Source: Enterococcus moraviensis ATCC BAA-383 (GTDB lineage: Bacteria > Bacillota > Bacilli > Lactobacillales > Enterococcaceae). From it: DNA of 64,000 nucleotides. Below are positions 1-64,000 of the stretch, in pieces; position 1 is the stretch's first letter, and each line of letters begins with the position of its first letter. The notes under the pieces were generated by a model. That model was not told the origin of the DNA and did not search any database. It saw only the letters and a program-made list of their open reading frames with translations. The stretch spans positions 434,001-498,000 of the forward strand of contig NZ_ASWB01000002.1 in the NCBI RefSeq assembly GCF_000407445.1. Reading direction: 5' to 3'. The position numbers and the translations under genes were made by a program.

Positions 1-837
1 ATGAAAATGACACACTTAACAAAATCATTATTAGTAGCAGGAGTAGCTTTATCAATAGGAGCAGCACCATTTGTAGGAGCAGTGTCAGCAAGTGCAGCAA
101 CTGTAATTTCTGAAACTACATATGAAAAAATCGTTAGTTTCACAAAAGATGATTTGAAACAAGCAACAAATGTACAATTAAATGCAACTACTGTAAACAA
201 AATGTATACTGCACTAAAACAAGCAAAAGCTTGGGAAAAATTAGGCTACAATGCAGCTGATGCTAATAAAATCGCTAAACGTTTTGCTGATAGCCAATAC
301 CAAGCAGTTGGTATTTTAACTGATATTGCACACAACGAAGCATTATCTTTAAAAGTAGTAACAATCAATAAACCTTACTTCAGTTCTGTAAATATCGGCA
401 CAACTGGTGAAGTAACAAATCCTGGAACAGGCGAATCTTCAACAGAAGAACCAAATACTGGAGAAACTGGCGATACAGATGAGTCAACTTCAGAATCAAA
501 TGAAGAAAGCAACAAAGGAACTCTAAGCAAATTAGTTAAAGAAATCGATGTTGATGTTGAATACAAAAACAAAGATATTGAATTCAAATATGAAGTAAAA
601 TCAAATGGAACTGTAAAAGCTAAATATGTTAACGAATTTACAGGTGAAAAAACTGAAGGCGCTAAAGCTCAAAAAACAATCGAAGCTGTTTTTGAAGGAT
701 TAGATGCTAAAAACAGTAGCCAAGCTCAAATCAAAAACCATGTAATCAATAAATTGGGTGCATCTCAAAACTTCAAAAAATTTGACTTTAAAGTGAAATT
801 TGCTGACAAATCAAAAGTTGATTTTAAAATCAAATAA
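1..837 (+). CDS. Secreted YusW-like domain protein
   Basis: A 278-residue secreted protein of unknown function. Residues 1-33 form a signal peptide: basic start, hydrophobic core (LLVAGVALSIGAA), and a likely cut at the ASA-A site. Residues 36-120 look helical and mixed. Residues 135-172 are a Thr/Ser/Glu/Gly/Pro-rich linker typical of wall-spanning spacers. Residues 175-278 resemble the YusW-like domain: alternating beta-strand stretches, an acidic/aromatic pattern, and an end rich in Phe-Lys-Val repeats. There is no LPXTG or lipobox, so it is probably released or loosely bound. The window begins exactly at this ATG, so no ribosome binding site can be checked and a longer upstream start cannot be excluded. 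The family name is from recognition by eye. Confidence 0.75.
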   Translation: MKMTHLTKSLLVAGVALSIGAAPFVGAVSASAATVISETTYEKIVSFTKDDLKQATNVQLNATTVNKMYTALKQAKAWEKLGYNAADANKIAKRFADSQYQAVGILTDIAHNEALSLKVVTINKPYFSSVNIGTTGEVTNPGTGESSTEEPNTGETGDTDESTSESNEESNKGTLSKLVKEIDVDVEYKNKDIEFKYEVKSNGTVKAKYVNEFTGEKTEGAKAQKTIEAVFEGLDAKNSSQAQIKNHVINKLGASQNFKKFDFKVKFADKSKVDFKIK

Positions 838-1201
838 TTAAGTTCAAGGGATACTTTAATTTTAGAAATTAAAGTAAACAATGCATCTTGTATGGCATAT
901 CATCAAAAGTAATGAGAATACAATTCAGTCTAGTCAAAAATATAGCGTTATATTTTTGATGAAATCTTAGTGGATGATACAAAACAGTTTACGTTTTGTA
1001 TCATCCACTTTTTCGTATAAGTAACTAGAAAAAAGTGACGTTCATTCGATAGAAGTTTGAAAATACTTGCTAATAAAGTACGATCTAAGCAACTCTCTTT
1101 CTTTTATAGAATATAAGCTCTTTCACTTATAATAAAAATAAGTTAAACTAAGCAGTAGAGTTCAAAAAGAAATCGTAACATTGGGAAGGCGGCAATCTGA
1201 G
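838..1201. other. Gene-free spacer with stacked hairpins
   Basis: No gene of usable length is seen. Three perfect stem-loops follow the YusW-like gene: TACTTTAATTT with its complement at 852-876, TCAAAAATATA with its complement at 934-959, and the strong terminator at 969-1013 (listed separately). The rest (1014-1201) is AT-rich and must hold the promoter of the PadR gene; I see no consensus -35/-10 pair there. Confidence 0.6.
969..1013 (+). terminator. Rho-independent terminator after the YusW-like gene
   Basis: A 17-bp perfect inverted repeat (AGTGGATGATACAAAAC at 969-985, complement at 993-1009) with a 7-base loop is followed by a T-run. Confidence 0.85.
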
Positions 1202-1534
1202 TTGGGGAAAACTAATCAGTTTAAAAAAGGTGTTTTAGAGCTGTGTGTGCTGTACCTATTACAGAATAGAGATCGTTATGGCTATGAGTTAACACAAAAA
1301 GTGGATAAATATATTTCATTGACAGAAGGTGCATTGTATCCAATTTTAAGAAGGTTGGTCAAAGAAGGATACTGTGAAACCTATTTAAAAGAGTCTTCCA
1401 ATGGCCCCGCAAGAAAATACTATAAAATCACAAGTGAGGGTAGGGAATATTTAACTGATTTAGAGTCAGAGTGGACTATTTTTGTGAAAAATGTATCGTT
1501 GATAAAAATGGAGGAAGATAATGAAGAGGATTGA
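1202..1534 (+). CDS. PadR family transcriptional regulator
   Basis: A small winged-helix repressor of the PadR family, 110 residues from the TTG chosen here. The N-terminal winged helix has the family's core pattern: FKKGVLELCVLYLL, then RYGYELTQKV, then the EGALYPILRRL recognition helix, then GPARKYYKITSEGREYL. An in-frame TTG at 1181 also exists, but only the TTG at 1202 has a ribosome binding site (GGAAGGCGG, about 9 bases upstream), and it gives the usual MGKTNQFKKG start. The gene overlaps the next one by 14 bases. PadR genes next to HAAS/DUF4097 membrane proteins are a recurrent pair in Firmicutes and often answer to envelope stress; that role is inferred here. Confidence 0.88.
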   Translation: MGKTNQFKKGVLELCVLYLLQNRDRYGYELTQKVDKYISLTEGALYPILRRLVKEGYCETYLKESSNGPARKYYKITSEGREYLTDLESEWTIFVKNVSLIKMEEDNEED

Positions 1535-3080
1535 GAATTTCTTTGAGGAAATGAAATCTCATTTTTTAGAGAGTGATATAGATTCTTTTAATGAAATAAA
1601 AGAAGACTTATTAGAACAAATAGAGATTCAGTTGGAAGAAGGGAAAACAGAGCAAGAAATCTTGACAGGTTTAGGTGCGCCAGAAACAATTGCGGCTTCC
1701 TTCTATGAAGATAAAAGATTAGATAAAGCCTTGAAAGCAGAAACTGACATTATTGCAGTTGAAGATGTAAAAAAAGTGTATAAAAAGGATCGGAAACTAA
1801 AGAGAAAAAAGCAATTAAAGAAAGTGAAAACAGTTTTATATGTTCTCTTGACGGCTTTGACTTCAATCTTAGTAATCTATTTAGTTGGATTTGCTCTGAT
1901 TTATGCTGTTCAAGAAAAGTTTTTTGCTATTGGACCTATTAGTTTAGCTATTTTTTTCATATGTATTTTATATTATCTGATTAACTCTCTCAAGGGGAAG
2001 CAGGTCATACATATTCAAGGAATTTACCTACTTAGTATCATTAGTTTAGTTTTGAGTGGCGGTATTTTCCTAAGTGGTCATTGGTATTATGAAGGAAAAT
2101 ACTATGAAGAAGTATTTGAACTGAACGATTTAGAAAAAAATGAAATGAGCTTACTTTCTGAATATCCTGTTGAGATCAGTACAATCCCTATAGGTGAAGG
2201 TGAAGTACCTAAAGTTGAGATTGAAGCATACTTGAAAAAAACGGATCAAAAAAATTTAGTCGATCGTTCAGACAACAAAACGACACTTCTAATTGGGAAA
2301 AAGGATGGATTTTCTCCTTTAAAAAAAATGAAGAAAAATGAAGTGATTTTTTATTTACCACAAAATGCTGAATTTAATGATTTTTCATTTACCATCAACC
2401 ATGGAACGGTAATGCTAAGTCACATACAAGCGGGTAAATTATCTGTTGAAATTGACAATGGTGAGATAAATCTAAATGATATTTATAGTGACAATATCGA
2501 GATTCAAAGTGAAAAGGCAGATACTATGCTTAGTGGTTTTTATGCTGATATAAAGATCGATAACAAACATGGTAAGTCTATTTTAAAAGAAGGTCAAGGG
2601 ACAATAGACGTGACCTCTAAAACAGGCTTAATCAACTTAAATGATCTGACAAGTAAAGAATTGAAAGTTAGCAATGAAAAAGGTAAAAATATCGTCAGCT
2701 CAAGCATGCTAGATTTATTGACGGTTTCAAATATAGAAGGTATTTCAGTAATTGAAAAACAAATTGGTGATACGACTATCAAAAATATTAATGGAAAGCT
2801 TGTTTTAACAGATATTCAAGGAAGCCTCAAACTAGAAAATAAAAAGGGACAAGTTATTATCTCTGAAAAAGATCCACTAGATGCGACAATTATTAGTGAC
2901 ACTGGGATTGTTAAATGGGTTCAAAATTATAATTCAACTGTTGCGTTTAATGTATCAAGTAAATCAGGTAAAGTTAGTAATGATTTTGAAAATAAAAAAG
3001 ATGCATCTCATAAAGTTTCAATTAAAACGGAATCTGGAGACATTCGGATTATTCAAAAAAATGGAAAATATGAACAATAA
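1521..3080 (+). CDS. HAAS (DUF1700) and DUF4097 membrane protein
   Basis: A 519-residue membrane protein of unknown exact function. Residues 1-70 form a HAAS/DUF1700 helical domain (FFEEMKSHF, then the GLGAPETIAASFYED signature). Residues 80-100 are strongly basic. Three membrane segments lie at about 105-130, 138-152 and 165-185. From about residue 205 on is a DUF4097-like repetitive beta structure with many short strands (NGEINLNDIYSDNIEIQ type repeats). It overlaps the PadR gene, so translation is probably coupled and PadR likely controls both. HAAS domains next to PadR are thought to interact with the regulator; the beta-solenoid probably faces outside. A clear terminator follows. Confidence 0.8.
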   Translation: MKRIENFFEEMKSHFLESDIDSFNEIKEDLLEQIEIQLEEGKTEQEILTGLGAPETIAASFYEDKRLDKALKAETDIIAVEDVKKVYKKDRKLKRKKQLKKVKTVLYVLLTALTSILVIYLVGFALIYAVQEKFFAIGPISLAIFFICILYYLINSLKGKQVIHIQGIYLLSIISLVLSGGIFLSGHWYYEGKYYEEVFELNDLEKNEMSLLSEYPVEISTIPIGEGEVPKVEIEAYLKKTDQKNLVDRSDNKTTLLIGKKDGFSPLKKMKKNEVIFYLPQNAEFNDFSFTINHGTVMLSHIQAGKLSVEIDNGEINLNDIYSDNIEIQSEKADTMLSGFYADIKIDNKHGKSILKEGQGTIDVTSKTGLINLNDLTSKELKVSNEKGKNIVSSSMLDLLTVSNIEGISVIEKQIGDTTIKNINGKLVLTDIQGSLKLENKKGQVIISEKDPLDATIISDTGIVKWVQNYNSTVAFNVSSKSGKVSNDFENKKDASHKVSIKTESGDIRIIQKNGKYEQ

Positions 3081-3097
3081 ATGAATCGAATTTGAAA

Positions 3098-3132
3098 GAG
3101 CAAAGTCCATTAGTAAACTTTGCTCCTTTTTT
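3098..3132 (+). terminator. Rho-independent terminator of the PadR operon
   Basis: GAGCAAAGT at 3098-3106 pairs with ACTTTGCTC at 3117-3125, followed by CTTTTTT. Confidence 0.85.
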
Positions 3133-3216
3133 GAACGAATAATAAGCGTAAATTCCTAAGAATGTTTGAATGAGGTCTTAGAATTAGCTGAAAAGCTTTC
3201 TTTGATACGCCCGGGG

Positions 3217-3225
3217 TGATATAAT
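3217..3225 (+). promoter_or_regulatory. Extended -10 promoter of rapZ-yvcK-whiA
   Basis: TGATATAAT is a perfect extended -10 (TGn plus TATAAT). No good -35 is visible at 17 bases, as is usual for extended -10 promoters. It lies 31 bases before the rapZ start. Confidence 0.6.
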
Positions 3226-3256
3226 TAATAAAATGTTTCCGAAGGAGCGCTAAAAA

Positions 3257-4141
3257 ATGGCTGATAATTTACAATTAGTTATAATCACTGGAATGAGCGG
3301 AGCAGGCAAAACTGTGGCCATTCAAAGTTTTGAAGATATGGGGTATTTTTGTATCGATAACATGCCCCCAAGTTTGATTCCTAAATTTTGGGAATTAATC
3401 AAGGAATCAGGAAAAGTAACCAAAATTGCGTTAGTAATCGATTTACGCTCACGTAATTTCTTTAGAGAGATTCAAGATATGTTGGTAGAACTTGAAAATA
3501 CGAATTTAATCGATACAACGATTATGTTCTTAGATGCTACGGATGAAGAGCTTGTCTCTCGCTATAAAGAAACACGCCGTGCGCATCCTTTAGCAATGGA
3601 TGGACTAATCACAGAAGGCATTAGAAAAGAACGGGCAATTCTTGAAGAAATCAAAGGGGATGCCCAAGTCGTTATCGATACGACAGAGTTGTCACCTAGA
3701 CAATTAAGAGAAAGAATCAATGAAGAATTTAAATCAAGAGATACGCATGAATTTCGTGTAGAATTAGTTTCATTTGGATTTAAATATGGATTGCCGATCG
3801 ATGCAGATATCGTTATGGACGTTCGTTTTTTACCAAACCCTCATTATATTCCAGAATTAAGACCATTAACGGGCCAAGATCCATCTGTTTATGATTATGT
3901 AATGAGTTTTCCTGAGACTGAAAGCTTTTATACACGTTTTATTGACCTACTAAAAAATGTGATGCCCGGTTATGAAAAAGAAGGAAAATCAAGTATTACG
4001 ATCGCAATCGGCTGTACAGGTGGTCAACATCGTTCTGTTGCCTTAACAGAACGTGTAGGGCAAGAACTTGAACAAGCGTACCATGTAAATATTACACATC
4101 GCGATAAAGGAAAACGCAAAGAGACGGTGAATCGCTCATGA
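3257..4141 (+). CDS. rapZ: RapZ/YvcJ family nucleotide-binding protein
   Basis: A 294-residue member of the RapZ (YvcJ) family of P-loop proteins. The Walker A motif GMSGAGKT is at residues 12-19, and the C-terminal family signature [10 protein letters not shown] is present near residue 255. In E. coli RapZ is an adapter for RNase E decay of GlmZ. In Firmicutes, which lack that system, YvcJ binds and hydrolyses nucleotides and has been linked to competence and envelope control. The start has a good GGAG site 9 bases upstream. It is first in the operon rapZ-yvcK-whiA, a near-universal Firmicute order, and overlaps yvcK by four bases (ATGA). Confidence 0.95.
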
Positions 4142-5136
4142 AAATGAAAACATACCGTATCAGAAAACCTAAAATTGTTGTGGTAGGTGGTGGAACAGGT
4201 CTACCCGTTATTCTTAAAAGTTTACGCAATCAGAGTGCAGATATCACTGCAGTAGTGACTGTTGCGGATGATGGGGGAAGTAGTGGTGAAATTAGAGAAT
4301 CAATGAATATGACACCACCAGGAGACCTACGTAATGTATTGGTCGCGTTATCTGACATGCCACAATTATACGAAGATATATTCCAATATCGATTTGATAA
4401 ATCGGATAAATATTTTGCCAATCATGCCATTGGAAACTTAATTATTGCAGCAGTCTCAGAGATGCGCGGCAGTACGTATGAAGCAATCCAGCTGCTTTCA
4501 AAAATGATGCATGTCGATGGGCATGTCTATCCTTCATCAGAAAGACCACTGACTCTTCATGCCGTGTTTAAAGATGGAACGGTTGCTGTTGGTGAATCGA
4601 ATATTGCGGTTGATCGAAAAACAATTGACCACGTTTTTGTCACAAATACCAATGACGATGAACAACCAAAAGCTGCTAGAAAAGTAGTTAAAGCGATTGA
4701 AGAAGCCGATATGATCGTTTTAGGACCAGGTAGCATGTTTACAAGCATTTTACCCAACTTAGTCATTAGTGAAATTGGAGACGCGATCATTAATGCTGAA
4801 GGGGAAGTCGTTTATATCTGCAATATTATGACGCAAAAAGGAGAAACAGAACATTTTTCAGATGCTGATCATGTTTGTGTGTTACATGAACATCTTAATA
4901 GTAAGTTTGTGGATACTGTTTTAGTGAATACTGAAAATGTACCAGATGGTTATATGGATCCGGAAATTTACGATGAATATCTTGTTCAAGTAGAGCATGA
5001 TTTTAAAAAATTAAGGGATGAAGGCTGTCGTGTGATTTCAACAGATTTTTTGAAATTGCGAGACGGTGGCGTTTTTCATGACGGAGATAAAGTTGTAGAT
5101 GAACTATTCCGTATCGTATTTGGCGCAAGATACTAA
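4138..5136 (+). CDS. yvcK: YvcK family gluconeogenesis/morphology factor
   Basis: A 332-residue YvcK (CofD-like, UPF0052) protein. The N-terminus has the glycine-rich nucleotide-binding stretch [12 protein letters not shown], then [14 protein letters not shown] and PPGDLRNVL, all family hallmarks. In B. subtilis YvcK binds UDP-sugars and is needed for cell shape and peptidoglycan synthesis on gluconeogenic carbon. It has no membrane segment. Its start overlaps the end of rapZ, so translation is coupled. Full length for the family. Confidence 0.95.
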
Positions 5137-5160
5137 AGAGTAAGAGAGGAGGCGATGAGA

Positions 5161-6096
5161 GTGTCTTTTGCATCGGATGTAAAAAAAGAGCTGACTACTT
5201 TAGAAGTACATCGAGAACATGCTCGAGCGGAACTAGCTGCTTTAATTCGAATGAATGGATCATTAAGTATTGTGAATCAGCAGTTTGTATTGAACGTTCA
5301 AACAGAAAATGCAGCAATCGCTAGACGAATCTATTCTCTTTTAAAAGATCATTACGATGTTCGCTCAGAACTGTTAGTTCGAAAGAAAATGAAGTTAAAA
5401 AAGAATAATGTCTATATTGTAAGATTAAAACAAGGAACGAAAAATGTGCTTGCTGACTTAGATATTTTAGATGGAATGATGTTCAATACGCATGTTTCTG
5501 ATGATATTATGGGGAATGCACAAAAAATGAGATCGTATTTAAGGGGCGCATTCATGGCTTCAGGATCAGTTAATAATCCAGAAACAAGCCGTTATCATTT
5601 GGAAATATTTTCGATTTATGAAGAGCACAATGATGATATTTGTCAGATGCTGAACTATTATGATTTAAATGCAAGAACCTTGGAGCGTAGAAATGGATAC
5701 ATTTCCTATCTAAAAGGGGCAGAACGAATTGCTGATTTTCTGACGTTGATCGGCGCAACGAATTCAATGTTAAAATTTGAAGATGTCAGAATTGTCCGTG
5801 ATATGCGTAATTCAGTGAACCGTTTGGTCAATTGTGAGACAGCTAATCTAAACAAAACAATCGATGCGGCATCAAAGCAAATCGAAAATATTCAATATAT
5901 CGAAAGTATGGTAGGTTTGACAGCTTTGCCTGGCAAATTGCAGGAAATTGCAGAGTTGCGTTTAGAATATCCCGAAGTAAGCCTCAAAGAATTAGGTGAA
6001 ATGATTCCATCAGGAGCTATTTCAAAATCTGGAATCAATCATCGAATTCGGAAAATCAATGAATTTGCGGATAAACTAAGAGAAAAAAGTGCGTAG
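5161..6096 (+). CDS. whiA: WhiA sporulation/division-type DNA-binding regulator
   Basis: A 311-residue WhiA protein: an N-terminal LAGLIDADG homing-endonuclease-like fold (residues about 1-220, with [13 protein letters not shown]) and a C-terminal helix-turn-helix ([21 protein letters not shown]). In Firmicutes WhiA supports cell division and chromosome segregation. I chose the GTG at 5161, which gives the usual [11 protein letters not shown] start and sits 8 bases after GGAGG. The in-frame ATG at 5155 would be only 2 bases from that site. Third gene of the rapZ operon. Confidence 0.94.
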
Positions 6097-6141
6097 TCGT
6101 TTGGGATTGCTATGATGACATAGCTGAAAGTTTGGTGAGAA

Positions 6142-6363
6142 ATGATGGGCGTAGAAGACAAAGATTTTATTATGAGACAAATCAAGCAACTTGGAGAAGG
6201 GCTAGGAACGTTTCTAGGTAAAGAAGATGTAGATAAAATTTTAAGTTTTGGAGAAGATGCTGGAAAAGAATTAGAAGATTCTTCTGCCAAAGAAAAAGCC
6301 AATCCAAATCATTTAAAAAATAAAAATGAGGATGGGGCAGAAAGGTTTGACTCCGAGAAATAA
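6142..6363 (+). CDS. Small hypothetical protein ending inside a repeat
   Basis: A 73-residue acidic, soluble protein with no signal peptide. Residues 6-35 (DKDFIMRQIKQLGEGLGTFL) look like a short conserved helical unit seen in small Firmicute proteins such as DUF6483; I am not sure of this. The tail from about residue 55 is low-complexity and charged. The last 12 codons and the stop lie inside the dispersed repeat at 6328-6443, so the natural C-terminus may have been replaced by repeat sequence. A weak GGTGAG site precedes the ATG. It is downstream of whiA with a 45-base gap. Confidence 0.6.
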   Translation: MMGVEDKDFIMRQIKQLGEGLGTFLGKEDVDKILSFGEDAGKELEDSSAKEKANPNHLKNKNEDGAERFDSEK

Positions 6364-6443
6364 GTAGGAGTTGCTTCTGCATTCACCGTTTATTCGGATA
6401 CTAAAAGCCTGAAACACAACTTTTTTAGTTATGTTTCAGGCTC
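6328..6443 (+). repeat. Dispersed ~116-bp repeat, copy A
   Basis: This stretch aligns with the reverse complement of 34073-34188 with about 98 of 116 bases matching by hand alignment and no gaps. Its right end (6406-6442) is a hairpin, AGCCTGAAACA pairing with TGTTTCAGGCT, which works as the shared terminator between the small gene and the DsbA-like gene on the other strand. The left part contains a conserved core, CTCCGAGAAATAAG. Confidence 0.85.
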
Positions 6444-6449
6444 ATTTCT

Positions 6450-6971
6450 TTATTTTCCTTCTAAATAGCGAATCAATTCATCTTTTGTAATAGATTCATC
6501 GAAGATATGTTCACCAATCACGATCGTTGGAACGAATTTGATATTCGCAGCTTGCGCTTCCTCAATGACAGCTTGAACAATCGTAGGTTCTTCTTTTTTA
6601 GGTAATTGTAGATTATCTTCTGCAAATACGGCAACATCTTCTAATGAAAGGTGTCCCCATTGATCTTGTGTATCATACATTTGTTTTAGATCGGTTAGCC
6701 CTTTTTCAGGCAAATCATAATTGATATGATGATGCATTACATTACCACGTTGCAAACTTTCTTTTTCTTTATCCAACAGTTTGATGATTCGTTGAACTTT
6801 TCCCGCTTTAACATATTCATTCAATAAATCAAAAGACTCTTCAAACCATTTTTTGCAATAGGGACAGCGAACATTCATAAATTCTACCATTTTAATAGGA
6901 GCAGAGTCTTTACCAATTGCTAGACCGTTTTTTGTTGTAACTTTTGTTGCATCAATAACTGAAATATCCAT
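6450..6971 (-). CDS. Cytoplasmic DsbA-family thioredoxin-fold protein
   Basis: A 173-residue thioredoxin-like protein with a CPYC redox motif at residues 36-39 (FMNVRCPYCKKWF), a helical insertion in the middle, and a cis-proline loop near FVPTIVIGEH. There is no signal peptide, so it acts in the cytoplasm or at its inner face. The fold matches DsbA/FrnE-like oxidoreductases. The substrate is unknown. It is transcribed toward the whiA operon and shares the bidirectional terminator at 6406-6442. It is separated from clpP by a terminator, so it is probably monocistronic. Confidence 0.88.
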   Translation of the reverse strand: MDISVIDATKVTTKNGLAIGKDSAPIKMVEFMNVRCPYCKKWFEESFDLLNEYVKAGKVQRIIKLLDKEKESLQRGNVMHHHINYDLPEKGLTDLKQMYDTQDQWGHLSLEDVAVFAEDNLQLPKKEEPTIVQAVIEEAQAANIKFVPTIVIGEHIFDESITKDELIRYLEGK

Positions 6972-7029
6972 TTTTGTAACATCCTTTCATTTCTTCTACC
7001 TTTAGTGTAGCGCTTTTTGACTTCCGTTT

Positions 7030-7070
7030 AAATAAAAATGCCCAAAAATCTCTAAAGAAATTTTGGGCAT
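7030..7070 (-). terminator. Rho-independent terminator of clpP
   Basis: ATGCCCAAAA at 7039-7048 pairs with TTTTGGGCAT at 7061-7070. Read on the minus strand, the hairpin is followed by TTTTTATTT. Confidence 0.85.
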
Positions 7071-7081
7071 AAATGTTTGGA

Positions 7082-7675
7082 TTAGCTCAAAGAACTGCTA
7101 TTTTCCATTACTTCATCAATCAAACCGTATTCTTTCGCTTGTTGAGCCGTCATAAAGTTATCACGATCTGTATCGCGTTCAATCACTTCAAGTGGTTGCC
7201 CAGTACGTTCAGCTAAGATTTTATTCAAGCGATCACGAGTATCAAGAATATGTTTAGCTGCAATTTCAATCTCAGTTGCTTGACCTTGAGCACCACCAAG
7301 TGGTTGATGAATCATGATTTCAGCATTGGGTAAAGCAAAACGTTTGCCTTTTGTACCTGCTGTTAATAAGAAGCTTCCCATAGAAGCTGCCATGCCAAGA
7401 ACAATTGTCTGTACATCCGCTTTAACGAAATTCATTGTATCGAAAATAGCTAATCCAGCAGAAACACTTCCACCTGGAGAATTGATATAAATGTAGATAT
7501 CTTTTTCAGAGTCTTGCGCATCTAAAAATAATAATTGAGCAATGACTGAGTTCGCTACATTATCATCGATTGGACCACTTAGCATAATGATTCTATCTTT
7601 TAATAGTCGTGAATAAATATCATAAGCTCTTTCTCCACGAGATGACTGTTCAATGACTGTTGGTATTAAATTCAT
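7082..7675 (-). CDS. clpP: ATP-dependent Clp protease proteolytic subunit ClpP
   Basis: The 197-residue serine peptidase core of the Clp protease, which forms two stacked heptamers and degrades proteins fed by ClpX, ClpC or ClpE. The catalytic triad is intact: Ser98 (MAASMGSF), His123 (MIHQPLGG) and Asp172 (RDTDRDNF). Length is standard. The start has an AGGAGG site. The promoter carries a CtsR operator (7758-7774), so heat and protein stress should induce it. Partners elsewhere in this window are MecA (50884), Spx (50231) and SpxH (54727), which target substrates to Clp proteases. Confidence 0.98.
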
Positions 7676-7744
7676 AGTATATTCCTCCTATATAAAAACT
7701 CTTCAAATCATTTTATCACAAAGCATACCTTAATGCTTAAAAAA

Positions 7745-7774
7745 AGTATACTTTATTGGTCAAAAAAGGTCAAC
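7745..7774 (-). promoter_or_regulatory. clpP promoter with CtsR operator
   Basis: On the minus strand: -35 TTGACC, a 17-base spacer, and -10 TATACT (7745-7750). Overlapping the -35 and spacer, the plus strand reads GGTCAAA-AAA-GGTCAAC at 7758-7774, one mismatch from the CtsR heptad tandem repeat (RGTCAAA-NAN-RGTCAAA). This position would block RNA polymerase. Confidence 0.88.
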
Positions 7775-7816
7775 GTTAATGCACTATAATTTCAATGATA
7801 AAGGTGTTTTTTTTAC

Positions 7817-7852
7817 AAAAAAATGAAGCAAAAACGAAATTCGTTTTGCTCC
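7817..7852 (-). terminator. Rho-independent terminator of the TM2 gene
   Basis: On the minus strand GGAGCAAAACG pairs with CGTTTTTGCTTC across a short loop (7825-7852) and runs into a T-tract (complement of 7817-7823). Confidence 0.8.
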
Positions 7853-7924
7853 ACTATTTAAAACTAATTATAGAAAAGAATTAGTTCTGTTAACTCAAAA
7901 AATAGATAGTTTGTCTAGCGTCTA

Positions 7925-8401
7925 TTATGACGTTACAACGATATTCCCATTTTGGTCTGCTGGTTTTAATAAAGTCATGATTGATGTGAAAAAAGCAATA
8001 ATAGCAGGAATTAAAGTCCAAGAGAATACAAGATACATGATCCCTTTTCCAGAAAAACCAGAATAGAATTTATGAACACCAATTCCACCCAAGAAAAGTG
8101 CTAAAATGAAATAAACCCATTTGTTGACTACTCGACCCTGTTGTACGTATCCACCAACAGATTGTGTATTGTTATTTTCATTAACGATGTTGATATTGAT
8201 CTTGTCTTGTAAATTATCTGTCGCACTCGCAACTTTTTCAGCTTTGTGGATGATCAATTCGTCACCATCTTCAAACACGTCAACAAGATCCCCAACTTCT
8301 GGTTTAAAATTAAACCATTCATATACTGCGCGTGTCGTACTCCCATCTTCATTTGCGATAACAACATCATCAAAATCCAACTTAATAATTTTTTTCCCCA
8401 T
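7925..8401 (-). CDS. TM2 domain-containing membrane protein
   Basis: A 158-residue protein. Residues 1-60 form a small soluble beta domain (KPEVGDLVDVFEDGDELIIHKAE) like an SH3-type or S1-like fold. Residues 60-90 are a linker. Residues 95-150 are a TM2 domain: two membrane helices around the signature LGGIGVHKFYSGFSGKGIMYL. TM2 proteins have no clear biochemical role. I prefer the ATG at 8401, which has GGGGAAG about 7 bases upstream; the ATG at 8416 has no site and its codon region overlaps that Shine-Dalgarno. It is divergent from the next gene. Confidence 0.85.
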   Translation of the reverse strand: MGKKIIKLDFDDVVIANEDGSTTRAVYEWFNFKPEVGDLVDVFEDGDELIIHKAEKVASATDNLQDKININIVNENNNTQSVGGYVQQGRVVNKWVYFILALFLGGIGVHKFYSGFSGKGIMYLVFSWTLIPAIIAFFTSIMTLLKPADQNGNIVVTS

Positions 8402-8557
8402 AAGAATCTTCCCCATTCAGATATAAAATATTAATACGGATATATTATATCATCAAATCACATGGTAATCTATACTTCTCAAAGAGATTGCAACGCTTAA
8501 AAAAACAAAAATTGAAAAAAAAAATAAAAAAATTGAGTAATTCTCTAACGTTTTTTT

Positions 8558-8585
8558 TTGTCCTCATAAAAGAGTATGTTATACT
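8558..8585 (+). promoter_or_regulatory. Promoter of the 8620 membrane protein gene
   Basis: TTGTCC (8558-8563), a 16-base spacer, and TATACT (8580-8585), 34 bases before the start codon. Confidence 0.65.
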
Positions 8586-8619
8586 GAAAAAAGATGAATG
8601 AAAAGAGTGAGGTAATTCT

Positions 8620-9135
8620 ATGGTTGTTTTTATTGCAGGTATAACGGGCGTTTTGATCGGTGCAGTCATTGTATCGGTTGGTGTTGCTTTACGAGTAACC
8701 TATGAAGAAAGAAAAGCAGTACGTTATCGAGAACTAGAAAACTTTGTCAAAGAAATAGAGACGCTGAATCTTTTAAACAAAAAAATTAATGAGATTTTAC
8801 AAAAAAGAGATATTTATGTAGATAAGACGATAAACTTTATGTCGATGGACGATTGCTACATCAGTATCGATGACTTTATTTACTTAGAATCGTTCTCGGC
8901 GCAAAATAATTTCTATTTACCAACCTATTTAATTGAAGAGTTTTTCAAAAAAATTGCGCATAGAAAAGTAATTTTAACTCCTGATGAAGTGATTTCAATG
9001 GGGGGAAGTACTTACAAAGGTGGTCGCATTATTTTAGAAAGTTTCTCAGAAGAATTACTTACTATTATTGAAGATAAAAAAAGACAAATGAAACGTTTAA
9101 CGCATAAACCGTTATATTACTTCCAAAGAGGATAA
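8620..9135 (+). CDS. Membrane-anchored hypothetical protein
   Basis: A 171-residue protein I do not recognise. Residues 1-26 are one hydrophobic helix (FIAGITGVLIGAVIVSVGVA) that likely anchors it. The rest is a charged cytoplasmic part: a coiled-coil-like helix at 30-65 (RELENFVKEIETLNLLNKK), a mixed segment rich in acidic and aromatic residues, and a basic end. There are no Cys pairs or catalytic motifs. It is a single-gene unit with its own promoter (8558) and terminator (9142). Base composition matches its neighbours, so there is no sign of recent transfer. Confidence 0.8.
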   Translation: MVVFIAGITGVLIGAVIVSVGVALRVTYEERKAVRYRELENFVKEIETLNLLNKKINEILQKRDIYVDKTINFMSMDDCYISIDDFIYLESFSAQNNFYLPTYLIEEFFKKIAHRKVILTPDEVISMGGSTYKGGRIILESFSEELLTIIEDKKRQMKRLTHKPLYYFQRG

Positions 9136-9141
9136 ACAAAA

Positions 9142-9184
9142 AAACAGAGTCGCCAAACGAATAGTCTGGCGACTCTGTTTTTTT
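9142..9184 (+). terminator. Rho-independent terminator
   Basis: AAACAGAGTCGCCA (9142-9155) pairs perfectly with TGGCGACTCTGTTT (9167-9180), followed by T residues. Confidence 0.9.
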
Positions 9185-9263
9185 ATAGTTTCTTTTAAGG
9201 ATAATTAGAGGAATTTCGTTTTAAATAGACAGTAAGTAAGAAAAGAAGAACTGATGTAGTTTG

Positions 9264-9278
9264 AATTTTCTGAATCTT
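9264..9278 (+). promoter_or_regulatory. CodY-like box upstream of ilv
   Basis: AATTTTCTGAATCTT matches 13 of 15 positions of the CodY consensus AATTTTCWGAAAATT. It sits 14 bases before the -35 of the ilv promoter. CodY senses branched-chain amino acids and GTP and typically represses ilv genes. Confidence 0.65.
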
Positions 9279-9292
9279 TTTATCAAATTTTA

Positions 9293-9321
9293 TTGACATT
9301 CTCATTTAATAGGTTTATAGT
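9293..9321 (+). promoter_or_regulatory. ilv operon promoter
   Basis: A near-perfect housekeeping promoter: TTGACA (9293-9298), a 17-base spacer, and TATAGT (9316-9321). Transcription should start near 9328, about 66 bases before the leader peptide. Confidence 0.9.
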
Positions 9322-9393
9322 TAATAAAAGATTTGATTTATCACATGCCATTTTAATCTTTATAGATTTTTTTTAAAAGAGGAGACCATTACC

Positions 9394-9450
9394 ATGAAGA
9401 AGACAGACAACAATCACGTATTAGTCATTATTTTATCGTGTAGGACTTAG
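9394..9450 (+). CDS. ilv leader peptide (attenuation)
   Basis: An 18-codon open frame, MKKTDNNHVLVIILSCRT, ends at TAG 9448. It is preceded by a strong AAGAGGAG site about 8 bases upstream. Six consecutive codons (9418-9435) encode Val-Leu-Val-Ile-Ile-Leu, the products and relative of the pathway encoded just downstream. The stop codon lies inside the first arm of a hairpin (9442-9483), and a terminator follows at 9513. This is the classic layout of a ribosome-mediated attenuator: slow decoding when branched-chain aminoacyl-tRNAs are scarce would change downstream folding. Regulation is inferred from layout; the peptide itself probably has no other function. Confidence 0.88.
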   Translation: MKKTDNNHVLVIILSCRT

Positions 9451-9548
9451 AACTCTGAGAAATTTCGCAGAAGTTAGAGTCCTGTTTGTCTTTGGTAAAT
9501 GGGGGTCTTACTAGAGCATCCCATTCAATTGATGGGATGCTCTTTTTT
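9442..9548 (+). promoter_or_regulatory. ilv attenuator: leader hairpin and terminator
   Basis: Hairpin 1 (9442-9483) has AGGACT pairing with AGTCCT outside and AACTCTG pairing with CAG-A-AGTT inside. The terminator (9513-9548) has AGAGCATCCCAT pairing with ATGGGATGCTCT, followed by T6. AATGGG at 9498-9503 can alternatively pair with CCCATT at 9520-9525, which would open the terminator. A ribosome finishing the leader covers the arm of hairpin 1; one stalled on Val/Leu/Ile codons leaves it free. Confidence 0.8.
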
Positions 9549-9649
9549 ATAGAAATTTTTATAAACTGGCAAAAGGATTAATTAAGAAAATGAATCAGGA
9601 AAATCATTAGTAATTTTTCTGTAAACAATTGAATTGGAGTGGATGAAAA

Positions 9650-11341
9650 ATGCGTAGTGACCAAATAAAAAAAGGAATCGAAGCTGCACCTGCAAGAAGC
9701 TTATTATATGCGACAGGTCAGGTAAAAAATGCTAAAGATATGCAGAAGCCATTTATCGCAATTTGTAATTCTTATATTGATATTGTACCAGGTCATGTGC
9801 ATTTAAGAGAATTGGCGGATGTTGCTAAAGAAGCAATACGTGAAGCAGGTGGAATTCCTTTTGAGTTTAATACGATTGGGGTAGACGACGGTATTGCCAT
9901 GGGGCATATCGGGATGCGTTATTCGCTACCTAGTCGAGAAATCATTGCTGATGCGGCTGAAACAGTGATCAACGCCCATTGGTTTGATGGGGTTTTCTAT
10001 ATTCCAAACTGTGACAAAATCACTCCAGGTATGTTAATGGCAAGTGTTAGGACAAATGTTCCAGCAATTTTTTGCTCTGGAGGACCAATGAAAGCAGGCG
10101 TTGATCCAAGAGGTCATACGACAACACTTTCTAATATGTTCGAAGCTGTGGGAACCTTTAAAGAAGGGAAAATGACTGAAGAAGAATTTAACTTTATGGA
10201 ACAAAATGCTTGTCCGACGTGTGGTTCATGTGCGGGAATGTTTACAGCAAATTCAATGAACTGCTTGATGGAAGTTTTAGGAATGGCGTTACCAGGAAAT
10301 GGAACAATTTTGGCTGTATCAGATGAGCGCCGAGAACTCGTGAGAAAATCAGCTTTTCATTTGATGGACTTAGTCAAAAATCAAGTGAAACCAAGAGACA
10401 TCATCACAAAAGAAGCCATTGACGATGCTTTTGCTCTAGATATGGCGATGGGTGGCTCAACTAATACTGTTTTGCACACACTAGCAATAGCGAATGAAGC
10501 TGAGATCGATTACAACTTAGAAGAAGTCAATGCTATAGCAGAACGTGTTCCATATCTATCCAAAATCGCACCATCCTCTGCTTATTCAATGCATGATGTT
10601 CATGAAGCGGGTGGGGTTCCAGCTATCATGAAAGAGTTAGTCGATTTAGGCAATGCGATTCATCCAGATCGTATTACGGTTACTGGGAAAACGATTCGTG
10701 AAAATGTTCAGGATGCTGTGATTAAAAACGAAGAAGTTATTCATCCAAAAGAAAATCCATACAGTCCAGTAGGTGGTTTGTCGATATTATATGGAAATAT
10801 TGCACCAAAAGGAAGTGTGATCAAGGTTGGTGGTGTAGACCCATCAATTAAAAAATTCGTAGGAAAAGCGATTTGTTTTAGTTCACATGATGAAGCTGTA
10901 GCCGCAATCGATGATCATACAGTAACAAAAGGCCATGTTGTTGTGATTCGTTACGAAGGGCCAAAAGGTGGTCCTGGAATGCCAGAGATGCTAGCACCAA
11001 CATCAAGTATTGTCGGACGTGGACTTGGAAAAGATGTGGCGTTGATTACAGACGGACGTTTTTCAGGAGCAACTCGTGGAATCGCCGTGGGACATATTTC
11101 TCCAGAGGCTGCTGCTGGTGGTCCGATTGCGTTAGTTGAAGATGGGGATGAAATCTCAATAGATTTAGTAAATCGAACACTGGAATTACACGTTTCAGAT
11201 GAAGAATTAGCGAAACGAAATGACCAATTACCAAAATTTAAGGCGAAGGTAAAAACAGGATACCTAGCCCGATATACAGCATTGGTGACGTCTGCACATA
11301 CTGGCGGAATCATGCAGATTCCAGAAGATTTGCTAGACTAG
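9650..11341 (+). CDS. ilvD: Dihydroxy-acid dehydratase
   Basis: A 563-residue enzyme that dehydrates 2,3-dihydroxy acids to 2-keto acids in valine and isoleucine synthesis. The three cysteines expected to hold the Fe-S cluster are present at Cys39 ([13 protein letters not shown]), Cys121 ([10 protein letters not shown]) and Cys194 ([11 protein letters not shown]). The C-terminal signature [20 protein letters not shown] is intact. It is the first structural gene after the attenuator. The start codon follows a GGAG site about 10 bases upstream. The cluster is oxygen-sensitive in most DHADs. ilvB follows after 13 bases. Confidence 0.97.
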
Positions 11342-11354
11342 AGGAGGGAAGCTC

Positions 11355-13049
11355 ATGGTAGAAGAACAGAAAAAAATGAAAAATGGATCAAAACTTTTGA
11401 TTGATGCGTTGTTGAAACAGAAGGTAGAAATGATTTTTGGCTATCCCGGTGGAGCAGTTCTTCCTCTATATGATGCATTATATGATGGAGATATTCCACA
11501 TATTTTGACAAGGCATGAACAAGGAGCAGTTCATGCTGCTGAAGGATATGCTAAAGCTACAGGAAAACCTGGTGTTGTGATTGTGACAAGTGGACCTGGA
11601 GCGACAAATGCGATTACAGGTATTGCAGATGCAATGAGCGATTCAATTCCACTTGTTGTTTTTACAGGACAAGTTCTAACGGATGGTATTGGAAAAGATG
11701 CATTTCAAGAAGCCGATGTGATTGGGCTAACGATGCCGATCACCAAAAATAATTACCAGGTTCGAGAAACAAAAGAATTGCCGAGAATCATCGAAGAAGC
11801 CTTTCATATTGCTACGACAGGTCGGAAAGGGCCTGTGGTGATCGATTTACCAAAAGATATAACGATAATGGAAGCTGCGGCAGACATTGAAGTCAAGTTG
11901 AATTTACCAAGTTATCAACCAACGATAAAACCGAATAAACTTCAAGTGAAAAAACTGATGAACGCTTTAGCTGTAGCGAAGAAGCCATTAGTTTTGGTAG
12001 GAGCAGGTGTTTTACATGCAGATGCTGGCAAAGAATTAGTGGAATTCATCACTAAATATCAAATACCTGCATTAAGTTCTTTATTAGGCTTGGGTGCAGT
12101 GCCGACCAAAAATGAATTATTTTTGGGAATGGGCGGTATGCATGGTTCGTTTGCAGCAAATATGGCTTTAACAGATTGCGATTTGCTTATTAATATTGGT
12201 TCCCGTTTTGACGACCGCTTGGCCAGCGCGCCAAAAGAATTTGCACCAAATGCGACAATTGCCCATGTGGATATCGATCCAGCAGAAATTGGTAAAATTA
12301 TAGATACCCAAATTCCAATTGTGGCGGATGCCAAAGAAACGTTAAAAGAAATGCTGAAAATTGAAACAAAATGTATTGATACAACGGATTGGAAAAAACT
12401 GAACCTTTCAAGAAAAAAATTACACCCATTTAAATATGATAAAGAGCAAAAAGAAGAAATCAAGCCACAAAAAGTCATCGAATTTATTGGTGAGTTGACG
12501 AATGGTGAAGCCATTGTTGCAACTGATGTGGGGCAACACCAAATGTGGGCTGCACAATTTTATCCTTTTAAAAACGAGAAGCAACTTGTTACAAGCGGAG
12601 GACTAGGCACAATGGGCTATGGTGTGCCAGCCGCAATTGGTGCTAAACTCGGTTGCCCAGATAAAGAGGTGGTTCTATTTGTTGGGGATGGTGGCTTCCA
12701 AATGACCAATCAAGAATTAGCAATTTTAAATATCTATAATATTCCAATCAAAATTGTGATTTTAAATAATCAATCGCTAGGAATGGTTCGCCAGTGGCAG
12801 GAAAGTTTCTTCAACGGTCGTCGTTCAGAATCAGTTTTCGAGACTCAGCCAGATTTTGTGAAAATGGCAGAAGCCTACCATATCAAAGGAATCAGAATAG
12901 ATGATCCAGAAACAGTGGAATTAGCGTTGACGGAAGCCTTTAAAGAAAAAGGTCCTTTGTTGATCGAAGTCATGGTATCCCCAACGGAACATGTATTACC
13001 AATGGTTCCAGCGGGCAAAGCAAACTATCAGATGCTGGGGGTGGACTAA
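11355..13049 (+). CDS. ilvB: Acetolactate synthase large (catalytic) subunit
   Basis: A 564-residue thiamine diphosphate enzyme that makes acetolactate from two pyruvates or acetohydroxybutyrate from pyruvate and 2-ketobutyrate. Visible are the N-terminal [14 protein letters not shown], the catalytic glutamate in [14 protein letters not shown], and the cofactor motif [15 protein letters not shown] ending in NN. It pairs with the ACT-domain subunit encoded next. This is the anabolic form: it has its regulatory partner, and the FAD-binding middle region is present. GGAGG lies 9 bases upstream of the ATG. Confidence 0.97.
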
Positions 13050-13051
13050 TA

Positions 13052-13534
13052 ATGAGACGTATCATTACTGCAACAGTGAATAATAATTCGGGTGTCTTAA
13101 ATCGTTTTAGTGGTGTATTAACACGCAGACAAGTGAATATTGACAGTATTTCGGTGGGACCGACAGAGTTAGAAAATGTCTCAAGAATCACAATCATTGT
13201 ACAAGTAGCTGACCTAAATGAAAGTGAACAGGTCACCAAGCAATTAAATAAACAAATCGATGTGATCAAAGTTTCTGATATTACAGATGAACCGCATTTG
13301 GAAAGAGAATTAGCGTTGGTAAAAGTCAATGCACCGGCAGCAGTTCGAGCTGAATTATTCTCAGTGATCGATCCGTTTAGAGCTAATGTGATCGATGTTG
13401 GTACTCGTTCTGTTGTGATCCAAGTTACAGGAACGAGTGAAAAAATCAGTGCATTTGTCGATGTTGTCGCACCTTATGGCATTAAACAATTAGCACGAAC
13501 AGGTGTTACAGGCTTTACTAGAGGAAACAACTAA
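13052..13534 (+). CDS. ilvN: Acetolactate synthase small (regulatory) subunit
   Basis: A 160-residue regulatory subunit. An N-terminal ACT domain (residues 2-75: RRIITATVNNNSGVLNRFSG) binds valine for feedback inhibition. A C-terminal ALS_ss domain (about 85-158) contacts the catalytic subunit. Length is standard for Firmicute IlvN/IlvH. It starts two bases after the ilvB stop, so the two subunits are probably translated in a fixed ratio. Confidence 0.96.
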   Translation: MRRIITATVNNNSGVLNRFSGVLTRRQVNIDSISVGPTELENVSRITIIVQVADLNESEQVTKQLNKQIDVIKVSDITDEPHLERELALVKVNAPAAVRAELFSVIDPFRANVIDVGTRSVVIQVTGTSEKISAFVDVVAPYGIKQLARTGVTGFTRGNN

Positions 13535-14584
<1,050 letters not shown>

Positions 14585-14600
14585 AATAAATAATTAAAAA

Positions 14601-14644
14601 AGAGGCTGAGAAAATAGCTAAATGCTTCTATCTCAGCCTCTTTT
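14601..14644 (+). terminator. Terminator between ilvC and ilvA
   Basis: AGAGGCTGAGA (14601-14611) pairs with TCTCAGCCTCT (14631-14641) and is followed by a short T-run. It may only lower, not stop, transcription into ilvA. Confidence 0.8.
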
Positions 14645-14673
14645 ATTTATCTAATAAAGGTGGGGAGAATTTG

Positions 14674-15927
14674 TTGGAACTAACAAAAGAAAAAGTTGAA
14701 CAAGCGTATGATACGTTGAAAGATGTTGTAACCAAAACACCATTGCAATACGATATGTATTTGTCGCAAAAATATCAATGTAATATTTATTTGAAAAGAG
14801 AAGATTTACAAAAGGTTCGTTCATTCAAATTAAGAGGAGCGTATTATGCAATTAAGCAAACACCTCCTGATAAACTTAAAAATGGCGTTGTCTGTGCAAG
14901 TGCTGGAAATCATGCCCAAGGAGTCGCTTATACTTGTCATGAAATGCACGTAACAGCCACAATTTTTATGCCAACAACCACGCCACAACAAAAAATCTCC
15001 CAAGTAAAGTTCTTTGGTGGGGATGAAGTGACGATCAAGCTGATTGGAGATACGTTTGATGCTTCAGCACAAGCAGCAAAAGAGTATGCAAAAGAGTACA
15101 ATCAAGCTTTTATCGATCCGTTCAATGATTTAAATATCATGGCCGGACAAGGGACTGTGGCTGTTGAAATATTTCAAGAGGCAAAAGAGTCTGCATTTCA
15201 AGTTGATTATTTGCTAGCAGCGATTGGTGGAGGCGGATTGATAAGCGGTGTTTCAACCTATACAAAAGGGGTTAGTCCCACTACGGCTGTTATTGGTGTA
15301 GAACCTTTAGGCGCTCAATCAATGCGAGCGGCGTTTGACGAAGGTAAACCAGTAATGTTAGATAGTGTTGAAAAATTTGTAGATGGAGCTGCTGTGAAAC
15401 AAGTTGGTGCTTTAACGTATGAACATGCGCTGAAATATGTGGATGATCTTATAGCAGTTGATGAAGGACAAGTTTGTTCAACTATTTTAGAGTTATATAC
15501 AAAACAAGCAATTGTTGTTGAACCGGCGGGAGCATTAAGTGTTTCGGCTTTAGAATTAATGAAAGACGATATAAAAGGAAAAAATGTTGTATGTATTATT
15601 AGTGGTGGTAATAATGATATCAACCGTATGGAAGAAATCGAAGAACGTTCATTGATTTTTGAAGGGTTAAAGCATTATTTTGTTATTAATTTTCCTCAAC
15701 GTCCAGGAGCACTTAGAGAGTTTGTAACGGATATTTTGGGACCGAATGATGATATCACTCGTTTTGAATATACAAAAAAAGTCAATCGTGGAACTGGACC
15801 TGTTGTTTTAGGTATTTTGTTGAAAGACAAATCGGAGTTACCTAATTTATTGGAAAAAATGGCCGTGTTTGATCCTAAATATATTGATCTTAGTGATAAC
15901 CCGTCATTATATGCATTACTAGTATAA
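14674..15927 (+). CDS. ilvA: Threonine ammonia-lyase (threonine dehydratase)
   Basis: A 417-residue PLP enzyme that makes 2-ketobutyrate from threonine, the first step to isoleucine. The PLP lysine is Lys52 in VRSFKLRGAYYAI. The phosphate-binding loop is the glycine-rich AAIGGGGLISG, and SAGNHAQG is also conserved. From about residue 325 a single ACT-like domain (YFVINFPQRPGALREFV) provides allosteric control; this is the short biosynthetic form of Firmicutes. TTG 14674 is preferred to TTG 14671, because GGGGAG ends 6 rather than 3 bases upstream. It may be read from the ilv promoter past the ilvC terminator. Confidence 0.94.
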   Translation: MELTKEKVEQAYDTLKDVVTKTPLQYDMYLSQKYQCNIYLKREDLQKVRSFKLRGAYYAIKQTPPDKLKNGVVCASAGNHAQGVAYTCHEMHVTATIFMPTTTPQQKISQVKFFGGDEVTIKLIGDTFDASAQAAKEYAKEYNQAFIDPFNDLNIMAGQGTVAVEIFQEAKESAFQVDYLLAAIGGGGLISGVSTYTKGVSPTTAVIGVEPLGAQSMRAAFDEGKPVMLDSVEKFVDGAAVKQVGALTYEHALKYVDDLIAVDEGQVCSTILELYTKQAIVVEPAGALSVSALELMKDDIKGKNVVCIISGGNNDINRMEEIEERSLIFEGLKHYFVINFPQRPGALREFVTDILGPNDDITRFEYTKKVNRGTGPVVLGILLKDKSELPNLLEKMAVFDPKYIDLSDNPSLYALLV

Positions 15928-16008
15928 GGTTATGTTGAATTTTTTTTGATACTCTTTTTTAATTTTTTTAAAATAAGATGTAAACAATATTTAAGTTACA
16001 ATCAATAC

Positions 16009-16025
16009 TGTTTACACAGTAAACA
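16009..16025. promoter_or_regulatory. Perfect palindrome, possible operator
   Basis: TGTTTAC-ACA-GTAAACA is a perfect 7-bp inverted repeat with a 3-base spacer, 81 bases after ilvA. A related half-site (TGTAAACA) lies at 15979-15986. It looks like a repressor site but I cannot name the protein. Confidence 0.4.
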
Positions 16026-16064
16026 AGATAGTTATAAATAACAATAAAAAAATTTAATTTAATT

Positions 16065-16110
16065 GAACAAAATAGCAGAATTCCCTCTGTTATTTTGTCC
16101 AATTTTTTTT
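16065..16110 (+). terminator. Rho-independent terminator of ilvA
   Basis: ACAAAATAGCAGA pairs with TCTGTTATTTTGT (one mismatch) around a short loop and runs into AATTTTTTTTT. Confidence 0.75.
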
Positions 16111-16399
16111 TGAAAAAAAATATCTAAAATTTACTTAAAATGACCAAAATTGAAGAGAGAGTTCTTGCCATTTACATAGAAAGAACGTATATTTAAGTTA
16201 CTACATTAAATCGGTCAAAAAAACAACGACCGTCAAAAATCATGAGCTAGATAGAAATCTTTTTACACTTCAACAGACCACCTTTTTTGGTCAAACGCGA
16301 CTTATTATTTCTATCATCTGTCAATTTTAAAATCATGATTCCATTGTTAAAAAATACTCGAAATACAAAAAAGAATACTAGTAAAGTTGGAAATTATAA
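16111..16399 (+). other. Structured spacer upstream of oatA
   Basis: Gene-free, very AT-rich. It holds several short inverted repeats: GTTCTT/AAGAAC near 16161-16185, CGGTC/GACCG at 16212-16232, and GATAGAAAT (16250-16258) pairing with ATTTCTATC (16307-16315) and enclosing a GACCA/TGGTC hairpin (16276-16292). ATATTTAAGTTAC occurs both at about 15988 and 16190. No consensus promoter stands out. It may be a long 5' leader of oatA. Confidence 0.45.
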
Positions 16400-18268
16400 A
16401 TGAATAATAAAAAAAGGTTAGAAAATCGCCGTTATATTACCGGGTTCGATGGGATACGAACTATTGCGGTCATTGGCGTGATTCTGTATCATTTGTTCCC
16501 TAATATAATGCGTGGGGGCTATTTAGGTGTCCCTATTTTTTTTGCTGTCTCAGGTTATTTAATTACTGATTTGTTGAGGCAAGAGTGGCTTCAAACTGAA
16601 ACAATCGATGTAAAGGGTTTTTATATTCGCCGAATGAAAAGGCTATACCCTGGCTTAGTCACGATGCTAGTCGCTTCATCGGCTTATATTGTACTTTTTC
16701 AAAGAGACCTATTAAACAATTTACGAAGCGTTGTTGCCAGTAGCGTACTTTATTATAATAACTGGTGGCAAATTTTTAGAGGATTTTCTTATTTTGATCG
16801 ATTTACTACACAATCTCCATTTACACATATTTGGTCACTTGCTGTTGAAGCACAAAATTATTTGATTTGGCCATTGTTATTTATTGTACTAAAAAGGTAT
16901 GTTAAACATAGTGGGAAAATTTTTGGTTTGATTATGGGACTCGCTGTTGGTTCTGGTATTTTAATGGCCGCTTTGTACACTCCAGGTGCGGATCCGACAA
17001 GAGTATATTATGGAACCGATACTCGGCTATTTTCTATCTTGATGGGAAGCGGCTTGGCTTTTGTTTGGCCTAGTTTTCGTTTGAAAGAAGAAATACCAGA
17101 TAAGGCGAAGAATTTACTGAATGGTGTTGGCATTGCTTCGCTAGTCGCCTTAATGATCTCCTTTTTATTTTTGGCGGATCATTTTGCGTTTGTCTATTAT
17201 GGTGGAATGTTTATCGTTAGTATTTTTGCAACGCTTTTGGTTGCGGTCACAGCACACCCAGGTGCGGATTTAAATCGCTGGTTGACTAATCCTGTATTTA
17301 CTTGGTTTGGAAAAAGAAGTTATGGTATTTATTTGTATCAATTCCCAGTGATGATTTTTTATGAAGCAAAAATCAAAAATCTAAGTGATCACGTATTTTT
17401 ACACTCGCTGATTGAAATCGCCTTGATTTTAGGAATCAGCGAACTGTCTTATCGATTCATTGAAAAACCATTAGGTAAATTTTATTATCAATATACCTGG
17501 TTTGCAATCAAAGATTTTTTCAAAAAACCATGGATTACAATTCCTAAGATTACTACGTTGATTAGTCTGATAGTCTCTTGTTTTGCACTTTTCGCTCTGG
17601 CTGTTGCCCCTTCAAATCAAGTTACAGCTGAACAAGAACAATTACAAAAAAATATTGAAACAAACAAAAAGAAAGCAGAGCAAAGAAAAGCAGAAGAAAA
17701 AGCTAAAAACGAAGGGAAAACAACAGATTCGACTAAACCATCGAATTCAGTACCAGAAGCGAATTTTAATTTGACTGCAGAAGAAGTCAAAAAAGCACAA
17801 GGAATGGACATTACGGCTTTTGGCGATTCAGTTATTTTAGATGCTGCAGCTGGCTTACAGGAGATTTTTCCTAAAATGATTGTCGATGGTGAAGTGGGGA
17901 GACAGCTGTATACAAGTACACCACTTATTCAAAAATTAGATAAAGACAAGCTTTTGAAGAATAATGTTTTAGTTGGTCTTGGAACGAATGGGTCATTTAC
18001 TGAGGCACAATTTGATGAATTTATGGCGGCAATCGGTCCAAAACGTACTGTTTATTGGATCAATGTACGCGTACCAACACGAAGATGGCAAAACGAAGTC
18101 AATGACATGTTAAACGCAATGAAGAAGAAATATAAGAATTTAGTTGTTATAGATTGGTATGGATACAGTAATGATCATGAAGAGTGGTTTTATGAAGATC
18201 GTGTTCATCCAAATGTTGATGGTCAAGTCAAATATTCAAGTTTTATTGCAAAACAACTGGTAAAATAG
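16400..18268 (+). CDS. oatA: Peptidoglycan O-acetyltransferase OatA-like
   Basis: A 622-residue two-part acetyltransferase. Residues 10-400 form the acyltransferase-3 membrane domain with about ten helices (FDGIRTIAVIGVILYHLF, GGYLGVPIFFAVSGYLI). Residues 405-465 are a charged coiled linker. Residues 470-620 are an extracellular SGNH domain with the catalytic set Ser477 (FGDSVIL), Asp600 and His603 (DRVHPN). OatA adds O-acetyl groups to MurNAc and gives lysozyme resistance. Other AT3-SGNH enzymes act on other wall polymers, so the exact acceptor is inferred. It is monocistronic, with a terminator shared with the GNAT gene. Confidence 0.9.
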   Translation: MNNKKRLENRRYITGFDGIRTIAVIGVILYHLFPNIMRGGYLGVPIFFAVSGYLITDLLRQEWLQTETIDVKGFYIRRMKRLYPGLVTMLVASSAYIVLFQRDLLNNLRSVVASSVLYYNNWWQIFRGFSYFDRFTTQSPFTHIWSLAVEAQNYLIWPLLFIVLKRYVKHSGKIFGLIMGLAVGSGILMAALYTPGADPTRVYYGTDTRLFSILMGSGLAFVWPSFRLKEEIPDKAKNLLNGVGIASLVALMISFLFLADHFAFVYYGGMFIVSIFATLLVAVTAHPGADLNRWLTNPVFTWFGKRSYGIYLYQFPVMIFYEAKIKNLSDHVFLHSLIEIALILGISELSYRFIEKPLGKFYYQYTWFAIKDFFKKPWITIPKITTLISLIVSCFALFALAVAPSNQVTAEQEQLQKNIETNKKKAEQRKAEEKAKNEGKTTDSTKPSNSVPEANFNLTAEEVKKAQGMDITAFGDSVILDAAAGLQEIFPKMIVDGEVGRQLYTSTPLIQKLDKDKLLKNNVLVGLGTNGSFTEAQFDEFMAAIGPKRTVYWINVRVPTRRWQNEVNDMLNAMKKKYKNLVVIDWYGYSNDHEEWFYEDRVHPNVDGQVKYSSFIAKQLVK

Positions 18269-18300
18269 TCTAGGCACGTATTAAATAAGAAGATAAAAAA

Positions 18301-18351
18301 GCACTAAAACAAACAGCTCATAAAGAGAGTGGTTTGTTTTAGTGCTTTTTT
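18301..18351. terminator. Bidirectional terminator, oatA / GNAT
   Basis: GCACTAAAACAAAC (18301-18314) pairs perfectly with GTTTGTTTTAGTGC (18332-18345). A-run before and T-run after serve both strands. Confidence 0.88.
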
Positions 18352-18871
18352 AGGATAAAACTAATTGATATGCCACGCGTTCTCCATCAGCTACGGGTAA
18401 TAGAATATCGCCTTGATAGGAAAAGCCTGCTCGTGTGATCAGTTGCTGCATTGCTTTATTTTTGGGATGGGTATCAATACGAATATCTAAAAAGTTAGAC
18501 AATCTAGCTGTAGTGATCAGGAGATTCATCAATAACAATGCCAAGCCTCTTCCTTGATAAGCAGGGTCTAGAGCAACACGATGAATCACTGCATAATGTC
18601 CACGGGTTTTGATCCACTTGCCATTCTTTAGTTGTTCATAGGGTGGCTCACTATCTGATGAAATAATGCCAAGACCGGCGATAGTGTCATCAACAATCAA
18701 CACATAGCATTGTTGCATAGAAATATCATGTTTTAATTGCGTTTCATTAGGCCCTTCGCCATTTTGCCATTGTGGAATATTTTTCTCTTGTAAAAGGGTG
18801 CGAGCAGACTGAATGATTTCCATGATTCGATCTAAGTCAGTGGGAATGGCTTTTCTTAAATAGACAACCAT
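18350..18871 (-). CDS. GNAT family N-acetyltransferase
   Basis: A 173-residue GNAT acetyltransferase of unknown substrate. The acetyl-CoA loop is visible as RVALDPAYQGRGLALLLMN (motif A, Q/RxxGxG/A as QGRGLA). A preceding strand (GHYAVIHRVAL) and a C-terminal GFSYQGDI match motif B. There is an AAAGGGTGA site before the ATG. It lies 4 bases after the NrtR-like gene and is probably in the same transcript; any functional link is unknown. Its 3' end overlaps the bidirectional terminator. Confidence 0.88.
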   Translation of the reverse strand: MVVYLRKAIPTDLDRIMEIIQSARTLLQEKNIPQWQNGEGPNETQLKHDISMQQCYVLIVDDTIAGLGIISSDSEPPYEQLKNGKWIKTRGHYAVIHRVALDPAYQGRGLALLLMNLLITTARLSNFLDIRIDTHPKNKAMQQLITRAGFSYQGDILLPVADGERVAYQLVLS

Positions 18872-18875
18872 AACA

Positions 18876-19703
18876 TCACCCTTTCTTTTTAGTTAGTTGA
18901 TAAATCTTTGAAGGGCGTCCGATACCGACGGGTCGTTCACCGATTTCTTCAAAATGATGGAGCATGGCTTTTTTAAAGTTTGAGTGATCGATTGTTTTAT
19001 AATCAATTCCAGAAAATTTAGCAAATACTTTACGTGCTTCTGTAATTGTGAAGTCCTTGCCTAAAACCTGAAGTACTTGGGGATCATGCTCCATTTTATT
19101 AGCTACCCGATTGAAAGCCTTTAGAATAATCTCACTATGGTCAAATGCTAGTGTATCTTTTCCTGTAGAAGCACCTGTATTCAAATCTAAAATAATTTCG
19201 ACATCGCCATTTATAAGTGAAAGAGTGCTGTCTTTGCGTTCCATCGTAAACCACCGAACTTCTTTTGCATCATCACCAGCAATCAACGGTTCTTCTCCAA
19301 TAAAGGCTAAATAACTAACCGTAACGACCCAACCACGTGGATCTCGATCTGGTCTACTAAAACTGTGAAGTTGTTCAATATTATCTTTAGAAATGATCAC
19401 GCCAGTTTCTTCTTTTGTTTCTCTTAATACACTCTCGCCTGTAGATTCATTTCTATTGACGAAACCACCTGGTAAAGCCCAAGAATTTCTGTAAGGATGG
19501 CTTCTTCTTTTAATCAATAAAATTTTCAATTGATCTTCTTCTTTGTTATAGCACATCAAAACAATATCTACAGTCAGAGAAGGTTTTTCATATTCAGGAA
19601 GTTCTTGCTGATGGTACCAGTTTAAAAACTCAGTTTCGCTAGCTACTTGTTCATAATATTGTTTTTCTGCTTCCTTTGAACTAAAGTCGGTCAATTTGCT
19701 CAT
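18876..19703 (-). CDS. Nudix-domain NrtR-like regulator or hydrolase
   Basis: A 275-residue protein. Residues 40-190 form a Nudix domain; the Nudix box beginning GGFVNRNESTGES has all its catalytic Glu residues (REtxEExG), with Thr in place of the usual hydrophobic residue after RE. Residues 195-275 form a winged helix ending GRPSKIYQLT, typical of NrtR. NrtR proteins sense ADP-ribose and repress NAD-synthesis genes. An intact Nudix box suggests some hydrolase activity may remain. The GAGAGG site abuts the ATG with no spacer, so the in-frame TTG at 19694 may be the true start. Target genes are not adjacent. Confidence 0.85.
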   Translation of the reverse strand: MSKLTDFSSKEAEKQYYEQVASETEFLNWYHQQELPEYEKPSLTVDIVLMCYNKEEDQLKILLIKRRSHPYRNSWALPGGFVNRNESTGESVLRETKEETGVIISKDNIEQLHSFSRPDRDPRGWVVTVSYLAFIGEEPLIAGDDAKEVRWFTMERKDSTLSLINGDVEIILDLNTGASTGKDTLAFDHSEIILKAFNRVANKMEHDPQVLQVLGKDFTITEARKVFAKFSGIDYKTIDHSNFKKAMLHHFEEIGERPVGIGRPSKIYQLTKKKG

Positions 19704-19719
19704 CCTCTCTAAATTAGAT

Positions 19720-19731
19720 AAAAGTACTTTT
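19720..19731. promoter_or_regulatory. Palindrome before the NrtR-like gene
   Basis: AAAAGTACTTTT is a perfect 12-bp palindrome 17 bases upstream of the NrtR-like start codon. It could be an autoregulatory site; I cannot match it to a known consensus with confidence. Confidence 0.35.
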
Positions 19732-19810
19732 TACTTTATTGTATCATTATCAACAAGAAAAACAACTAAAGACTTATTTCTCTTTAAAGAAATGTCTTGT
19801 ATAAAAAAGA

Positions 19811-19863
19811 TTGTTAACCGATTATTATTAATGGTTGACAAAAATAATTAAAAATAGTATTTT
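19811..19863 (+). promoter_or_regulatory. BirA-type operator and promoter of bioY
   Basis: TTGTTAACC (19811-19819), 13 bases, then GGTTGACAA (19833-19841) form an inverted repeat (8 of 9) like Firmicute BirA sites. The right arm contains the -35 TTGACA (19835-19840), followed after 17 bases by TATTTT (19858-19863). Biotin-loaded BirA would thus block bioY transcription. Confidence 0.78.
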
Positions 19864-19902
19864 TAAATGTATAAACTACTATTTTTAGTCTGGAGAGAAA
19901 AA

Positions 19903-20448
19903 ATGAAAACCAAAGACATTACTAAAATTGCTATTATGATCAGTATTATTATTGTATTAGGCTTTTTTCCACCGATACCAATTAGTCTTTTACCAGTTCC
20001 TATCGTTATTCAAAATGCAGGATTTATGTTAGCCGGCTTGTTACTAGGCAAGAAGAATGGTACGATTGCGACCTTGCTTTTTCTACTTCTCGTTGCAATT
20101 GGTTTCCCGATATTAGCCGGTGGTCGAGGTGGAATGACGGTCTTTTTCAGTATCACAGCAGGTTATCTGTACGCATATCCATTTGCTACGTTTCTTATAG
20201 GTTGGCTGAGTGAAAAGTTCAATCCGAATAATCAAAATACCGCCTATGCATTTGGTATCACATTTCTTTTCGGTGCATTATTTATCGATTTTTGTGGTGC
20301 AGTTGGCGTAAGCATTTTATCGGATGTATCGTTGTCTAAAAGTTTGATTGCCAGTTTAGCTTTTATTCCAGGAGATACCATAAAAGCCTTTTTAACAGCC
20401 GTTATCGCAAAAAGAATTTCAAAATCTCTCGGGAAAAGGAGAGAGTAG
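19903..20448 (+). CDS. bioY: BioY family biotin transporter S component
   Basis: A 181-residue membrane protein with five to six hydrophobic helices, the substrate-binding component of an ECF-type biotin importer. The family stretches FPPIPISLLPVPIVIQNAGF and FPILAGGRGG are present. I chose the ATG at 19903, which has TGGAGAG 7 bases upstream; an upstream in-frame ATG (19867) has none. The shared ECF energizing module (EcfA1, EcfA2, EcfT) must be encoded elsewhere. The operator before it supports biotin as the substrate. The stop is one base from the next start. Confidence 0.93.
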   Translation: MKTKDITKIAIMISIIIVLGFFPPIPISLLPVPIVIQNAGFMLAGLLLGKKNGTIATLLFLLLVAIGFPILAGGRGGMTVFFSITAGYLYAYPFATFLIGWLSEKFNPNNQNTAYAFGITFLFGALFIDFCGAVGVSILSDVSLSKSLIASLAFIPGDTIKAFLTAVIAKRISKSLGKRRE

Positions 20449-20449
20449 T

Positions 20450-20764
20450 TTGACAAAAATAGTTGGTGCTACGGTTGATAAGGAAGGCCGTTGTCGGCAT
20501 TATGATTCTTCTGTTGATGTTGTTGCAAATAAATGTTATTTCTGCAAAAAATATTATGCTTGTTTTCAGTGTCATGATGAAAATGAGACTCATCAATTCT
20601 TAGCTTGGCCAATTTCAAAAAATCCAAATGAAAAAGTTGTTCTGTGTGGTGCTTGCCAAACGGAATTAACGGCAATGGAGTATCAAAAACATTCCAGTTG
20701 TTTGAATTGTGGTCATTTATTCAATCAAAACTGTTCCTTGCATAGTCAAATTTATTTTAATTAG
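20450..20764 (+). CDS. CHY zinc finger protein
   Basis: A 104-residue protein with many Cys and His pairs: CRHY near residue 15, CYFCKKYYACFQCHDE, HQFLAWP, VVLCGACQ and CLNCGHLFNQNC. These form the zinc-binding pattern of CHY-type zinc fingers, a family common in Firmicutes with no settled function. It starts with TTG one base after the bioY stop, and its AAGGAGAG site lies inside the bioY end, so translation is coupled to bioY and it should share the biotin control. Confidence 0.88.
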   Translation: MTKIVGATVDKEGRCRHYDSSVDVVANKCYFCKKYYACFQCHDENETHQFLAWPISKNPNEKVVLCGACQTELTAMEYQKHSSCLNCGHLFNQNCSLHSQIYFN

Positions 20765-20857
20765 AATAGGTAATCATTTTTAATGATGAAAGCAATGGAA
20801 ACAAAAGGAATTCTGTTCGAGAAAGTCTTTTTTAGCAACGATTCAATGCAACTTTAA

Positions 20858-20889
20858 GGTACTGAGACGCAAAGTCTCAGTACCTTTTT
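20858..20889 (+). terminator. Rho-independent terminator after bioY-CHY
   Basis: GGTACTGAGAC (20858-20868) pairs with GTCTCAGTACC (20874-20884), followed by TTTTT. Confidence 0.88.
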
Positions 20890-20948
20890 AATTCGCTTAA
20901 AAACGACGTAGCATCGATTTTTGGCATTTGACGATAATCTATTTCATT

Positions 20949-20973
20949 TTTTGTCCAAATGGTTTGGACAAAA
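20949..20973. promoter_or_regulatory. 25-bp palindrome, candidate MtlR operator
   Basis: TTTTGTCCAAA-TGG-TTTGGACAAAA is a perfect 11-bp inverted repeat with a 3-base centre, 132 bases before mtlA. As the only long palindrome upstream of an operon that encodes its own activator MtlR, it is the best candidate for that protein's site. Confidence 0.6.
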
Positions 20974-21002
20974 CTGTGCTTTCATCTTCTTGTATCCTTA
21001 TT

Positions 21003-21017
21003 AGTGAGCGTTTACAA
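21003..21017 (-). promoter_or_regulatory. cre site (CcpA) upstream of mtlA
   Basis: On the minus strand TTGTAAACGCTCACT matches every position of the cre consensus WTGNAANCGNWNNCW. It lies between the candidate MtlR site and mtlA, where CcpA would repress mannitol use on glucose. Two more palindromes follow in the leader: AGACAAC/GTTGTCT (21024-21041) and GATTTGCGCAAATC (21049-21062). Confidence 0.8.
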
Positions 21018-21104
21018 TGTAGTAGACAACAAGGGTTGTCTGAGAGCTGATTTGCGCAAATCGAAGACTCAACATTTTTCTTGTTTAAAAGAAGGAGGAA
21101 GAAA

Positions 21105-22550
21105 ATGGAACAAACACAAAGCAATTTAAAAGTGAAAGTTCAACAATTCGGAAGTTTTCTTAGCGGAATGATCATGCCGAATATTGGTGCATTTATAGCA
21201 TGGGGAATTCTAACAGCTTTATTTATCCCCACTGGATGGTTTCCAAATGAACAACTAAATGAAATAACAGGTCCGACTATTACGTATTTATTGCCAATTT
21301 TGATTGGCTTTACCGGCGGACGTTTAGTATATGATATTCGAGGTGGTGTCGTTGGTGCAATGGTAACGATGGGCGTAATCACAGGAGCAGAAATTCCGAT
21401 GTTCCTTGGTGCAATGATCGTAGGACCTGCAGGCGCTTATTGTATTAAGAAATTTGATGAATTGGTTGATGGGAAAATAAAACCTGGTTTTGAGATGCTG
21501 GTCAATAATTTTTCATCAGGGATTCTAGCATCCATTTTAGCTATTATTGCTTATTTAATCGTAGGACCAGCAGTTGAGACATTAAATAATGTTTTGGCAA
21601 CTGGAGTAGGATTTTTAGTAGAAAATTCATTATTGCCACTAGCTAGTATTTTTGTTGAACCTGCGAAAGTATTATTTTTGAATAATGCCATCAATCATGG
21701 TGTCATCAGTCCAATTGCCATTGAACAAGCAGCTGAAACAGGACGTTCAGTTCTATTCTTATTAGAGTCTAACCCAGGACCTGGACTAGGTATTTTGTTA
21801 GCATATACTATATTTGGTCGAGGTAGTGCAAAACAGACGGCTCCAGGCGCTATCATTATTCATTTTTTAGGTGGAATTCATGAAATATATTTTCCGTATA
21901 TCTTGATGAAACCTATTTTGATTCTGTCAGCAATCGGTGGAGGTATGGCAGGTGTGATGACATTTTCACTATTTAACGCTGGATTAGTGGCACCGGCTTC
22001 GCCAGGAAGTATTTTTGCTATATTGGCAATGACCCCACGTGATGGTTATGTAGGTGTATTTGCAGGAATTATCGTAGCAACAGCAGTTTCTTTTGCTATC
22101 TCAGCAGTTGTTTTAAAAACATCGAAAGTAACAGACACTACAATTGAGGCAGCTTCGGAAAAAGCGAGTGCGTTAAAAGGACGTAAAACTATAACACCAG
22201 AAGTTCAAACGAACTTTTCGACAGCAGAAAAGATGAGCGATACAGTTGAAACACTGGCGAATACGAAAAAAATTATTTTTGCATGTGATGCTGGAATGGG
22301 GTCAAGTGCGATGGGTGCATCTGTTTTAAGAAATAAAGTAAAAAAAGCAGGATTACCGATTGAAGTAGTCAACTCTGCTATAGCGCAGTTACCCGATGAT
22401 GCAGACATTGTTGTGACGCATAAAGATTTAACCACTCGAGCAAAAGAAAAATTACCAAAGGCTTATCATGTATCTGTTGATAATTTTTTAAGCAGTGATA
22501 AATATGACGAATTAGTTGAAAAATTAACGATTGTTAAACCATCTGTATAA
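21105..22550 (+). CDS. mtlA: PTS mannitol transporter subunit IICB
   Basis: A 481-residue EIICB of the mannitol phosphotransferase system. Residues 12-340 are the membrane IIC domain, with the conserved GGIHEIYFPYI (residues 256-266) involved in substrate binding and coupling. Residues 385-481 are the IIB domain with the phosphorylated Cys394 in IIFACDAGMGSSAMG. The IIA domain is absent and is supplied by mtlF downstream. I chose the ATG at 21105, with GAAGGAGG 6 bases upstream; the in-frame TTG at 21081 lies before that site. Mannitol enters as mannitol-1-phosphate. Confidence 0.97.
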   Translation: MEQTQSNLKVKVQQFGSFLSGMIMPNIGAFIAWGILTALFIPTGWFPNEQLNEITGPTITYLLPILIGFTGGRLVYDIRGGVVGAMVTMGVITGAEIPMFLGAMIVGPAGAYCIKKFDELVDGKIKPGFEMLVNNFSSGILASILAIIAYLIVGPAVETLNNVLATGVGFLVENSLLPLASIFVEPAKVLFLNNAINHGVISPIAIEQAAETGRSVLFLLESNPGPGLGILLAYTIFGRGSAKQTAPGAIIIHFLGGIHEIYFPYILMKPILILSAIGGGMAGVMTFSLFNAGLVAPASPGSIFAILAMTPRDGYVGVFAGIIVATAVSFAISAVVLKTSKVTDTTIEAASEKASALKGRKTITPEVQTNFSTAEKMSDTVETLANTKKIIFACDAGMGSSAMGASVLRNKVKKAGLPIEVVNSAIAQLPDDADIVVTHKDLTTRAKEKLPKAYHVSVDNFLSSDKYDELVEKLTIVKPSV

Positions 22551-22581
22551 ATAAAAAATTTTTTCTAAAGAGGGGAATTTC

Positions 22582-24663
22582 ATGTATCTTTCAGCACGTG
22601 CTAGGTTGATTATGGAGCAGCTGTTAAACAATAATCAATCTGTGTCAATCAGTGAATTAGCAAATGATTTAAGCGTTAGCCCACGGACGATTCGCCGTGA
22701 TTTAAAGGAAGTTGAAAGCATTGTTGCTTCTTATAAACTTAAATTGACGAAAGACCATGGAATCCTAGCTTTAGCAGGCCTTGATTCTGATAAACAACGA
22801 TTTCGTTGGCAGTTGATGGATTTATCTTACAACGAATATAGTCCAGAGGAGAGGCAACAAAAAATACTTAAAGTACTTTTAAAGGAAGAAGGCGTCAAAT
22901 TAGTTGGACTTGCCAATGATTTGAATGTCACGATTTCAACAATCAGTAACGATCTTACTAAAATCGAAGAACGACTGCCGCAAACAGTTGTGATTAAACG
23001 AAGAAGAGGGTTTGGTGTATCATTGCAAGCTGATGAAGCCCAAAAAAGAAGCTTAATGAGCGAACTTTTTGGGCAGCAATTTCCAGATTATCGGTTATTA
23101 AAATTCTTTCAAGAGAAGTCTCGAGCTCTGGCCACAAATGATTGGGTGGAAGGGCGGTTATTAGATTTAGTTAGTGAACCGTTATTAAAAAAAGTAGAAC
23201 AACGTGTAAAAATATGGCGTAACAATAACATCGAAGAAATTAGTGATGAAGCGTATGCAAACTTGATTGTACACATTTCAATTTCAATAGAACGAATGAT
23301 TGCAGGAAACTTTATTAAAAATGCTGCAGCTTTAGAGGATATGACAAATTATCCAGAATTTGATGTGGCACGGGAAATGCTAGCAGATATCTTAGAAATG
23401 GAGCCAGAGTTTGTTCCAATTGGCGAATCAATGTATGTTACAACTCATCTTAGAGGGGTAAAAACGACCGAAAGTACGATTCACTTTATGGAAAATGAAG
23501 AATTGGAAGTTTTAGTTTTAGTGAAAAATTTGATTACAAAAGTTGAAGAAAAACTAGGACAACAATTGCCAAAAGAACTTTTGACAAAAGGATTGATTGC
23601 ACATTTAAAACCCACATTACGACGGTTACAGCAAGGGATGAGAATCTACAATCCATTGATTCACTCTATCAAACAAGATTATGCAGAATTATTTAAAGTC
23701 GTAAGAGAATCTTTCAGTCAAGTGTACCCAAACAAACGAGTTCCGGATGAGGAAATTGGTTATCTAGTTTTACATTTTGGTGCAGTCCTATTGCAAGTAG
23801 AAAGCGAAAATAGTTTTTCTGGATTAGTCGTATGTGCAAGTGGCATTGGGACGTCAAGGATGTTAGTAACTAGATTACGGCAACGAATTCCTCAATTAAA
23901 AAAACTAGAGACTGTTTCGCTTTTTGAATTAGGAAAAAAGAAGGCAGAGGGCAACTACAATGTGATTATCTCAACGATTGATCTAGGACAAGTAGATTTT
24001 GATTATTTCTTAGTGTCTCCAATTTTGACTGAAAAAGAACTTTCTCAAATTAGTGTTTTTTTGAAAAGTTTACACAGTGGGTATCATAAAAAAATTGCAC
24101 AAGAAGAACAAGCGGTACAATTGACTTTGCTCGAAGCAACCCATTTTTTAGAAGAACAGCAACTCTTTACATCCATTGTGCTGGCTATTTTGAAGAATTT
24201 TAACTATTCCAAATTAGATGAAAACTTAGGAACAATGGAAGATACGATTCGTACCATTTGTACACAACTTTTAGAAAAAGCTCCAGAATTAAATGTTGAA
24301 GCACTAGTCAGAATTTTTTTATCCGATGGAAATTGGAGAGCATTTGGTATTCCACAGACAAAAATTGGGATGTTTCATGCTCGAAATGAAGTAATCAACG
24401 AGCCATTTTTTCAATTATTTTCATTAGAGCAACCTATTTTTATTGAAGCAATGGACCGCACAAAAATGCCTGTAAATCGGATTGTGCTCCTTTTGATCCC
24501 AGAGAAATTTTCACAGGAAGGGTTGGAAGTCATAAGTTATATCAGCACGTTATTCGTGGACAATCAGCAAATGGTTCAACTTTTAGAGACGGGTGCAAAT
24601 GAGGAAGTTACAACGTACTTTGTTCGACAATTATTAACTTATTTAGAATCGAGGAAAAAATAA
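22582..24663 (+). CDS. mtlR: PRD-containing mannitol operon activator MtlR
   Basis: A 693-residue multi-domain regulator. In order: an N-terminal helix-turn-helix (residues 15-60, ISELANDLSVSPRTIRRDL), a second HTH of the Mga type (about 95-150), two PRD domains (about 190-400), an EIIB-Gat-like domain with Cys418 (LVVCASGIGTSRML), and a C-terminal EIIA-Mtl-like domain. Phosphorylation by HPr and by the mannitol PTS on these domains sets activity, so it activates mtl genes when mannitol flows and preferred sugars are absent. It sits inside the operon that it controls, 31 bases after mtlA. Confidence 0.95.
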   Translation: MYLSARARLIMEQLLNNNQSVSISELANDLSVSPRTIRRDLKEVESIVASYKLKLTKDHGILALAGLDSDKQRFRWQLMDLSYNEYSPEERQQKILKVLLKEEGVKLVGLANDLNVTISTISNDLTKIEERLPQTVVIKRRRGFGVSLQADEAQKRSLMSELFGQQFPDYRLLKFFQEKSRALATNDWVEGRLLDLVSEPLLKKVEQRVKIWRNNNIEEISDEAYANLIVHISISIERMIAGNFIKNAAALEDMTNYPEFDVAREMLADILEMEPEFVPIGESMYVTTHLRGVKTTESTIHFMENEELEVLVLVKNLITKVEEKLGQQLPKELLTKGLIAHLKPTLRRLQQGMRIYNPLIHSIKQDYAELFKVVRESFSQVYPNKRVPDEEIGYLVLHFGAVLLQVESENSFSGLVVCASGIGTSRMLVTRLRQRIPQLKKLETVSLFELGKKKAEGNYNVIISTIDLGQVDFDYFLVSPILTEKELSQISVFLKSLHSGYHKKIAQEEQAVQLTLLEATHFLEEQQLFTSIVLAILKNFNYSKLDENLGTMEDTIRTICTQLLEKAPELNVEALVRIFLSDGNWRAFGIPQTKIGMFHARNEVINEPFFQLFSLEQPIFIEAMDRTKMPVNRIVLLLIPEKFSQEGLEVISYISTLFVDNQQMVQLLETGANEEVTTYFVRQLLTYLESRKK

Positions 24664-24664
24664 T

Positions 24665-25099
24665 ATGATTTCATTAAAAAAAGAAGATATTTTATTAAAT
24701 CAACAGTTTGCCAATAAAAAGGAAGCAATTCAGGCTACAGGAAAACATTTATCCGATTTAGGCTATGTATCTGTTGATTATATTGAAAAAATGATTGAAC
24801 GAGATAACTTAACCACAACTTATATTGGGAATACAGTAGCAATTCCACATGGAACAGATGATTCAAGACATTTGATCAATCAATCAGGCATCGTTATTTT
24901 ACAAGTTCCAGAAGGTGTTACGTTTGATGGTAATGAAGTACGATTGATTATTGGGATTGCAGGTTTAGGGGATGAACACTTAGAGTTATTGTCCAGTATT
25001 GCTTTAGTTTGTGCTGAAATGACGAATGTTGAACAACTGATAGACACTGATTCTAAAGAAGCGATCATCGAATTATTTAAAGAAGAGGTGGTCTTATGA
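24665..25099 (+). CDS. mtlF: PTS mannitol subunit IIA
   Basis: A 144-residue EIIA of the fructose/mannitol family. The phosphorylated histidine is His62 in NTVAIPHGTDD. It takes phosphate from HPr and passes it to Cys394 of MtlA. It starts one base after the mtlR stop and overlaps mtlD by four bases (ATGA), so the last three genes of the operon are tightly coupled. Length is typical for a stand-alone EIIA-Mtl. Confidence 0.96.
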   Translation: MISLKKEDILLNQQFANKKEAIQATGKHLSDLGYVSVDYIEKMIERDNLTTTYIGNTVAIPHGTDDSRHLINQSGIVILQVPEGVTFDGNEVRLIIGIAGLGDEHLELLSSIALVCAEMTNVEQLIDTDSKEAIIELFKEEVVL

Positions 25100-26247
25100 A
25101 AAAGGTAGCAGTGCATTTTGGAGCAGGGAACATTGGGCGTGGATTTATTGGTTTGTTGTTGATTCAAGCAGGATATGATGTCATTTTTGCCGATGTGAAT
25201 GAAACAATCGTAGACCAAATCAATAGAGAAAAACAATACGATGTGATTTTAGCAAATGCTGAACAGGAAAAATTTACGGTCAAAGGCATCAAGGCGATCA
25301 ATAGTAAAACAGAAACTGACAAATTAGTAAAATACATCAGTGAAGCGGAAATTATTACAACAGCAGTCGGACCAACCATTTTGCCAAGACTAGCCGAAAG
25401 CATTGCGGAAGGAATTGAATCAAGAGTGAGCTCACAGCGATATTTGACTGTTATTGCTTGCGAAAATATGATTGGTGGCTCTGAAATTCTGCGATCTACT
25501 GTATTTCCACTACTATCCGATAAAGCCAAAGAGTATGCCGAAGAATTCATTGTTTTTCCAAACTCAGCAGTAGACAGAATTGTTCCAAATCAAAAACATG
25601 AAAATCCTTTGACCGTAACGGTGGAGCCTTTTTACGAATGGGTTGTAGAGGAACCAGAAGATGCAAAGTTTATGCTTGAAATTGCAGGTTTAACGTATGT
25701 CCCAGACCTGACTCCTTATATTGAGCGGAAATTATTTACGGTGAACACAGGACATGCTGTAACAGCTTATTTTGGTCATATCCGAAATATAGAATCGATA
25801 GAAGATGCGATTCATAATGAAAAAGTTCTTTTTATCGTGCGAAGTGCACTGGAAGAAACAGGAGCCTTATTAGAGAAAAAATTTCAATTTTCTCACCAAG
25901 AGCATCAAGCGTATATCGATAAAATCATCGAACGGTTTAAAAATCCTTATGTTTCTGATTTTGTGACTCGTGTTGGACGTTCCCCAATCAGAAAAATTGG
26001 AGAAAATGATCGATTTATCCAGCCAGCCAGACAATTTGTTGAAGCGTTCAATGAAACACCGAAAGCGCTATCTATTGCAATCGCAGCAGCTATGAAATTT
26101 AAAGAACCAACAGATGAAGAAGCCTGTGCGCTACAAGAAGCGATTAAAGAGCAAGGGATAGACCAAACAATTGAACAATATACAGGGCTTAAACCGTATA
26201 CGAAATTATTTGAAAAAATCCGTACATCGTATCATGAATTAGTTTAA
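25096..26247 (+). CDS. mtlD: Mannitol-1-phosphate 5-dehydrogenase
   Basis: A 383-residue polyol dehydrogenase that converts mannitol-1-phosphate to fructose-6-phosphate with NAD. The N-terminal nucleotide-binding motif is AVHFGAGNIGRGFIG. The catalytic region has the conserved Lys/Asn/His set (ERKLFTVNTGHAVTAYFG), typical of the long-chain polyol dehydrogenase family. It is the last gene of mtlA-mtlR-mtlF-mtlD and is followed by a strong terminator. GAGGTGG precedes the ATG. Confidence 0.97.
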   Translation: MKKVAVHFGAGNIGRGFIGLLLIQAGYDVIFADVNETIVDQINREKQYDVILANAEQEKFTVKGIKAINSKTETDKLVKYISEAEIITTAVGPTILPRLAESIAEGIESRVSSQRYLTVIACENMIGGSEILRSTVFPLLSDKAKEYAEEFIVFPNSAVDRIVPNQKHENPLTVTVEPFYEWVVEEPEDAKFMLEIAGLTYVPDLTPYIERKLFTVNTGHAVTAYFGHIRNIESIEDAIHNEKVLFIVRSALEETGALLEKKFQFSHQEHQAYIDKIIERFKNPYVSDFVTRVGRSPIRKIGENDRFIQPARQFVEAFNETPKALSIAIAAAMKFKEPTDEEACALQEAIKEQGIDQTIEQYTGLKPYTKLFEKIRTSYHELV

Positions 26248-26250
26248 AAA

Positions 26251-26292
26251 AATACTTAACCAAGTAAGCTCTACTTGGTTAAGTATTTTTTA
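26251..26292. terminator. Bidirectional terminator, mtlD / telA
   Basis: AATACTTAACCAAGTA (26251-26266) pairs perfectly with TACTTGGTTAAGTATT (26272-26287), flanked by A-run and T-run. Confidence 0.92.
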
Positions 26293-26295
26293 TTA

Positions 26296-27483
26296 TTATT
26301 GAGTTAATTCCAATAATTTGCTCTTTAAATCTTCTTCCATATGTCCTAATTCGATCTCAGCAGCACGGCGTTTTTCTTTTCCTTCTTGCTGAATTCTTAG
26401 GGTTTCTTGGATTGTTTCAACTAAATCATTTTGTGTTTTTTGTAATGTGTCAATATCCACGATACCACGTTCATTTTCTTTCGCTGTTTCAATTGCAGAG
26501 ATTTTAAGCATTTCAGAATTTTTCTTCAATAAATCGTTTGTTGTTTCTGAAACTTGGCGCTGAGCCGTAACGGCATCTTTTTGACGTAAAAGAGTCAAAG
26601 CGATTACTACTTGGTTCTTCCATAGAGGAATCGCAGTGTTGATAGATGCTTGGATTTTCTCAGCCAACGCTTGGTTTGTATTTTGAATCAAACGGATTTG
26701 AGGTGCTTGTTGGATCGTGATTTGGCGTGCTAAACGTAAATCATGCGTTCGTTTGTCAAGACGATCTAAAAATTGCGTATAATCATTGGCGATTTGAACA
26801 TCCATCTGATCACCTGATTGTTTCGCTTTTTCCATTGCTTCAGGAATGATAGTTGTTTGTAACTCTTCCATCTTCAATTCACCAGCTGCAATATAAATGT
26901 TCAATGCATCAAAATAGTCTTTGTTTTTATTATATAATTGATCCAGCATTAGATTATCTTTCAATAGACCATTTTTTTCATGGTCCAATTTGATAGAAAT
27001 TTTGTCGATTTGAGCACCAATTTTTTGGTATTTTGCCGTGATCTCGAAAACAGATTGTTTTACTTTTCCAAGCATTTTAGAAAAGAAATTACCTTCACCA
27101 GCTCTAAGCTGGTCAGGATTAGCTTCGCTTAATCGGAACATCAAGTCCGTTAATGAATCACCAACAGGTCCGATATCTTGCGCTTGGACGTGGTTTAACA
27201 TCGATTGAGAAAATTCACTTAATTTAGTTTGTGCTGCAGATCCATATGTAATAACTGCTTGTGAATCTTGCACATCGATTTTAGAAGCTAGCTCTCTTGC
27301 TTGAGCTTGTCGATCGGCGGGTAGCTTATCAACAAGGCGTTCTGCAACTTGTTTATCTTGCAAAGCAGAAATTTCACTTTGCTGAGTGGTTGTCAGTGAA
27401 TCTATCGGTGTTGAAAAGGGATTATTTAATAAATCATCCAGTGTGTCATTGACTGGTGTAATATCTTTTGGATCATTTTCCAT
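26296..27483 (-). CDS. TelA-family toxic anion resistance protein
   Basis: A 395-residue soluble protein of the TelA/YceH family, largely alpha-helical with long coiled-coil stretches (about residues 130-390). Family members are tied to tellurite and to cell-envelope-active antibiotic tolerance in Firmicutes, but the biochemistry is not settled. I chose the ATG at 27483, with a perfect AGGAGG site 6 bases upstream; an upstream in-frame start would add 36 residues without a site. It is downstream of xpaC on the same strand, the usual pairing. Confidence 0.9.
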
Positions 27484-27663
27484 TTTGATTCCTCCTAAAT
27501 TTAAAAGCCTGATAATGTAAATCTTTAGTAGCTTGTTCAGCCTCAAAAGAAAAATAGGAAAATAAGAAGGAGCATTGGCTGCTACGGTCATATTTTACCT
27601 TTTTTTCATGAGCGTGATTTTTTAAAACTAAGTGAATAATGTGATCAAGCTAAACAAAAATCG

Positions 27664-28326
27664 CTATTTATTAATCTCACTATCATTATCTCTTTTTAAG
27701 CTATTTTTAGCAACAGAAATCTCAACATCTAAGTCTTCTAAATCTTCTGCTACAAATTGCTCATAATCTTTTTTGATCAATTTTGAAACTTGATCGATAA
27801 TTTGAGCACTTTCTTCTAATTTTTCATAGGTTTGTTTGTTTTTGATCTCGTGTGCATCAATTTCTAAATATTTACCTGTTAAATCTACTAAGTTAGGCAA
27901 GTGAGTATAAAGAAAATGATTTGCTAGATGTAACTTTTTGGGATCTTTCACCAACTCTTTGAATAACGCTTTTGAAACACGTAGTGTATCATTACGTAAG
28001 TCAATCGCTCTTAATTTAGTTGAAGTATTCATATTTTCCTGTAATTGAACAATTTGTTTTTTCGTAATGTTCATTGTATCTCGGAAAAAGTCGATTTCTT
28101 GATCTGTCATACCGATAGTTTCGTAATGTTCCTCTTTAGACTTGGTAAGATTAGGTAACGGAGTGTCTTTTTTCCGAGCCTTGTTCTTTTTTCCTGTAAA
28201 AAGTAGAACCATTAGAATTAAAAGCACCACGATAACCACTGGTAAGTGAATACCTGTAATAAAACGCAGAACGAAACCTGCTAAAATTAAATAAGCAATT
28301 ATTTGGATAAACTTTCCTTTTCTCAT
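27664..28326 (-). CDS. XpaC-like membrane protein
   Basis: A 220-residue protein of the 5-bromo-4-chloroindolyl phosphate hydrolysis (XpaC) family. Two membrane helices lie at residues 7-24 and 27-43. The rest is a cytoplasmic helical domain with the family's MTDQEIDFFRDTMNITKKQI segment. The historic enzyme name rests on a colony-colour assay; the real function is unknown. It is followed by telA after about 180 bases, and the two probably form one unit. A GGAGGGAA site lies just before the ATG. Confidence 0.85.
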   Translation of the reverse strand: MRKGKFIQIIAYLILAGFVLRFITGIHLPVVIVVLLILMVLLFTGKKNKARKKDTPLPNLTKSKEEHYETIGMTDQEIDFFRDTMNITKKQIVQLQENMNTSTKLRAIDLRNDTLRVSKALFKELVKDPKKLHLANHFLYTHLPNLVDLTGKYLEIDAHEIKNKQTYEKLEESAQIIDQVSKLIKKDYEQFVAEDLEDLDVEISVAKNSLKRDNDSEINK

Positions 28327-28562
28327 TTAAATTCCCTCCAATCATTCATTTCCTCGAAAGTTACGACCTTTCGCTATATAAGTTATTTTAGCACATTACA
28401 GCGGAGAAAGAATATCAGTCCAAAGGTTGATTTTGATATTTAGGGAAAATGTAAGAAATGACAGCGGAAAATCATGTTTTGTTACTACTTTAGATGTAGA
28501 GTGAATGAAACTGTTCACAAAAAAGTCAAAAAGAAATAAGGGAAAATTTAAGGGACGTGAGG

Positions 28563-28568
28563 TATAAT
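28563..28568 (+). promoter_or_regulatory. -10 box of the lipoprotein gene
   Basis: TATAAT 35 bases before the GTG start. No convincing -35 at 17 bases. The spacer 28327-28602 also holds a CGAAAG/CTTTCG hairpin near 28354-28372, close to the xpaC start. Confidence 0.45.
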
Positions 28569-28602
28569 AGAACATAATGATCTGAATAAAAGGAGAAACA
28601 GT

Positions 28603-29298
28603 GTGAAAAAAATAAAAATCATTACATTGTTGTTAGTGGGATTAGTGATCACAGGCTGCTCTGGACGACAAGAAGTTGAAGAAGAAGTTGAAGATGCGTA
28701 CATAGAAGATACAAGTTCTAGTGTTGAGGAATCAATGTCTTATGGAGATAATGAGGTATTTTATGAACCTAGAGACAAGTCTGAAACAACAAACACAATA
28801 GATGAAAATAAAACTGCAACTGAAGAAACGAAAGAGACAACAAGTGATACAAAAGGAAAAGTCGAAGTAATCAAGACTAAAAATGGTAACTTCAAAGTAG
28901 AACTAACAGAGGGTTGGCAATCAGTTGAAGCAAAAGAGCTAAGTGATAATGCCGATATTAGTTTAAAGAATACGACCAATGAAGAATACTACATGGTTTT
29001 AAGTGAAGCAAAAAAAGATTTTGATAGTTTTGCTGCTTTCAAAAGTTCAATCGATTTGTCAGATTTAGGCGAAAGAACAGATGAAAAGAAAGAATCAATC
29101 AAATACAATGAACTAAAAGGAGAACGACGTATCTTCACTGCAACAAAAGACGGTGTAGAAGTGTATTATATTTATGATTTAGTTGAAAGCAAGGATTATT
29201 ATTTACAATGTATCAGTTGGACGTTAGCTACTAAAAAAGACAACAATAAAAAAGATATGATCAAAATAATGAATTCTTTAACTGAACTAGAAAAATAA
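28603..29298 (+). CDS. Lipoprotein of unknown function
   Basis: A 231-residue lipoprotein. The signal peptide ends in a lipobox, VITGC, with the lipidated Cys19. Residues 24-85 are an acidic Ser/Thr/Glu-rich linker. Residues 86-230 form a compact domain (NGNFKVELTEGWQSVE, then YYMVLSEAKKDFDSF) resembling PsbP-like or DUF1795-type small lipoprotein domains; this is a guess from pattern. It starts with GTG, with AAAGGAG about 7 bases upstream. It is a single-gene unit with its own terminator. Confidence 0.85.
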   Translation: MKKIKIITLLLVGLVITGCSGRQEVEEEVEDAYIEDTSSSVEESMSYGDNEVFYEPRDKSETTNTIDENKTATEETKETTSDTKGKVEVIKTKNGNFKVELTEGWQSVEAKELSDNADISLKNTTNEEYYMVLSEAKKDFDSFAAFKSSIDLSDLGERTDEKKESIKYNELKGERRIFTATKDGVEVYYIYDLVESKDYYLQCISWTLATKKDNNKKDMIKIMNSLTELEK

Positions 29299-29340
29299 GG
29301 CAATTGCTGCAAATCGAAACACTTTTTATGTAAGACTCAA

Positions 29341-29385
29341 AGGAGAAGTGAAACTAGTTTTCTAGTTTTATTTCTCCTTATTTTT
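29341..29385 (+). terminator. Rho-independent terminator of the lipoprotein gene
   Basis: AGGAGAAGTGAAACTAG (29341-29357) pairs with CTAGTTTTATTTCTCCT (29362-29378; few mismatches), then TATTTTT. Confidence 0.8.
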
Positions 29386-29596
29386 AAGTTCCAACGAGAT
29401 TGGCTGTTTCAATTTTTATTTACTGGTATAATCAAATAGATAAACAACGTATTAAAAAGCTTAAATATGTGTTAATAAACAAAGAAGATAAGCTAAAAAT
29501 ATCGATTTCCGTTAAAGAAAGGATTCACAAAAAGAGGTATAAGTGATAAAATTTCGAAATTAAGGTATTATATCCATAGAAAGATTGGTGAAATGC

Positions 29597-30178
29597 ATGA
29601 TGAACTTTGAAGAGTTTGAGGAAAAGACACTTTCCAGAAAAGAGATATTTAAAGGACAGATCATTGATGTTGTTGTAGACGAAGTTCGTTTGCCTAATGG
29701 ACAGACGAGCACCCGTGAACTAGTTTTCCATCCAGGAGCTGTCGCGGTCATTCCGATTACAGCAGATAACAAAATGATCATGGTCAAACAATTTAGAAAG
29801 CCAATGGAAAAAGTTCTTTTAGAGATCCCTGCTGGCAAAATTGATCCTGGCGAACAGGATCATCCGAAAGAAACGGCGGAAAGAGAATTGGAAGAAGAGA
29901 CAGGCTACCGCGCGAACACGTTTACCTTTGTGACGTCTATGTATGTTTCTCCTGGTTTTGCGAATGAACGCCTTCATATTTATTATGCAGAAAACTTAGA
30001 AAAAGTGCCCAATCCTCGACCTCAAGATGATGATGAAGTATTGGAATTATATACGTTGACTTTAGACGAAGCAAAAGCAGAAATTGCAAGTGGCTTGATT
30101 TGTGATGCGAAAACGATTTTCGCTGTACAATATTGGGAATTACAGCAACTAAAAAGGCTGCTGAAGGAGGATAAATAA
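29597..30178 (+). CDS. nudF: ADP-ribose pyrophosphatase (Nudix)
   Basis: A 193-residue Nudix hydrolase of the ADP-ribose pyrophosphatase type. The box reads PAGKIDPGEQDHPKETAERE then LEEETGY; compared with the 23-residue consensus it has two extra residues between the first Glu and RE. ADP-ribose is the likely substrate by family. I chose ATG 29597 (MMNFEEFEE), with GGTG 6 bases upstream; the TTG and GTG before it overlap this site. It overlaps macP by one base, and nudF-macP-mtnN is a conserved order also seen in streptococci. Confidence 0.9.
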   Translation: MMNFEEFEEKTLSRKEIFKGQIIDVVVDEVRLPNGQTSTRELVFHPGAVAVIPITADNKMIMVKQFRKPMEKVLLEIPAGKIDPGEQDHPKETAERELEEETGYRANTFTFVTSMYVSPGFANERLHIYYAENLEKVPNPRPQDDDEVLELYTLTLDEAKAEIASGLICDAKTIFAVQYWELQQLKRLLKEDK

Positions 30179-30474
30179 TGAGTAAAGGTCCGCTGGTCAC
30201 TCGGACGGAATTACGGAGACGAAAAGAAGAAGCTGACAAAGAAGCACAGAGATTATTTGAGCAAGAACAAAGAGAAGCTGACAAAGAGTACCGTAAGAAA
30301 GAGAAAGAAATATCTAATTTCTACCGAAAAGAGCATAAAAAACAAAAAGAAGTTACTAAATCACGTTCAAATGAGCAAACAAAAATTCGTGAACGCAGTA
30401 ATACGCTAACGAAAGCGATTATTGTTGTGGCAATTTTGTTGGCTATTGTAATATTTATCGTATTGAATTTATAG
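30178..30474 (+). CDS. macP: Cell wall synthase accessory phosphoprotein MacP
   Basis: A 98-residue bitopic membrane protein. Residues 1-72 are highly charged and helical (RRRKEEADKEAQRLFEQEQR) and cytoplasmic. Residues 76-97 are one membrane helix at the C-terminus (AIIVVAILLAIVIFIVLNL). Position between nudF and mtnN matches pneumococcal macP, whose product activates the class A penicillin-binding protein PBP2a and is phosphorylated by StkP. The N-terminal Thr (VTRTELRRR) is a possible phosphosite. Sequence identity to MacP cannot be measured here, so synteny carries much of the call. Confidence 0.82.
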   Translation: MSKGPLVTRTELRRRKEEADKEAQRLFEQEQREADKEYRKKEKEISNFYRKEHKKQKEVTKSRSNEQTKIRERSNTLTKAIIVVAILLAIVIFIVLNL

Positions 30475-30490
30475 AAAAGAGGAAGGCATT

Positions 30491-31183
30491 ATGAAAATTG
30501 GAATTATTGGTGCTATGGACCAAGAAGTAAAAATCTTGAAAGAAACATTATCAGATACTCGATCTTGGGAAAGAGCGGGCGCATTGTTTGTTTCAGGCTC
30601 ATTAGGACGCCATGAAGTGATTGTTGTCCGATCAGGCATTGGTAAAGTTTTATCGGCTGTGACAACAACCTTATTAATTCATCAGTATGGAGTAAATATG
30701 GTGATCAACACAGGATCTGCTGGCGGAATCGGTCAAGGATTAGCTGTGGGAGATTTAGTGATTGCGGATAAATTAGCCTACTTTGATGTGGATGTTACAG
30801 GATTTGGTTATCAGCCAGGGCAATTACCAGGCATGCCATTATATTATGAAACAAGTGATTACTTAAAATTAGAAATGAAAAAAGCTGCGGAAAATACAGG
30901 TATGTCAGTTCATCATGGCTTGATCGTAACGGGAGATTCTTTTGTTAATGATCAGAAAAAAGTCAAAGAGATTATTGCGGAATTTCCAGAGGCATTGGCC
31001 TGTGAAATGGAAGGAGCATCCATTGCTCAAGCAGCGGCTCAATTCAATATTCCATTTTTAGTTGTCAGAGCGATCAGTGATACGGCAGATCATGAAGCTT
31101 CTCAGACTTTTGATGAATTTATCGAAGAGGCTGGAGAAAAATCAGCACAAATGGTGATTAATTTTGTAGAGCATCTTGTTTAA
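30491..31183 (+). CDS. mtnN: MTA/SAH nucleosidase
   Basis: A 230-residue nucleosidase that cleaves methylthioadenosine and S-adenosylhomocysteine (and 5'-deoxyadenosine), a step that feeds the LuxS reaction. The N-terminus KIGIIGAMDQEVKIL includes the catalytic Glu. NTGSAGGIGQGLAVGDLVI, ACEMEGASIAQ and the catalytic Asp in VVRAISDTAD are all present. A GAGGAAGG site precedes the ATG. Third gene of the nudF-macP-mtnN unit, with the isochorismatase-family gene next. Confidence 0.97.
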   Translation: MKIGIIGAMDQEVKILKETLSDTRSWERAGALFVSGSLGRHEVIVVRSGIGKVLSAVTTTLLIHQYGVNMVINTGSAGGIGQGLAVGDLVIADKLAYFDVDVTGFGYQPGQLPGMPLYYETSDYLKLEMKKAAENTGMSVHHGLIVTGDSFVNDQKKVKEIIAEFPEALACEMEGASIAQAAAQFNIPFLVVRAISDTADHEASQTFDEFIEEAGEKSAQMVINFVEHLV

Positions 31184-31214
31184 TTTGTCAGATTCTTGAT
31201 ATGGAGGACCTAAA

Positions 31215-31763
31215 ATGAAAGCTTTGATTTCAATCGACTATACGAACGATTTTGTTGCAACAACAGGTGCTTTGACAACGGGTGAGGCAGGTCAAGCAAT
31301 TGAGAAAGCTTTGGTAGATGTAACTAAATCATTTATTCAAAACAATGATTTTGTCGTGTTTGCTATTGATCGTCATGATAAAAATGATCCTTATCATCCA
31401 GAAAATGCGCTATTTCCACCCCATAATATTGTGGATACAAGTGGTCGTGATCTTTACGGAGAGCTTGAAACAGTTTATGAGAACAACCGTGAACGTGCAA
31501 CTGTTTATTGGATCGATAAGCGTCATTACTCGGCTTTTAGCGGAACTGATTTGGACATTCGGTTGAGGGAACGAGGGATTTCAGAACTTCATTTGGTTGG
31601 TGTGTGTACGGATATCTGCGTATTACATACAGCTGTGGATGCGTATAATTTAGGATATAAAATCGTGATTCATAAAAAGGCTGTCGCAAGTTTTGATCCT
31701 GTAGGCCATGAATGGGCGTTGAACCATTTTGAAAAAAGCTTAGGAGCCACGATTGTAGAATAA
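31215..31763 (+). CDS. Isochorismatase-family cysteine hydrolase
   Basis: A 182-residue cysteine hydrolase of the nicotinamidase/isochorismatase superfamily. The catalytic triad is visible: Asp8 (LISIDYTNDF), Lys in WIDKRHYSAF, and Cys in GVCTDICVLHTA. The cis-peptide Val-Cys-Thr pattern is typical. Nicotinamidase is one candidate activity (NAD salvage), but this subfamily has varied substrates, so I leave it unnamed. GGAGG lies 8 bases before the ATG. It is 31 bases after mtnN, likely in one transcript. Confidence 0.88.
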   Translation: MKALISIDYTNDFVATTGALTTGEAGQAIEKALVDVTKSFIQNNDFVVFAIDRHDKNDPYHPENALFPPHNIVDTSGRDLYGELETVYENNRERATVYWIDKRHYSAFSGTDLDIRLRERGISELHLVGVCTDICVLHTAVDAYNLGYKIVIHKKAVASFDPVGHEWALNHFEKSLGATIVE

Positions 31764-31784
31764 AGAAAAATGCAACCGCTGGTG

Positions 31785-31833
31785 AGTGTAATGCCCCCAA
31801 AAAGTTAGACTTTTTGGGGGCATTACACTTTTC
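31785..31833. terminator. Strong bidirectional terminator
   Basis: A 20-bp perfect inverted repeat (AGTGTAATGCCCCCAAAAAG at 31785-31804, complement at 31810-31829) with a TTAGA loop, between converging genes. Confidence 0.92.
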
Positions 31834-31839
31834 TCAGAA

Positions 31840-32115
31840 CTATGAGGATTTATTAGATGATTTTTTTTTTAGATAAGCCATTTTCTGTTTTCTTGTTAAT
31901 TTTTTAAAGGCATATTCTGCTTTTGTCGCATCACTTCGACTGCTGAATTTTTCGATGTGGATCATTTCTGCAGGTAATCTGGAAGAGAGTCGAGTATATT
32001 TTGCTCCCGTACCACTATTGTGTTCTTTTAAACGTCGAGCGGGGTCTGTTGTATAGCCACCATAAAAAGTATCGTCTTTACAATGGAGAACATAAAAATA
32101 GTGATCAGTTTCCAT
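31840..32115 (-). CDS. GIY-YIG nuclease superfamily protein
   Basis: A 91-residue single-domain GIY-YIG protein (UPF0213/YhbQ-like). The signature is degenerate as FYVLHC then TFYGGYTTDP; the conserved Arg (DPARRLKEHNSG) and downstream Glu (AEYAFKKLTR) are present. Small stand-alone members act on DNA in E. coli, but the cell role is unclear. It overlaps the tRNA methyltransferase gene upstream by 11 bases, a conserved pairing in Firmicutes. Confidence 0.9.
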   Translation of the reverse strand: METDHYFYVLHCKDDTFYGGYTTDPARRLKEHNSGTGAKYTRLSSRLPAEMIHIEKFSSRSDATKAEYAFKKLTRKQKMAYLKKKSSNKSS

Positions 32116-32839
32116 ATAACATCGCCTTCATTTCTGGTAAATAATTATTCTGTTCATCGTAAGTAAATAGTGGGGATAAAACACGAAAACCATCCTTTTT
32201 TCCTTGTTTGATTCCTTCGATCAATAAGGTATTCGCTTCTTTTCCAACTTTAGGATAAATAAAACGAACTCGTTTAGGCGCAATATTGGCAATCTCCATT
32301 GCATGTAATATGTCTAGAAAGCGATCTGGGCGATGAACCATAGCTAAGCGGCCGTTTGTTTTTAATAGCTTAGCAGAAACATCAACGACTTCTGTTAAGT
32401 TTGTATGAATTTCATGCCGCGCAATCGCTAAATGAGGATTAGGATTCTTTTGACTGGTTGGCAACTCTTTAAAGTAAGGCGGGTTGCATAAAACTAAATC
32501 TACTGAATCAGGTTTAACAACTGTAGTTGTTTGTTTTAAATCTAATTCAAACATCCTCATTTGTTCTTCTAAATGATTTAATTGGATACTTCTTTTTCCC
32601 ATATCCGCTAAACGTTCTTGTAATTCGATCTGTATGATTTTAGAGTGGGTCTTGCGGCTAGCGAATAACCCGACCGCTCCATTTCCAGCACAAAGATCAA
32701 CGATTGTCCCATTTTTTGGAAATGAAGGGAAATTTGCTAATAAGACAGCATCGATTGAGAAAGAAAAAACTTCTTTGCTTTGAATGATTTGAATATCATC
32801 TGCGAATAACTGGTCGATTCGTTCACCGGGCAATAACAT
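32105..32839 (-). CDS. tRNA1(Val) (adenine37-N6)-methyltransferase-like
   Basis: A 244-residue SAM-dependent methyltransferase of the TrmN6 (YfiC/YabB) family. Motif I is VDLCAGNGAVGLFAS and the N6-adenine catalytic motif is NPPYF in DLVLCNPPYFKEL. In E. coli the enzyme modifies A37 of tRNA-Val; the target in enterococci is assumed by family. An AAAGGA site lies before the ATG. It overlaps the GIY-YIG gene. Confidence 0.9.
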   Translation of the reverse strand: MLLPGERIDQLFADDIQIIQSKEVFSFSIDAVLLANFPSFPKNGTIVDLCAGNGAVGLFASRKTHSKIIQIELQERLADMGKRSIQLNHLEEQMRMFELDLKQTTTVVKPDSVDLVLCNPPYFKELPTSQKNPNPHLAIARHEIHTNLTEVVDVSAKLLKTNGRLAMVHRPDRFLDILHAMEIANIAPKRVRFIYPKVGKEANTLLIEGIKQGKKDGFRVLSPLFTYDEQNNYLPEMKAMLYGN

Positions 32840-32868
32840 GTTAGATTCAGTCCTTTATCTGTTGTGAT

Positions 32869-33285
32869 TTATATGTGTTTCACTAAATAATACTTTGTAG
32901 TTCCACTAAATGGCGTATCCTCTAATTGTCCAAATACTTGATACCCATATTGTTCATAAAAACTTTTTGCTTGATAATCTTGTGTGTGAATCGTGATTAA
33001 TTTTGAACCAGATTCACTAGCAAATGTTTCTGCCTTTTTTAGTAATTCAGTACCATATCCTTTGCCACGATAAGCTTTGTTTACGGCTAATAAAGAAATA
33101 TGAGTCGCATTCATCCACTTATTTGCTGTGATTCCGCCAATATAAAGGTCAGCATCGTATAAGGCTAATGAAAAATGTGTATTTTTTTCTGCTGGAACCT
33201 TTTTTTCTTCTTCTTGATTTTCAGAAAGAAGAGCAATTAAATTTGCTTCATTTTGTTCTGTAGTTATGGGTTTGTATTCGAGCAT
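32869..33285 (-). CDS. GNAT family N-acetyltransferase
   Basis: A 138-residue GNAT acetyltransferase. The acetyl-CoA binding loop is visible in LLAVNKAYRGKGYGTELLK, and YQAKSFYEQYGYQVFG is the usual C-terminal motif. I chose ATG 33285, which has AGGAGG 9 bases upstream; the in-frame TTG at 33291 is only 3 bases from it. Substrate unknown. It lies 29 bases upstream of the tRNA methyltransferase gene on the same strand. Confidence 0.87.
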   Translation of the reverse strand: MLEYKPITTEQNEANLIALLSENQEEEKKVPAEKNTHFSLALYDADLYIGGITANKWMNATHISLLAVNKAYRGKGYGTELLKKAETFASESGSKLITIHTQDYQAKSFYEQYGYQVFGQLEDTPFSGTTKYYLVKHI

Positions 33286-33445
33286 TGGCAATGACCTCCT
33301 TATTATACAGTAAAGCTGTTTTATGGAACATAAGATATCCTTATATTATACTACAATTAAGTTTAGAAGAAACCTGTGAAAAAGACTTGTCAAAAGCAAC
33401 AGTTTTCGGCATACTTATAGCTAGTGAAAAGAAAGGAAGAAAAAC

Positions 33446-34066
33446 ATGTTTTTTACATTTATGCGTGGCGTTGTCCGGGTTGTTTTATTTATTATCAACG
33501 GCAATGCGCACTATGAAAAGAAAGACCGCATTCCTCAAAACGAAAATTATATTTTAGTTGCGCCTCATAGAACGTGGTGGGAGCCTTTATACCTAGCTGT
33601 TGGTGGATCACCAAAAAAGTTTAGTTTTATGGCGAAAAAAGAATTATTTAAAAATCCATTTTTAAGTTTTATTTTAAAACATGCCAATGCCTTTCCTGTC
33701 GATCGGGAAAAACCAGGACCTAGTGCTATTAAGACACCTGTAAAAACGCTGAAGAATACCGATTTAAGTTTGGTTATGTTTCCTAGTGGAACACGTCATT
33801 CATCAGAGCTAAAAGGTGGCGTGGCATTGATTGCTAAAATGGCTAAAGTTAAAGTCGTTCCAGCAGTATACCAAGGTCCGTTGACTTTAAAAGAGTTATT
33901 CAAACGTCGCCGTGTGACTGTTCGGTTTGGTGAGCCAATCGATGTTAGCGATATTGCTAAGATGGATAAAGAGGGCATTGCCGAAGTTGAACGTAGACTA
34001 CAGGATTCATTTGATCGTTTAGATAAAGAAATCGATCCTAGTTTTAAATATGAAGTGAAAGAATGA
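33446..34066 (+). CDS. PlsC-family 1-acyl-glycerol-3-phosphate acyltransferase
   Basis: A 206-residue lysophospholipid acyltransferase. The first 20 residues are hydrophobic and likely membrane-embedded. The catalytic HX4D motif appears as HRTWWE, with Glu in place of Asp. The glycerol-phosphate binding motif is MFPSGTRHSS, and VVPAVYQGP is block III/IV. It is expected to add the second acyl chain of phosphatidic acid or to act on a related lysolipid. The GAAAGGAAG site precedes the ATG. It ends just before repeat copy B. Confidence 0.88.
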   Translation: MFFTFMRGVVRVVLFIINGNAHYEKKDRIPQNENYILVAPHRTWWEPLYLAVGGSPKKFSFMAKKELFKNPFLSFILKHANAFPVDREKPGPSAIKTPVKTLKNTDLSLVMFPSGTRHSSELKGGVALIAKMAKVKVVPAVYQGPLTLKELFKRRRVTVRFGEPIDVSDIAKMDKEGIAEVERRLQDSFDRLDKEIDPSFKYEVKE

Positions 34067-34072
34067 TAAAAC

Positions 34073-34188
34073 GAGCCTGGAACATAACTAAAAAAGTTAT
34101 GTTTCAGGCTCTTGATGTTCGAATAAACGGTGGGTGCAGAAGTAACTCCTTCTTATTTCTCGGAGGTAAACACTTCTGTCCCAGCTTC
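34073..34188 (-). repeat. Dispersed ~116-bp repeat, copy B
   Basis: Reverse-complement copy of 6328-6443, about 84% identical by hand alignment. Its left end (GAGCCTGGAACATAACT pairing with AGTTATGTTTCAGGCTC, 34073-34112) forms the terminator hairpin after the PlsC-like gene, mirroring copy A. Confidence 0.85.
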
Positions 34189-34196
34189 ATCTTGTA

Positions 34197-35825
34197 TTAT
34201 AGTGATTTTTGTTTTTTTCTTCTGAAAAAAAATGGTCCAATTAGTAGAAGCAAGCCGATGATCTGTAAAATAGTTGACGACGTACGTTCTCCTGTTTCTG
34301 GCAGATTCTTTTTAGGATTGTTGTTATATTGTTTTTGCTGTGATGGTTTTGAAACACTTGAATTGCTTGAAGAGTCCTTAGAACTAGAAAATGAGTTCTC
34401 GTGGGTACTAGATTCTTCAGTTATTGTTTCTGAACTTTGGGTATCGCTTGTGCTACTAAGATCTGTAGTGCTACTTGTGCTTGGATCCGTAGAAGAAGAA
34501 TCTGTCACGGCATTAACCGTTAATTCAAGAGGTAGGCTACGATTTCCTGCTTTGTCAATTAACGTAATAGTTAATTTATCTGCTGCATTAGGCGCTTGAC
34601 TGTTATATTCCATGCCGATTGCGTAGTTACCATCCCAATATTTCCAATCAAACTGATTGCTCTTTACAAGAATATTCGAAAGTTCACCGACTTTTTCATA
34701 GCGGTCACTTAAACCATATTCAGCTGTATCATAAAGAATTAAACCGCTATTGCAAAAATAATTATTTAAAACTGAAACATTTCGACCAGATTTAAATTTT
34801 AGACCACCAGCCGTTCCATTTTGGGAACCACGAATATGATTTCCAGCAAATACAATATCTTGTGCCCCTCTTAAATAGACGACGTGATCTTGTTCAATTC
34901 CGCCAGTGTCTTGATTGTCGCGGTTGCTGTAAAAAATATTTTTTATGAATGTCGCTTTTTTTTAAGTACTGTAAGAATTGACAAAAGTTGTAAAATTATT
35001 TTGTTCGTTACTTTGTAAGCTATTTTTGATTTGATCGTTCTCTTGTAAAGCTGTTTGTAATAATTCAATTGTTTCAGTTAGCTCAGGTACTTTATGAATT
35101 GATTTCAAGGCATCCAACTCATTTAATTTTGCACCAAAAAGATTTTCATTGATTGAAGTATTTGTCTGATGCTCATATTTCGAGGATGTAGAATAACCAC
35201 CAATATAAATAGATCGATTCCAACGAGCATTGCCAGAAACAGCTTTTGTATGGGCAACATCTCTTAAAAAGATATTGTGTTCAATCGTCACATCTGTTCC
35301 ACGACTTGTTTGAATTTGAAAGTCAGTTTCAGGATTATAGAAAATAGAATTTTTAATGCTTATATCACTAAAGGATTCAGTATTGATCGTAAGATTATCA
35401 AAAAATAAGTATTTTAAATGCAAACCAGTTTTAGCGGTATAATTTTTCGAATTACCAAGGAAAACTTCGTTAGCACTGCTGTTTTTTTAAATAGTAGCGC
35501 CATTTTTATCACCGATAATATGTACGTGGTTGGGTAATACATGAGAATTATTGATCAAGTAGGTGCCAGATGGTATGTATAATGGTTGGGGACTACTTTC
35601 CAATTGTGTAAGAATGGCATTTAGTTTAGCGCTTTGATCATTTGGGTCATTTGGAATCAAGGCTTGGTCAACAAAGAATTGAGTGTCAGTTGCGTTAACT
35701 GTATCGCTAAATACGGATTCCGCAGATACGACGTGTGTGTTTAAAAAGGGTGGAATATAAATAGTTGAAATGACTAGGACACTGAGTATCAAGAGGTGTT
35801 TCAGTTTAATTAAAGCCTTTTTCAT
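34197..35825 (-). pseudogene. LPXTG beta-helix surface protein with two in-frame stops
   Basis: One reading frame of 542 sense-equivalent codons interrupted by two TAA codons, at 35487-35489 and 34962-34964, with no frameshift. In order: signal peptide (residues 1-36, ending VVSAES), a pectate-lyase-like right-handed beta-helix domain (from LYIPSGTYLINNSHVLPNH to about residue 400, rich in NxxF/IxN turns), a Ser/Thr/Glu/Asp-rich wall linker, and a sorting signal LPETGE followed by a hydrophobic helix and RRKKQK. AAAGGAG precedes the ATG. Both stops read TAA directly before an A-tract, where TTA (Leu) would restore sense. The first open part alone would give a secreted 112-residue fragment with no anchor. 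Intact relatives would be wall-anchored proteins that may bind or cut polysaccharide. Confidence 0.85.
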
Positions 35826-35963
35826 TGTGTATTGGAACTCCTTTGTTCTTAGATTAAATGTTATAATAACCTGATTTCATAAATAAGTAAATTTAATTTA
35901 CGAGAAGAAATATAAATGAAAAACAAATATTTTTTTGATTTTAAATTATTTTATTCTGTGGAA

Positions 35964-36022
35964 ATAAAAAAAAAGTAGTTCAGAAAAAAGGGGAGAGTTT
36001 TTCCTTTTTCATGAGCTACTTT
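35964..36022 (-). terminator. Rho-independent terminator of the old yellow enzyme gene
   Basis: On the minus strand AAAGTAGCTCA pairs with TGAACTACTTT (35972-36022, one mismatch) across a long loop and ends in a long T-run. Confidence 0.7.
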
Positions 36023-36053
36023 ACATTGGCGTTCTATGGGTAAAATTTAATAT

Positions 36054-37238
36054 CTAAAGTTTTTTTTCAAAACCTTCCATTGGAGCTAGAGAATCACTAT
36101 AATTTTGAATTGCGTTTGAATCAGTTGTAAAATGCATCACACGACTGAAAGCTTCTTTAAGGTAAACTTGCATAACGGTTGGAATTGCTAGTTCATCCAT
36201 ATCAAAGGGACTTAGTTTTGTCCGAATACTTTCAACGTCACCCGCTTCAATTTTTTGTACCCAATGAGGTTCACGAATCAACTCGCGCCCAACTGCTACC
36301 AAATCTGCTCCGTCTGCCAAGACATTTTCTGCATCTTCGGGGAGTTCTACTGATCCTACTCCAATCAAGGGAACTACACCTTTTGTTATAGCTGCAAATT
36401 GTGAAATTAGAGTAGCGTTATTGTCCTTTTCATTTAAAGAAGTCCGTTTGTAACTACCGATTGATAGATGGATATAATCTACTTCATTTTTGATTTTATC
36501 AACTAAATAGAGTGAATCTTTTAGACGGATGCCAGGTGTTTCGATTTCTTCTGGTGAGAGACGATAGCCGACAATAAAAGGTTTATCAGCATACTTTTTA
36601 ACAGTTTCATTAACGGTGTCGATTACACATAGGATAAATTTGAGACGTTTTTCTAATGAGCCACCCCAATCATCTAATCGTTGATTTGAATTTTCTGAGA
36701 AAAATTGCTGCAATAGATACGTATTGGCGCCGTGTAGCTCCACACCATCAAAGCCAGCTAAAATAGCTCGTCTAGTTGCTTCACCAAAATCATCTATTAT
36801 TTGTAAGAGTTCGTTTTCGCTTAAAGCTCTAGGGACTTCTGAATCTTCTGGGTAAACGGCCTTTAATGCACTTGAACTAACAGGCTGTGTACCTCTAAGA
36901 ATTTTAGTCGACGATTTTCTTCCAGCATGAAAAATTTGTAAAATAGCTTTTGTTCCATCTTGTTTGATGGATTTAGATAGTTTTGTTAAACCTGGGATCA
37001 TAGAATCTGTTGTAGCGGATAACTCCCCTTCAAAACCTTTGCCATTTTCACTAACATTTGCAACACCCGTAATAATCATACCTGGTCCACCTGCGCGCAT
37101 TTCATAATAAGCAAGTTCATCAGATGTGACCATGCCGTTGTGAAAACTAGCCATTGTCGTCATAGGAGACATGACAACACGATTTTTAAGGGTTAAGCCA
37201 TTCGGAAAAGAATAATTAGATAAAAAATTTTGTACCAT
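36054..37238 (-). CDS. Old yellow enzyme family NADH:flavin oxidoreductase
   Basis: A 394-residue FMN-dependent oxidoreductase with an (alpha/beta)8 barrel. Visible are FPNGLTLKNRVVMSPMTTM at the start, ILQIFHAGRKS, and the substrate-binding ELHGANTYLLQQFFS (His/Asn pair as HGAN). The iron-sulfur extension of the larger 2,4-dienoyl-CoA reductases is absent. Natural substrate unknown; alkenes activated by carbonyl or nitro groups are typical. I chose ATG 37238 with TGGAG 8 bases upstream. It is divergent from an HxlR regulator, which probably controls it. Confidence 0.92.
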   Translation of the reverse strand: MVQNFLSNYSFPNGLTLKNRVVMSPMTTMASFHNGMVTSDELAYYEMRAGGPGMIITGVANVSENGKGFEGELSATTDSMIPGLTKLSKSIKQDGTKAILQIFHAGRKSSTKILRGTQPVSSSALKAVYPEDSEVPRALSENELLQIIDDFGEATRRAILAGFDGVELHGANTYLLQQFFSENSNQRLDDWGGSLEKRLKFILCVIDTVNETVKKYADKPFIVGYRLSPEEIETPGIRLKDSLYLVDKIKNEVDYIHLSIGSYKRTSLNEKDNNATLISQFAAITKGVVPLIGVGSVELPEDAENVLADGADLVAVGRELIREPHWVQKIEAGDVESIRTKLSPFDMDELAIPTVMQVYLKEAFSRVMHFTTDSNAIQNYSDSLAPMEGFEKKL

Positions 37239-37394
37239 ACGATTCGCTCCATTCATAAAATAATAGTTTTGTTTTTCTGCTTTGTAAGTGTTAGTATAAA
37301 TCATAAATCAAAAGGAACAAGTACCTACTTTTAAGTGTTATAGTCACTAAAAAGTAACAATTGTAAGCCTAATAGAGTTGAAAGGTTTGAGAAA

Positions 37395-37769
37395 ATGAAA
37401 AAAATTTATCATTTAGCAATTGAAGCAACATTGGATGTAATTGGTGGTAAATGGAAGCCAATTATTCTTTGTCACTTAGGGAATGGTCCGATGAGAACGG
37501 GTGCATTGAAAAAACAAATTCCTTCTATTACACAAAAGATGCTAGTGCAACAATTACGTGAATTAGAAGCTGATAAAATCATTACACGAAAAGTTTACGG
37601 AGAAGTGCCCCCGAAAGTGGAATACTCATTGACTGAGCAAGGGAAATCGTTGAGAGAAATTTTGATTGCAATGTCTGTTTGGGGAGAAAAACGAGTGCAT
37701 GATATGGTAGATAGCGGAAAAGATGTAGAGCTTTTGAATGACAATTATTCTGGTTTTTTAAATTATTAA
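37395..37769 (+). CDS. HxlR family transcriptional regulator
   Basis: A 124-residue winged-helix regulator. The family signature is clear: [19 protein letters not shown], then [31 protein letters not shown] and [15 protein letters not shown]. HxlR proteins respond to aldehydes, quinones or redox stress. There is no Cys in the N-terminal segment before the HTH, but Cys26 (ILCHLG) is present. Divergent from the old yellow enzyme gene, about 150 bases apart, suggesting it controls that gene. Confidence 0.92.
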
Positions 37770-37792
37770 ATTAAAATAGGATACAATGAGAG

Positions 37793-37826
37793 GACAGCTA
37801 CCAATAGAGGCTGTCTTTGTTTTTAT
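37793..37826 (+). terminator. Rho-independent terminator of the HxlR gene
   Basis: GACAGC (37793-37798) pairs with GCTGTC (37810-37815), followed by TTTGTTTTTATTTT. Confidence 0.65.
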
Positions 37827-37932
37827 TTTACTGCTGCAATCACATGATTAAAAAAAGTAACGATAATTTGAAGCAGCAAAGAACGCAGAATAAAAATTTG
37901 ATACGTTTGAACAATATATTTTTCCATAAATT

Positions 37933-37941
37933 TGGTATAAT
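37933..37941 (+). promoter_or_regulatory. Extended -10 promoter of sbcDC
   Basis: TGGTATAAT is a perfect extended -10, 32 bases before the sbcD start. No good -35 at 17 bases. Confidence 0.55.
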
Positions 37942-37972
37942 AGTAAGAAGGACTTTTTTAGGTGGTGGAAAC

Positions 37973-39112
37973 ATGCGTTTTTTACATACAGCCGATTGGC
38001 ATATTGGCAAGAAATTACATGGTTATGATTTATTAGAAGAACAAGTCGATGCGTTTCAACAAATTTTGGCAATTGCAAAGAATGAAGAAGTAGATGCAAT
38101 TGTTGTTGCAGGTGATTTGTATGATCGGTCAGTTCCGTCTGTTGAAGCAATTGAGGTATTCAATCAGATGATCGTAGAAATGAATTTGCAAGAAAAATTT
38201 CCTGTTTTAGCGATTTCAGGTAATCATGACAGTAGTACTCGATTAGAAACTGGAGGACCGTGGTTTGTTCAATCGGATTTTCATTTGAATACTCGTTTGG
38301 ATCAAGCTTTCCAACCAGTGGAAATGGGCAATACACAATTTTTCCTATTGCCTTATTTTGAACCGATTTCCGCTCGTTTATTCTTTGATAATGAAGAAAT
38401 TCGTACAATTGAGCAGGCAATGCAAGAGGTCATCAAGAAGATGAAAGAGCAATTTAAACCCGATATGGCCCATGTGTTAGTCAGTCATTTTTTTGTGGCG
38501 GGCAGTGAAAAGTCTGATTCGGAAACAAAGTTGATGGTCGGTGGTTTAGATACTGTCCCATTATCTTTGCTAGAATCATTCGACTATGTAGCATTAGGAC
38601 ATCTACATGGAAAAAATGCACTACAGGCCGAAAATGCACGTTATAGTGGTTCGCCGTTGAAATTCTCATTGTCCGAAATGAATCAAAAAAAAGGGGTTTG
38701 GATCGTTGATACTCAACCCTCTGAAACAACTTTTGAATTTAAAGAACTAACACCGCTTAGAGATGTGAAGCAAATCGAAGGTGGATTTAAAGAATTAACA
38801 TCACAAACTTTTTACGACTCAATTAATCGTGAAAATTATTTACATATTCAACTAACGGATCGTGCGGTGATTCCGAACATGATGAATCAGTTGCGCAAAA
38901 TTTATCCACGAGTGATCGGAGTTGAACGGTTATTTGGCAGAGAAGAACGTCAAAAACAGACTGAAACAAAAAAAGAAGTAAAAACCTTAGCACCAGTAGA
39001 ATTAGTGGATCAATTTTTTTCAGAAGTAACTGGAGAAAGTCTGACGCAACAACAACAACGATGGATCGAAGAAAATCTAGGAGCTATTCACCAAGCAGAA
39101 AGAGGGAAATAA
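37973..39112 (+). CDS. sbcD: Exonuclease SbcCD subunit D
   Basis: A 379-residue metallophosphoesterase nuclease, partner of SbcC. The Mre11-type motifs are present: FLHTADWHIGKKLHG, VVAGDLYDRSVPS, SGNHDSSTRL, VSHFFVAGS and ALGHLHGK. The complex cuts hairpins and protein-blocked DNA ends. I chose ATG 37973, which starts MRFLHTADWH; the frame is open 52 codons further but without a better site. Two bases separate it from sbcC. Confidence 0.96.
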   Translation: MRFLHTADWHIGKKLHGYDLLEEQVDAFQQILAIAKNEEVDAIVVAGDLYDRSVPSVEAIEVFNQMIVEMNLQEKFPVLAISGNHDSSTRLETGGPWFVQSDFHLNTRLDQAFQPVEMGNTQFFLLPYFEPISARLFFDNEEIRTIEQAMQEVIKKMKEQFKPDMAHVLVSHFFVAGSEKSDSETKLMVGGLDTVPLSLLESFDYVALGHLHGKNALQAENARYSGSPLKFSLSEMNQKKGVWIVDTQPSETTFEFKELTPLRDVKQIEGGFKELTSQTFYDSINRENYLHIQLTDRAVIPNMMNQLRKIYPRVIGVERLFGREERQKQTETKKEVKTLAPVELVDQFFSEVTGESLTQQQQRWIEENLGAIHQAERGK

Positions 39113-39113
39113 G

Positions 39114-42100
39114 TTGAAACCATTAACTCTAACTTTGAAAAACTTTGGACCTTATATTGCTGAAACGATTGATTTTACAAAATTTGAGGACTCTTCTCTA
39201 TTTTTGATCAGTGGAAAGACTGGTTCTGGTAAAACAACCATCTTTGATGGCATGAGCTACGCTTTATTTGGTGAAAGTTCAGGGAAACTACGTCAAGGAA
39301 AAGAAATGCGGTCGACCTTTGCTGATCCATCAGAACCTACAGAGGTTCATTTATCTTTTTCACATGGGGATTACTTTTATGAGATCACAAGAAAACCAGA
39401 ACAAGAACTATATAAAAAACGTGGTGATGGCACGCGTACCCAAAGTGCGAAGATTTCATTGATCGTTAAGGATCATTTAGGAAAAGAGCTTAGAGAGTAT
39501 ACTAAGCGCCGAGAAGTTGATCAATTTATACAAGAACTGCTCCATTTGGATGCAACTCAATTTGCACAGATCGTGCTTTTACCTCAAGGAGAATTCCGAA
39601 CGTTTTTGATTGCCAATAGCACTGATAAGGAAAAAGTCTTACGAAACTTGTTTGGTACGCAATTGTATCAAACTCTGAATGAGCAGTTAAAGGATCAATT
39701 AAAGACGGTAAATAAAGAGATTGAGGCAACACAACAAACGATTCAGGCAAAAATGGATCAGGTATATTGGCAAGAACAGATAACAGCTGAGGAGACAACG
39801 GAACAGCGATTAGCGTTAGTCGATCAACAGCAAAAAGCAATGATCACACAACAAGAAACAGAAAAGAATGCGTTATCTGTCTTACAAAAACAAAAACAGC
39901 AAAAAGAACAAGAAAAATTCGCCTTAGAGGAGTTGGCGAATGCTTTCACGAAGCAAAGTCAACTCAAGCAACAAAAAGAAGAATTAGATCAAGCAAAAGA
40001 GAGGATCAAAAAATTAAGAACGGAAGAACAACAACTTCAATGGGTGAAAAATCATCAAGGATTAATTGAGAAAATCGATGAGAAAACCAAATTGATTTCT
40101 ATGTATGATCACCAATTAAAAAGCAATCGAATAGAACAGGAAACACAAGTAAACTTGATACAGCAACTAGAGAAAATAAAAAAAGAAACACTCGATCAAG
40201 TGGCCGAAATGACGATTTTAAAAGAAAAAGTCTCAACTTTACAATTCCAAATCCCTTTGTACGAAGAAAAGGAAAAAGTGGCGAGCATGATTGAAAAAAA
40301 TCAAGCGAAGTTAAAAACGTCAGCAATACAACTTTCGGAATTAAAAGCAATACAAGCAAGTACTGAAGAAGCGTATCAAAAAGAACGAATGATTATAGAT
40401 GGCAAAGCCAAAATTGAGAAAGAACAAGTAGAATTAGAACGACAACAAGATCAATGGTTTGCTTTTATAGAAAATTGGGATAAACAGCAACAACTTGAAT
40501 CAAAAAAAGTGAGTCTCGTAGAACAGCTGGAATTGATAGAAACCGAACTAAAACAAGAAAAAGCCGAAAAAGAGACGATTTATAAAAACGTTGCAGATCA
40601 AAAAAGTAGATGGGCTAAGATGCAAATCAGCCGCTTGAGTTTATTTTTAGTGGAGGGAGAACCATGTCCTGTGTGTGGATCAGTGGAGCACCCAAATCAA
40701 AAAGAGCATCAGGAATTTACTCTAGAAGAAATTCAATCCATCGAAGATGAGCTAAATGAAACCGAAAAAACAGCTCAAAAACAAGAAGCAATTGTTGCGA
40801 AACTACAAGCGCAAGTCACACAAATAAAACAGCGTCAAAAGGAACTACAGAGCGAATTAGAAAAACAAACAAACAAAGTCAATTCTTTCGTTGAACAGCT
40901 ACAAGAAAAACAAAATATTCTGTTAGCTACTCCATTGACTTCTACGGGAATCGATCAAGTCACAACTGATTTTAAAACAAAATCTACTAAGTTTGAATTT
41001 GAATTAGAACGAATAAAAATGGCTGAGAAAAACATTTCTGAACTCGAAAAAACGCTTGAAGAACAACAACTAACAGTACTCGAACACGAAAAAATCGTTC
41101 AGGAAAATCAACAAAAACAAGAGGCAAATCAAACCAAACTAAACACAATCTCAGAACAGTTGAGTGATGGGCAACTTTCATTAGCTGAAGTAACCACTCA
41201 AAAACAACAACTTGAACAACAAGTAACACAATGGGAAGTACAAAAGCAAGAAAATGAAGAACAATTAGCAAAAGTAAAAGAGAATCATTTGTTATTGAAA
41301 AACAGTGAGACACATTTGGTAAACGAACAACAATCAAATCTTTCAGAAAAAAATACATTAGAGCAACAATTATCAAAAGCCATAGAGCAATCGTCATTCG
41401 GCTTAGATGAAAACGTTGTGCGAGTTTTACTGAGAGAAGTGCCAAAATTGGATGAAATTAAAGACGAATTAGTGACTTTTGACAAGAAACAAGATCAACT
41501 CACATTCCAATTACTTGAACTTGAAAAAAAATTAGAAAATAAAGAGCAACCAGAACTTGCTAGTTTGATAGAGGAGATAGAACAATTGACTATTTCAATT
41601 CAAACAAAAGAAGCAAATTATTATCAACAGCAAGAAAAAATTCAAGCGAATGAAAAAATCCAGAAGCAAGTCAAAGAATTGATTGCTTCAATTGAAGAGC
41701 AGTGGGAAGAAGTGACTGCATTGCATCAATTAGCTGCAACTGTAAATGGCGACAATCCAAGAAAAACAAGTTTGGAAAGATACGTTTTACAAACCTATTT
41801 GGAAGAAGTCTTAAAAGTAGCAAATCAACGGTTAGGTTTATTGACGAATAATCGTTATCAATTTGAATTAAATCAAGACTCTGGGAGTTATAAAAATCAA
41901 ACAGGTCTGGAAATTAATGTATATGATGATAATGCTGGAAGCACTCGTAGCGCCCATACCTTATCTGGGGGAGAAAGTTTTATTGCGGCACTCGCTTTAG
42001 CGTTATCGTTAGCTGAAGTGATCCAACAACAAGCAGGCGGTGTTTTGATTGAAGCATTGTTCATTGATGAGGGCTTTGGGTCTTTAGATGAAGAGGCTTT

Positions 42101-42257
42101 GGAAATGGCAATGGAGGCCTTAGAAACAATCGAAAACGAAGGAAGAATGATCGGTATTATCAGTCATGTTAGTGAACTTAAAGCAAGGATTCCACAGCAA
42201 TTACAAATAAAAACAAATGGAAATGGTCAAAGTCAAGTGACCTATCAAACGGCATAG
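39114..42257 (+). CDS. sbcC: Exonuclease SbcCD subunit C
   Basis: A 1047-residue SMC-like ATPase. The Walker A motif is ISGKTGSGKTTIFDGM near residue 33. Two long coiled coils (about 190-510 and 530-880) flank the zinc hook Cys518-Pro-Val-Cys521. The C-terminal ATPase half carries the signature TLSGGESFIAALALALSLAE and Walker B ALFIDEGFGSLDEE. Gln/Glu/Lys-rich coils are normal. It starts with TTG, with AGAGGGA 6 bases upstream, one base after the sbcD stop. Confidence 0.96.
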   Translation: MKPLTLTLKNFGPYIAETIDFTKFEDSSLFLISGKTGSGKTTIFDGMSYALFGESSGKLRQGKEMRSTFADPSEPTEVHLSFSHGDYFYEITRKPEQELYKKRGDGTRTQSAKISLIVKDHLGKELREYTKRREVDQFIQELLHLDATQFAQIVLLPQGEFRTFLIANSTDKEKVLRNLFGTQLYQTLNEQLKDQLKTVNKEIEATQQTIQAKMDQVYWQEQITAEETTEQRLALVDQQQKAMITQQETEKNALSVLQKQKQQKEQEKFALEELANAFTKQSQLKQQKEELDQAKERIKKLRTEEQQLQWVKNHQGLIEKIDEKTKLISMYDHQLKSNRIEQETQVNLIQQLEKIKKETLDQVAEMTILKEKVSTLQFQIPLYEEKEKVASMIEKNQAKLKTSAIQLSELKAIQASTEEAYQKERMIIDGKAKIEKEQVELERQQDQWFAFIENWDKQQQLESKKVSLVEQLELIETELKQEKAEKETIYKNVADQKSRWAKMQISRLSLFLVEGEPCPVCGSVEHPNQKEHQEFTLEEIQSIEDELNETEKTAQKQEAIVAKLQAQVTQIKQRQKELQSELEKQTNKVNSFVEQLQEKQNILLATPLTSTGIDQVTTDFKTKSTKFEFELERIKMAEKNISELEKTLEEQQLTVLEHEKIVQENQQKQEANQTKLNTISEQLSDGQLSLAEVTTQKQQLEQQVTQWEVQKQENEEQLAKVKENHLLLKNSETHLVNEQQSNLSEKNTLEQQLSKAIEQSSFGLDENVVRVLLREVPKLDEIKDELVTFDKKQDQLTFQLLELEKKLENKEQPELASLIEEIEQLTISIQTKEANYYQQQEKIQANEKIQKQVKELIASIEEQWEEVTALHQLAATVNGDNPRKTSLERYVLQTYLEEVLKVANQRLGLLTNNRYQFELNQDSGSYKNQTGLEINVYDDNAGSTRSAHTLSGGESFIAALALALSLAEVIQQQAGGVLIEALFIDEGFGSLDEEALEMAMEALETIENEGRMIGIISHVSELKARIPQQLQIKTNGNGQSQVTYQTA

Positions 42258-42277
42258 TTAGCCTAGGAGGTGAGAAC

Positions 42278-45200
42278 ATGAAGTGGAGTATTCCAGAACG
42301 AATCGTTGAACGTGGAAGAGATTATATGAAAGAAGGCAGAGTTATATCTGTTGATCAAGATGCGGAGCGAAAAGTGTGGCATGCCGAGGTTTTAGGGAAT
42401 GAATTATACCGTATCCAATTAGATGGAACTGCTAAAGAAAATGATATTTGCGAATGTCCTTATTGGAAGGACCATGGGTATTGTAAGCATACGGTCGCAG
42501 TTGAATTATATTTACGGCAAAAAGGGATGTCAAGAATCATAAAAGCAGATCAGCCAGTGGTATTTGAAAAACGCTCTCTGTCAATTTCAGAAATGTTTAC
42601 TAAAGGTTTTGCGAAATTAAATCAGTCAGAAGAGAAAAGAAAAATCACGCCACTAACTGTTGAATATATTGTAGATGTGATTGAAACGAATAATTACTAT
42701 CCAGAGTTAGCTGTATTAGGTGTCTCTTTGCGACTTGGACATCAAGGGGTAAAGCCAAAAACGTATATTATTAAAAATATCGGCGAATTTTTTCAGTCAT
42801 TTCAAAAAGAAGGAACTTTTTTAATCAATAAACAACATCATTTTGATTTGATCAAAGAAGCGTTCTCAATTGAACATCAAGAATTATTAGCGCAATTGGC
42901 TGCAATTTATCAAACAAGCCAATTACTAGGCGCAAATGGGATCCAAGTCAAAGGGAAAATCGATAAACGTTATCTTGTTTTGCCAATCGATCAAGGTCAG
43001 CAACTCCTTGAAAAAATGAGCAAGTTACCACACTTCCAATTAAACGATGATGAAATAAAATACCGTCATCTTTCATTTACTAACGGAAAGTTACCGATTC
43101 TATTTGATCTAAGCAAACAACCAGACGGCACATATAAATTGGTTATAGATGATCAGATAACGACTTTTTTATCTCACTACCAGTGGGGCTTTAGTAAAGA
43201 TCGGGTGTATCTCTTTACACAAGAACAAGAAGCAATCTATACGACACTTTTACAGCTCTTGAAGCGAGTTGAAAAACCCGAAATCATTTATGAAAAGGCG
43301 GAACTGTCCGATTTATTTGGTAGTGTAATTCCTCTATTGAAGAAACTGGGAACTGTCTCAGTCAGTGAAGAAGTGACTCAGGAAGTCGTATATCATCCAT
43401 TAGAAGCAATCTTTATTTTTCGAAAAATAAAAGGGATGATCAAAGTCCGCGTTGACTTTACTTATGGAGGAGTAGTTTTTTCAACCGATGAGAAGCATTC
43501 TGTAGCATCGGGAGAGAATCAGGAAGTTGTTCGTGAAGGAAAAAAAGAACAAGAAATTTTAGATCAGTTAGCGACATTTGGTTATCAGAAAGTGGCAGAT
43601 GGGTATGAAAAGAATTTACCAGCGGGTGAGCGTCTATATTATTTCTTTAAAGCAGAAGTTCCAACTTTCCGTCGTTTGGGCGAGGTTCGGATGGGGAAAA
43701 AATTACGTGAATTGTATTTGGATGCAGCACATCACCAACCATTGATCGAAGTTTCTGATTCTGATTCATGGCTAGATGTTCGCTTTGATATTACTGGCAT
43801 AGCGGAACAAGAGATAGATGCTGTTTTAGCTAGTTTGTTACGTAATGACCGTTTTTATACATTGGAAACAGGCGAAATTTTATCCTTAGATTCAGAAGAA
43901 TTTCAACAAACAAGTGAAGTATTGACAATGCTGAGAATGAACATGAAAAATGTTCAAGGAACAATTCAAGTGCCAAGAAATCAAGGCTTGATAATTGAAA
44001 ATATGTTGGAAAACAATAGCCAAGCACATTTCTCTGATTCATTTAAAGAAATGGTAACGAATTTAACACATCCAGAGAAATTTGAAGCCGTGTTACCTGA
44101 AAAAATTCAGGCTACTTTGAGAACGTATCAAATCGACGGCTTTAAATGGTTAAAAATGTTAAGTTATTATCAATTTGGTGGGATTTTAGCGGATGAAATG
44201 GGTCTTGGAAAGACCCTGCAAACAATCACCTACTTATTATCTGAAAAAGAAGAGAAAAAGCAAACAGGGGCTGCGTTGATCGTTGCACCAGCGAGTTTGA
44301 TTTATAACTGGGTGGCAGAACTTAAAAAATTCGCTCCAGATTTGCAAGCGGAAGTTGTCGCTGGTAACAAAATGGAACGGGAAAAACTAGCCAACCAAGA
44401 AGGACTAGATGTATTGATTACATCTTATGCTAGTCTTAGACAAGATATTGATATGTATCAACGATTGAATTTAGGTTATTTGATTTTAGATGAAGCTCAA
44501 ATGGTAAAAAATAGTGGAACAAAAACAGCACAAGCATTAAAAAGTCTGACTGTACCACAACGATTTGCATTAAGTGGGACACCAATTGAAAATAATTTGG
44601 ATGAGTTATGGTCGATTTTCCAAATGATCATACCTGGATTGTTCCCATCAAAAACGTTATTTAGATCAATGAAGCCAGAAGAAATTGCAAAAATGATTCA
44701 GCCGTTTATTTTAAGACGAGATAAGAAAACGGTATTGGCAGATCTTCCTGATAAAATCGAAAGTAATCTTTATAGTGTTCTTACAGAAGAACAAAAGACA
44801 GTTTACCTAGCTTATTTGAAGCAAATGCAAGAAGATGTTAGTCAGATGGACCAAGATGCCTTTAAAAAGAATCGCCTGAGCATTCTAGCTGGGTTGACTC
44901 GCTTACGTCAAATTTGTTGTGACCCTAGTTTGTTTATTGATGACTATACTGGTGGTTCTGGTAAACTAGAGCAAGTCAAAGACTTATTAGTAGCTGCCAA
45001 AGAAAATAATAGACGTGTGTTGTTATTTTCACAGTTTACAAGCATGCTGTCGATCATCGAAAAAGAACTCGATGCGTTAGGTTTATCAACATTCTATTTA
45101 AGAGGAAGCACGAAACCGAAAGAACGTATGACGATGGCAGATTCCTTTAACGCTGGAGAGAAGGATGTCTTTTTGATTTCATTGAAAGCGGGAGGAACTG

Positions 45201-45475
45201 GATTAAACTTAACGGGTGCTGACACAGTGATTCTTTATGATTTATGGTGGAATCCAGCCGTGGAAGAACAAGCTGCTGGACGTGCACACAGGATTGGTCA
45301 AAAAAATGTCGTAGAAGTTTGGCGAATGATCGCTGAAGGAACAGTTGAAGAGAAAATGGATTCTTTACAACAAGAAAAACGTGAATTGTTCCAAAAAGTA
45401 ATTCAAGGAAACGAAGAACAATTAGCCAAAATGACCGAAGATGATATTCGAATGATTTTAAGTATTGGTGAATAA
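42278..45475 (+). CDS. SNF2-family DEAD/DEAH helicase with SWIM zinc finger
   Basis: A 1065-residue SWI2/SNF2-type ATPase. The N-terminal SWIM zinc finger is CECPYWKDHGYCKHTVAVEL (about residues 48-67). A SNF2-associated domain lies in the middle. The ATPase core starts near residue 610 with Walker A ADEMGLGKTLQT (Lys645), then DEAQ (LILDEAQMVKN), and a C-terminal helicase half ending in EEQAAGRAHRIGQ. Bacterial members translocate on DNA and some recycle RNA polymerase; the exact role is unknown. It is 20 bases after sbcC with AGGAGG, probably co-transcribed, and a strong terminator follows. Confidence 0.93.
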   Translation: MKWSIPERIVERGRDYMKEGRVISVDQDAERKVWHAEVLGNELYRIQLDGTAKENDICECPYWKDHGYCKHTVAVELYLRQKGMSRIIKADQPVVFEKRSLSISEMFTKGFAKLNQSEEKRKITPLTVEYIVDVIETNNYYPELAVLGVSLRLGHQGVKPKTYIIKNIGEFFQSFQKEGTFLINKQHHFDLIKEAFSIEHQELLAQLAAIYQTSQLLGANGIQVKGKIDKRYLVLPIDQGQQLLEKMSKLPHFQLNDDEIKYRHLSFTNGKLPILFDLSKQPDGTYKLVIDDQITTFLSHYQWGFSKDRVYLFTQEQEAIYTTLLQLLKRVEKPEIIYEKAELSDLFGSVIPLLKKLGTVSVSEEVTQEVVYHPLEAIFIFRKIKGMIKVRVDFTYGGVVFSTDEKHSVASGENQEVVREGKKEQEILDQLATFGYQKVADGYEKNLPAGERLYYFFKAEVPTFRRLGEVRMGKKLRELYLDAAHHQPLIEVSDSDSWLDVRFDITGIAEQEIDAVLASLLRNDRFYTLETGEILSLDSEEFQQTSEVLTMLRMNMKNVQGTIQVPRNQGLIIENMLENNSQAHFSDSFKEMVTNLTHPEKFEAVLPEKIQATLRTYQIDGFKWLKMLSYYQFGGILADEMGLGKTLQTITYLLSEKEEKKQTGAALIVAPASLIYNWVAELKKFAPDLQAEVVAGNKMEREKLANQEGLDVLITSYASLRQDIDMYQRLNLGYLILDEAQMVKNSGTKTAQALKSLTVPQRFALSGTPIENNLDELWSIFQMIIPGLFPSKTLFRSMKPEEIAKMIQPFILRRDKKTVLADLPDKIESNLYSVLTEEQKTVYLAYLKQMQEDVSQMDQDAFKKNRLSILAGLTRLRQICCDPSLFIDDYTGGSGKLEQVKDLLVAAKENNRRVLLFSQFTSMLSIIEKELDALGLSTFYLRGSTKPKERMTMADSFNAGEKDVFLISLKAGGTGLNLTGADTVILYDLWWNPAVEEQAAGRAHRIGQKNVVEVWRMIAEGTVEEKMDSLQQEKRELFQKVIQGNEEQLAKMTEDDIRMILSIGE

Positions 45476-45480
45476 GTAAA

Positions 45481-45525
45481 AGTACAGTGCGTATTTAGAG
45501 AGTCTAAATACGCACTGTACTTTTT
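45481..45525. terminator. Bidirectional terminator, SNF2 / HAD
   Basis: A 19-bp perfect inverted repeat (AGTACAGTGCGTATTTAGA at 45481-45499, complement at 45503-45521) with a 3-base loop, flanked by A's and T's. Confidence 0.92.
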
Positions 45526-45531
45526 ATATTA

Positions 45532-46242
45532 TTATGAAAATAAAGATTGGATCGTTGGAAACAGGTCTTCAAATGATCGCACTTCTTTTAGATGATAAGC
45601 TTCTTCATCTGTAGGCATTTCACGTAAACGATGATTAAACCATAAAGAGTTCCAGCCACCATTTTTAGCGCCAGCAATATCGTTTTCGAAACTGTCTCCT
45701 ACGTATAAAGTACGTTCGCAATCCATGCCAAATTCTTTTGCGGCAAGATCAAAAATCTCACGTTCCGGTTTTTGAAACCCAGTACTTTGAGAGATAATAA
45801 TGTTATCAGTCGGAACCCAGTTCTCAAGTTGTAGTTGTTTTACTTTCTTAAACTGATGATCTGTAGGTCCATTTGTGATGATCCCCATCGGGATATTTTT
45901 CTCTTTTAAGAAATCAAATACTTTTTTAACCTCTGGATGCATAACGATATTATCCAGTTCGTCTTCATATGTTTTTTGGAAAGTGAGTCCATCTTCTTGT
46001 GAAACGCTTGGATAACCCAGGTCTTGTAATGATTGATCGATACGATAAAAGCGCATGTATTCTAGTGTCCATTCATTAGACATAACTTTCGGAAAAGTTT
46101 CATCACTATGGACACGAAAGCGAATATACAATGCGTGCATATCCTCAGCTTTTACAAGTGGAAAAACTGAATTGATCGCATTTCTAAATGGTTGTTGCTG
46201 GTCATAAATTGTATCATCCACATCAAAAACAATGGTTTTCAT
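45532..46242 (-). CDS. HAD family hydrolase (YjjG-like)
   Basis: A 236-residue haloacid dehalogenase-like phosphatase. Motif I is IVFDVDDTIYD, motif II Thr is in MGIITNGPTDHQ, motif III Lys in TGFQKPEREIF, and motif IV is YVGDSFENDIAGAKNGGW. The fold class matches nucleotide 5'-monophosphatase YjjG, which removes non-canonical pyrimidine nucleotides; substrate is inferred only. AGGGGTG lies before the ATG. An ATTCTAAT/ATTAGAAT hairpin (46335-46354) lies upstream in its likely promoter region. Confidence 0.88.
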   Translation of the reverse strand: MKTIVFDVDDTIYDQQQPFRNAINSVFPLVKAEDMHALYIRFRVHSDETFPKVMSNEWTLEYMRFYRIDQSLQDLGYPSVSQEDGLTFQKTYEDELDNIVMHPEVKKVFDFLKEKNIPMGIITNGPTDHQFKKVKQLQLENWVPTDNIIISQSTGFQKPEREIFDLAAKEFGMDCERTLYVGDSFENDIAGAKNGGWNSLWFNHRLREMPTDEEAYHLKEVRSFEDLFPTIQSLFS

Positions 46243-46524
46243 TTAAACAATTGCACCCCTTAATAATTTTCAGAAAAAATTTCATAATCCTCTTTCATTG
46301 TAGCGAACTTTTTCACAAAAGAACAGAAAGAAAAATTCTAATTTAGATTAGAATGATGATAGGATTGAAATAATCAAAGGCAAAAAAAAGAAGCAATAGC
46401 GTTATTTTTGTTTGATCAAAAACGCATAAAAAAACATCATTTGATCAATCAGTAGTCAAAAAAGTCGTTTCGATACCACATTTTTGAAATAGAAAAAAAT
46501 TCCAACATTAAGTATAATAAAAGA

Positions 46525-46583
46525 CAGAAACACCGATCAGGCCCATCTTCCCCAAGACATAAGCGACTCACCGGTGTTTTTTA
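46525..46583 (+). ncRNA. Candidate ~60-nt small RNA
   Basis: A perfect -10 TATAAT (46513-46518) is followed by a short unit ending in a hairpin with stem ACACCG (46530-46535) / CGGTGT (46572-46577) and a T6 tail. The 36-base loop is C/G-richer than the surroundings (AGGCCCATCTTCCCC). No -35 consensus is seen. Size and shape resemble Fst-type antitoxin RNAs, but I find no partner toxin frame on the other strand. It could also be the 3' end of a longer leader. Confidence 0.45.
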
Positions 46584-46944
46584 TGATGTACATGTATACC
46601 TATAATTTAACAAATTCCATTTTTATTTTCAAGTGATTGACATAACAGTATTACGGTGTTCTCAAAATGTATAAAAAACCTGAGAGAATGTCTTCTTGTT
46701 TCGGTGAACATTCATACTTATGAGTCTGAATGGTTGTATTTTCGTATGATCACGAACAAAATTTACACTAAAAAAAGATTCGCATTGCCAGTTACTTACA
46801 AATATAACGTTGCAATCCAATGGATAACTGTCTAAGTTAAATAACGCTTTTCAATATGACATTCTATTTACTTTAGAAAAAAATGTCTAAAACTATAAAA
46901 TGAAAATAGAATTATTCTCCCACATAATCAATGACGTTCAAACT

Positions 46945-46973
46945 TTGCATACTATTCTTTCTTTGCGTATAAT
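46945..46973 (+). promoter_or_regulatory. Promoter of the ABC transporter gene
   Basis: TTGCAT (46945-46950), 17 bases, TATAAT (46968-46973); the start codon follows 30 bases later. Confidence 0.85.
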
Positions 46974-47002
46974 AGTTATAGTGTCAGAAGAAAGGGGAGT
47001 TT

Positions 47003-48718
47003 ATGTTAAAACGTTTTTTTAGTTATTATCGTCCATATAAGCACTTATTTATTCTAGATTTTGGTTGTGCTGTATTAGCTGGTTTGTTGGAGTTATCATT
47101 TCCAGTTGTTGTGAATCAAGTTATTGATAAAATCATGCCTAAAGGAAATTTCAGACTGATTGGATTAGCTTGTATAGGGTTGCTTTTATTTTATATACTC
47201 AACACTTTTTTACAATATATCGTGGTATTTTTTGGTCACAAATTGGGGGTAAATATTGAAACAGATATGCGTCGAGAATTGTATGGGCATTTACAGACGC
47301 AACCGTTTGAATATTATGACAATCAAAAAACCGGAAAATTGATGAGTCGATTGACAACAGATTTATTTGAAATTTCTGAGGTTGCCCATCATGGACCAGA
47401 GGATGTTTTCATTACGATCATGACGTTAGCTGGGTCGTTTTATTTAATGCTTCGGATCCATGTACAGCTTGCGTTAGCTACGTTTATCGTTTTGCCCTTC
47501 ATTACGGTTGCATTGGTGTTTTTCAATAAGAAGATGACTAAGGTAAACACTAAAATTTACGATAATTTGGGTGACTTTAATGCAGGTGTTGAAGCCTCAG
47601 TGAGCGGAATTCGTGTGACTCAGTCTTTTGCGAATGAGCCATTTGAGCGTCATCGTTTTGAGGGATTGAACCAAGCTTATCGCCAATCAAAAATCACATT
47701 TTATAAAGTAATGGGGATCAGTTCAGCATATAATTACTTTTTAATTCGCTTAATTAATCTATTTGCATTGATTTTTGGTGCTTATTATACGATCAAAGGG
47801 GAGATTACAGATGGACAATTCGTTGGATTCATTTTGTTATCTAACGTTTTCGTTCGTCCAATAGAAAAAGTCAATAACATGATCGAAAGCTATCCAAAAG
47901 GAATTGCTGGTTTTAAGCGATTTACTGAAGAAATTGATAAGAAACCTGCGATTCAGGATAAACCGGATGCTATAACAGTTGATCATTTATTGGGTACTAT
48001 CCATTACGAGGATGTTTCATTTTCATATGCTGATTCTACAAAGGTATTAAATCACATAGATTTGCAGATTGTGCCTGGTGAGACAGTCGCATTCGTTGGC
48101 CAAAGTGGTTCAGGTAAAACGACTCTATGTAACTTACTGCCTAGATTTTATGACGTAACAGAAGGACAAATCACAATTGATGGTATCAATATTCAAGACA
48201 TGACACTAGCTTCATTGAGAAATCAAATTGGAATTGTTCAACAAGATGTCTTCTTATTCCCAGGAACGATTCGGGAGAATATTGCCTATGGAAAACTAGA
48301 TGCAACAGAGGAAGAAATCCAAACAGCTGTTAAGTTAGCACATTTAGAAAAAGTAGTCGATCAAATGTCTGATGGTTTAGATACTATGATCGGTGAAAGA
48401 GGTGTTAAGCTTTCTGGAGGTCAAAAACAACGTGTGGCAATCGCTAGAATGTTTCTGAAGAATCCGCCAATCTTAATTTTGGATGAAGCAACATCTGCAC
48501 TAGATACTGAAACAGAGCAAGTGATTCAAGAATCCTTGAATTCTTTAGCAGAAGGTAGAACAACGATGATAATTGCACATCGTCTTGCAACAATCAAACA
48601 TGCAACACGGATTATTGTTGTAAGCGATAAAGGGATTTTAGAAGAAGGAACACATGAGGAACTACTAGCAAAAGGTGGACATTATCGTCGATTGCATGAC
48701 GCGCAATTTAGAGCGTAG
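47003..48718 (+). CDS. ABC transporter, fused permease and ATPase
   Basis: A 571-residue half-transporter of the multidrug/lipid exporter type, expected to work as a dimer. Residues 1-310 hold six membrane helices. The ATPase half has Walker A GQSGSGKTT, Q-loop IVQQDVFLF, signature KLSGGQKQR, Walker B ILILDEATSALD and the H-loop IIAHRL. It is a single gene, not one of a pair, so a homodimer is likely. Substrate is unknown; relatives export drugs or lipid-linked molecules. A GGGGAG site and a strong promoter precede it. Confidence 0.93.
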   Translation: MLKRFFSYYRPYKHLFILDFGCAVLAGLLELSFPVVVNQVIDKIMPKGNFRLIGLACIGLLLFYILNTFLQYIVVFFGHKLGVNIETDMRRELYGHLQTQPFEYYDNQKTGKLMSRLTTDLFEISEVAHHGPEDVFITIMTLAGSFYLMLRIHVQLALATFIVLPFITVALVFFNKKMTKVNTKIYDNLGDFNAGVEASVSGIRVTQSFANEPFERHRFEGLNQAYRQSKITFYKVMGISSAYNYFLIRLINLFALIFGAYYTIKGEITDGQFVGFILLSNVFVRPIEKVNNMIESYPKGIAGFKRFTEEIDKKPAIQDKPDAITVDHLLGTIHYEDVSFSYADSTKVLNHIDLQIVPGETVAFVGQSGSGKTTLCNLLPRFYDVTEGQITIDGINIQDMTLASLRNQIGIVQQDVFLFPGTIRENIAYGKLDATEEEIQTAVKLAHLEKVVDQMSDGLDTMIGERGVKLSGGQKQRVAIARMFLKNPPILILDEATSALDTETEQVIQESLNSLAEGRTTMIIAHRLATIKHATRIIVVSDKGILEEGTHEELLAKGGHYRRLHDAQFRA

Positions 48719-48806
48719 AGGCGAGTTTGTGACTACTAGGAAATAGCTAGAGATATAACTTATTTGCGAAGAAGTTACCTGTAATTAGTTTATGTTTAAA
48801 TTTTAA

Positions 48807-48849
48807 GGGTCTGAGCTTAACTCAAAAAGTTAAAGCTCAGACCCTTTTT
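48807..48849. terminator. Bidirectional terminator, ABC / trpS
   Basis: GGGTCTGAGCTTAAC (48807-48821) pairs with GTTAAAGCTCAGACCC (48829-48844, one bulge), then TTTTT. Confidence 0.88.
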
Positions 48850-48850
48850 C

Positions 48851-49879
<1,029 letters not shown>

Positions 49880-49974
49880 TTAATCATTTAATAATAAGTC
49901 ATTGCTATCATTATACAGGTAAAAGAAAAAAAAAACAGGGTTACAAGAAAAAAATAAAATGTCAGAATTTTTAG

Positions 49975-50019
49975 ACTAGTACAGTTTTGATACATTGTAC
50001 GAACTGTACTAGTTTTTTT
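49975..50019 (+). terminator. Orphan terminator between trpS and spx
   Basis: ACTAGTACAGTT (49975-49986) pairs perfectly with AACTGTACTAGT (50002-50013), then T7. It faces the plus strand, yet no plus-strand gene ends upstream; trpS starts there on the other strand. It may end an unseen small RNA or shield spx from read-through. Confidence 0.75.
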
Positions 50020-50230
50020 AGTTTTGAAAACGTTACAATTTTATGTTAAAAAAAGACGGACTTTATTTCAATATTTAAAAAAAACACGTAAAATAACGAA
50101 AAATTATGTTTTTTATTGGAAAAAGAGCTAGTATTTTCATTAGAAATTGGGTATACTAACATTAAATAGGAAAACAGATAGATTTCCTGTTTCAAAAAAG
50201 TGATGAGAGTCACAAAAAGGAGTGATGCAC

Positions 50231-50629
50231 ATGTTGACACTTTATACTTCCCCAAGTTGTACGTCTTGCCGTAAGGCTCGTGCATGGTTGCAAGAACACG
50301 AGATTCCATTCAAGGAAAGAAATATCTTCTCAGAACCATTGAATATTTCTGAATTGAAAGCAATTTTGCGAATGACAGAAGATGGAACTGAGGAGATTAT
50401 TTCTACTCGTTCTAAAGTTTTCCAAAAACTTAATATGGATTTGGATGAACTTCCGTTGCAGGACTTGCTAGAGTTAGTAAAAGAGAATCCTGGATTGTTG
50501 CGTCGACCAATAATGATTGATGAAAAAAGATTACAGGTTGGTTTTAATGAAGATGAAATTCGACGTTTCTTGCCAAGAGGAGTTAGGCAGTTGGAATTAC
50601 GTCAAGCGCAATTGATGGCAGGTTTATAA
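50231..50629 (+). CDS. spx: Transcriptional regulator Spx
   Basis: The 132-residue thiol-stress regulator that binds the RNA polymerase alpha subunit. The redox CxxC switch is Cys10/Cys13 ([13 protein letters not shown]). [15 protein letters not shown] is conserved, and the flexible C-terminus is the ClpXP recognition end. ATG 50231 gives the standard MLTLYTS start, with AAGGAG 8 bases upstream. Spx is kept low by SpxH and ClpXP; spxH is encoded at 54727 and clpP at 7082. The leader has an AGGAAA/TTTCCT hairpin near 50168-50188. Confidence 0.97.
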
Positions 50630-50637
50630 TGTAAAGG

Positions 50638-50672
50638 AGAACCTTTGTCCTTGAGACGAAGGTTTTCTTTTT
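50638..50672 (+). terminator. Rho-independent terminator of spx
   Basis: AGAACCTT pairs with AAGGTTTTCT around a short loop, followed by TTTTTC. Confidence 0.75.
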
Positions 50673-50808
50673 CTATTATTTTTTTACATAGTAGTTGCTT
50701 TAACACTTTTTTTAAATATTTATAAAAAAAGTACATATAGGTATATTGAACAAGTTTTTAGGATTATACTAAGACAGCATTTTATTTAGGAATATTATTA
50801 CTTTTCCC

Positions 50809-50836
50809 TTTACATTTGGCGTGATTCCGCTACAAT
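50809..50836 (+). promoter_or_regulatory. mecA promoter
   Basis: TTTACA (50809-50814), 16 bases, TACAAT (50831-50836), 48 bases before the start codon. Confidence 0.7.
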
Positions 50837-50883
50837 GTACGTAAGAATAAGTTTCCTGATTAGCAAAAGTGAGGTGTAGCAAC

Positions 50884-51534
50884 ATGGAAATGGAACATAT
50901 CAATGAAAATACCATACGAGTATTGATTGGCAATGAAGATCTAGCAGATAGAGGAATCACCTTTTTAGACTTACTTGGTAATCATAAGGAAGTGGAAAAT
51001 TTTTTCTACAGTATTCTAGAAGAAGTCGACGTGGAAGATGAATTTCAAGGCAGTGAAGCTGTTACATTTCAGGTTCTGCCAAAAAGTGATGGTTTAGAGC
51101 TATTTATTAGTAAAAATGCATCAATCGATGAAGTATCTAATTTTGAAGGATTCAATGACTTGAACTCAGAAGAAGTAAGTAATATAATTCGTAAGCAGAT
51201 TGAAGAAGATTTTGCTGATGAGACACAGGAATTTTCTGATAGTACAGTAAAAAATTTAGTGTTTGAGCTTAATGACTTTGATACAATGGTGCAGTTAGCC
51301 AACGAAGTATTTTTACAGTCTGTAATAGCAAATTTATATACATTTAAGGGCACATATTACCTACAAGTTATTTTCTTATTGGATGAGTTAGGGAAGAACG
51401 ACGTGGAAAATGAATTGGCTCAATTATTGGAATTCGCTAATTTATCTGCAGTTACACCTGAAACATTGAATGAGTATGGAACATGTATCATGGAACGAAA
51501 TGCATTAGAATTAACAAGATATTACTTTGAATAA
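50884..51534 (+). CDS. mecA: Adaptor protein MecA
   Basis: A 216-residue adaptor that brings substrates such as ComK-type or ComX-type regulators to ClpC-ClpP. The N-terminal substrate-binding domain starts MEMEHINENTIRVLIGNEDL; an acidic linker follows; the C-terminal ClpC-binding domain holds FELNDFDTMVQLANEV. I chose ATG 50884, with GAGGTG 7 bases upstream; the TTG-led longer frame lies before that site. This gene is unrelated to the beta-lactam resistance gene of the same symbol. It lies next to coiA, the usual order. Confidence 0.95.
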   Translation: MEMEHINENTIRVLIGNEDLADRGITFLDLLGNHKEVENFFYSILEEVDVEDEFQGSEAVTFQVLPKSDGLELFISKNASIDEVSNFEGFNDLNSEEVSNIIRKQIEEDFADETQEFSDSTVKNLVFELNDFDTMVQLANEVFLQSVIANLYTFKGTYYLQVIFLLDELGKNDVENELAQLLEFANLSAVTPETLNEYGTCIMERNALELTRYYFE

Positions 51535-51537
51535 ATG

Positions 51538-51578
51538 AAACTGAAATGAAGCTTAGTTGCTTTATTTCAGTTTTTTTG
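51538..51578 (+). terminator. Rho-independent terminator of mecA
   Basis: AAACTGAAATGAAGC (51538-51552) pairs with GCTTTATTTCAGTTT (51559-51573), then T's. Confidence 0.85.
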
Positions 51579-51624
51579 ATGAATCAGAAGTTTTTTTGCG
51601 TACCTTAACATTGAGGTGAGATAA

Positions 51625-52815
51625 ATGTTGAAGGCTTATTCAGAAACGAAAGAAATTAGCACGTTACTAAATTTATCAAGAAAAGAAATTGAGGAGCAAA
51701 AAAAGAAAAAGTATTATTGCCCGTTATGCAATCAACTCGTTAGAATCAAGAATGGACAAGTAAAAATCCCCCATTTTGCTCATTATAATAAAAGTAATTG
51801 CCGTATCGACTCGGAAAATGAAACGGCAGAACACTTGACTTTGAAAAGCATTTTTGCAATGTGGTGTGAGAAAGAAAAGATTGAATATGAATTAGAAAAA
51901 TACCTCCCGGAGTTGAATCAAAGACCGGATCTTTTAATCGGCAATATCGCATTGGAGATTCAATGCAGCACACTGAGTACAAAACGATTGGTCGAAAGAA
52001 CTGAAAACTATCGAAAACATGGCTATCTTCCTATTTGGGTTTGTGGCAAAAAGTTGTTTTCAAATGACAAAAATTTAAGTGAGTTAACAAAAAATTTATG
52101 TTATTACTCAACTAAATTAGGATTTTATTTGTGGACAGCTGATTGGGAAAAAGGCGAGGTTTGCTTGTGTTTTAACATTGAAGAAACCTGGAAAAAAGAA
52201 GTACATGTTTCTAGAAAGGCATGGTCTTTTTATAGTCATTCGTTATTGAAAATCTTTGATTATCCAAATAAGTCGAAGCTTTATTGCCAAAGAAAATACA
52301 GAGTAGATGAACTAATTCAGGGATACTATGCTGAGTTGAATAGAAAATTATATAAGCGAGATGAGAAGATTCGCTTGCTACAAGGCATATTATATAACAA
52401 TGGTTTTCATCTTCTTGAATTGCCAAATTGGTTCTATTATCCTGGTCTTCATATTTTCTGTTGTAGAGGATCTGATCTATTTTTGAGAATGCAAATTTGG
52501 AAATGGGTACAGTTTTTTGATCAGAATGTTTTTGAGAATTTAGAAGTAATACATGTTTTAAAAACAGAATTAGAAAAGTCATCGGACTTGTTTTATGAGT
52601 TGCCAAATGTCCCAATTGATTCTCTAAGAGAGGAGTGTTTGAATCAGATCGTGACGTATCTGATTGAATGTAATCATTTAGTTAGAGTGACAAACGGCTG
52701 GAAAGTTGAACTTGGAATTGCAGAACATAGGATGATGGATGTCAGACGATGGCTAAAAAGAATCGAAAATAAGTATCTAATAACTGCTACTCCGCATAAA
52801 AATGTGATAAGATAA
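51625..52815 (+). CDS. coiA: Competence protein CoiA
   Basis: A 396-residue CoiA-family protein. Residues 29-50 form an N-terminal Cys pair (YYCPLCNQLVRIKNG). The nuclease-like core has RPDLLIGNIALEIQCSTLS, a PD-(D/E)XK-type motif. In streptococci CoiA acts after DNA uptake to help recombination. Enterococci carry it but are not known to be readily transformable. GAGGTGAG precedes the ATG. It sits between mecA and pepF, as in many Firmicutes. Confidence 0.92.
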   Translation: MLKAYSETKEISTLLNLSRKEIEEQKKKKYYCPLCNQLVRIKNGQVKIPHFAHYNKSNCRIDSENETAEHLTLKSIFAMWCEKEKIEYELEKYLPELNQRPDLLIGNIALEIQCSTLSTKRLVERTENYRKHGYLPIWVCGKKLFSNDKNLSELTKNLCYYSTKLGFYLWTADWEKGEVCLCFNIEETWKKEVHVSRKAWSFYSHSLLKIFDYPNKSKLYCQRKYRVDELIQGYYAELNRKLYKRDEKIRLLQGILYNNGFHLLELPNWFYYPGLHIFCCRGSDLFLRMQIWKWVQFFDQNVFENLEVIHVLKTELEKSSDLFYELPNVPIDSLREECLNQIVTYLIECNHLVRVTNGWKVELGIAEHRMMDVRRWLKRIENKYLITATPHKNVIR

Positions 52816-52851
52816 ATCTATGTTAGAATAATTTGAAAAGGGGCTAATAGA

Positions 52852-54669
52852 ATGAGTGAAGCAAAACAATTACCAGAACGTTCGAGTTTACCAATAGAAA
52901 TGACTTGGGACTTAACTAAGATTTTTGTAGATGATAGCGCTTTTGATGAGGCATATCAAGCATTAACTGATGAATTAAAAACAGTACAACACTTTAAAGG
53001 GACTTTAGAAAAAGGAAATGAAGCATTTCTTGACAGTATCGAAATGTTATTGAGTATTTATCGTAAAATCGAAGTGATTTATGTTTATGCTCATTTAAAA
53101 AACGATCAAGATACAACGAATACAACTTATCAAGCATTATATGCTAGAGCAAGCTCGCTGTTAGCTCAAGCTAGTGAAGCTGTATCTTGGTTTGAACCAG
53201 AAGTATTATCGTTAAGTGATGAAAAGATTTGGCGCTATTTCGATGAAAATTCTAGATTACAACAATATCGTCATTTCATTGAAAATATTTTGAGTGATCG
53301 TCCACATATTTTGTCGGCTGATCAAGAAGCCTTATTAGCAGGAGCTGGAGAGATTTTTGAAGCATCTAGTAATACTTTTTCAATTTTAAATAATGCCGAT
53401 TTGAAATTCCCTGTAATTGAAGATGAGAATGGTGAAAAAATCCAACTAACTCACGGCGTATATGGTCAATTAATGGAAAATACACATCGTAGTGTTCGTG
53501 AAGAAGCATTTAAAGGACTATATAAAGTGTATGCTCAATTTAAAAATACATTTGCTCAAACGTTAAGTTCACATGTTAAAGCGCATAACTATAAGGCGAA
53601 AGTACGCAACTATTCGTCAGCAAGAGAAGCAGCTTTGAGCAACAATCATATTCCAGAAAGTGTTTATGATACATTGATCGATGTAGTAAACCAAAATCTC
53701 TCTTTACTCCATCGCTATGTTTCTTTACGAAAGCGATTGTTGAAAGTAGATGAACTTCACATGTATGATATGTATACACCGATTTTGGGAGAAGCATCTA
53801 TCAAATATACGTATGAAGAGGCGAGAGAAAAAGCAATCACCGCATTGAATCCGATGGGAGAAGAGTATCTAGATGTTGTAAAAACGGCCTTTAATGATCG
53901 ATGGATCGATGTTGTTGAAAACCAGGGCAAGCGTAGTGGTGCCTATTCATCTGGCGCTTATGATACTGCACCGTATATTTTAATGAACTGGCACGATAGC
54001 TTGGATCAGCTTTATACATTAGTACATGAAATGGGGCACAGTGTCCATAGTTACTTCACACGTACGAATCAGCCTTATGTTTATGGAGATTATTCAATTT
54101 TCTTGGCTGAGATTGCGTCAACAACAAATGAAAATCTTTTGACAGAATATTTATTAGAAACAGAAACAGACCCTCGAATTCGTGCCTATGTATTGAATCA
54201 TTATTTAGATGGGTTTAAAGGAACGATCTTCCGTCAAACACAATTTGCAGAATTCGAACATTTTATTCATACAGAAGATGCATCTGGAACGCCATTAACT
54301 AGTGAGTATTTAGGCGATTATTATGAAAAATTAAACCAAAAATATTACGGACCTGAAGTGATGAAAGATTCAGAGATTTCACTTGAATGGTCAAGAATTC
54401 CACATTTTTATTATAATTATTATGTATATCAATACGCTACTGGTTTTTCTGCAGCGTCAGCATTAGCGAATAAAATCTTGGCAGAGGAACCTAAAGCTTT
54501 AGAAAATTATTTAACTTATTTGAAGTCTGGTAGTAGTGATTATCCAATAGAAGTTATGAAAAAAGCAGGAGTGGATATGACAAAACCGCAATATATCGAA
54601 GATGCTATGCACGTTTTTGAAACGAGATTAACTGAACTTGAAGAACTTGTAGAAACGTTAGAGCAATAA
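52852..54669 (+). CDS. pepF: Oligoendopeptidase F
   Basis: A 605-residue zinc metallopeptidase of the M3 family that cuts oligopeptides of moderate length in the cytoplasm. The zinc site is HEMGH in LVHEMGHSVHSYFT, with the third ligand Glu in the following helix (LAEIASTTNENLL). No signal peptide. AAGGGG lies before the ATG. It lies 36 bases after coiA and may share its transcript. Confidence 0.96.
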   Translation: MSEAKQLPERSSLPIEMTWDLTKIFVDDSAFDEAYQALTDELKTVQHFKGTLEKGNEAFLDSIEMLLSIYRKIEVIYVYAHLKNDQDTTNTTYQALYARASSLLAQASEAVSWFEPEVLSLSDEKIWRYFDENSRLQQYRHFIENILSDRPHILSADQEALLAGAGEIFEASSNTFSILNNADLKFPVIEDENGEKIQLTHGVYGQLMENTHRSVREEAFKGLYKVYAQFKNTFAQTLSSHVKAHNYKAKVRNYSSAREAALSNNHIPESVYDTLIDVVNQNLSLLHRYVSLRKRLLKVDELHMYDMYTPILGEASIKYTYEEAREKAITALNPMGEEYLDVVKTAFNDRWIDVVENQGKRSGAYSSGAYDTAPYILMNWHDSLDQLYTLVHEMGHSVHSYFTRTNQPYVYGDYSIFLAEIASTTNENLLTEYLLETETDPRIRAYVLNHYLDGFKGTIFRQTQFAEFEHFIHTEDASGTPLTSEYLGDYYEKLNQKYYGPEVMKDSEISLEWSRIPHFYYNYYVYQYATGFSAASALANKILAEEPKALENYLTYLKSGSSDYPIEVMKKAGVDMTKPQYIEDAMHVFETRLTELEELVETLEQ

Positions 54670-54719
54670 AAAAATACCCCTAAATGACTTTCTTAGTAAA
54701 AAGTCATTTGGGGGTATTG
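54666..54719 (-). terminator. Rho-independent terminator of spxH
   Basis: AATACCCCTAAATGACTTT pairs with its near-complement at about 54699-54718. The T-run is on the minus strand (complement of 54667-54673), so it mainly serves spxH; the plus-strand side for pepF lacks a T-tail. Confidence 0.85.
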
Positions 54720-54726
54720 TCTACTA

Positions 54727-55377
54727 TTAAAGTAAATGCAAGTGTCCATGTGGAACACGAGTTTCGTTGTAGTGATTTAATTCAAACTTCTCATGGAAAT
54801 ACTGGAGATTATCTTCAGAAGTTTCACACAGTTGTTTAATCTCATCCATTGAATCACAGTCTTCTACAAGAACTCCGAAATCGCGATCACATGTATAATT
54901 GTAAACTACTGCAGATGGGTGTTTAGCAATCCCCATCTCACGTGCAATTTGTTGATCCGTTTGAAAAGACTCTTTTACAAAATCAGATTGACGATCGGCT
55001 TTAAACATGTCTAAGTCACCGCCAGCTTCGACTACTAGTTTTTCAGCTAGTTCTAAAGAGTAAGGAATATGATTTACAGCTACTGCTTGTTGCAAGCCTA
55101 GAAGTAAATGACGTCCTTTTTTCTTACCTTGTAGTTGGGCTGCTTTATAATCTAACGCAGCTGAATAAATATCTTCAAACAATTGATTGCGTTGCTCAAT
55201 ATCATGCGATGGAATATCAAACAATTTGATAAGGTGGTTGATAGTTCGCATATTAACCAGCGGAATGAAACGAAATTGAATTTTTTTATTTTCAGTTTCA
55301 ACCAATTTTAAAATATCCTTTTCCACGTTGAGACAAATGCCCCCCAAAGGATTAACGAACAGATAGATTTCAATCAT
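54727..55377 (-). CDS. spxH: ClpXP adapter SpxH (YjbH)
   Basis: A 216-residue DsbA-like-fold adapter that binds Spx and speeds its breakdown by ClpXP. The start, IYLFVNPLGGICLNVEKDIL, replaces the usual CxxC with GGIC, so only one Cys remains; a redox role of that pair is unlikely here. The His-rich tail (PHGHLHLL) is typical of the family's zinc-binding end. GGAGG lies 8 bases upstream of the ATG. It lies on the minus strand within the Spx-MecA-ClpP neighbourhood. Confidence 0.9.
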   Translation of the reverse strand: MIEIYLFVNPLGGICLNVEKDILKLVETENKKIQFRFIPLVNMRTINHLIKLFDIPSHDIEQRNQLFEDIYSAALDYKAAQLQGKKKGRHLLLGLQQAVAVNHIPYSLELAEKLVVEAGGDLDMFKADRQSDFVKESFQTDQQIAREMGIAKHPSAVVYNYTCDRDFGVLVEDCDSMDEIKQLCETSEDNLQYFHEKFELNHYNETRVPHGHLHLL

Positions 55378-55494
55378 TCATACTTCCTCCAATTTGACCC
55401 TTTTGCGACTAGACATCATTTCTCAACTAAGTGTTCCTAATTTATCAGAAAATCTAGGAAAAATGAAATGATATGTTTTCACTATAATAACTTC

Positions 55495-56079
55495 TTAATC
55501 TTTCTCTTTTGAGCTTAGCATCATTCGTTGGATTTTGTTAGGTGACGGGGATTCTTTGATATTCAAAGTATCCAATAAGACAAGAAAATCGTTCTTTCCT
55601 GTAACCGCATCGTTAACTTCTAATTCCAATTCAAAATCATGTTGCTCATTGTACCAACTTTCATCTAGCGCGAGTAAACCTTGGGGAAGTTTTATTTCTG
55701 CTCGTTTAGTTGTTAAGCTGCCGATTAAACGTAAATCATTTTTGTCGATTCCTAGATTAGTCAACTTGTTAAAAACATTTCCAAAATCTGGAAGTGTTGC
55801 CAAATCAACGAGTTGTTGCGCCTCTTCAATGGAAAGTGCATCGTTGATTTCAAGTAAGCCAACTTTATCAGGGATTTTTAAAGTGATTTCTGCATTATTA
55901 GATAGTATACGAACTCTTAGACCCATATGCCTTTTCTTTAACTTAAAATCGGCAGAGTCAAAATAATAATTTGTTTGTGTAAAAAAATGTTGTTCTTTTA
56001 CCTGAAAGTAGTGAACGGCGTGTGCGAACTCTTCAATAGATAATAAGGTTTTAAATTCTATTTCTAAATTCTCACTCAC
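55495..56079 (-). CDS. CYTH domain protein
   Basis: A 194-residue CYTH (triphosphate tunnel) domain protein, YjbK-like. The signature ExExK is EIEFK in ENLEIEFKTLL at the start, and further paired charged residues (RHMGLRVRIL, ITLKIP) line the tunnel. Substrate is a triphosphate-containing molecule; tripolyphosphatase activity is known for some members. It starts with GTG. It is divergent from relQ, an order conserved in Firmicutes. Confidence 0.88.
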   Translation of the reverse strand: MSENLEIEFKTLLSIEEFAHAVHYFQVKEQHFFTQTNYYFDSADFKLKKRHMGLRVRILSNNAEITLKIPDKVGLLEINDALSIEEAQQLVDLATLPDFGNVFNKLTNLGIDKNDLRLIGSLTTKRAEIKLPQGLLALDESWYNEQHDFELELEVNDAVTGKNDFLVLLDTLNIKESPSPNKIQRMMLSSKEKD

Positions 56080-56273
56080 TATTTTTGGCCCACTTTCTTT
56101 AATTTAATTCAATTTTTGCATACTTTACCTATTTACGTCAAGAAAAGTGAACTAGAAGTTAAAAAGTTCCGTATTGTTGAAAAAATTTATACAATTTCTC
56201 AAATTACCCTATTTTTCCCGGCTCTATGGTAAAATAAGCTGTGAATCAAATTCAAAGAAATAGAGGGATTAGG

Positions 56274-56954
56274 ATGGAGAAAGAGTGGGAGCTTTTTCTG
56301 GCACCGTATGAACAGGCTGTTGGAGAAATGAAAGTTAAGCTGCGCGGAATCCGCAAGCAGTTTCGAGAGCAAAATAAACATACACCTATTGAGTTTGTAA
56401 CAGGGCGCGTGAAACCTGTAGATAGTATTTTGACGAAAGCCGCATTGCGCAATATCCCTGTTGATCGTTTAGAAGAAGAAATGCAGGATATTGCAGGACT
56501 TAGGATTATGTGCCAATTTGTTGAGGACATTCGTCAAGTGGTGGATATCATTCGCAATCGTAAAGATTTACAAATCATTCAAGAACGAGATTATATTACA
56601 AATAAAAAAGAGAGTGGCTACCGCTCTTATCATTTAGTGATCGAATACCCAGTTCAGTTGATCACTGGAGAAAAGAAGATTTTAGCAGAAATTCAAATTC
56701 GAACGCTCGCTATGAATTTTTGGGCAACGATTGAACATTCATTGAACTATAAATACCAAGGATCGTTTCCAGAAGAAATGAAGGAACGGTTGCAAAGAGC
56801 GGCTGAAGCGGCTTATCAACTGGATGAGGAAATGTCAACGATCCGTGAAGAAATTCAAGAAGCACAGCATCTGTTTTCACACGGTCGCGGGAAGTCGAAA
56901 GATAATTACTATCAAAAATTCAATGATAGCAAGGAAATAGTTGATAAAGAATAG
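56274..56954 (+). CDS. relQ: Small alarmone synthetase RelQ
   Basis: A 226-residue small (p)ppGpp synthetase with a synthetase domain only and no hydrolase or TGS domains. The motifs are VTGRVKPVDSILTKA, DIAGLRIMCQF and the substrate-binding ESGYRSYHLVIEYP, with AEIQIRTLAMNFWATIEH. It makes ppGpp/pGpp and in enterococci contributes to antibiotic tolerance. I chose ATG 56274, with GAGGGATTAGG before it. It overlaps none but is followed by nadK after 10 bases: relQ-nadK-rluD-mgtE form one cluster. Confidence 0.95.
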   Translation: MEKEWELFLAPYEQAVGEMKVKLRGIRKQFREQNKHTPIEFVTGRVKPVDSILTKAALRNIPVDRLEEEMQDIAGLRIMCQFVEDIRQVVDIIRNRKDLQIIQERDYITNKKESGYRSYHLVIEYPVQLITGEKKILAEIQIRTLAMNFWATIEHSLNYKYQGSFPEEMKERLQRAAEAAYQLDEEMSTIREEIQEAQHLFSHGRGKSKDNYYQKFNDSKEIVDKE

Positions 56955-56964
56955 GAGGAGTAAA

Positions 56965-57762
56965 ATGAAAGTGGCAATCGTTCATAATCATGAACGCAAA
57001 TCAAATGACGTTACACGTAATTTACTCCAACTTCTAAAAGAGAATGCCATCGAAATCGATGATCATCAACCAGATCTTGTGATTTCTGTCGGTGGGGATG
57101 GGACGTTATTATCTGCATTTCACCGATTTAGTCATCGCTTGGACCAAGTTAGTTTTTTAGGGGTTCATACAGGACATCTAGGCTTTTATACGGATTGGCG
57201 GGATTATGAATTAGAAGAACTTGTACAAAGTTTGCTTGTTCATCAGGAGCAAAGTATTAGTTATCCCTTATTGGACGTGAAAATCAGTTTTCATGGAAAT
57301 AAGCCTGACAAGCATTTTTTGGCATTGAATGAATCAACAATTAAGCGGGCAAATCGCACCATGGTCGCAGATGTTTTTATTAAAGATGAATTATTTGAAC
57401 GATTCCGTGGAGACGGTTTGTCTGTGTCGACGCCAACTGGCTCAACGGCGTATAATAAAAGTATTGGTGGTGCAGTGTTGCATCCAAGTATCAACGCATT
57501 TCAGCTTGCTGAGATTGCGTCATTAAACAATCGTGTGTTTAGAACGCTCGGTTCACCGATTGTAATTGCTCATACGGAGTGGGTAGAAATCAAGTTACAG
57601 GAAAGTAATGATTATTTGATTACTGTAGATCAATTAGACATTTATCAAGACGATATCAAATCGATTTATTATCGAATTGCAGATGAACGCATTCATTTTG
57701 CATCATATCGACATATGCATTTTTGGCATCGAGTAAAAGATGCCTTTATTAGTGAGGATTAA
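56965..57762 (+). CDS. nadK: NAD kinase
   Basis: A 265-residue NAD kinase that makes NADP. The motifs are SVGGDGTLLSAFHRF (GGDG), FLGVHTGHLGFYTDW and LSVSTPTGSTAYNKSIGG. ATG 56965 has AGGAGG 7 bases upstream. Length is standard for the Firmicute form. It lies between relQ and the pseudouridine synthase gene. Confidence 0.97.
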   Translation: MKVAIVHNHERKSNDVTRNLLQLLKENAIEIDDHQPDLVISVGGDGTLLSAFHRFSHRLDQVSFLGVHTGHLGFYTDWRDYELEELVQSLLVHQEQSISYPLLDVKISFHGNKPDKHFLALNESTIKRANRTMVADVFIKDELFERFRGDGLSVSTPTGSTAYNKSIGGAVLHPSINAFQLAEIASLNNRVFRTLGSPIVIAHTEWVEIKLQESNDYLITVDQLDIYQDDIKSIYYRIADERIHFASYRHMHFWHRVKDAFISED

Positions 57763-57769
57763 TAACTTA

Positions 57770-58663
57770 ATGGAATTTAGTTGGATAGTAGAAAAAAAAG
57801 AACCGCAGCAAGTAAAAAGTTTTCTAAAAGAGCAAGGTGTATCCAAAGGTCTTTTAGCAAAAGTAAAATTTCAAGGCGGCAAGATAGAAGTTAATCAATC
57901 CGTTGAAAATGCATTGTTCAAGCTATCTTTTGGAGATCAAGTGAAAATCACGATTCCAGATGAAAAAGAGCATGAGACATTGCTTGTAGATGATGTACCT
58001 ATCGATATCGTATTTGAAGATGAGCATTACTTAGTCGTCAATAAACCAGCAGGTGTGGCATCAATACCTGCTCAATATCATCCTAATGGCACGATGGCCA
58101 ATCGGGTAAAAGCGTATTACAAGAAACAACAATATAAAAATCAAGTGATTCACGTTGTGACACGATTAGATAGAGATACGACTGGTTTGATGCTGTTTGC
58201 AAAACATGGTTTTGCTCATGCTATGCTGGATCAGGAACTACGAAAAAAAGAAGTAGTCAAGATTTATCAGGCTTTAGTAGGCGGCGTTACGTCTGAGTTA
58301 AAAGAACATACGATGATTCAACTTCCAATCGGTCGAGATTTATCTTCTATTTTAAAAAGGACGATAGTTGAATCTGGTCAACAAGCAGAAACGGAATATT
58401 GGCTGATGAAACGTAAAGGGGATCAAGCGTTAGTAAATATCCAACTTCATACAGGACGAACCCATCAAATCAGAGTTCATTTTGAAGCCATTGGTTGCCC
58501 GTTGTTAGGTGATGACATGTACGGTGGTAAAATGAATAACGGAATGGACCGCCAGGCGTTACACTGCTGTCATTTACGTTTTAACCATCCTTTTACGAAG
58601 AAACGCTTAGAATTAACTTCTCCTTTAGCAGAAGATATGAGAAAAATTGTAGATCAACTTTAG
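57770..58663 (+). CDS. RluA/RluD family pseudouridine synthase
   Basis: A 297-residue pseudouridine synthase. The catalytic Asp is in VTRLDRDTTGLMLFAKH (HxxxRLD pattern). An N-terminal S4-like region (FLKEQGVSKGLLAKVKFQGG) is present. RLD-type enzymes modify 23S rRNA or tRNA; which site cannot be told. ATG 57770 follows GTGAGGA. It follows nadK by 7 bases. Confidence 0.92.
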   Translation: MEFSWIVEKKEPQQVKSFLKEQGVSKGLLAKVKFQGGKIEVNQSVENALFKLSFGDQVKITIPDEKEHETLLVDDVPIDIVFEDEHYLVVNKPAGVASIPAQYHPNGTMANRVKAYYKKQQYKNQVIHVVTRLDRDTTGLMLFAKHGFAHAMLDQELRKKEVVKIYQALVGGVTSELKEHTMIQLPIGRDLSSILKRTIVESGQQAETEYWLMKRKGDQALVNIQLHTGRTHQIRVHFEAIGCPLLGDDMYGGKMNNGMDRQALHCCHLRFNHPFTKKRLELTSPLAEDMRKIVDQL

Positions 58664-58682
58664 ATTGAAAGGAGCGGTTTGG

Positions 58683-60044
58683 GTGAACGAAGGCCAAGAA
58701 ATGGAAGAACATTTTTCTTTGCTACTTGAAAAATTGAAAGAACAACAAATGACTGAATTTCGTGAGTTGTTCTTAGCTCTTCATATATATGAACAAGGAC
58801 AATTTTACCAATCAATCGATGAAGAAGATAGAAAGCAAATTTATAGTTACTTATCACCGAAAGAATTAGCAGATATGTTTGACGTTATCGAAGAAGACAA
58901 CGAGAATATGAAAGATTATATTGCTGAAATGCGTCCAAGCTATGCTGCTGAAATGTTGTCAGAAATGTATACAGATAACGCAGTTGATTTACTGAATCGG
59001 TTAGAGAAAAGTCAAAAGGCGAAATATTTAAGTTTGATGAGTACCGAAGATGCTGGTGAAATCAAAGAATTGCTTCATTATGAAGATGATACAGCTGGTT
59101 CGATCATGACAACAGAATTTGTCTCAATTGTAGCTAATCAAACGGTTCGTTCAGCAATGTATGTATTGAAAAATCAAGCAGATGTTGCTGAAACGATTTA
59201 TTATGTATATGTTGTCGACCAAGAAAATCACTTAGTTGGTGTTATTTCTTTACGAGACTTGATTGTAAATGATGATGATACAATGATTTCAGATGTCTTG
59301 AGTGAGCGCGTTATTTCTGTTCATGTAGGAGATGACCAAGAAGATGTAGCGCAAACAATTCGAGACTATGACTTCCTTGCATTGCCGGTTACGGATTATG
59401 ACGACCATCTTTTAGGGATTGTCACAGTCGACGATATCATTGATGTTATTGATGATGAGGCAGCTAGCGATTATTCTGGGTTGGCTGGGGTAAACGTTGA
59501 AGAGGTGAGTGAGAATCCATTTAAGGCTGCATCAAAAAGGTTGCCGTGGTTGATTACCCTCTTATTTTTAGGAATGTCCACCGCTACACTAATTAGCCAT
59601 TATGAAGAGTTAGTAAGCGAAGCGAGCATTTTAGCTGTATTTATTTCGTTGATCACTGGGACTGCTGGGAACGCTGGAACACAGTCGTTAGCGGTTGCGG
59701 TTAGAAGGCTTGCTATATCTGATGAAAAAGATAATAATTTTAGCCGTTTGATCATTAGTGAAGTTTTAACAGGTCTAGTTACAGGGGCTGTAACAGGTGT
59801 GGCGATTTTTATCGTAGTTGGTGTTTGGCAACATAATTTTCCATTAGGATTTGTCATAGGTATGGCAATGTTATGCGCTATTACAGTTGCAAATCTAGCA
59901 GGTAGTTTAATCCCGATGTTGATGGATAAATTAGGGTTTGATCCAGCCGTTGCAAGTGGACCGTTCATTACAACTTTAAGTGATTTAACAAGTGTTTTGA
60001 TTTATTTCAATATCGCAAGTTTGTTTATGCAATATTTTGTTTAA
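58683..60044 (+). CDS. mgtE: Magnesium transporter MgtE
   Basis: A 453-residue Mg2+ channel. Domains in order: cytoplasmic N domain (residues 5-130), two CBS domains (about 130-255), a plug helix, and five membrane helices (about 275-453) with GTAGNAGTQSLAVAVRRL in the pore region. I chose GTG 58683, with AAAGGAG 8 bases upstream; TTG 58665 lies before that site. Mg2+ binding by the N and CBS domains closes the channel in studied homologues. It ends the relQ-nadK-rluD-mgtE cluster. Confidence 0.96.
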   Translation: MNEGQEMEEHFSLLLEKLKEQQMTEFRELFLALHIYEQGQFYQSIDEEDRKQIYSYLSPKELADMFDVIEEDNENMKDYIAEMRPSYAAEMLSEMYTDNAVDLLNRLEKSQKAKYLSLMSTEDAGEIKELLHYEDDTAGSIMTTEFVSIVANQTVRSAMYVLKNQADVAETIYYVYVVDQENHLVGVISLRDLIVNDDDTMISDVLSERVISVHVGDDQEDVAQTIRDYDFLALPVTDYDDHLLGIVTVDDIIDVIDDEAASDYSGLAGVNVEEVSENPFKAASKRLPWLITLLFLGMSTATLISHYEELVSEASILAVFISLITGTAGNAGTQSLAVAVRRLAISDEKDNNFSRLIISEVLTGLVTGAVTGVAIFIVVGVWQHNFPLGFVIGMAMLCAITVANLAGSLIPMLMDKLGFDPAVASGPFITTLSDLTSVLIYFNIASLFMQYFV

Positions 60045-60058
60045 TAAAAAAAGTACTC

Positions 60059-60087
60059 TCCCCAGTCGCAAGATAGGGGATTTTTTT
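60059..60087 (+). terminator. Rho-independent terminator of mgtE
   Basis: TCCCC (60059-60063) pairs with GGGGA (60076-60080), followed by T7. The stem is short. Confidence 0.65.
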
Positions 60088-60097
60088 ATTTGGCACA

Positions 60098-60146
60098 TAA
60101 AAAAGGAAATAATCAAACAGTAGTGCTTACCGCGATTATTTCCTTT
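60098..60146 (-). terminator. Rho-independent terminator of cutC
   Basis: AAAGGAAATAATC (60102-60114) pairs perfectly with GATTATTTCCTTT (60134-60146); the minus-strand T-run (complement of about 60098-60104) serves cutC. Confidence 0.8.
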
Positions 60147-60155
60147 ATCAAATGT

Positions 60156-60788
60156 TTATCCGACGATTTTTGTGCCATGTAGTTCGTTGACTTGCAGAGC
60201 AGTTGCTACTGTATCGACATTTTTATCAGAAATGCCACCACCTGGTAAAATAATGATTCGATCTTGTGCGTACTCAATCAACTCTTTTAAGTGACTCACA
60301 TTATCTTCTATCGGAGTTCCAGAAGGACCTCCATGAGTCAAAATACGATGTACGTCATGTTCAGCCAACCAATCAATTGCTTTAAACTGATTTTCTTTAC
60401 TTAATACATCGAAAGCCATATGAAATGTGATCTGTAATCCTTCGGCAGTTTCAATCAATAATTCTAACGCTTCTTCATCTAGCCAGCCTTCTTTTGTTAA
60501 ACAACCTAAAACAACACCGTCAGTTCCAATTTTTTTGGCTTCAATCAAATCGGTATGCATGATTTTAAGTTCAATATCGTTATACACAAAATCTCCGCCA
60601 CGAGGTCTAATGATCGTCATTACGGGAATTGATTTTTCTCCAGCGTAAGATACAACTTCTTCGATAACACCTGTGCTAGGTGTTGTGCCACCAACAGCTA
60701 GATTATCACATAACTCGATACGTCCAGCGCCATTGCGGATAGCTGTAGGGATATTGGTGAAATTTTCTGCACAAAATTCTTTGATCAT
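60156..60788 (-). CDS. cutC: Copper homeostasis protein CutC
   Basis: A 210-residue TIM-barrel protein of the CutC family. The N-terminus is MIKEFCAENFTNIPTAIRNG, with RIELCDNLAVGGTTPS, VMTIIRPRGGDF, and ILTHGGPSGTP later. CutC has been tied to copper tolerance in Enterococcus, though its direct action is debated. I chose ATG 60788, with AAGGAG upstream; the longer frame to 60881 has no site. It is divergent from rlmA. Confidence 0.92.
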   Translation of the reverse strand: MIKEFCAENFTNIPTAIRNGAGRIELCDNLAVGGTTPSTGVIEEVVSYAGEKSIPVMTIIRPRGGDFVYNDIELKIMHTDLIEAKKIGTDGVVLGCLTKEGWLDEEALELLIETAEGLQITFHMAFDVLSKENQFKAIDWLAEHDVHRILTHGGPSGTPIEDNVSHLKELIEYAQDRIIILPGGGISDKNVDTVATALQVNELHGTKIVG

Positions 60789-60927
60789 TCGTTCCACTCC
60801 TTGTTTTTTCTTCACAGGCATTGTACCACAATTCTTGCTGTTGCCAAAGTTATCTTCTCGTTGTAAGATAAATAGCGACAAGTTTGTTGGCTCGGACCAG
60901 AATTTATAGTGAATAGGAAGTAACCAT

Positions 60928-61773
60928 ATGTTGAAAAAAATTGATTTTGCTCGTAACTATTTGGAAACACATCATGAACAATTTCGTTGCCCAGTATGTA
61001 ACAAGGCGTTTCAGTTACAGGGATATAGCTTGATATGTAAAGATAATCATCAATTTGATTTATCAAAAAAGGGAACAATCTATTTCCTTTCTCATAGTAT
61101 TCAAACGGAATATAATAAAAAAATGTTACATCATAGAGGAAGATTGATTCAAGCAGGCATGTATCAGCCGCTATTAGAAAAAATCAGTACTACAATGGAC
61201 TTAACAGGAGCTACATTGGATGTTGGCTGTGGGGAAGGAAGCTTCTTACTAGAGTTGTCTAAATTAGGGCTGAGTGGATCAAAAATTGGATTTGATATTT
61301 CAAAAGATGGGATCTATCTAGCAAGCAATCAAGCAGTTGAAGCATTTTGGTGTGTAGCAGATCTGACTAATTTACCCTTTTCAAACCAATCAATGGACAC
61401 TGTTTTGAATATCTTTTCACCTTCTCATTATCAAGAATTTAAACGTGTTCTAAAAAAGGATGGAACAGTGATCAAGGTGATTCCAGAAGCAGATTACTTA
61501 AAAGAGTTACGGGCTGCATTTTATCCTGATGATGAGACGAAACAAACATACTCAAATGAGAAAGTTTTAACAAAATTTTCTAAAGAAATGGACGTTTTGG
61601 TTGATGAACGAGTGACATTTACTTTTGCAATTCCTGAAGAATATCGTTTAGATTTACTAGAAATGTCTCCGCTTGAATGGGGTGTTGCGGAAGAAGTAAA
61701 AGAAGCAATTCAAAAAAATCCATTATCTGAAATAACAATTGACGTTCGCATGTTAAAAGGAAAGATTAGATAG
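60928..61773 (+). CDS. rlmA: 23S rRNA (guanine-N1)-methyltransferase RlmA-type
   Basis: A 281-residue rRNA methyltransferase. The N-terminal zinc finger is FRCPVCNKAF then LICKDNHQFDLSKKG (CxxC...C..H). The SAM-binding motif is LDVGCGEGSFLLEL. Gram-positive members (RlmA-II) methylate G748 of 23S rRNA, near the macrolide and ketolide tunnel. Its stop codon overlaps a perfect cre match at 61768-61782. Confidence 0.9.
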   Translation: MLKKIDFARNYLETHHEQFRCPVCNKAFQLQGYSLICKDNHQFDLSKKGTIYFLSHSIQTEYNKKMLHHRGRLIQAGMYQPLLEKISTTMDLTGATLDVGCGEGSFLLELSKLGLSGSKIGFDISKDGIYLASNQAVEAFWCVADLTNLPFSNQSMDTVLNIFSPSHYQEFKRVLKKDGTVIKVIPEADYLKELRAAFYPDDETKQTYSNEKVLTKFSKEMDVLVDERVTFTFAIPEEYRLDLLEMSPLEWGVAEEVKEAIQKNPLSEITIDVRMLKGKIR

Positions 61774-61782
61774 CGCTTACAT
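61768..61782 (-). promoter_or_regulatory. cre site (CcpA) upstream of the candidate RNA
   Basis: On the minus strand ATGTAAGCGCTATCT matches every position of WTGNAANCGNWNNCW. It lies 23 bases before the -35 at 61805, centred near -65 from the likely start, a position where CcpA activates rather than blocks in some Bacillus genes. Confidence 0.7.
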
Positions 61783-61804
61783 TTGGTTAATTTGCTAAAA
61801 GGTA

Positions 61805-61833
61805 TTGCAAAGCTCTGATAATGGTGTTATATT
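61805..61833 (+). promoter_or_regulatory. Promoter of the candidate RNA
   Basis: TTGCAA (61805-61810), exactly 17 bases, TATATT (61828-61833). Transcription should start near 61840. Confidence 0.75.
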
Positions 61834-61839
61834 ACATAC

Positions 61840-61953
61840 AAGTTGTTTTTTCGTTGGTTTTTATCAGGTTCCTGTTCTGATAAAAGTTAGTGAAAAGAGC
61901 TTCACTAACGTAGCGACTCGCAGTGATTGACACCGAGGCGATACGTTTTTTTT
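61840..61953 (+). ncRNA. Candidate three-hairpin small RNA or leader
   Basis: An about 114-base unit between rlmA and trmL with its own promoter. After a U-rich 5' end come two adjacent 9-bp perfect hairpins: TTTTATCAG/CTGATAAAA (61859-61885, loop GTTCCTGTT) and GTTAGTGAA/TTCACTAAC (61886-61909). A terminator follows: ACGTAgCGaCTCG pairs with CGAGgCGaTACGT around a 12-base loop, then T9 (61908-61953). There is no open frame of note. trmL starts 62 bases later, so it may be a stand-alone RNA or a terminated leader. I do not recognise a known family. Confidence 0.65.
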
Positions 61954-62015
61954 TATGTTGATTTTAAGTACTGAACTATAAATAATGAGTCCTCAATTGA
62001 AAGGAAACTGTAATC

Positions 62016-62522
62016 ATGACAAATCATATTGTATTATTTGAACCTCAAATTCCAGCAAATACAGGAAATATTGCCCGCACTTGTGCAGCAACAAATTCTC
62101 CCTTACATCTCATCGAGCCGTTAGGTTTCTCAACAGATGACAAGCACTTGAAACGTGCAGGTTTAGATTATTGGAACGATGTGAATATTATGTATCATAA
62201 GGATTTAGGCGCTTTTCTAACCTATTTAGAAGATCGGCCATTACATTTGATTACAAAATTTGCGAATCAAACATATAGTGAGATGGATTACACAGACAAT
62301 CAAGATCATTATTTCATGTTTGGAAAAGAGACGACAGGCTTACCAGAAGAATTTATGCGTGAAAATGAAGAAAAATGTTTGCGAATTCCGATGAATGATG
62401 AACATGTTCGTTCATTAAACTTGTCAAATACAGTTGCTTTAGTTGTTTATGAAGCATTACGTCAGCAAAATTTTCCCAATTTAGAATTAAAACATCATTA
62501 TGAGAATGATAAATTAGATTAA
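62016..62522 (+). CDS. trmL: tRNA (cytidine34-2'-O)-methyltransferase
   Basis: A 168-residue SPOUT methyltransferase (TrmL/CspR) that methylates the wobble-base ribose of tRNA-Leu. The knotted SAM-binding end has [43 protein letters not shown]; the N-terminus is [24 protein letters not shown] precedes the ATG. A weak promoter (TTGATT, 17 bases, AATAAT) may lie at 61958-61986. Confidence 0.96.
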
Positions 62523-62531
62523 TAGTAGTCG

Positions 62532-62573
62532 AAAAAACTGTTTCCTCACCAGTGAAGGAAACAGTTTTTTTTT
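62532..62573. terminator. Bidirectional terminator, trmL / VOC
   Basis: AAAAAACTGTTTCCT (62532-62546) pairs with AGGAAACAGTTTTTT (62556-62570), loop of 9 bases. Confidence 0.88.
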
Positions 62574-62952
62574 ACTCATGCAATTCCAACGGCAATCCAT
62601 CAGGATCAAAGAAAAAGGTCATCTTCTCTCCGGTAAATGTATCTGTTCGGATCGGTTCGCAGTCAATTTCTTTCGTATTTAAAAAGGCGATAACTTCCTC
62701 GATATTATCAACTTTAAAGGCTAAGTGACGTAGGCCTAAAGCTTCTGGGTAAGAGGGGCGTTTCGGGGCATCTGGAGAGATAAATAGCTCCAATTCGTAG
62801 TTACCTAATTTCAAATCAAGTTTAATGTCATTTTTATCTTTACGTTGGTTTTCTCGAATAATATCAAAACCAAGTTTTTCGACATAAAATTCTTTAGTTT
62901 TATCATAATTAGAACAGTTGATTGCAATGTGATGAATCTGGTTAAAGAACAA
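62572..62952 (-). CDS. VOC family protein (glyoxalase-like fold)
   Basis: A 126-residue vicinal-oxygen-chelate protein with two beta-alpha-beta units. Metal-ligand candidates are His in NQIHHIAINC and RHLAFKVDN, and Glu in DPDGLPLELHE. It resembles the SMU1112c/YaeR group; substrate unknown. I chose TTG 62952, with AAGGAGG 8 bases upstream, which gives the usual MFFNQIHHIA start; the frame to 63027 has no site. A TATAAT lies on the minus strand near 63000. Confidence 0.87.
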   Translation of the reverse strand: MFFNQIHHIAINCSNYDKTKEFYVEKLGFDIIRENQRKDKNDIKLDLKLGNYELELFISPDAPKRPSYPEALGLRHLAFKVDNIEEVIAFLNTKEIDCEPIRTDTFTGEKMTFFFDPDGLPLELHE

Positions 62953-63159
62953 AGGGATTTCCTCCTTGGCTGATTTACTTGCTAGTTTCACTTTCTTATT
63001 ATAACGTACTTCTTTTTTTATACACAATCATACTGTTTCCATCCTATAAACCGCTTCGTTCGATGGAATTTTAACAGCTAAAATGATACACTAGTTAAGA
63101 TAAATAAGTATACATCGAGAATAAAACGATCAATAAATAAGAATCAAGGGAGTAGAAAC

Positions 63160-63789
63160 ATGAAATTATATTTTACACGTCACGGTAAAACTGAATGGAA
63201 TCAGGAACTTAGGTTTCAAGGTATGAGTGGAGATTCACCGTTGCTTCCTACAAGTTTTGACGAAATAAAATTATTGGGTCAAACGATTAAAGATGTGCCG
63301 TTTGAAAAAATTTTTTCTAGCACATCCTTGCGCGCTAGGAAAACAGCAGAAAGTATTAATCAAGAATTAGAAAAACCTGTAGAAATTATTTATACGGATG
63401 AGCTAAAAGAATTAGGACTAGGAAAATTAGAAGGTCAATCCATTGCGGACATGCGAGAGTTATACAGTGAAGAACTAGACCATATGCGTTATCAATTGGA
63501 TAAATATAATCCAGAAGTATTTCAAGGAGAACCCATTGAAAAAGCCATTTCGCGCATTTCTAGTGTGGTTAATGATGCAGTTGATGAAGGGGAAGGTCCT
63601 TATCTTTTTGTAGGACATGGTGCGTCATTGACAGCTGCAATTCAGTCACTTTCAGGTAAAGGGCTAAGTGAATTGCGTAGTATGGGCGGGCTTACCAATA
63701 ATAGTCTGTCAATTTTGGAAACAAAAGAGGACGAAACGAAATCAGGCTATACATTAAAGTTATGGAATGATGATTCTTTTTTACAATAA
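63160..63789 (+). CDS. Histidine phosphatase family protein
   Basis: A 209-residue phosphoglycerate-mutase-like phosphatase. The catalytic motif is FTRHGKTEWN at the start, the second His is in LFVGHGASLTAA, and the proton donor region is DELKELGLGKLEGQS. Phosphoglycerate mutase activity is unlikely given the short form; broad phosphatase activity is typical. AAGGGAG precedes the ATG. recD2 follows after 33 bases. Confidence 0.92.
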   Translation: MKLYFTRHGKTEWNQELRFQGMSGDSPLLPTSFDEIKLLGQTIKDVPFEKIFSSTSLRARKTAESINQELEKPVEIIYTDELKELGLGKLEGQSIADMRELYSEELDHMRYQLDKYNPEVFQGEPIEKAISRISSVVNDAVDEGEGPYLFVGHGASLTAAIQSLSGKGLSELRSMGGLTNNSLSILETKEDETKSGYTLKLWNDDSFLQ

Positions 63790-63822
63790 ATAGTTTTTTT
63801 TGAATAAAGCGAGGTGAAATCG

Positions 63823-64000
63823 ATGGACACATTATTTGGCGAAGGGGAAAAAGAATATGTTGTCGGACAAGTTCAGGCAATCTTTTTCCAAAATCCCAGT
63901 AATTTTTATAAAGTTTTATTAGTGAAAATAACGGATACGAATACAGATTATTTGGAAAAAGAAATCGTGACAACAGGAAGTTTCGGCCAAATCCAAGAAG
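63823..64000 (+). CDS. recD2: RecD-like DNA helicase RecD2, 5' part only
   Basis: The first 59 codons of a gene that runs out of the window. The visible N-terminus (MDTLFGEGEKEYVVGQVQAI, then FQNPSNFYKVLLVKITDT) matches the OB-fold start of RecD2 (YrrC) helicases. Position after a histidine phosphatase gene is usual in enterococci and lactobacilli. The helicase motifs lie beyond the window edge, so the call rests on the N-terminus and synteny. GAGGTG precedes the ATG. Confidence 0.8.
   Translation, partial: MDTLFGEGEKEYVVGQVQAIFFQNPSNFYKVLLVKITDTNTDYLEKEIVTTGSFGQIQE

Follow-up and report, generated by a model that had tools for sequence, protein, structure and literature searches.

What is encoded by the intergenic segment between an RlmA-like methyltransferase gene and trmL in Enterococcus moraviensis, and does it control the gene that follows it? 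The whole stretch of DNA analysed here, 64,000 nucleotides long, is called the window; the features on which the answer turns are listed below by window position.

60928-61773, plus strand: upstream gene, RlmA-like 23S rRNA (guanine-N1) methyltransferase (best model NF008300, 156.7 bits, below the cut-off of 303).
61768-61782, minus strand: cre-like sequence ATGTAAGCGCTATCT, exact to WTGNAANCGNWNNCW and overlapping the stop codon of the upstream gene.
61805-61833, plus strand: putative sigma-A type promoter TTGCAA-N17-TATATT, with a predicted transcript start near 61840.
61848-61952, plus strand: 23S-methyl RNA (RF01065), model positions 1-102 of 102, 86.3 bits, E 1e-12.
61849-61895, plus strand: hairpin P1 of 18 bp (arms 61849-61866 and 61878-61895, loop with CCUGUU), from the Rfam structure, with 10 of 18 pairs doubly changed.
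61886-61909, plus strand: alternative hairpin P2 (the second hairpin of the original prediction), which cannot coexist with the lower half of P1 and uses the AAC that otherwise pairs at the foot of the terminator.
61907-61954, plus strand: terminator hairpin and T run, from the Rfam structure and covariation, with a 2-nt bulge (61921-61922) whose first base, C, is invariant.
62016-62522, plus strand: trmL, tRNA position-34 2'-O-methyltransferase (TIGR00185, 207.8 bits against a cut-off of 190.6).

The RlmA-like gene, stop codon included, ends at 61773, and trmL starts 63 nt past the end of the RF01065 model match. Among the best 80 of 364 trmL loci, the proteins of E. ureasiticus and E. caccae are 97% identical to the window's TrmL. 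Further downstream, between trmL and a convergent YaeR-like gene, an inverted repeat followed by a T run is visible by eye (62532-62573), and is probably a terminator common to both genes; a simple terminator scan of the window had no hit at this place, where the loop is 9 nt.

When the whole window was compared with Rfam using cmscan, a single match exceeded its gathering score, namely RF01065, at 86.3 against 50 bits. Because this match is full-length, the feature belongs to a named family, and the original prediction was mistaken in knowing of none with such a shape. It is a copy of the already catalogued 23S-methyl RNA of lactic acid bacteria, and is thus both real and known. Phe_leader (RF01859) scored 21.1 bits where its gathering score is 55, and was dismissed as chance. 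The 23S-methyl motif, reportedly first described by Weinberg in 2007, is defined, as we take it, by its place before a gene for a SpoU-type RNA methyltransferase, and trmL, with TIGR00185 above its cut-off, is such a gene. The name of the family implies a 23S rRNA target; judged by sequence models, however, the downstream product that scores above cut-off is TrmL, a tRNA position-34 enzyme. The name misleads, because the enzyme downstream is a tRNA and not a 23S rRNA methyltransferase, and the mismatch counts against the name, not against membership in RF01065.

Several RNAs under the same label have been published. Passages of PMC7724050 identify E. faecalis sRNA_111 and E. faecium sRNA_106 as the 23S-methyl motif, put the identity between the two at about 90%, and report that they were validated by Northern blot; the cultures of that study contained 0.5% glucose. 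The two RNAs come from other species, and their correspondence to the window's RNA is drawn from the shared Rfam label rather than from a sequence alignment. In S. pyogenes M49, sRNASpy490305 bears the label 23S-methyl and is described, in a passage of PMC3542284, as intergenic, plus-strand and 84 nt long, as against the ~113 nt expected for the window's RNA; a passage of PMC6431027 classes the S. pyogenes 23S-methyl among 5'UTR leaders. The relevant passages of PMC6064168 place 23S-methyl in core regions of 27 S. agalactiae genomes, and do not name it among the families of that species with detectable promoter and terminator signals. No mechanism is offered in the published passages found on the family. 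In outline, the original prediction of a small RNA or an early-ending leader before trmL agrees with the short RNAs published for E. faecalis, E. faecium and S. pyogenes. Compared to RF01065, the window's RNA is alike in full-length sequence and structure, in its place before trmL and in its terminator, and no difference was found in the RNA itself; what the window's genus adds is a cre-like site upstream, and members of the window's own sequence family (f1) are able to form the alternative hairpin P2.

The family is widespread within one order. Of 395 genomes sampled from the order, 275 have a match to RF01065 at E 0.001 or better (250 above the cut-off), spread over 51 of 80 genera; all 22 genomes of Enterococcus examined match as well. 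In a class-wide sample under stricter filters, 25 of 299 genomes matched, all from this same order. Our own model, R1, run on the best 80 of 364 trmL loci, gave 72 same-strand matches upstream of trmL, the other two of its 74 matches being antisense in loci already counted; on 22 trmL loci in which no motif had been detected, it gave three matches (34.0, 28.8 and 27.1 bits), all of them at a good distance from trmL. The bulged core of the terminator, searched as a pattern, occurs in at least 112 of 246 genomes, mostly at one place each, against at least 3 genomes in a backwards control.

Second places with a bulged core were seen in four genomes of a single genus, g21 (G010, G025, G049 and G081), and likewise in G211 (5.7 Mb, 5% contamination). 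In L081 (1501-1578, minus strand) and L221 the second core lies behind a same-strand tRNA cluster (Glu-Thr-Tyr-Gln), as though a tRNA operon had reused a 23S-methyl terminator. In L107 (1501-1593, minus strand) of G212 a terminator with a similar GCNGNG...CNCCG core lies right behind a tRNA gene; the likeness in L107 may be due to chance. Among six weak second matches, those in L053, L054, L055 and L106 lacked the full bulged core by eye and were taken as chance.

Two inverted repeats (61859-61885, 61886-61909) and a run of nine T (61946-61954) can be read directly from the sequence, and folding of 61840-61953 gives -31.5 kcal/mol, compared to a shuffle mean of -23.1 (equalled by 2 of 200 shuffles). 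The original prediction saw two abutting hairpins here; both inverted repeats exist, but they are not the fold of the family, in which P1 and the terminator covary. The evidence comes from alignment A1, consisting of 48 of the 83 distinct motif sequences, chosen by eye. When the Rfam structure is laid over it, 94.2% of cells are paired (80.4% in shuffles), 21 of 35 pairs have changes on both sides (16.0 in shuffles), and 203 cells are doubly changed (66.2 in shuffles), with 0 of 500 shuffles as high on these measures; pairing falls to 38-48% when the partners are slid by 1 to 3 columns. Covariation across relatives, which had been put forward as a check on the prediction, supports one long hairpin (P1) plus a bulged terminator hairpin; as in RF01065, there are two covarying hairpins, the second a predicted intrinsic terminator with its T run at 61946-61954. 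A simple terminator scan of the segment left this plus-strand terminator unflagged, its single hit (61909-61886) being on the minus strand, so that it is the Rfam structure and covariation that carry the terminator call.

For the 113-nt RNA, ensemble prediction pairs the lower half of hairpin 1 with its 5' arm at 0.70-0.98 per pair; three apical pairs above the bulge are predicted at only about 0.5 in the window's RNA, yet are kept in A1. In motif numbering (to which 61847 is added to obtain the window position), G73, C74 and G76 of the terminator and the opposite C86, C87 and G88 are invariant in 48 of 48 aligned sequences, C74 being the first base of the 2-nt bulge. The string TTCAYTAA is found, anywhere in the motif, in 47 of the 83 distinct sequences, including f9 members in which the sequence of P1 differs. 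The invariant bulge letters and TTCAYTAA are candidate binding sites.

The predicted promoter TTGCAA-N17-TATATT is present at 61805-61833, and its hexamers are identical in 22 of 22 congeners, unlike the interval between the terminator and trmL, where most positions vary across the same 22. A simple promoter scan of the window rated it 9 of 12 and gave 11 such sites against 8.5 expected, so that the promoter call rests on conservation. Many motifs of other families are, by eye, also preceded by similar promoters.

Gene order was compared in 100 loci (107 fetched less 7), an uneven sample that includes the 22 congeners and the 30 best order-wide matches. The first of trmL and queG downstream of the motif is trmL in 85 loci and queG in 11, always on the same strand. 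Within the locus trmL lies behind queG in 10 of these 11, and it does so also in the eleventh, L068, a locus with a ddl-like gene between the motif and trmL. A queG-like gene stands between the motif and trmL in L061, L063, L065, L066, L069, L070, L071, L073, L079 and L080 (recognized by TIGR00276 for L061 only, and by tblastn match in other loci); in these loci the RNA thus precedes a pair of genes for tRNA position-34 modification. One of the 85, L104, has an opposite-strand aquaporin-like gene between the motif and trmL and a gap of 1004 nt (the names aquaporin-like and ddl-like were read from the proteins). The gap from the end of the model to trmL, with gene starts extrapolated from tblastn, is 26 nt or less in 9 of the 85 and 36 nt or less in 18; a gap of 26 nt or less has no room for a separate promoter, so that read-through, or a promoter inside the motif, is forced.

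Neither gene lies within the fetched stretch in four of the 100 loci (G002, G042, G212 and G013, with motif scores of 106.2, 106.9, 55.3 and 49.8 bits, respectively). In the first three, genes intervene and trmL is found 2.3-3.3 kb downstream on the same strand; in G013 it lies on the other strand at a distance of about 5 kb. As the motif still scores in all four, trmL need not follow it directly for the RNA to exist. In two cases the intervening genes seem to have arrived recently, since the adjacency is intact elsewhere in the genus concerned (L008 and L014 against L009; L020 against L016). rlmA is upstream in 79 loci and was not found in 21, which makes trmL the steadier neighbour. Conversely, trmL does not need the motif, as it is present in 14 of 15 motif-less genomes tested (15 of the 120 without the motif).

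On balance we favour, as the probable reading, a leader that has a promoter of its own and in most cases stops at the terminator as an RNA of ~113 nt, and whose read-through gives the trmL mRNA. The conserved promoter would start the RNA near 61840; the RNA would fold into the long hairpin P1, a short linker and the intrinsic terminator; most transcripts should stop there (start, end and share are predicted), and the share that reads through would become trmL mRNA. Because the read-through part makes that mRNA, promoter strength and termination would jointly set the output of TrmL. Something may bind the RNA, as the invariant bulge and the conserved linker hint, and TrmL, itself an RNA-binding enzyme, is one candidate; in the window's genus the cre-like site may add an input from CcpA.

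The nearest competitor, possible though rather unlikely, is a stand-alone small RNA that acts in trans or binds a protein, and for which the place before trmL is inherited gene order. The RNA indeed appears to have a promoter and a terminator of its own; its counterparts were detected by Northern blot in E. faecalis and E. faecium, according to passages of PMC7724050; TTCAYTAA recurs even in f9 members with a different P1; and the motif is kept in G002, G042 and G212 despite the genes before trmL. Inherited gene order sits less easily with the 96 of 100 loci that have trmL or queG behind the motif in the same orientation, with the 9 loci where at most 26 nt separate the RNA from trmL, and with the two cases in which the intervening genes look recent. 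We think it quite improbable that the segment is an ordinary promoter and terminator, conserved by happenstance, with fixed read-through and no further regulation: the literature passages found on the family name no ligand, which would fit, but a plain terminator would need neither invariant letters round the bulge nor a conserved linker, nor compensatory changes spread across many genera.

The hairpin P2, which uses one strand of P1, raises another alternative for the window's family, a two-state attenuator in which P1 plus the full terminator would exchange with upper P1 plus P2, the latter favouring read-through through loss of the basal AAC pairs. Modelling of partial structures is in its favour. 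A transcript that stops at model position 62, short of the terminator, is predicted to be most stable in the P2 form (-18.1 kcal/mol); for the whole RNA with the named pairs only, that form is predicted at -24.1 against -23.2 kcal/mol for P1 plus terminator; and the terminator alone would weaken from -13.5 to -9.5 kcal/mol on losing its basal pairs, a cost of about 4 kcal/mol. With all pairs allowed, however, the full-length RNA is predicted to prefer P1 plus terminator (-31.5 kcal/mol), leaving P2 at 0.3-0.4% of the ensemble. This, and a covariation far weaker than that of P1, speak against the originally predicted second hairpin as the main fold. On A1, P2 cells are 82.1% paired (79.7% in shuffles) and four pairs are doubly changed against 3.2 in shuffles, a level that 183 of 500 shuffles reach; doubly changed cells number 14 against 6.9, with 0 of 500 shuffles as high, and therefore some P2 signal remains. 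P2 pairs form in 279 of 279 cells of the 31 f1 sequences, but this 100% says little, because the strands do not vary within f1. Over all 83 sequences, P2 cells are paired at 100% in f1, 89% in f8, 87% in f2, 79% in f3, 51% in f6, 57% in f9 and 39% in f4/f5, compared to 100, 95, 87, 95, 76, 82 and 47%, respectively, for lower P1. P2 survives sequence changes in L059, L067, L005 and L084, with 0 of 300 linker shuffles as stable, whereas in the f8 loci L057 and L064 its stability is no better than that of linker shuffles. The predicted hairpin is thus found in all f1 sequences and in only part of the other families; we regard it as a second state that some families may adopt, rather than as the fold shared by all, and the two-state attenuator as very unlikely.

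As to the leader that we prefer, the cre-like site bears on its possible carbon control. We take WTGNAANCGNWNNCW and WTGNNARCGNWWWCAW to be cre consensus strings, the former loose and the latter stricter. The match described as perfect is exact to the loose string, and one mismatch off the stricter one on either strand. The loose string has three matches in the window against 1.64 expected (20 of 100 shuffles reach 3), and one-mismatch matches to the stricter one number 9 against 9.5 expected, which is chance frequency; with neither string is a match rarer in the window than chance would give. The better evidence is its fixed place: upstream of the 100 loci, the loose pattern stands at model position -80 (once -81) in all 22 congeners, exactly in 13 and with one mismatch in 9. 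Outside the genus, an exact loose match is found in 5 of 78 loci, all at -79 or -80 (L023, L026, L028, L030 and L031), and is absent in the other 73; six further loci have a one-mismatch match at other places between -82 and -127. A conserved cre at a fixed place before the promoter, as in CcpA-controlled promoters, is therefore seen within the genus only, and, with 5 of 78 exact outside it, control by CcpA would be at most a local addition. Some of this conservation could reflect coding constraint, because the site shares sequence with the end of the upstream gene. Its distance from the predicted transcript start, about 65 bp upstream, is compatible with activation by CcpA. The candidate cre thus speaks for a CcpA site specific to the clade but does not prove control; the term CcpA has no occurrence in the main texts of PMC7724050 and PMC6431027. 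A combined scheme, in which Enterococcus 23S-methyl would be a bistable P1/P2 attenuator that tunes genes for tRNA wobble modification (trmL here, queG-trmL in other members of the order) in response to TrmL or the tRNA on which it acts, through feedback, plus a carbon input through CcpA in three genus groups (g1, g7 and part of g6), is a long shot.

Beyond the catalogued RNA, we consider the link to trmL and queG, the possible competition between P1 and P2, and the cre-like site worth a test at the bench. The unit that 23S-methyl leads appears to be trmL, or queG together with trmL, both genes for modification of tRNA position 34. This link makes feedback by TrmL or its tRNA concretely testable, and the cre-like site offers one clade-specific handle on carbon control.
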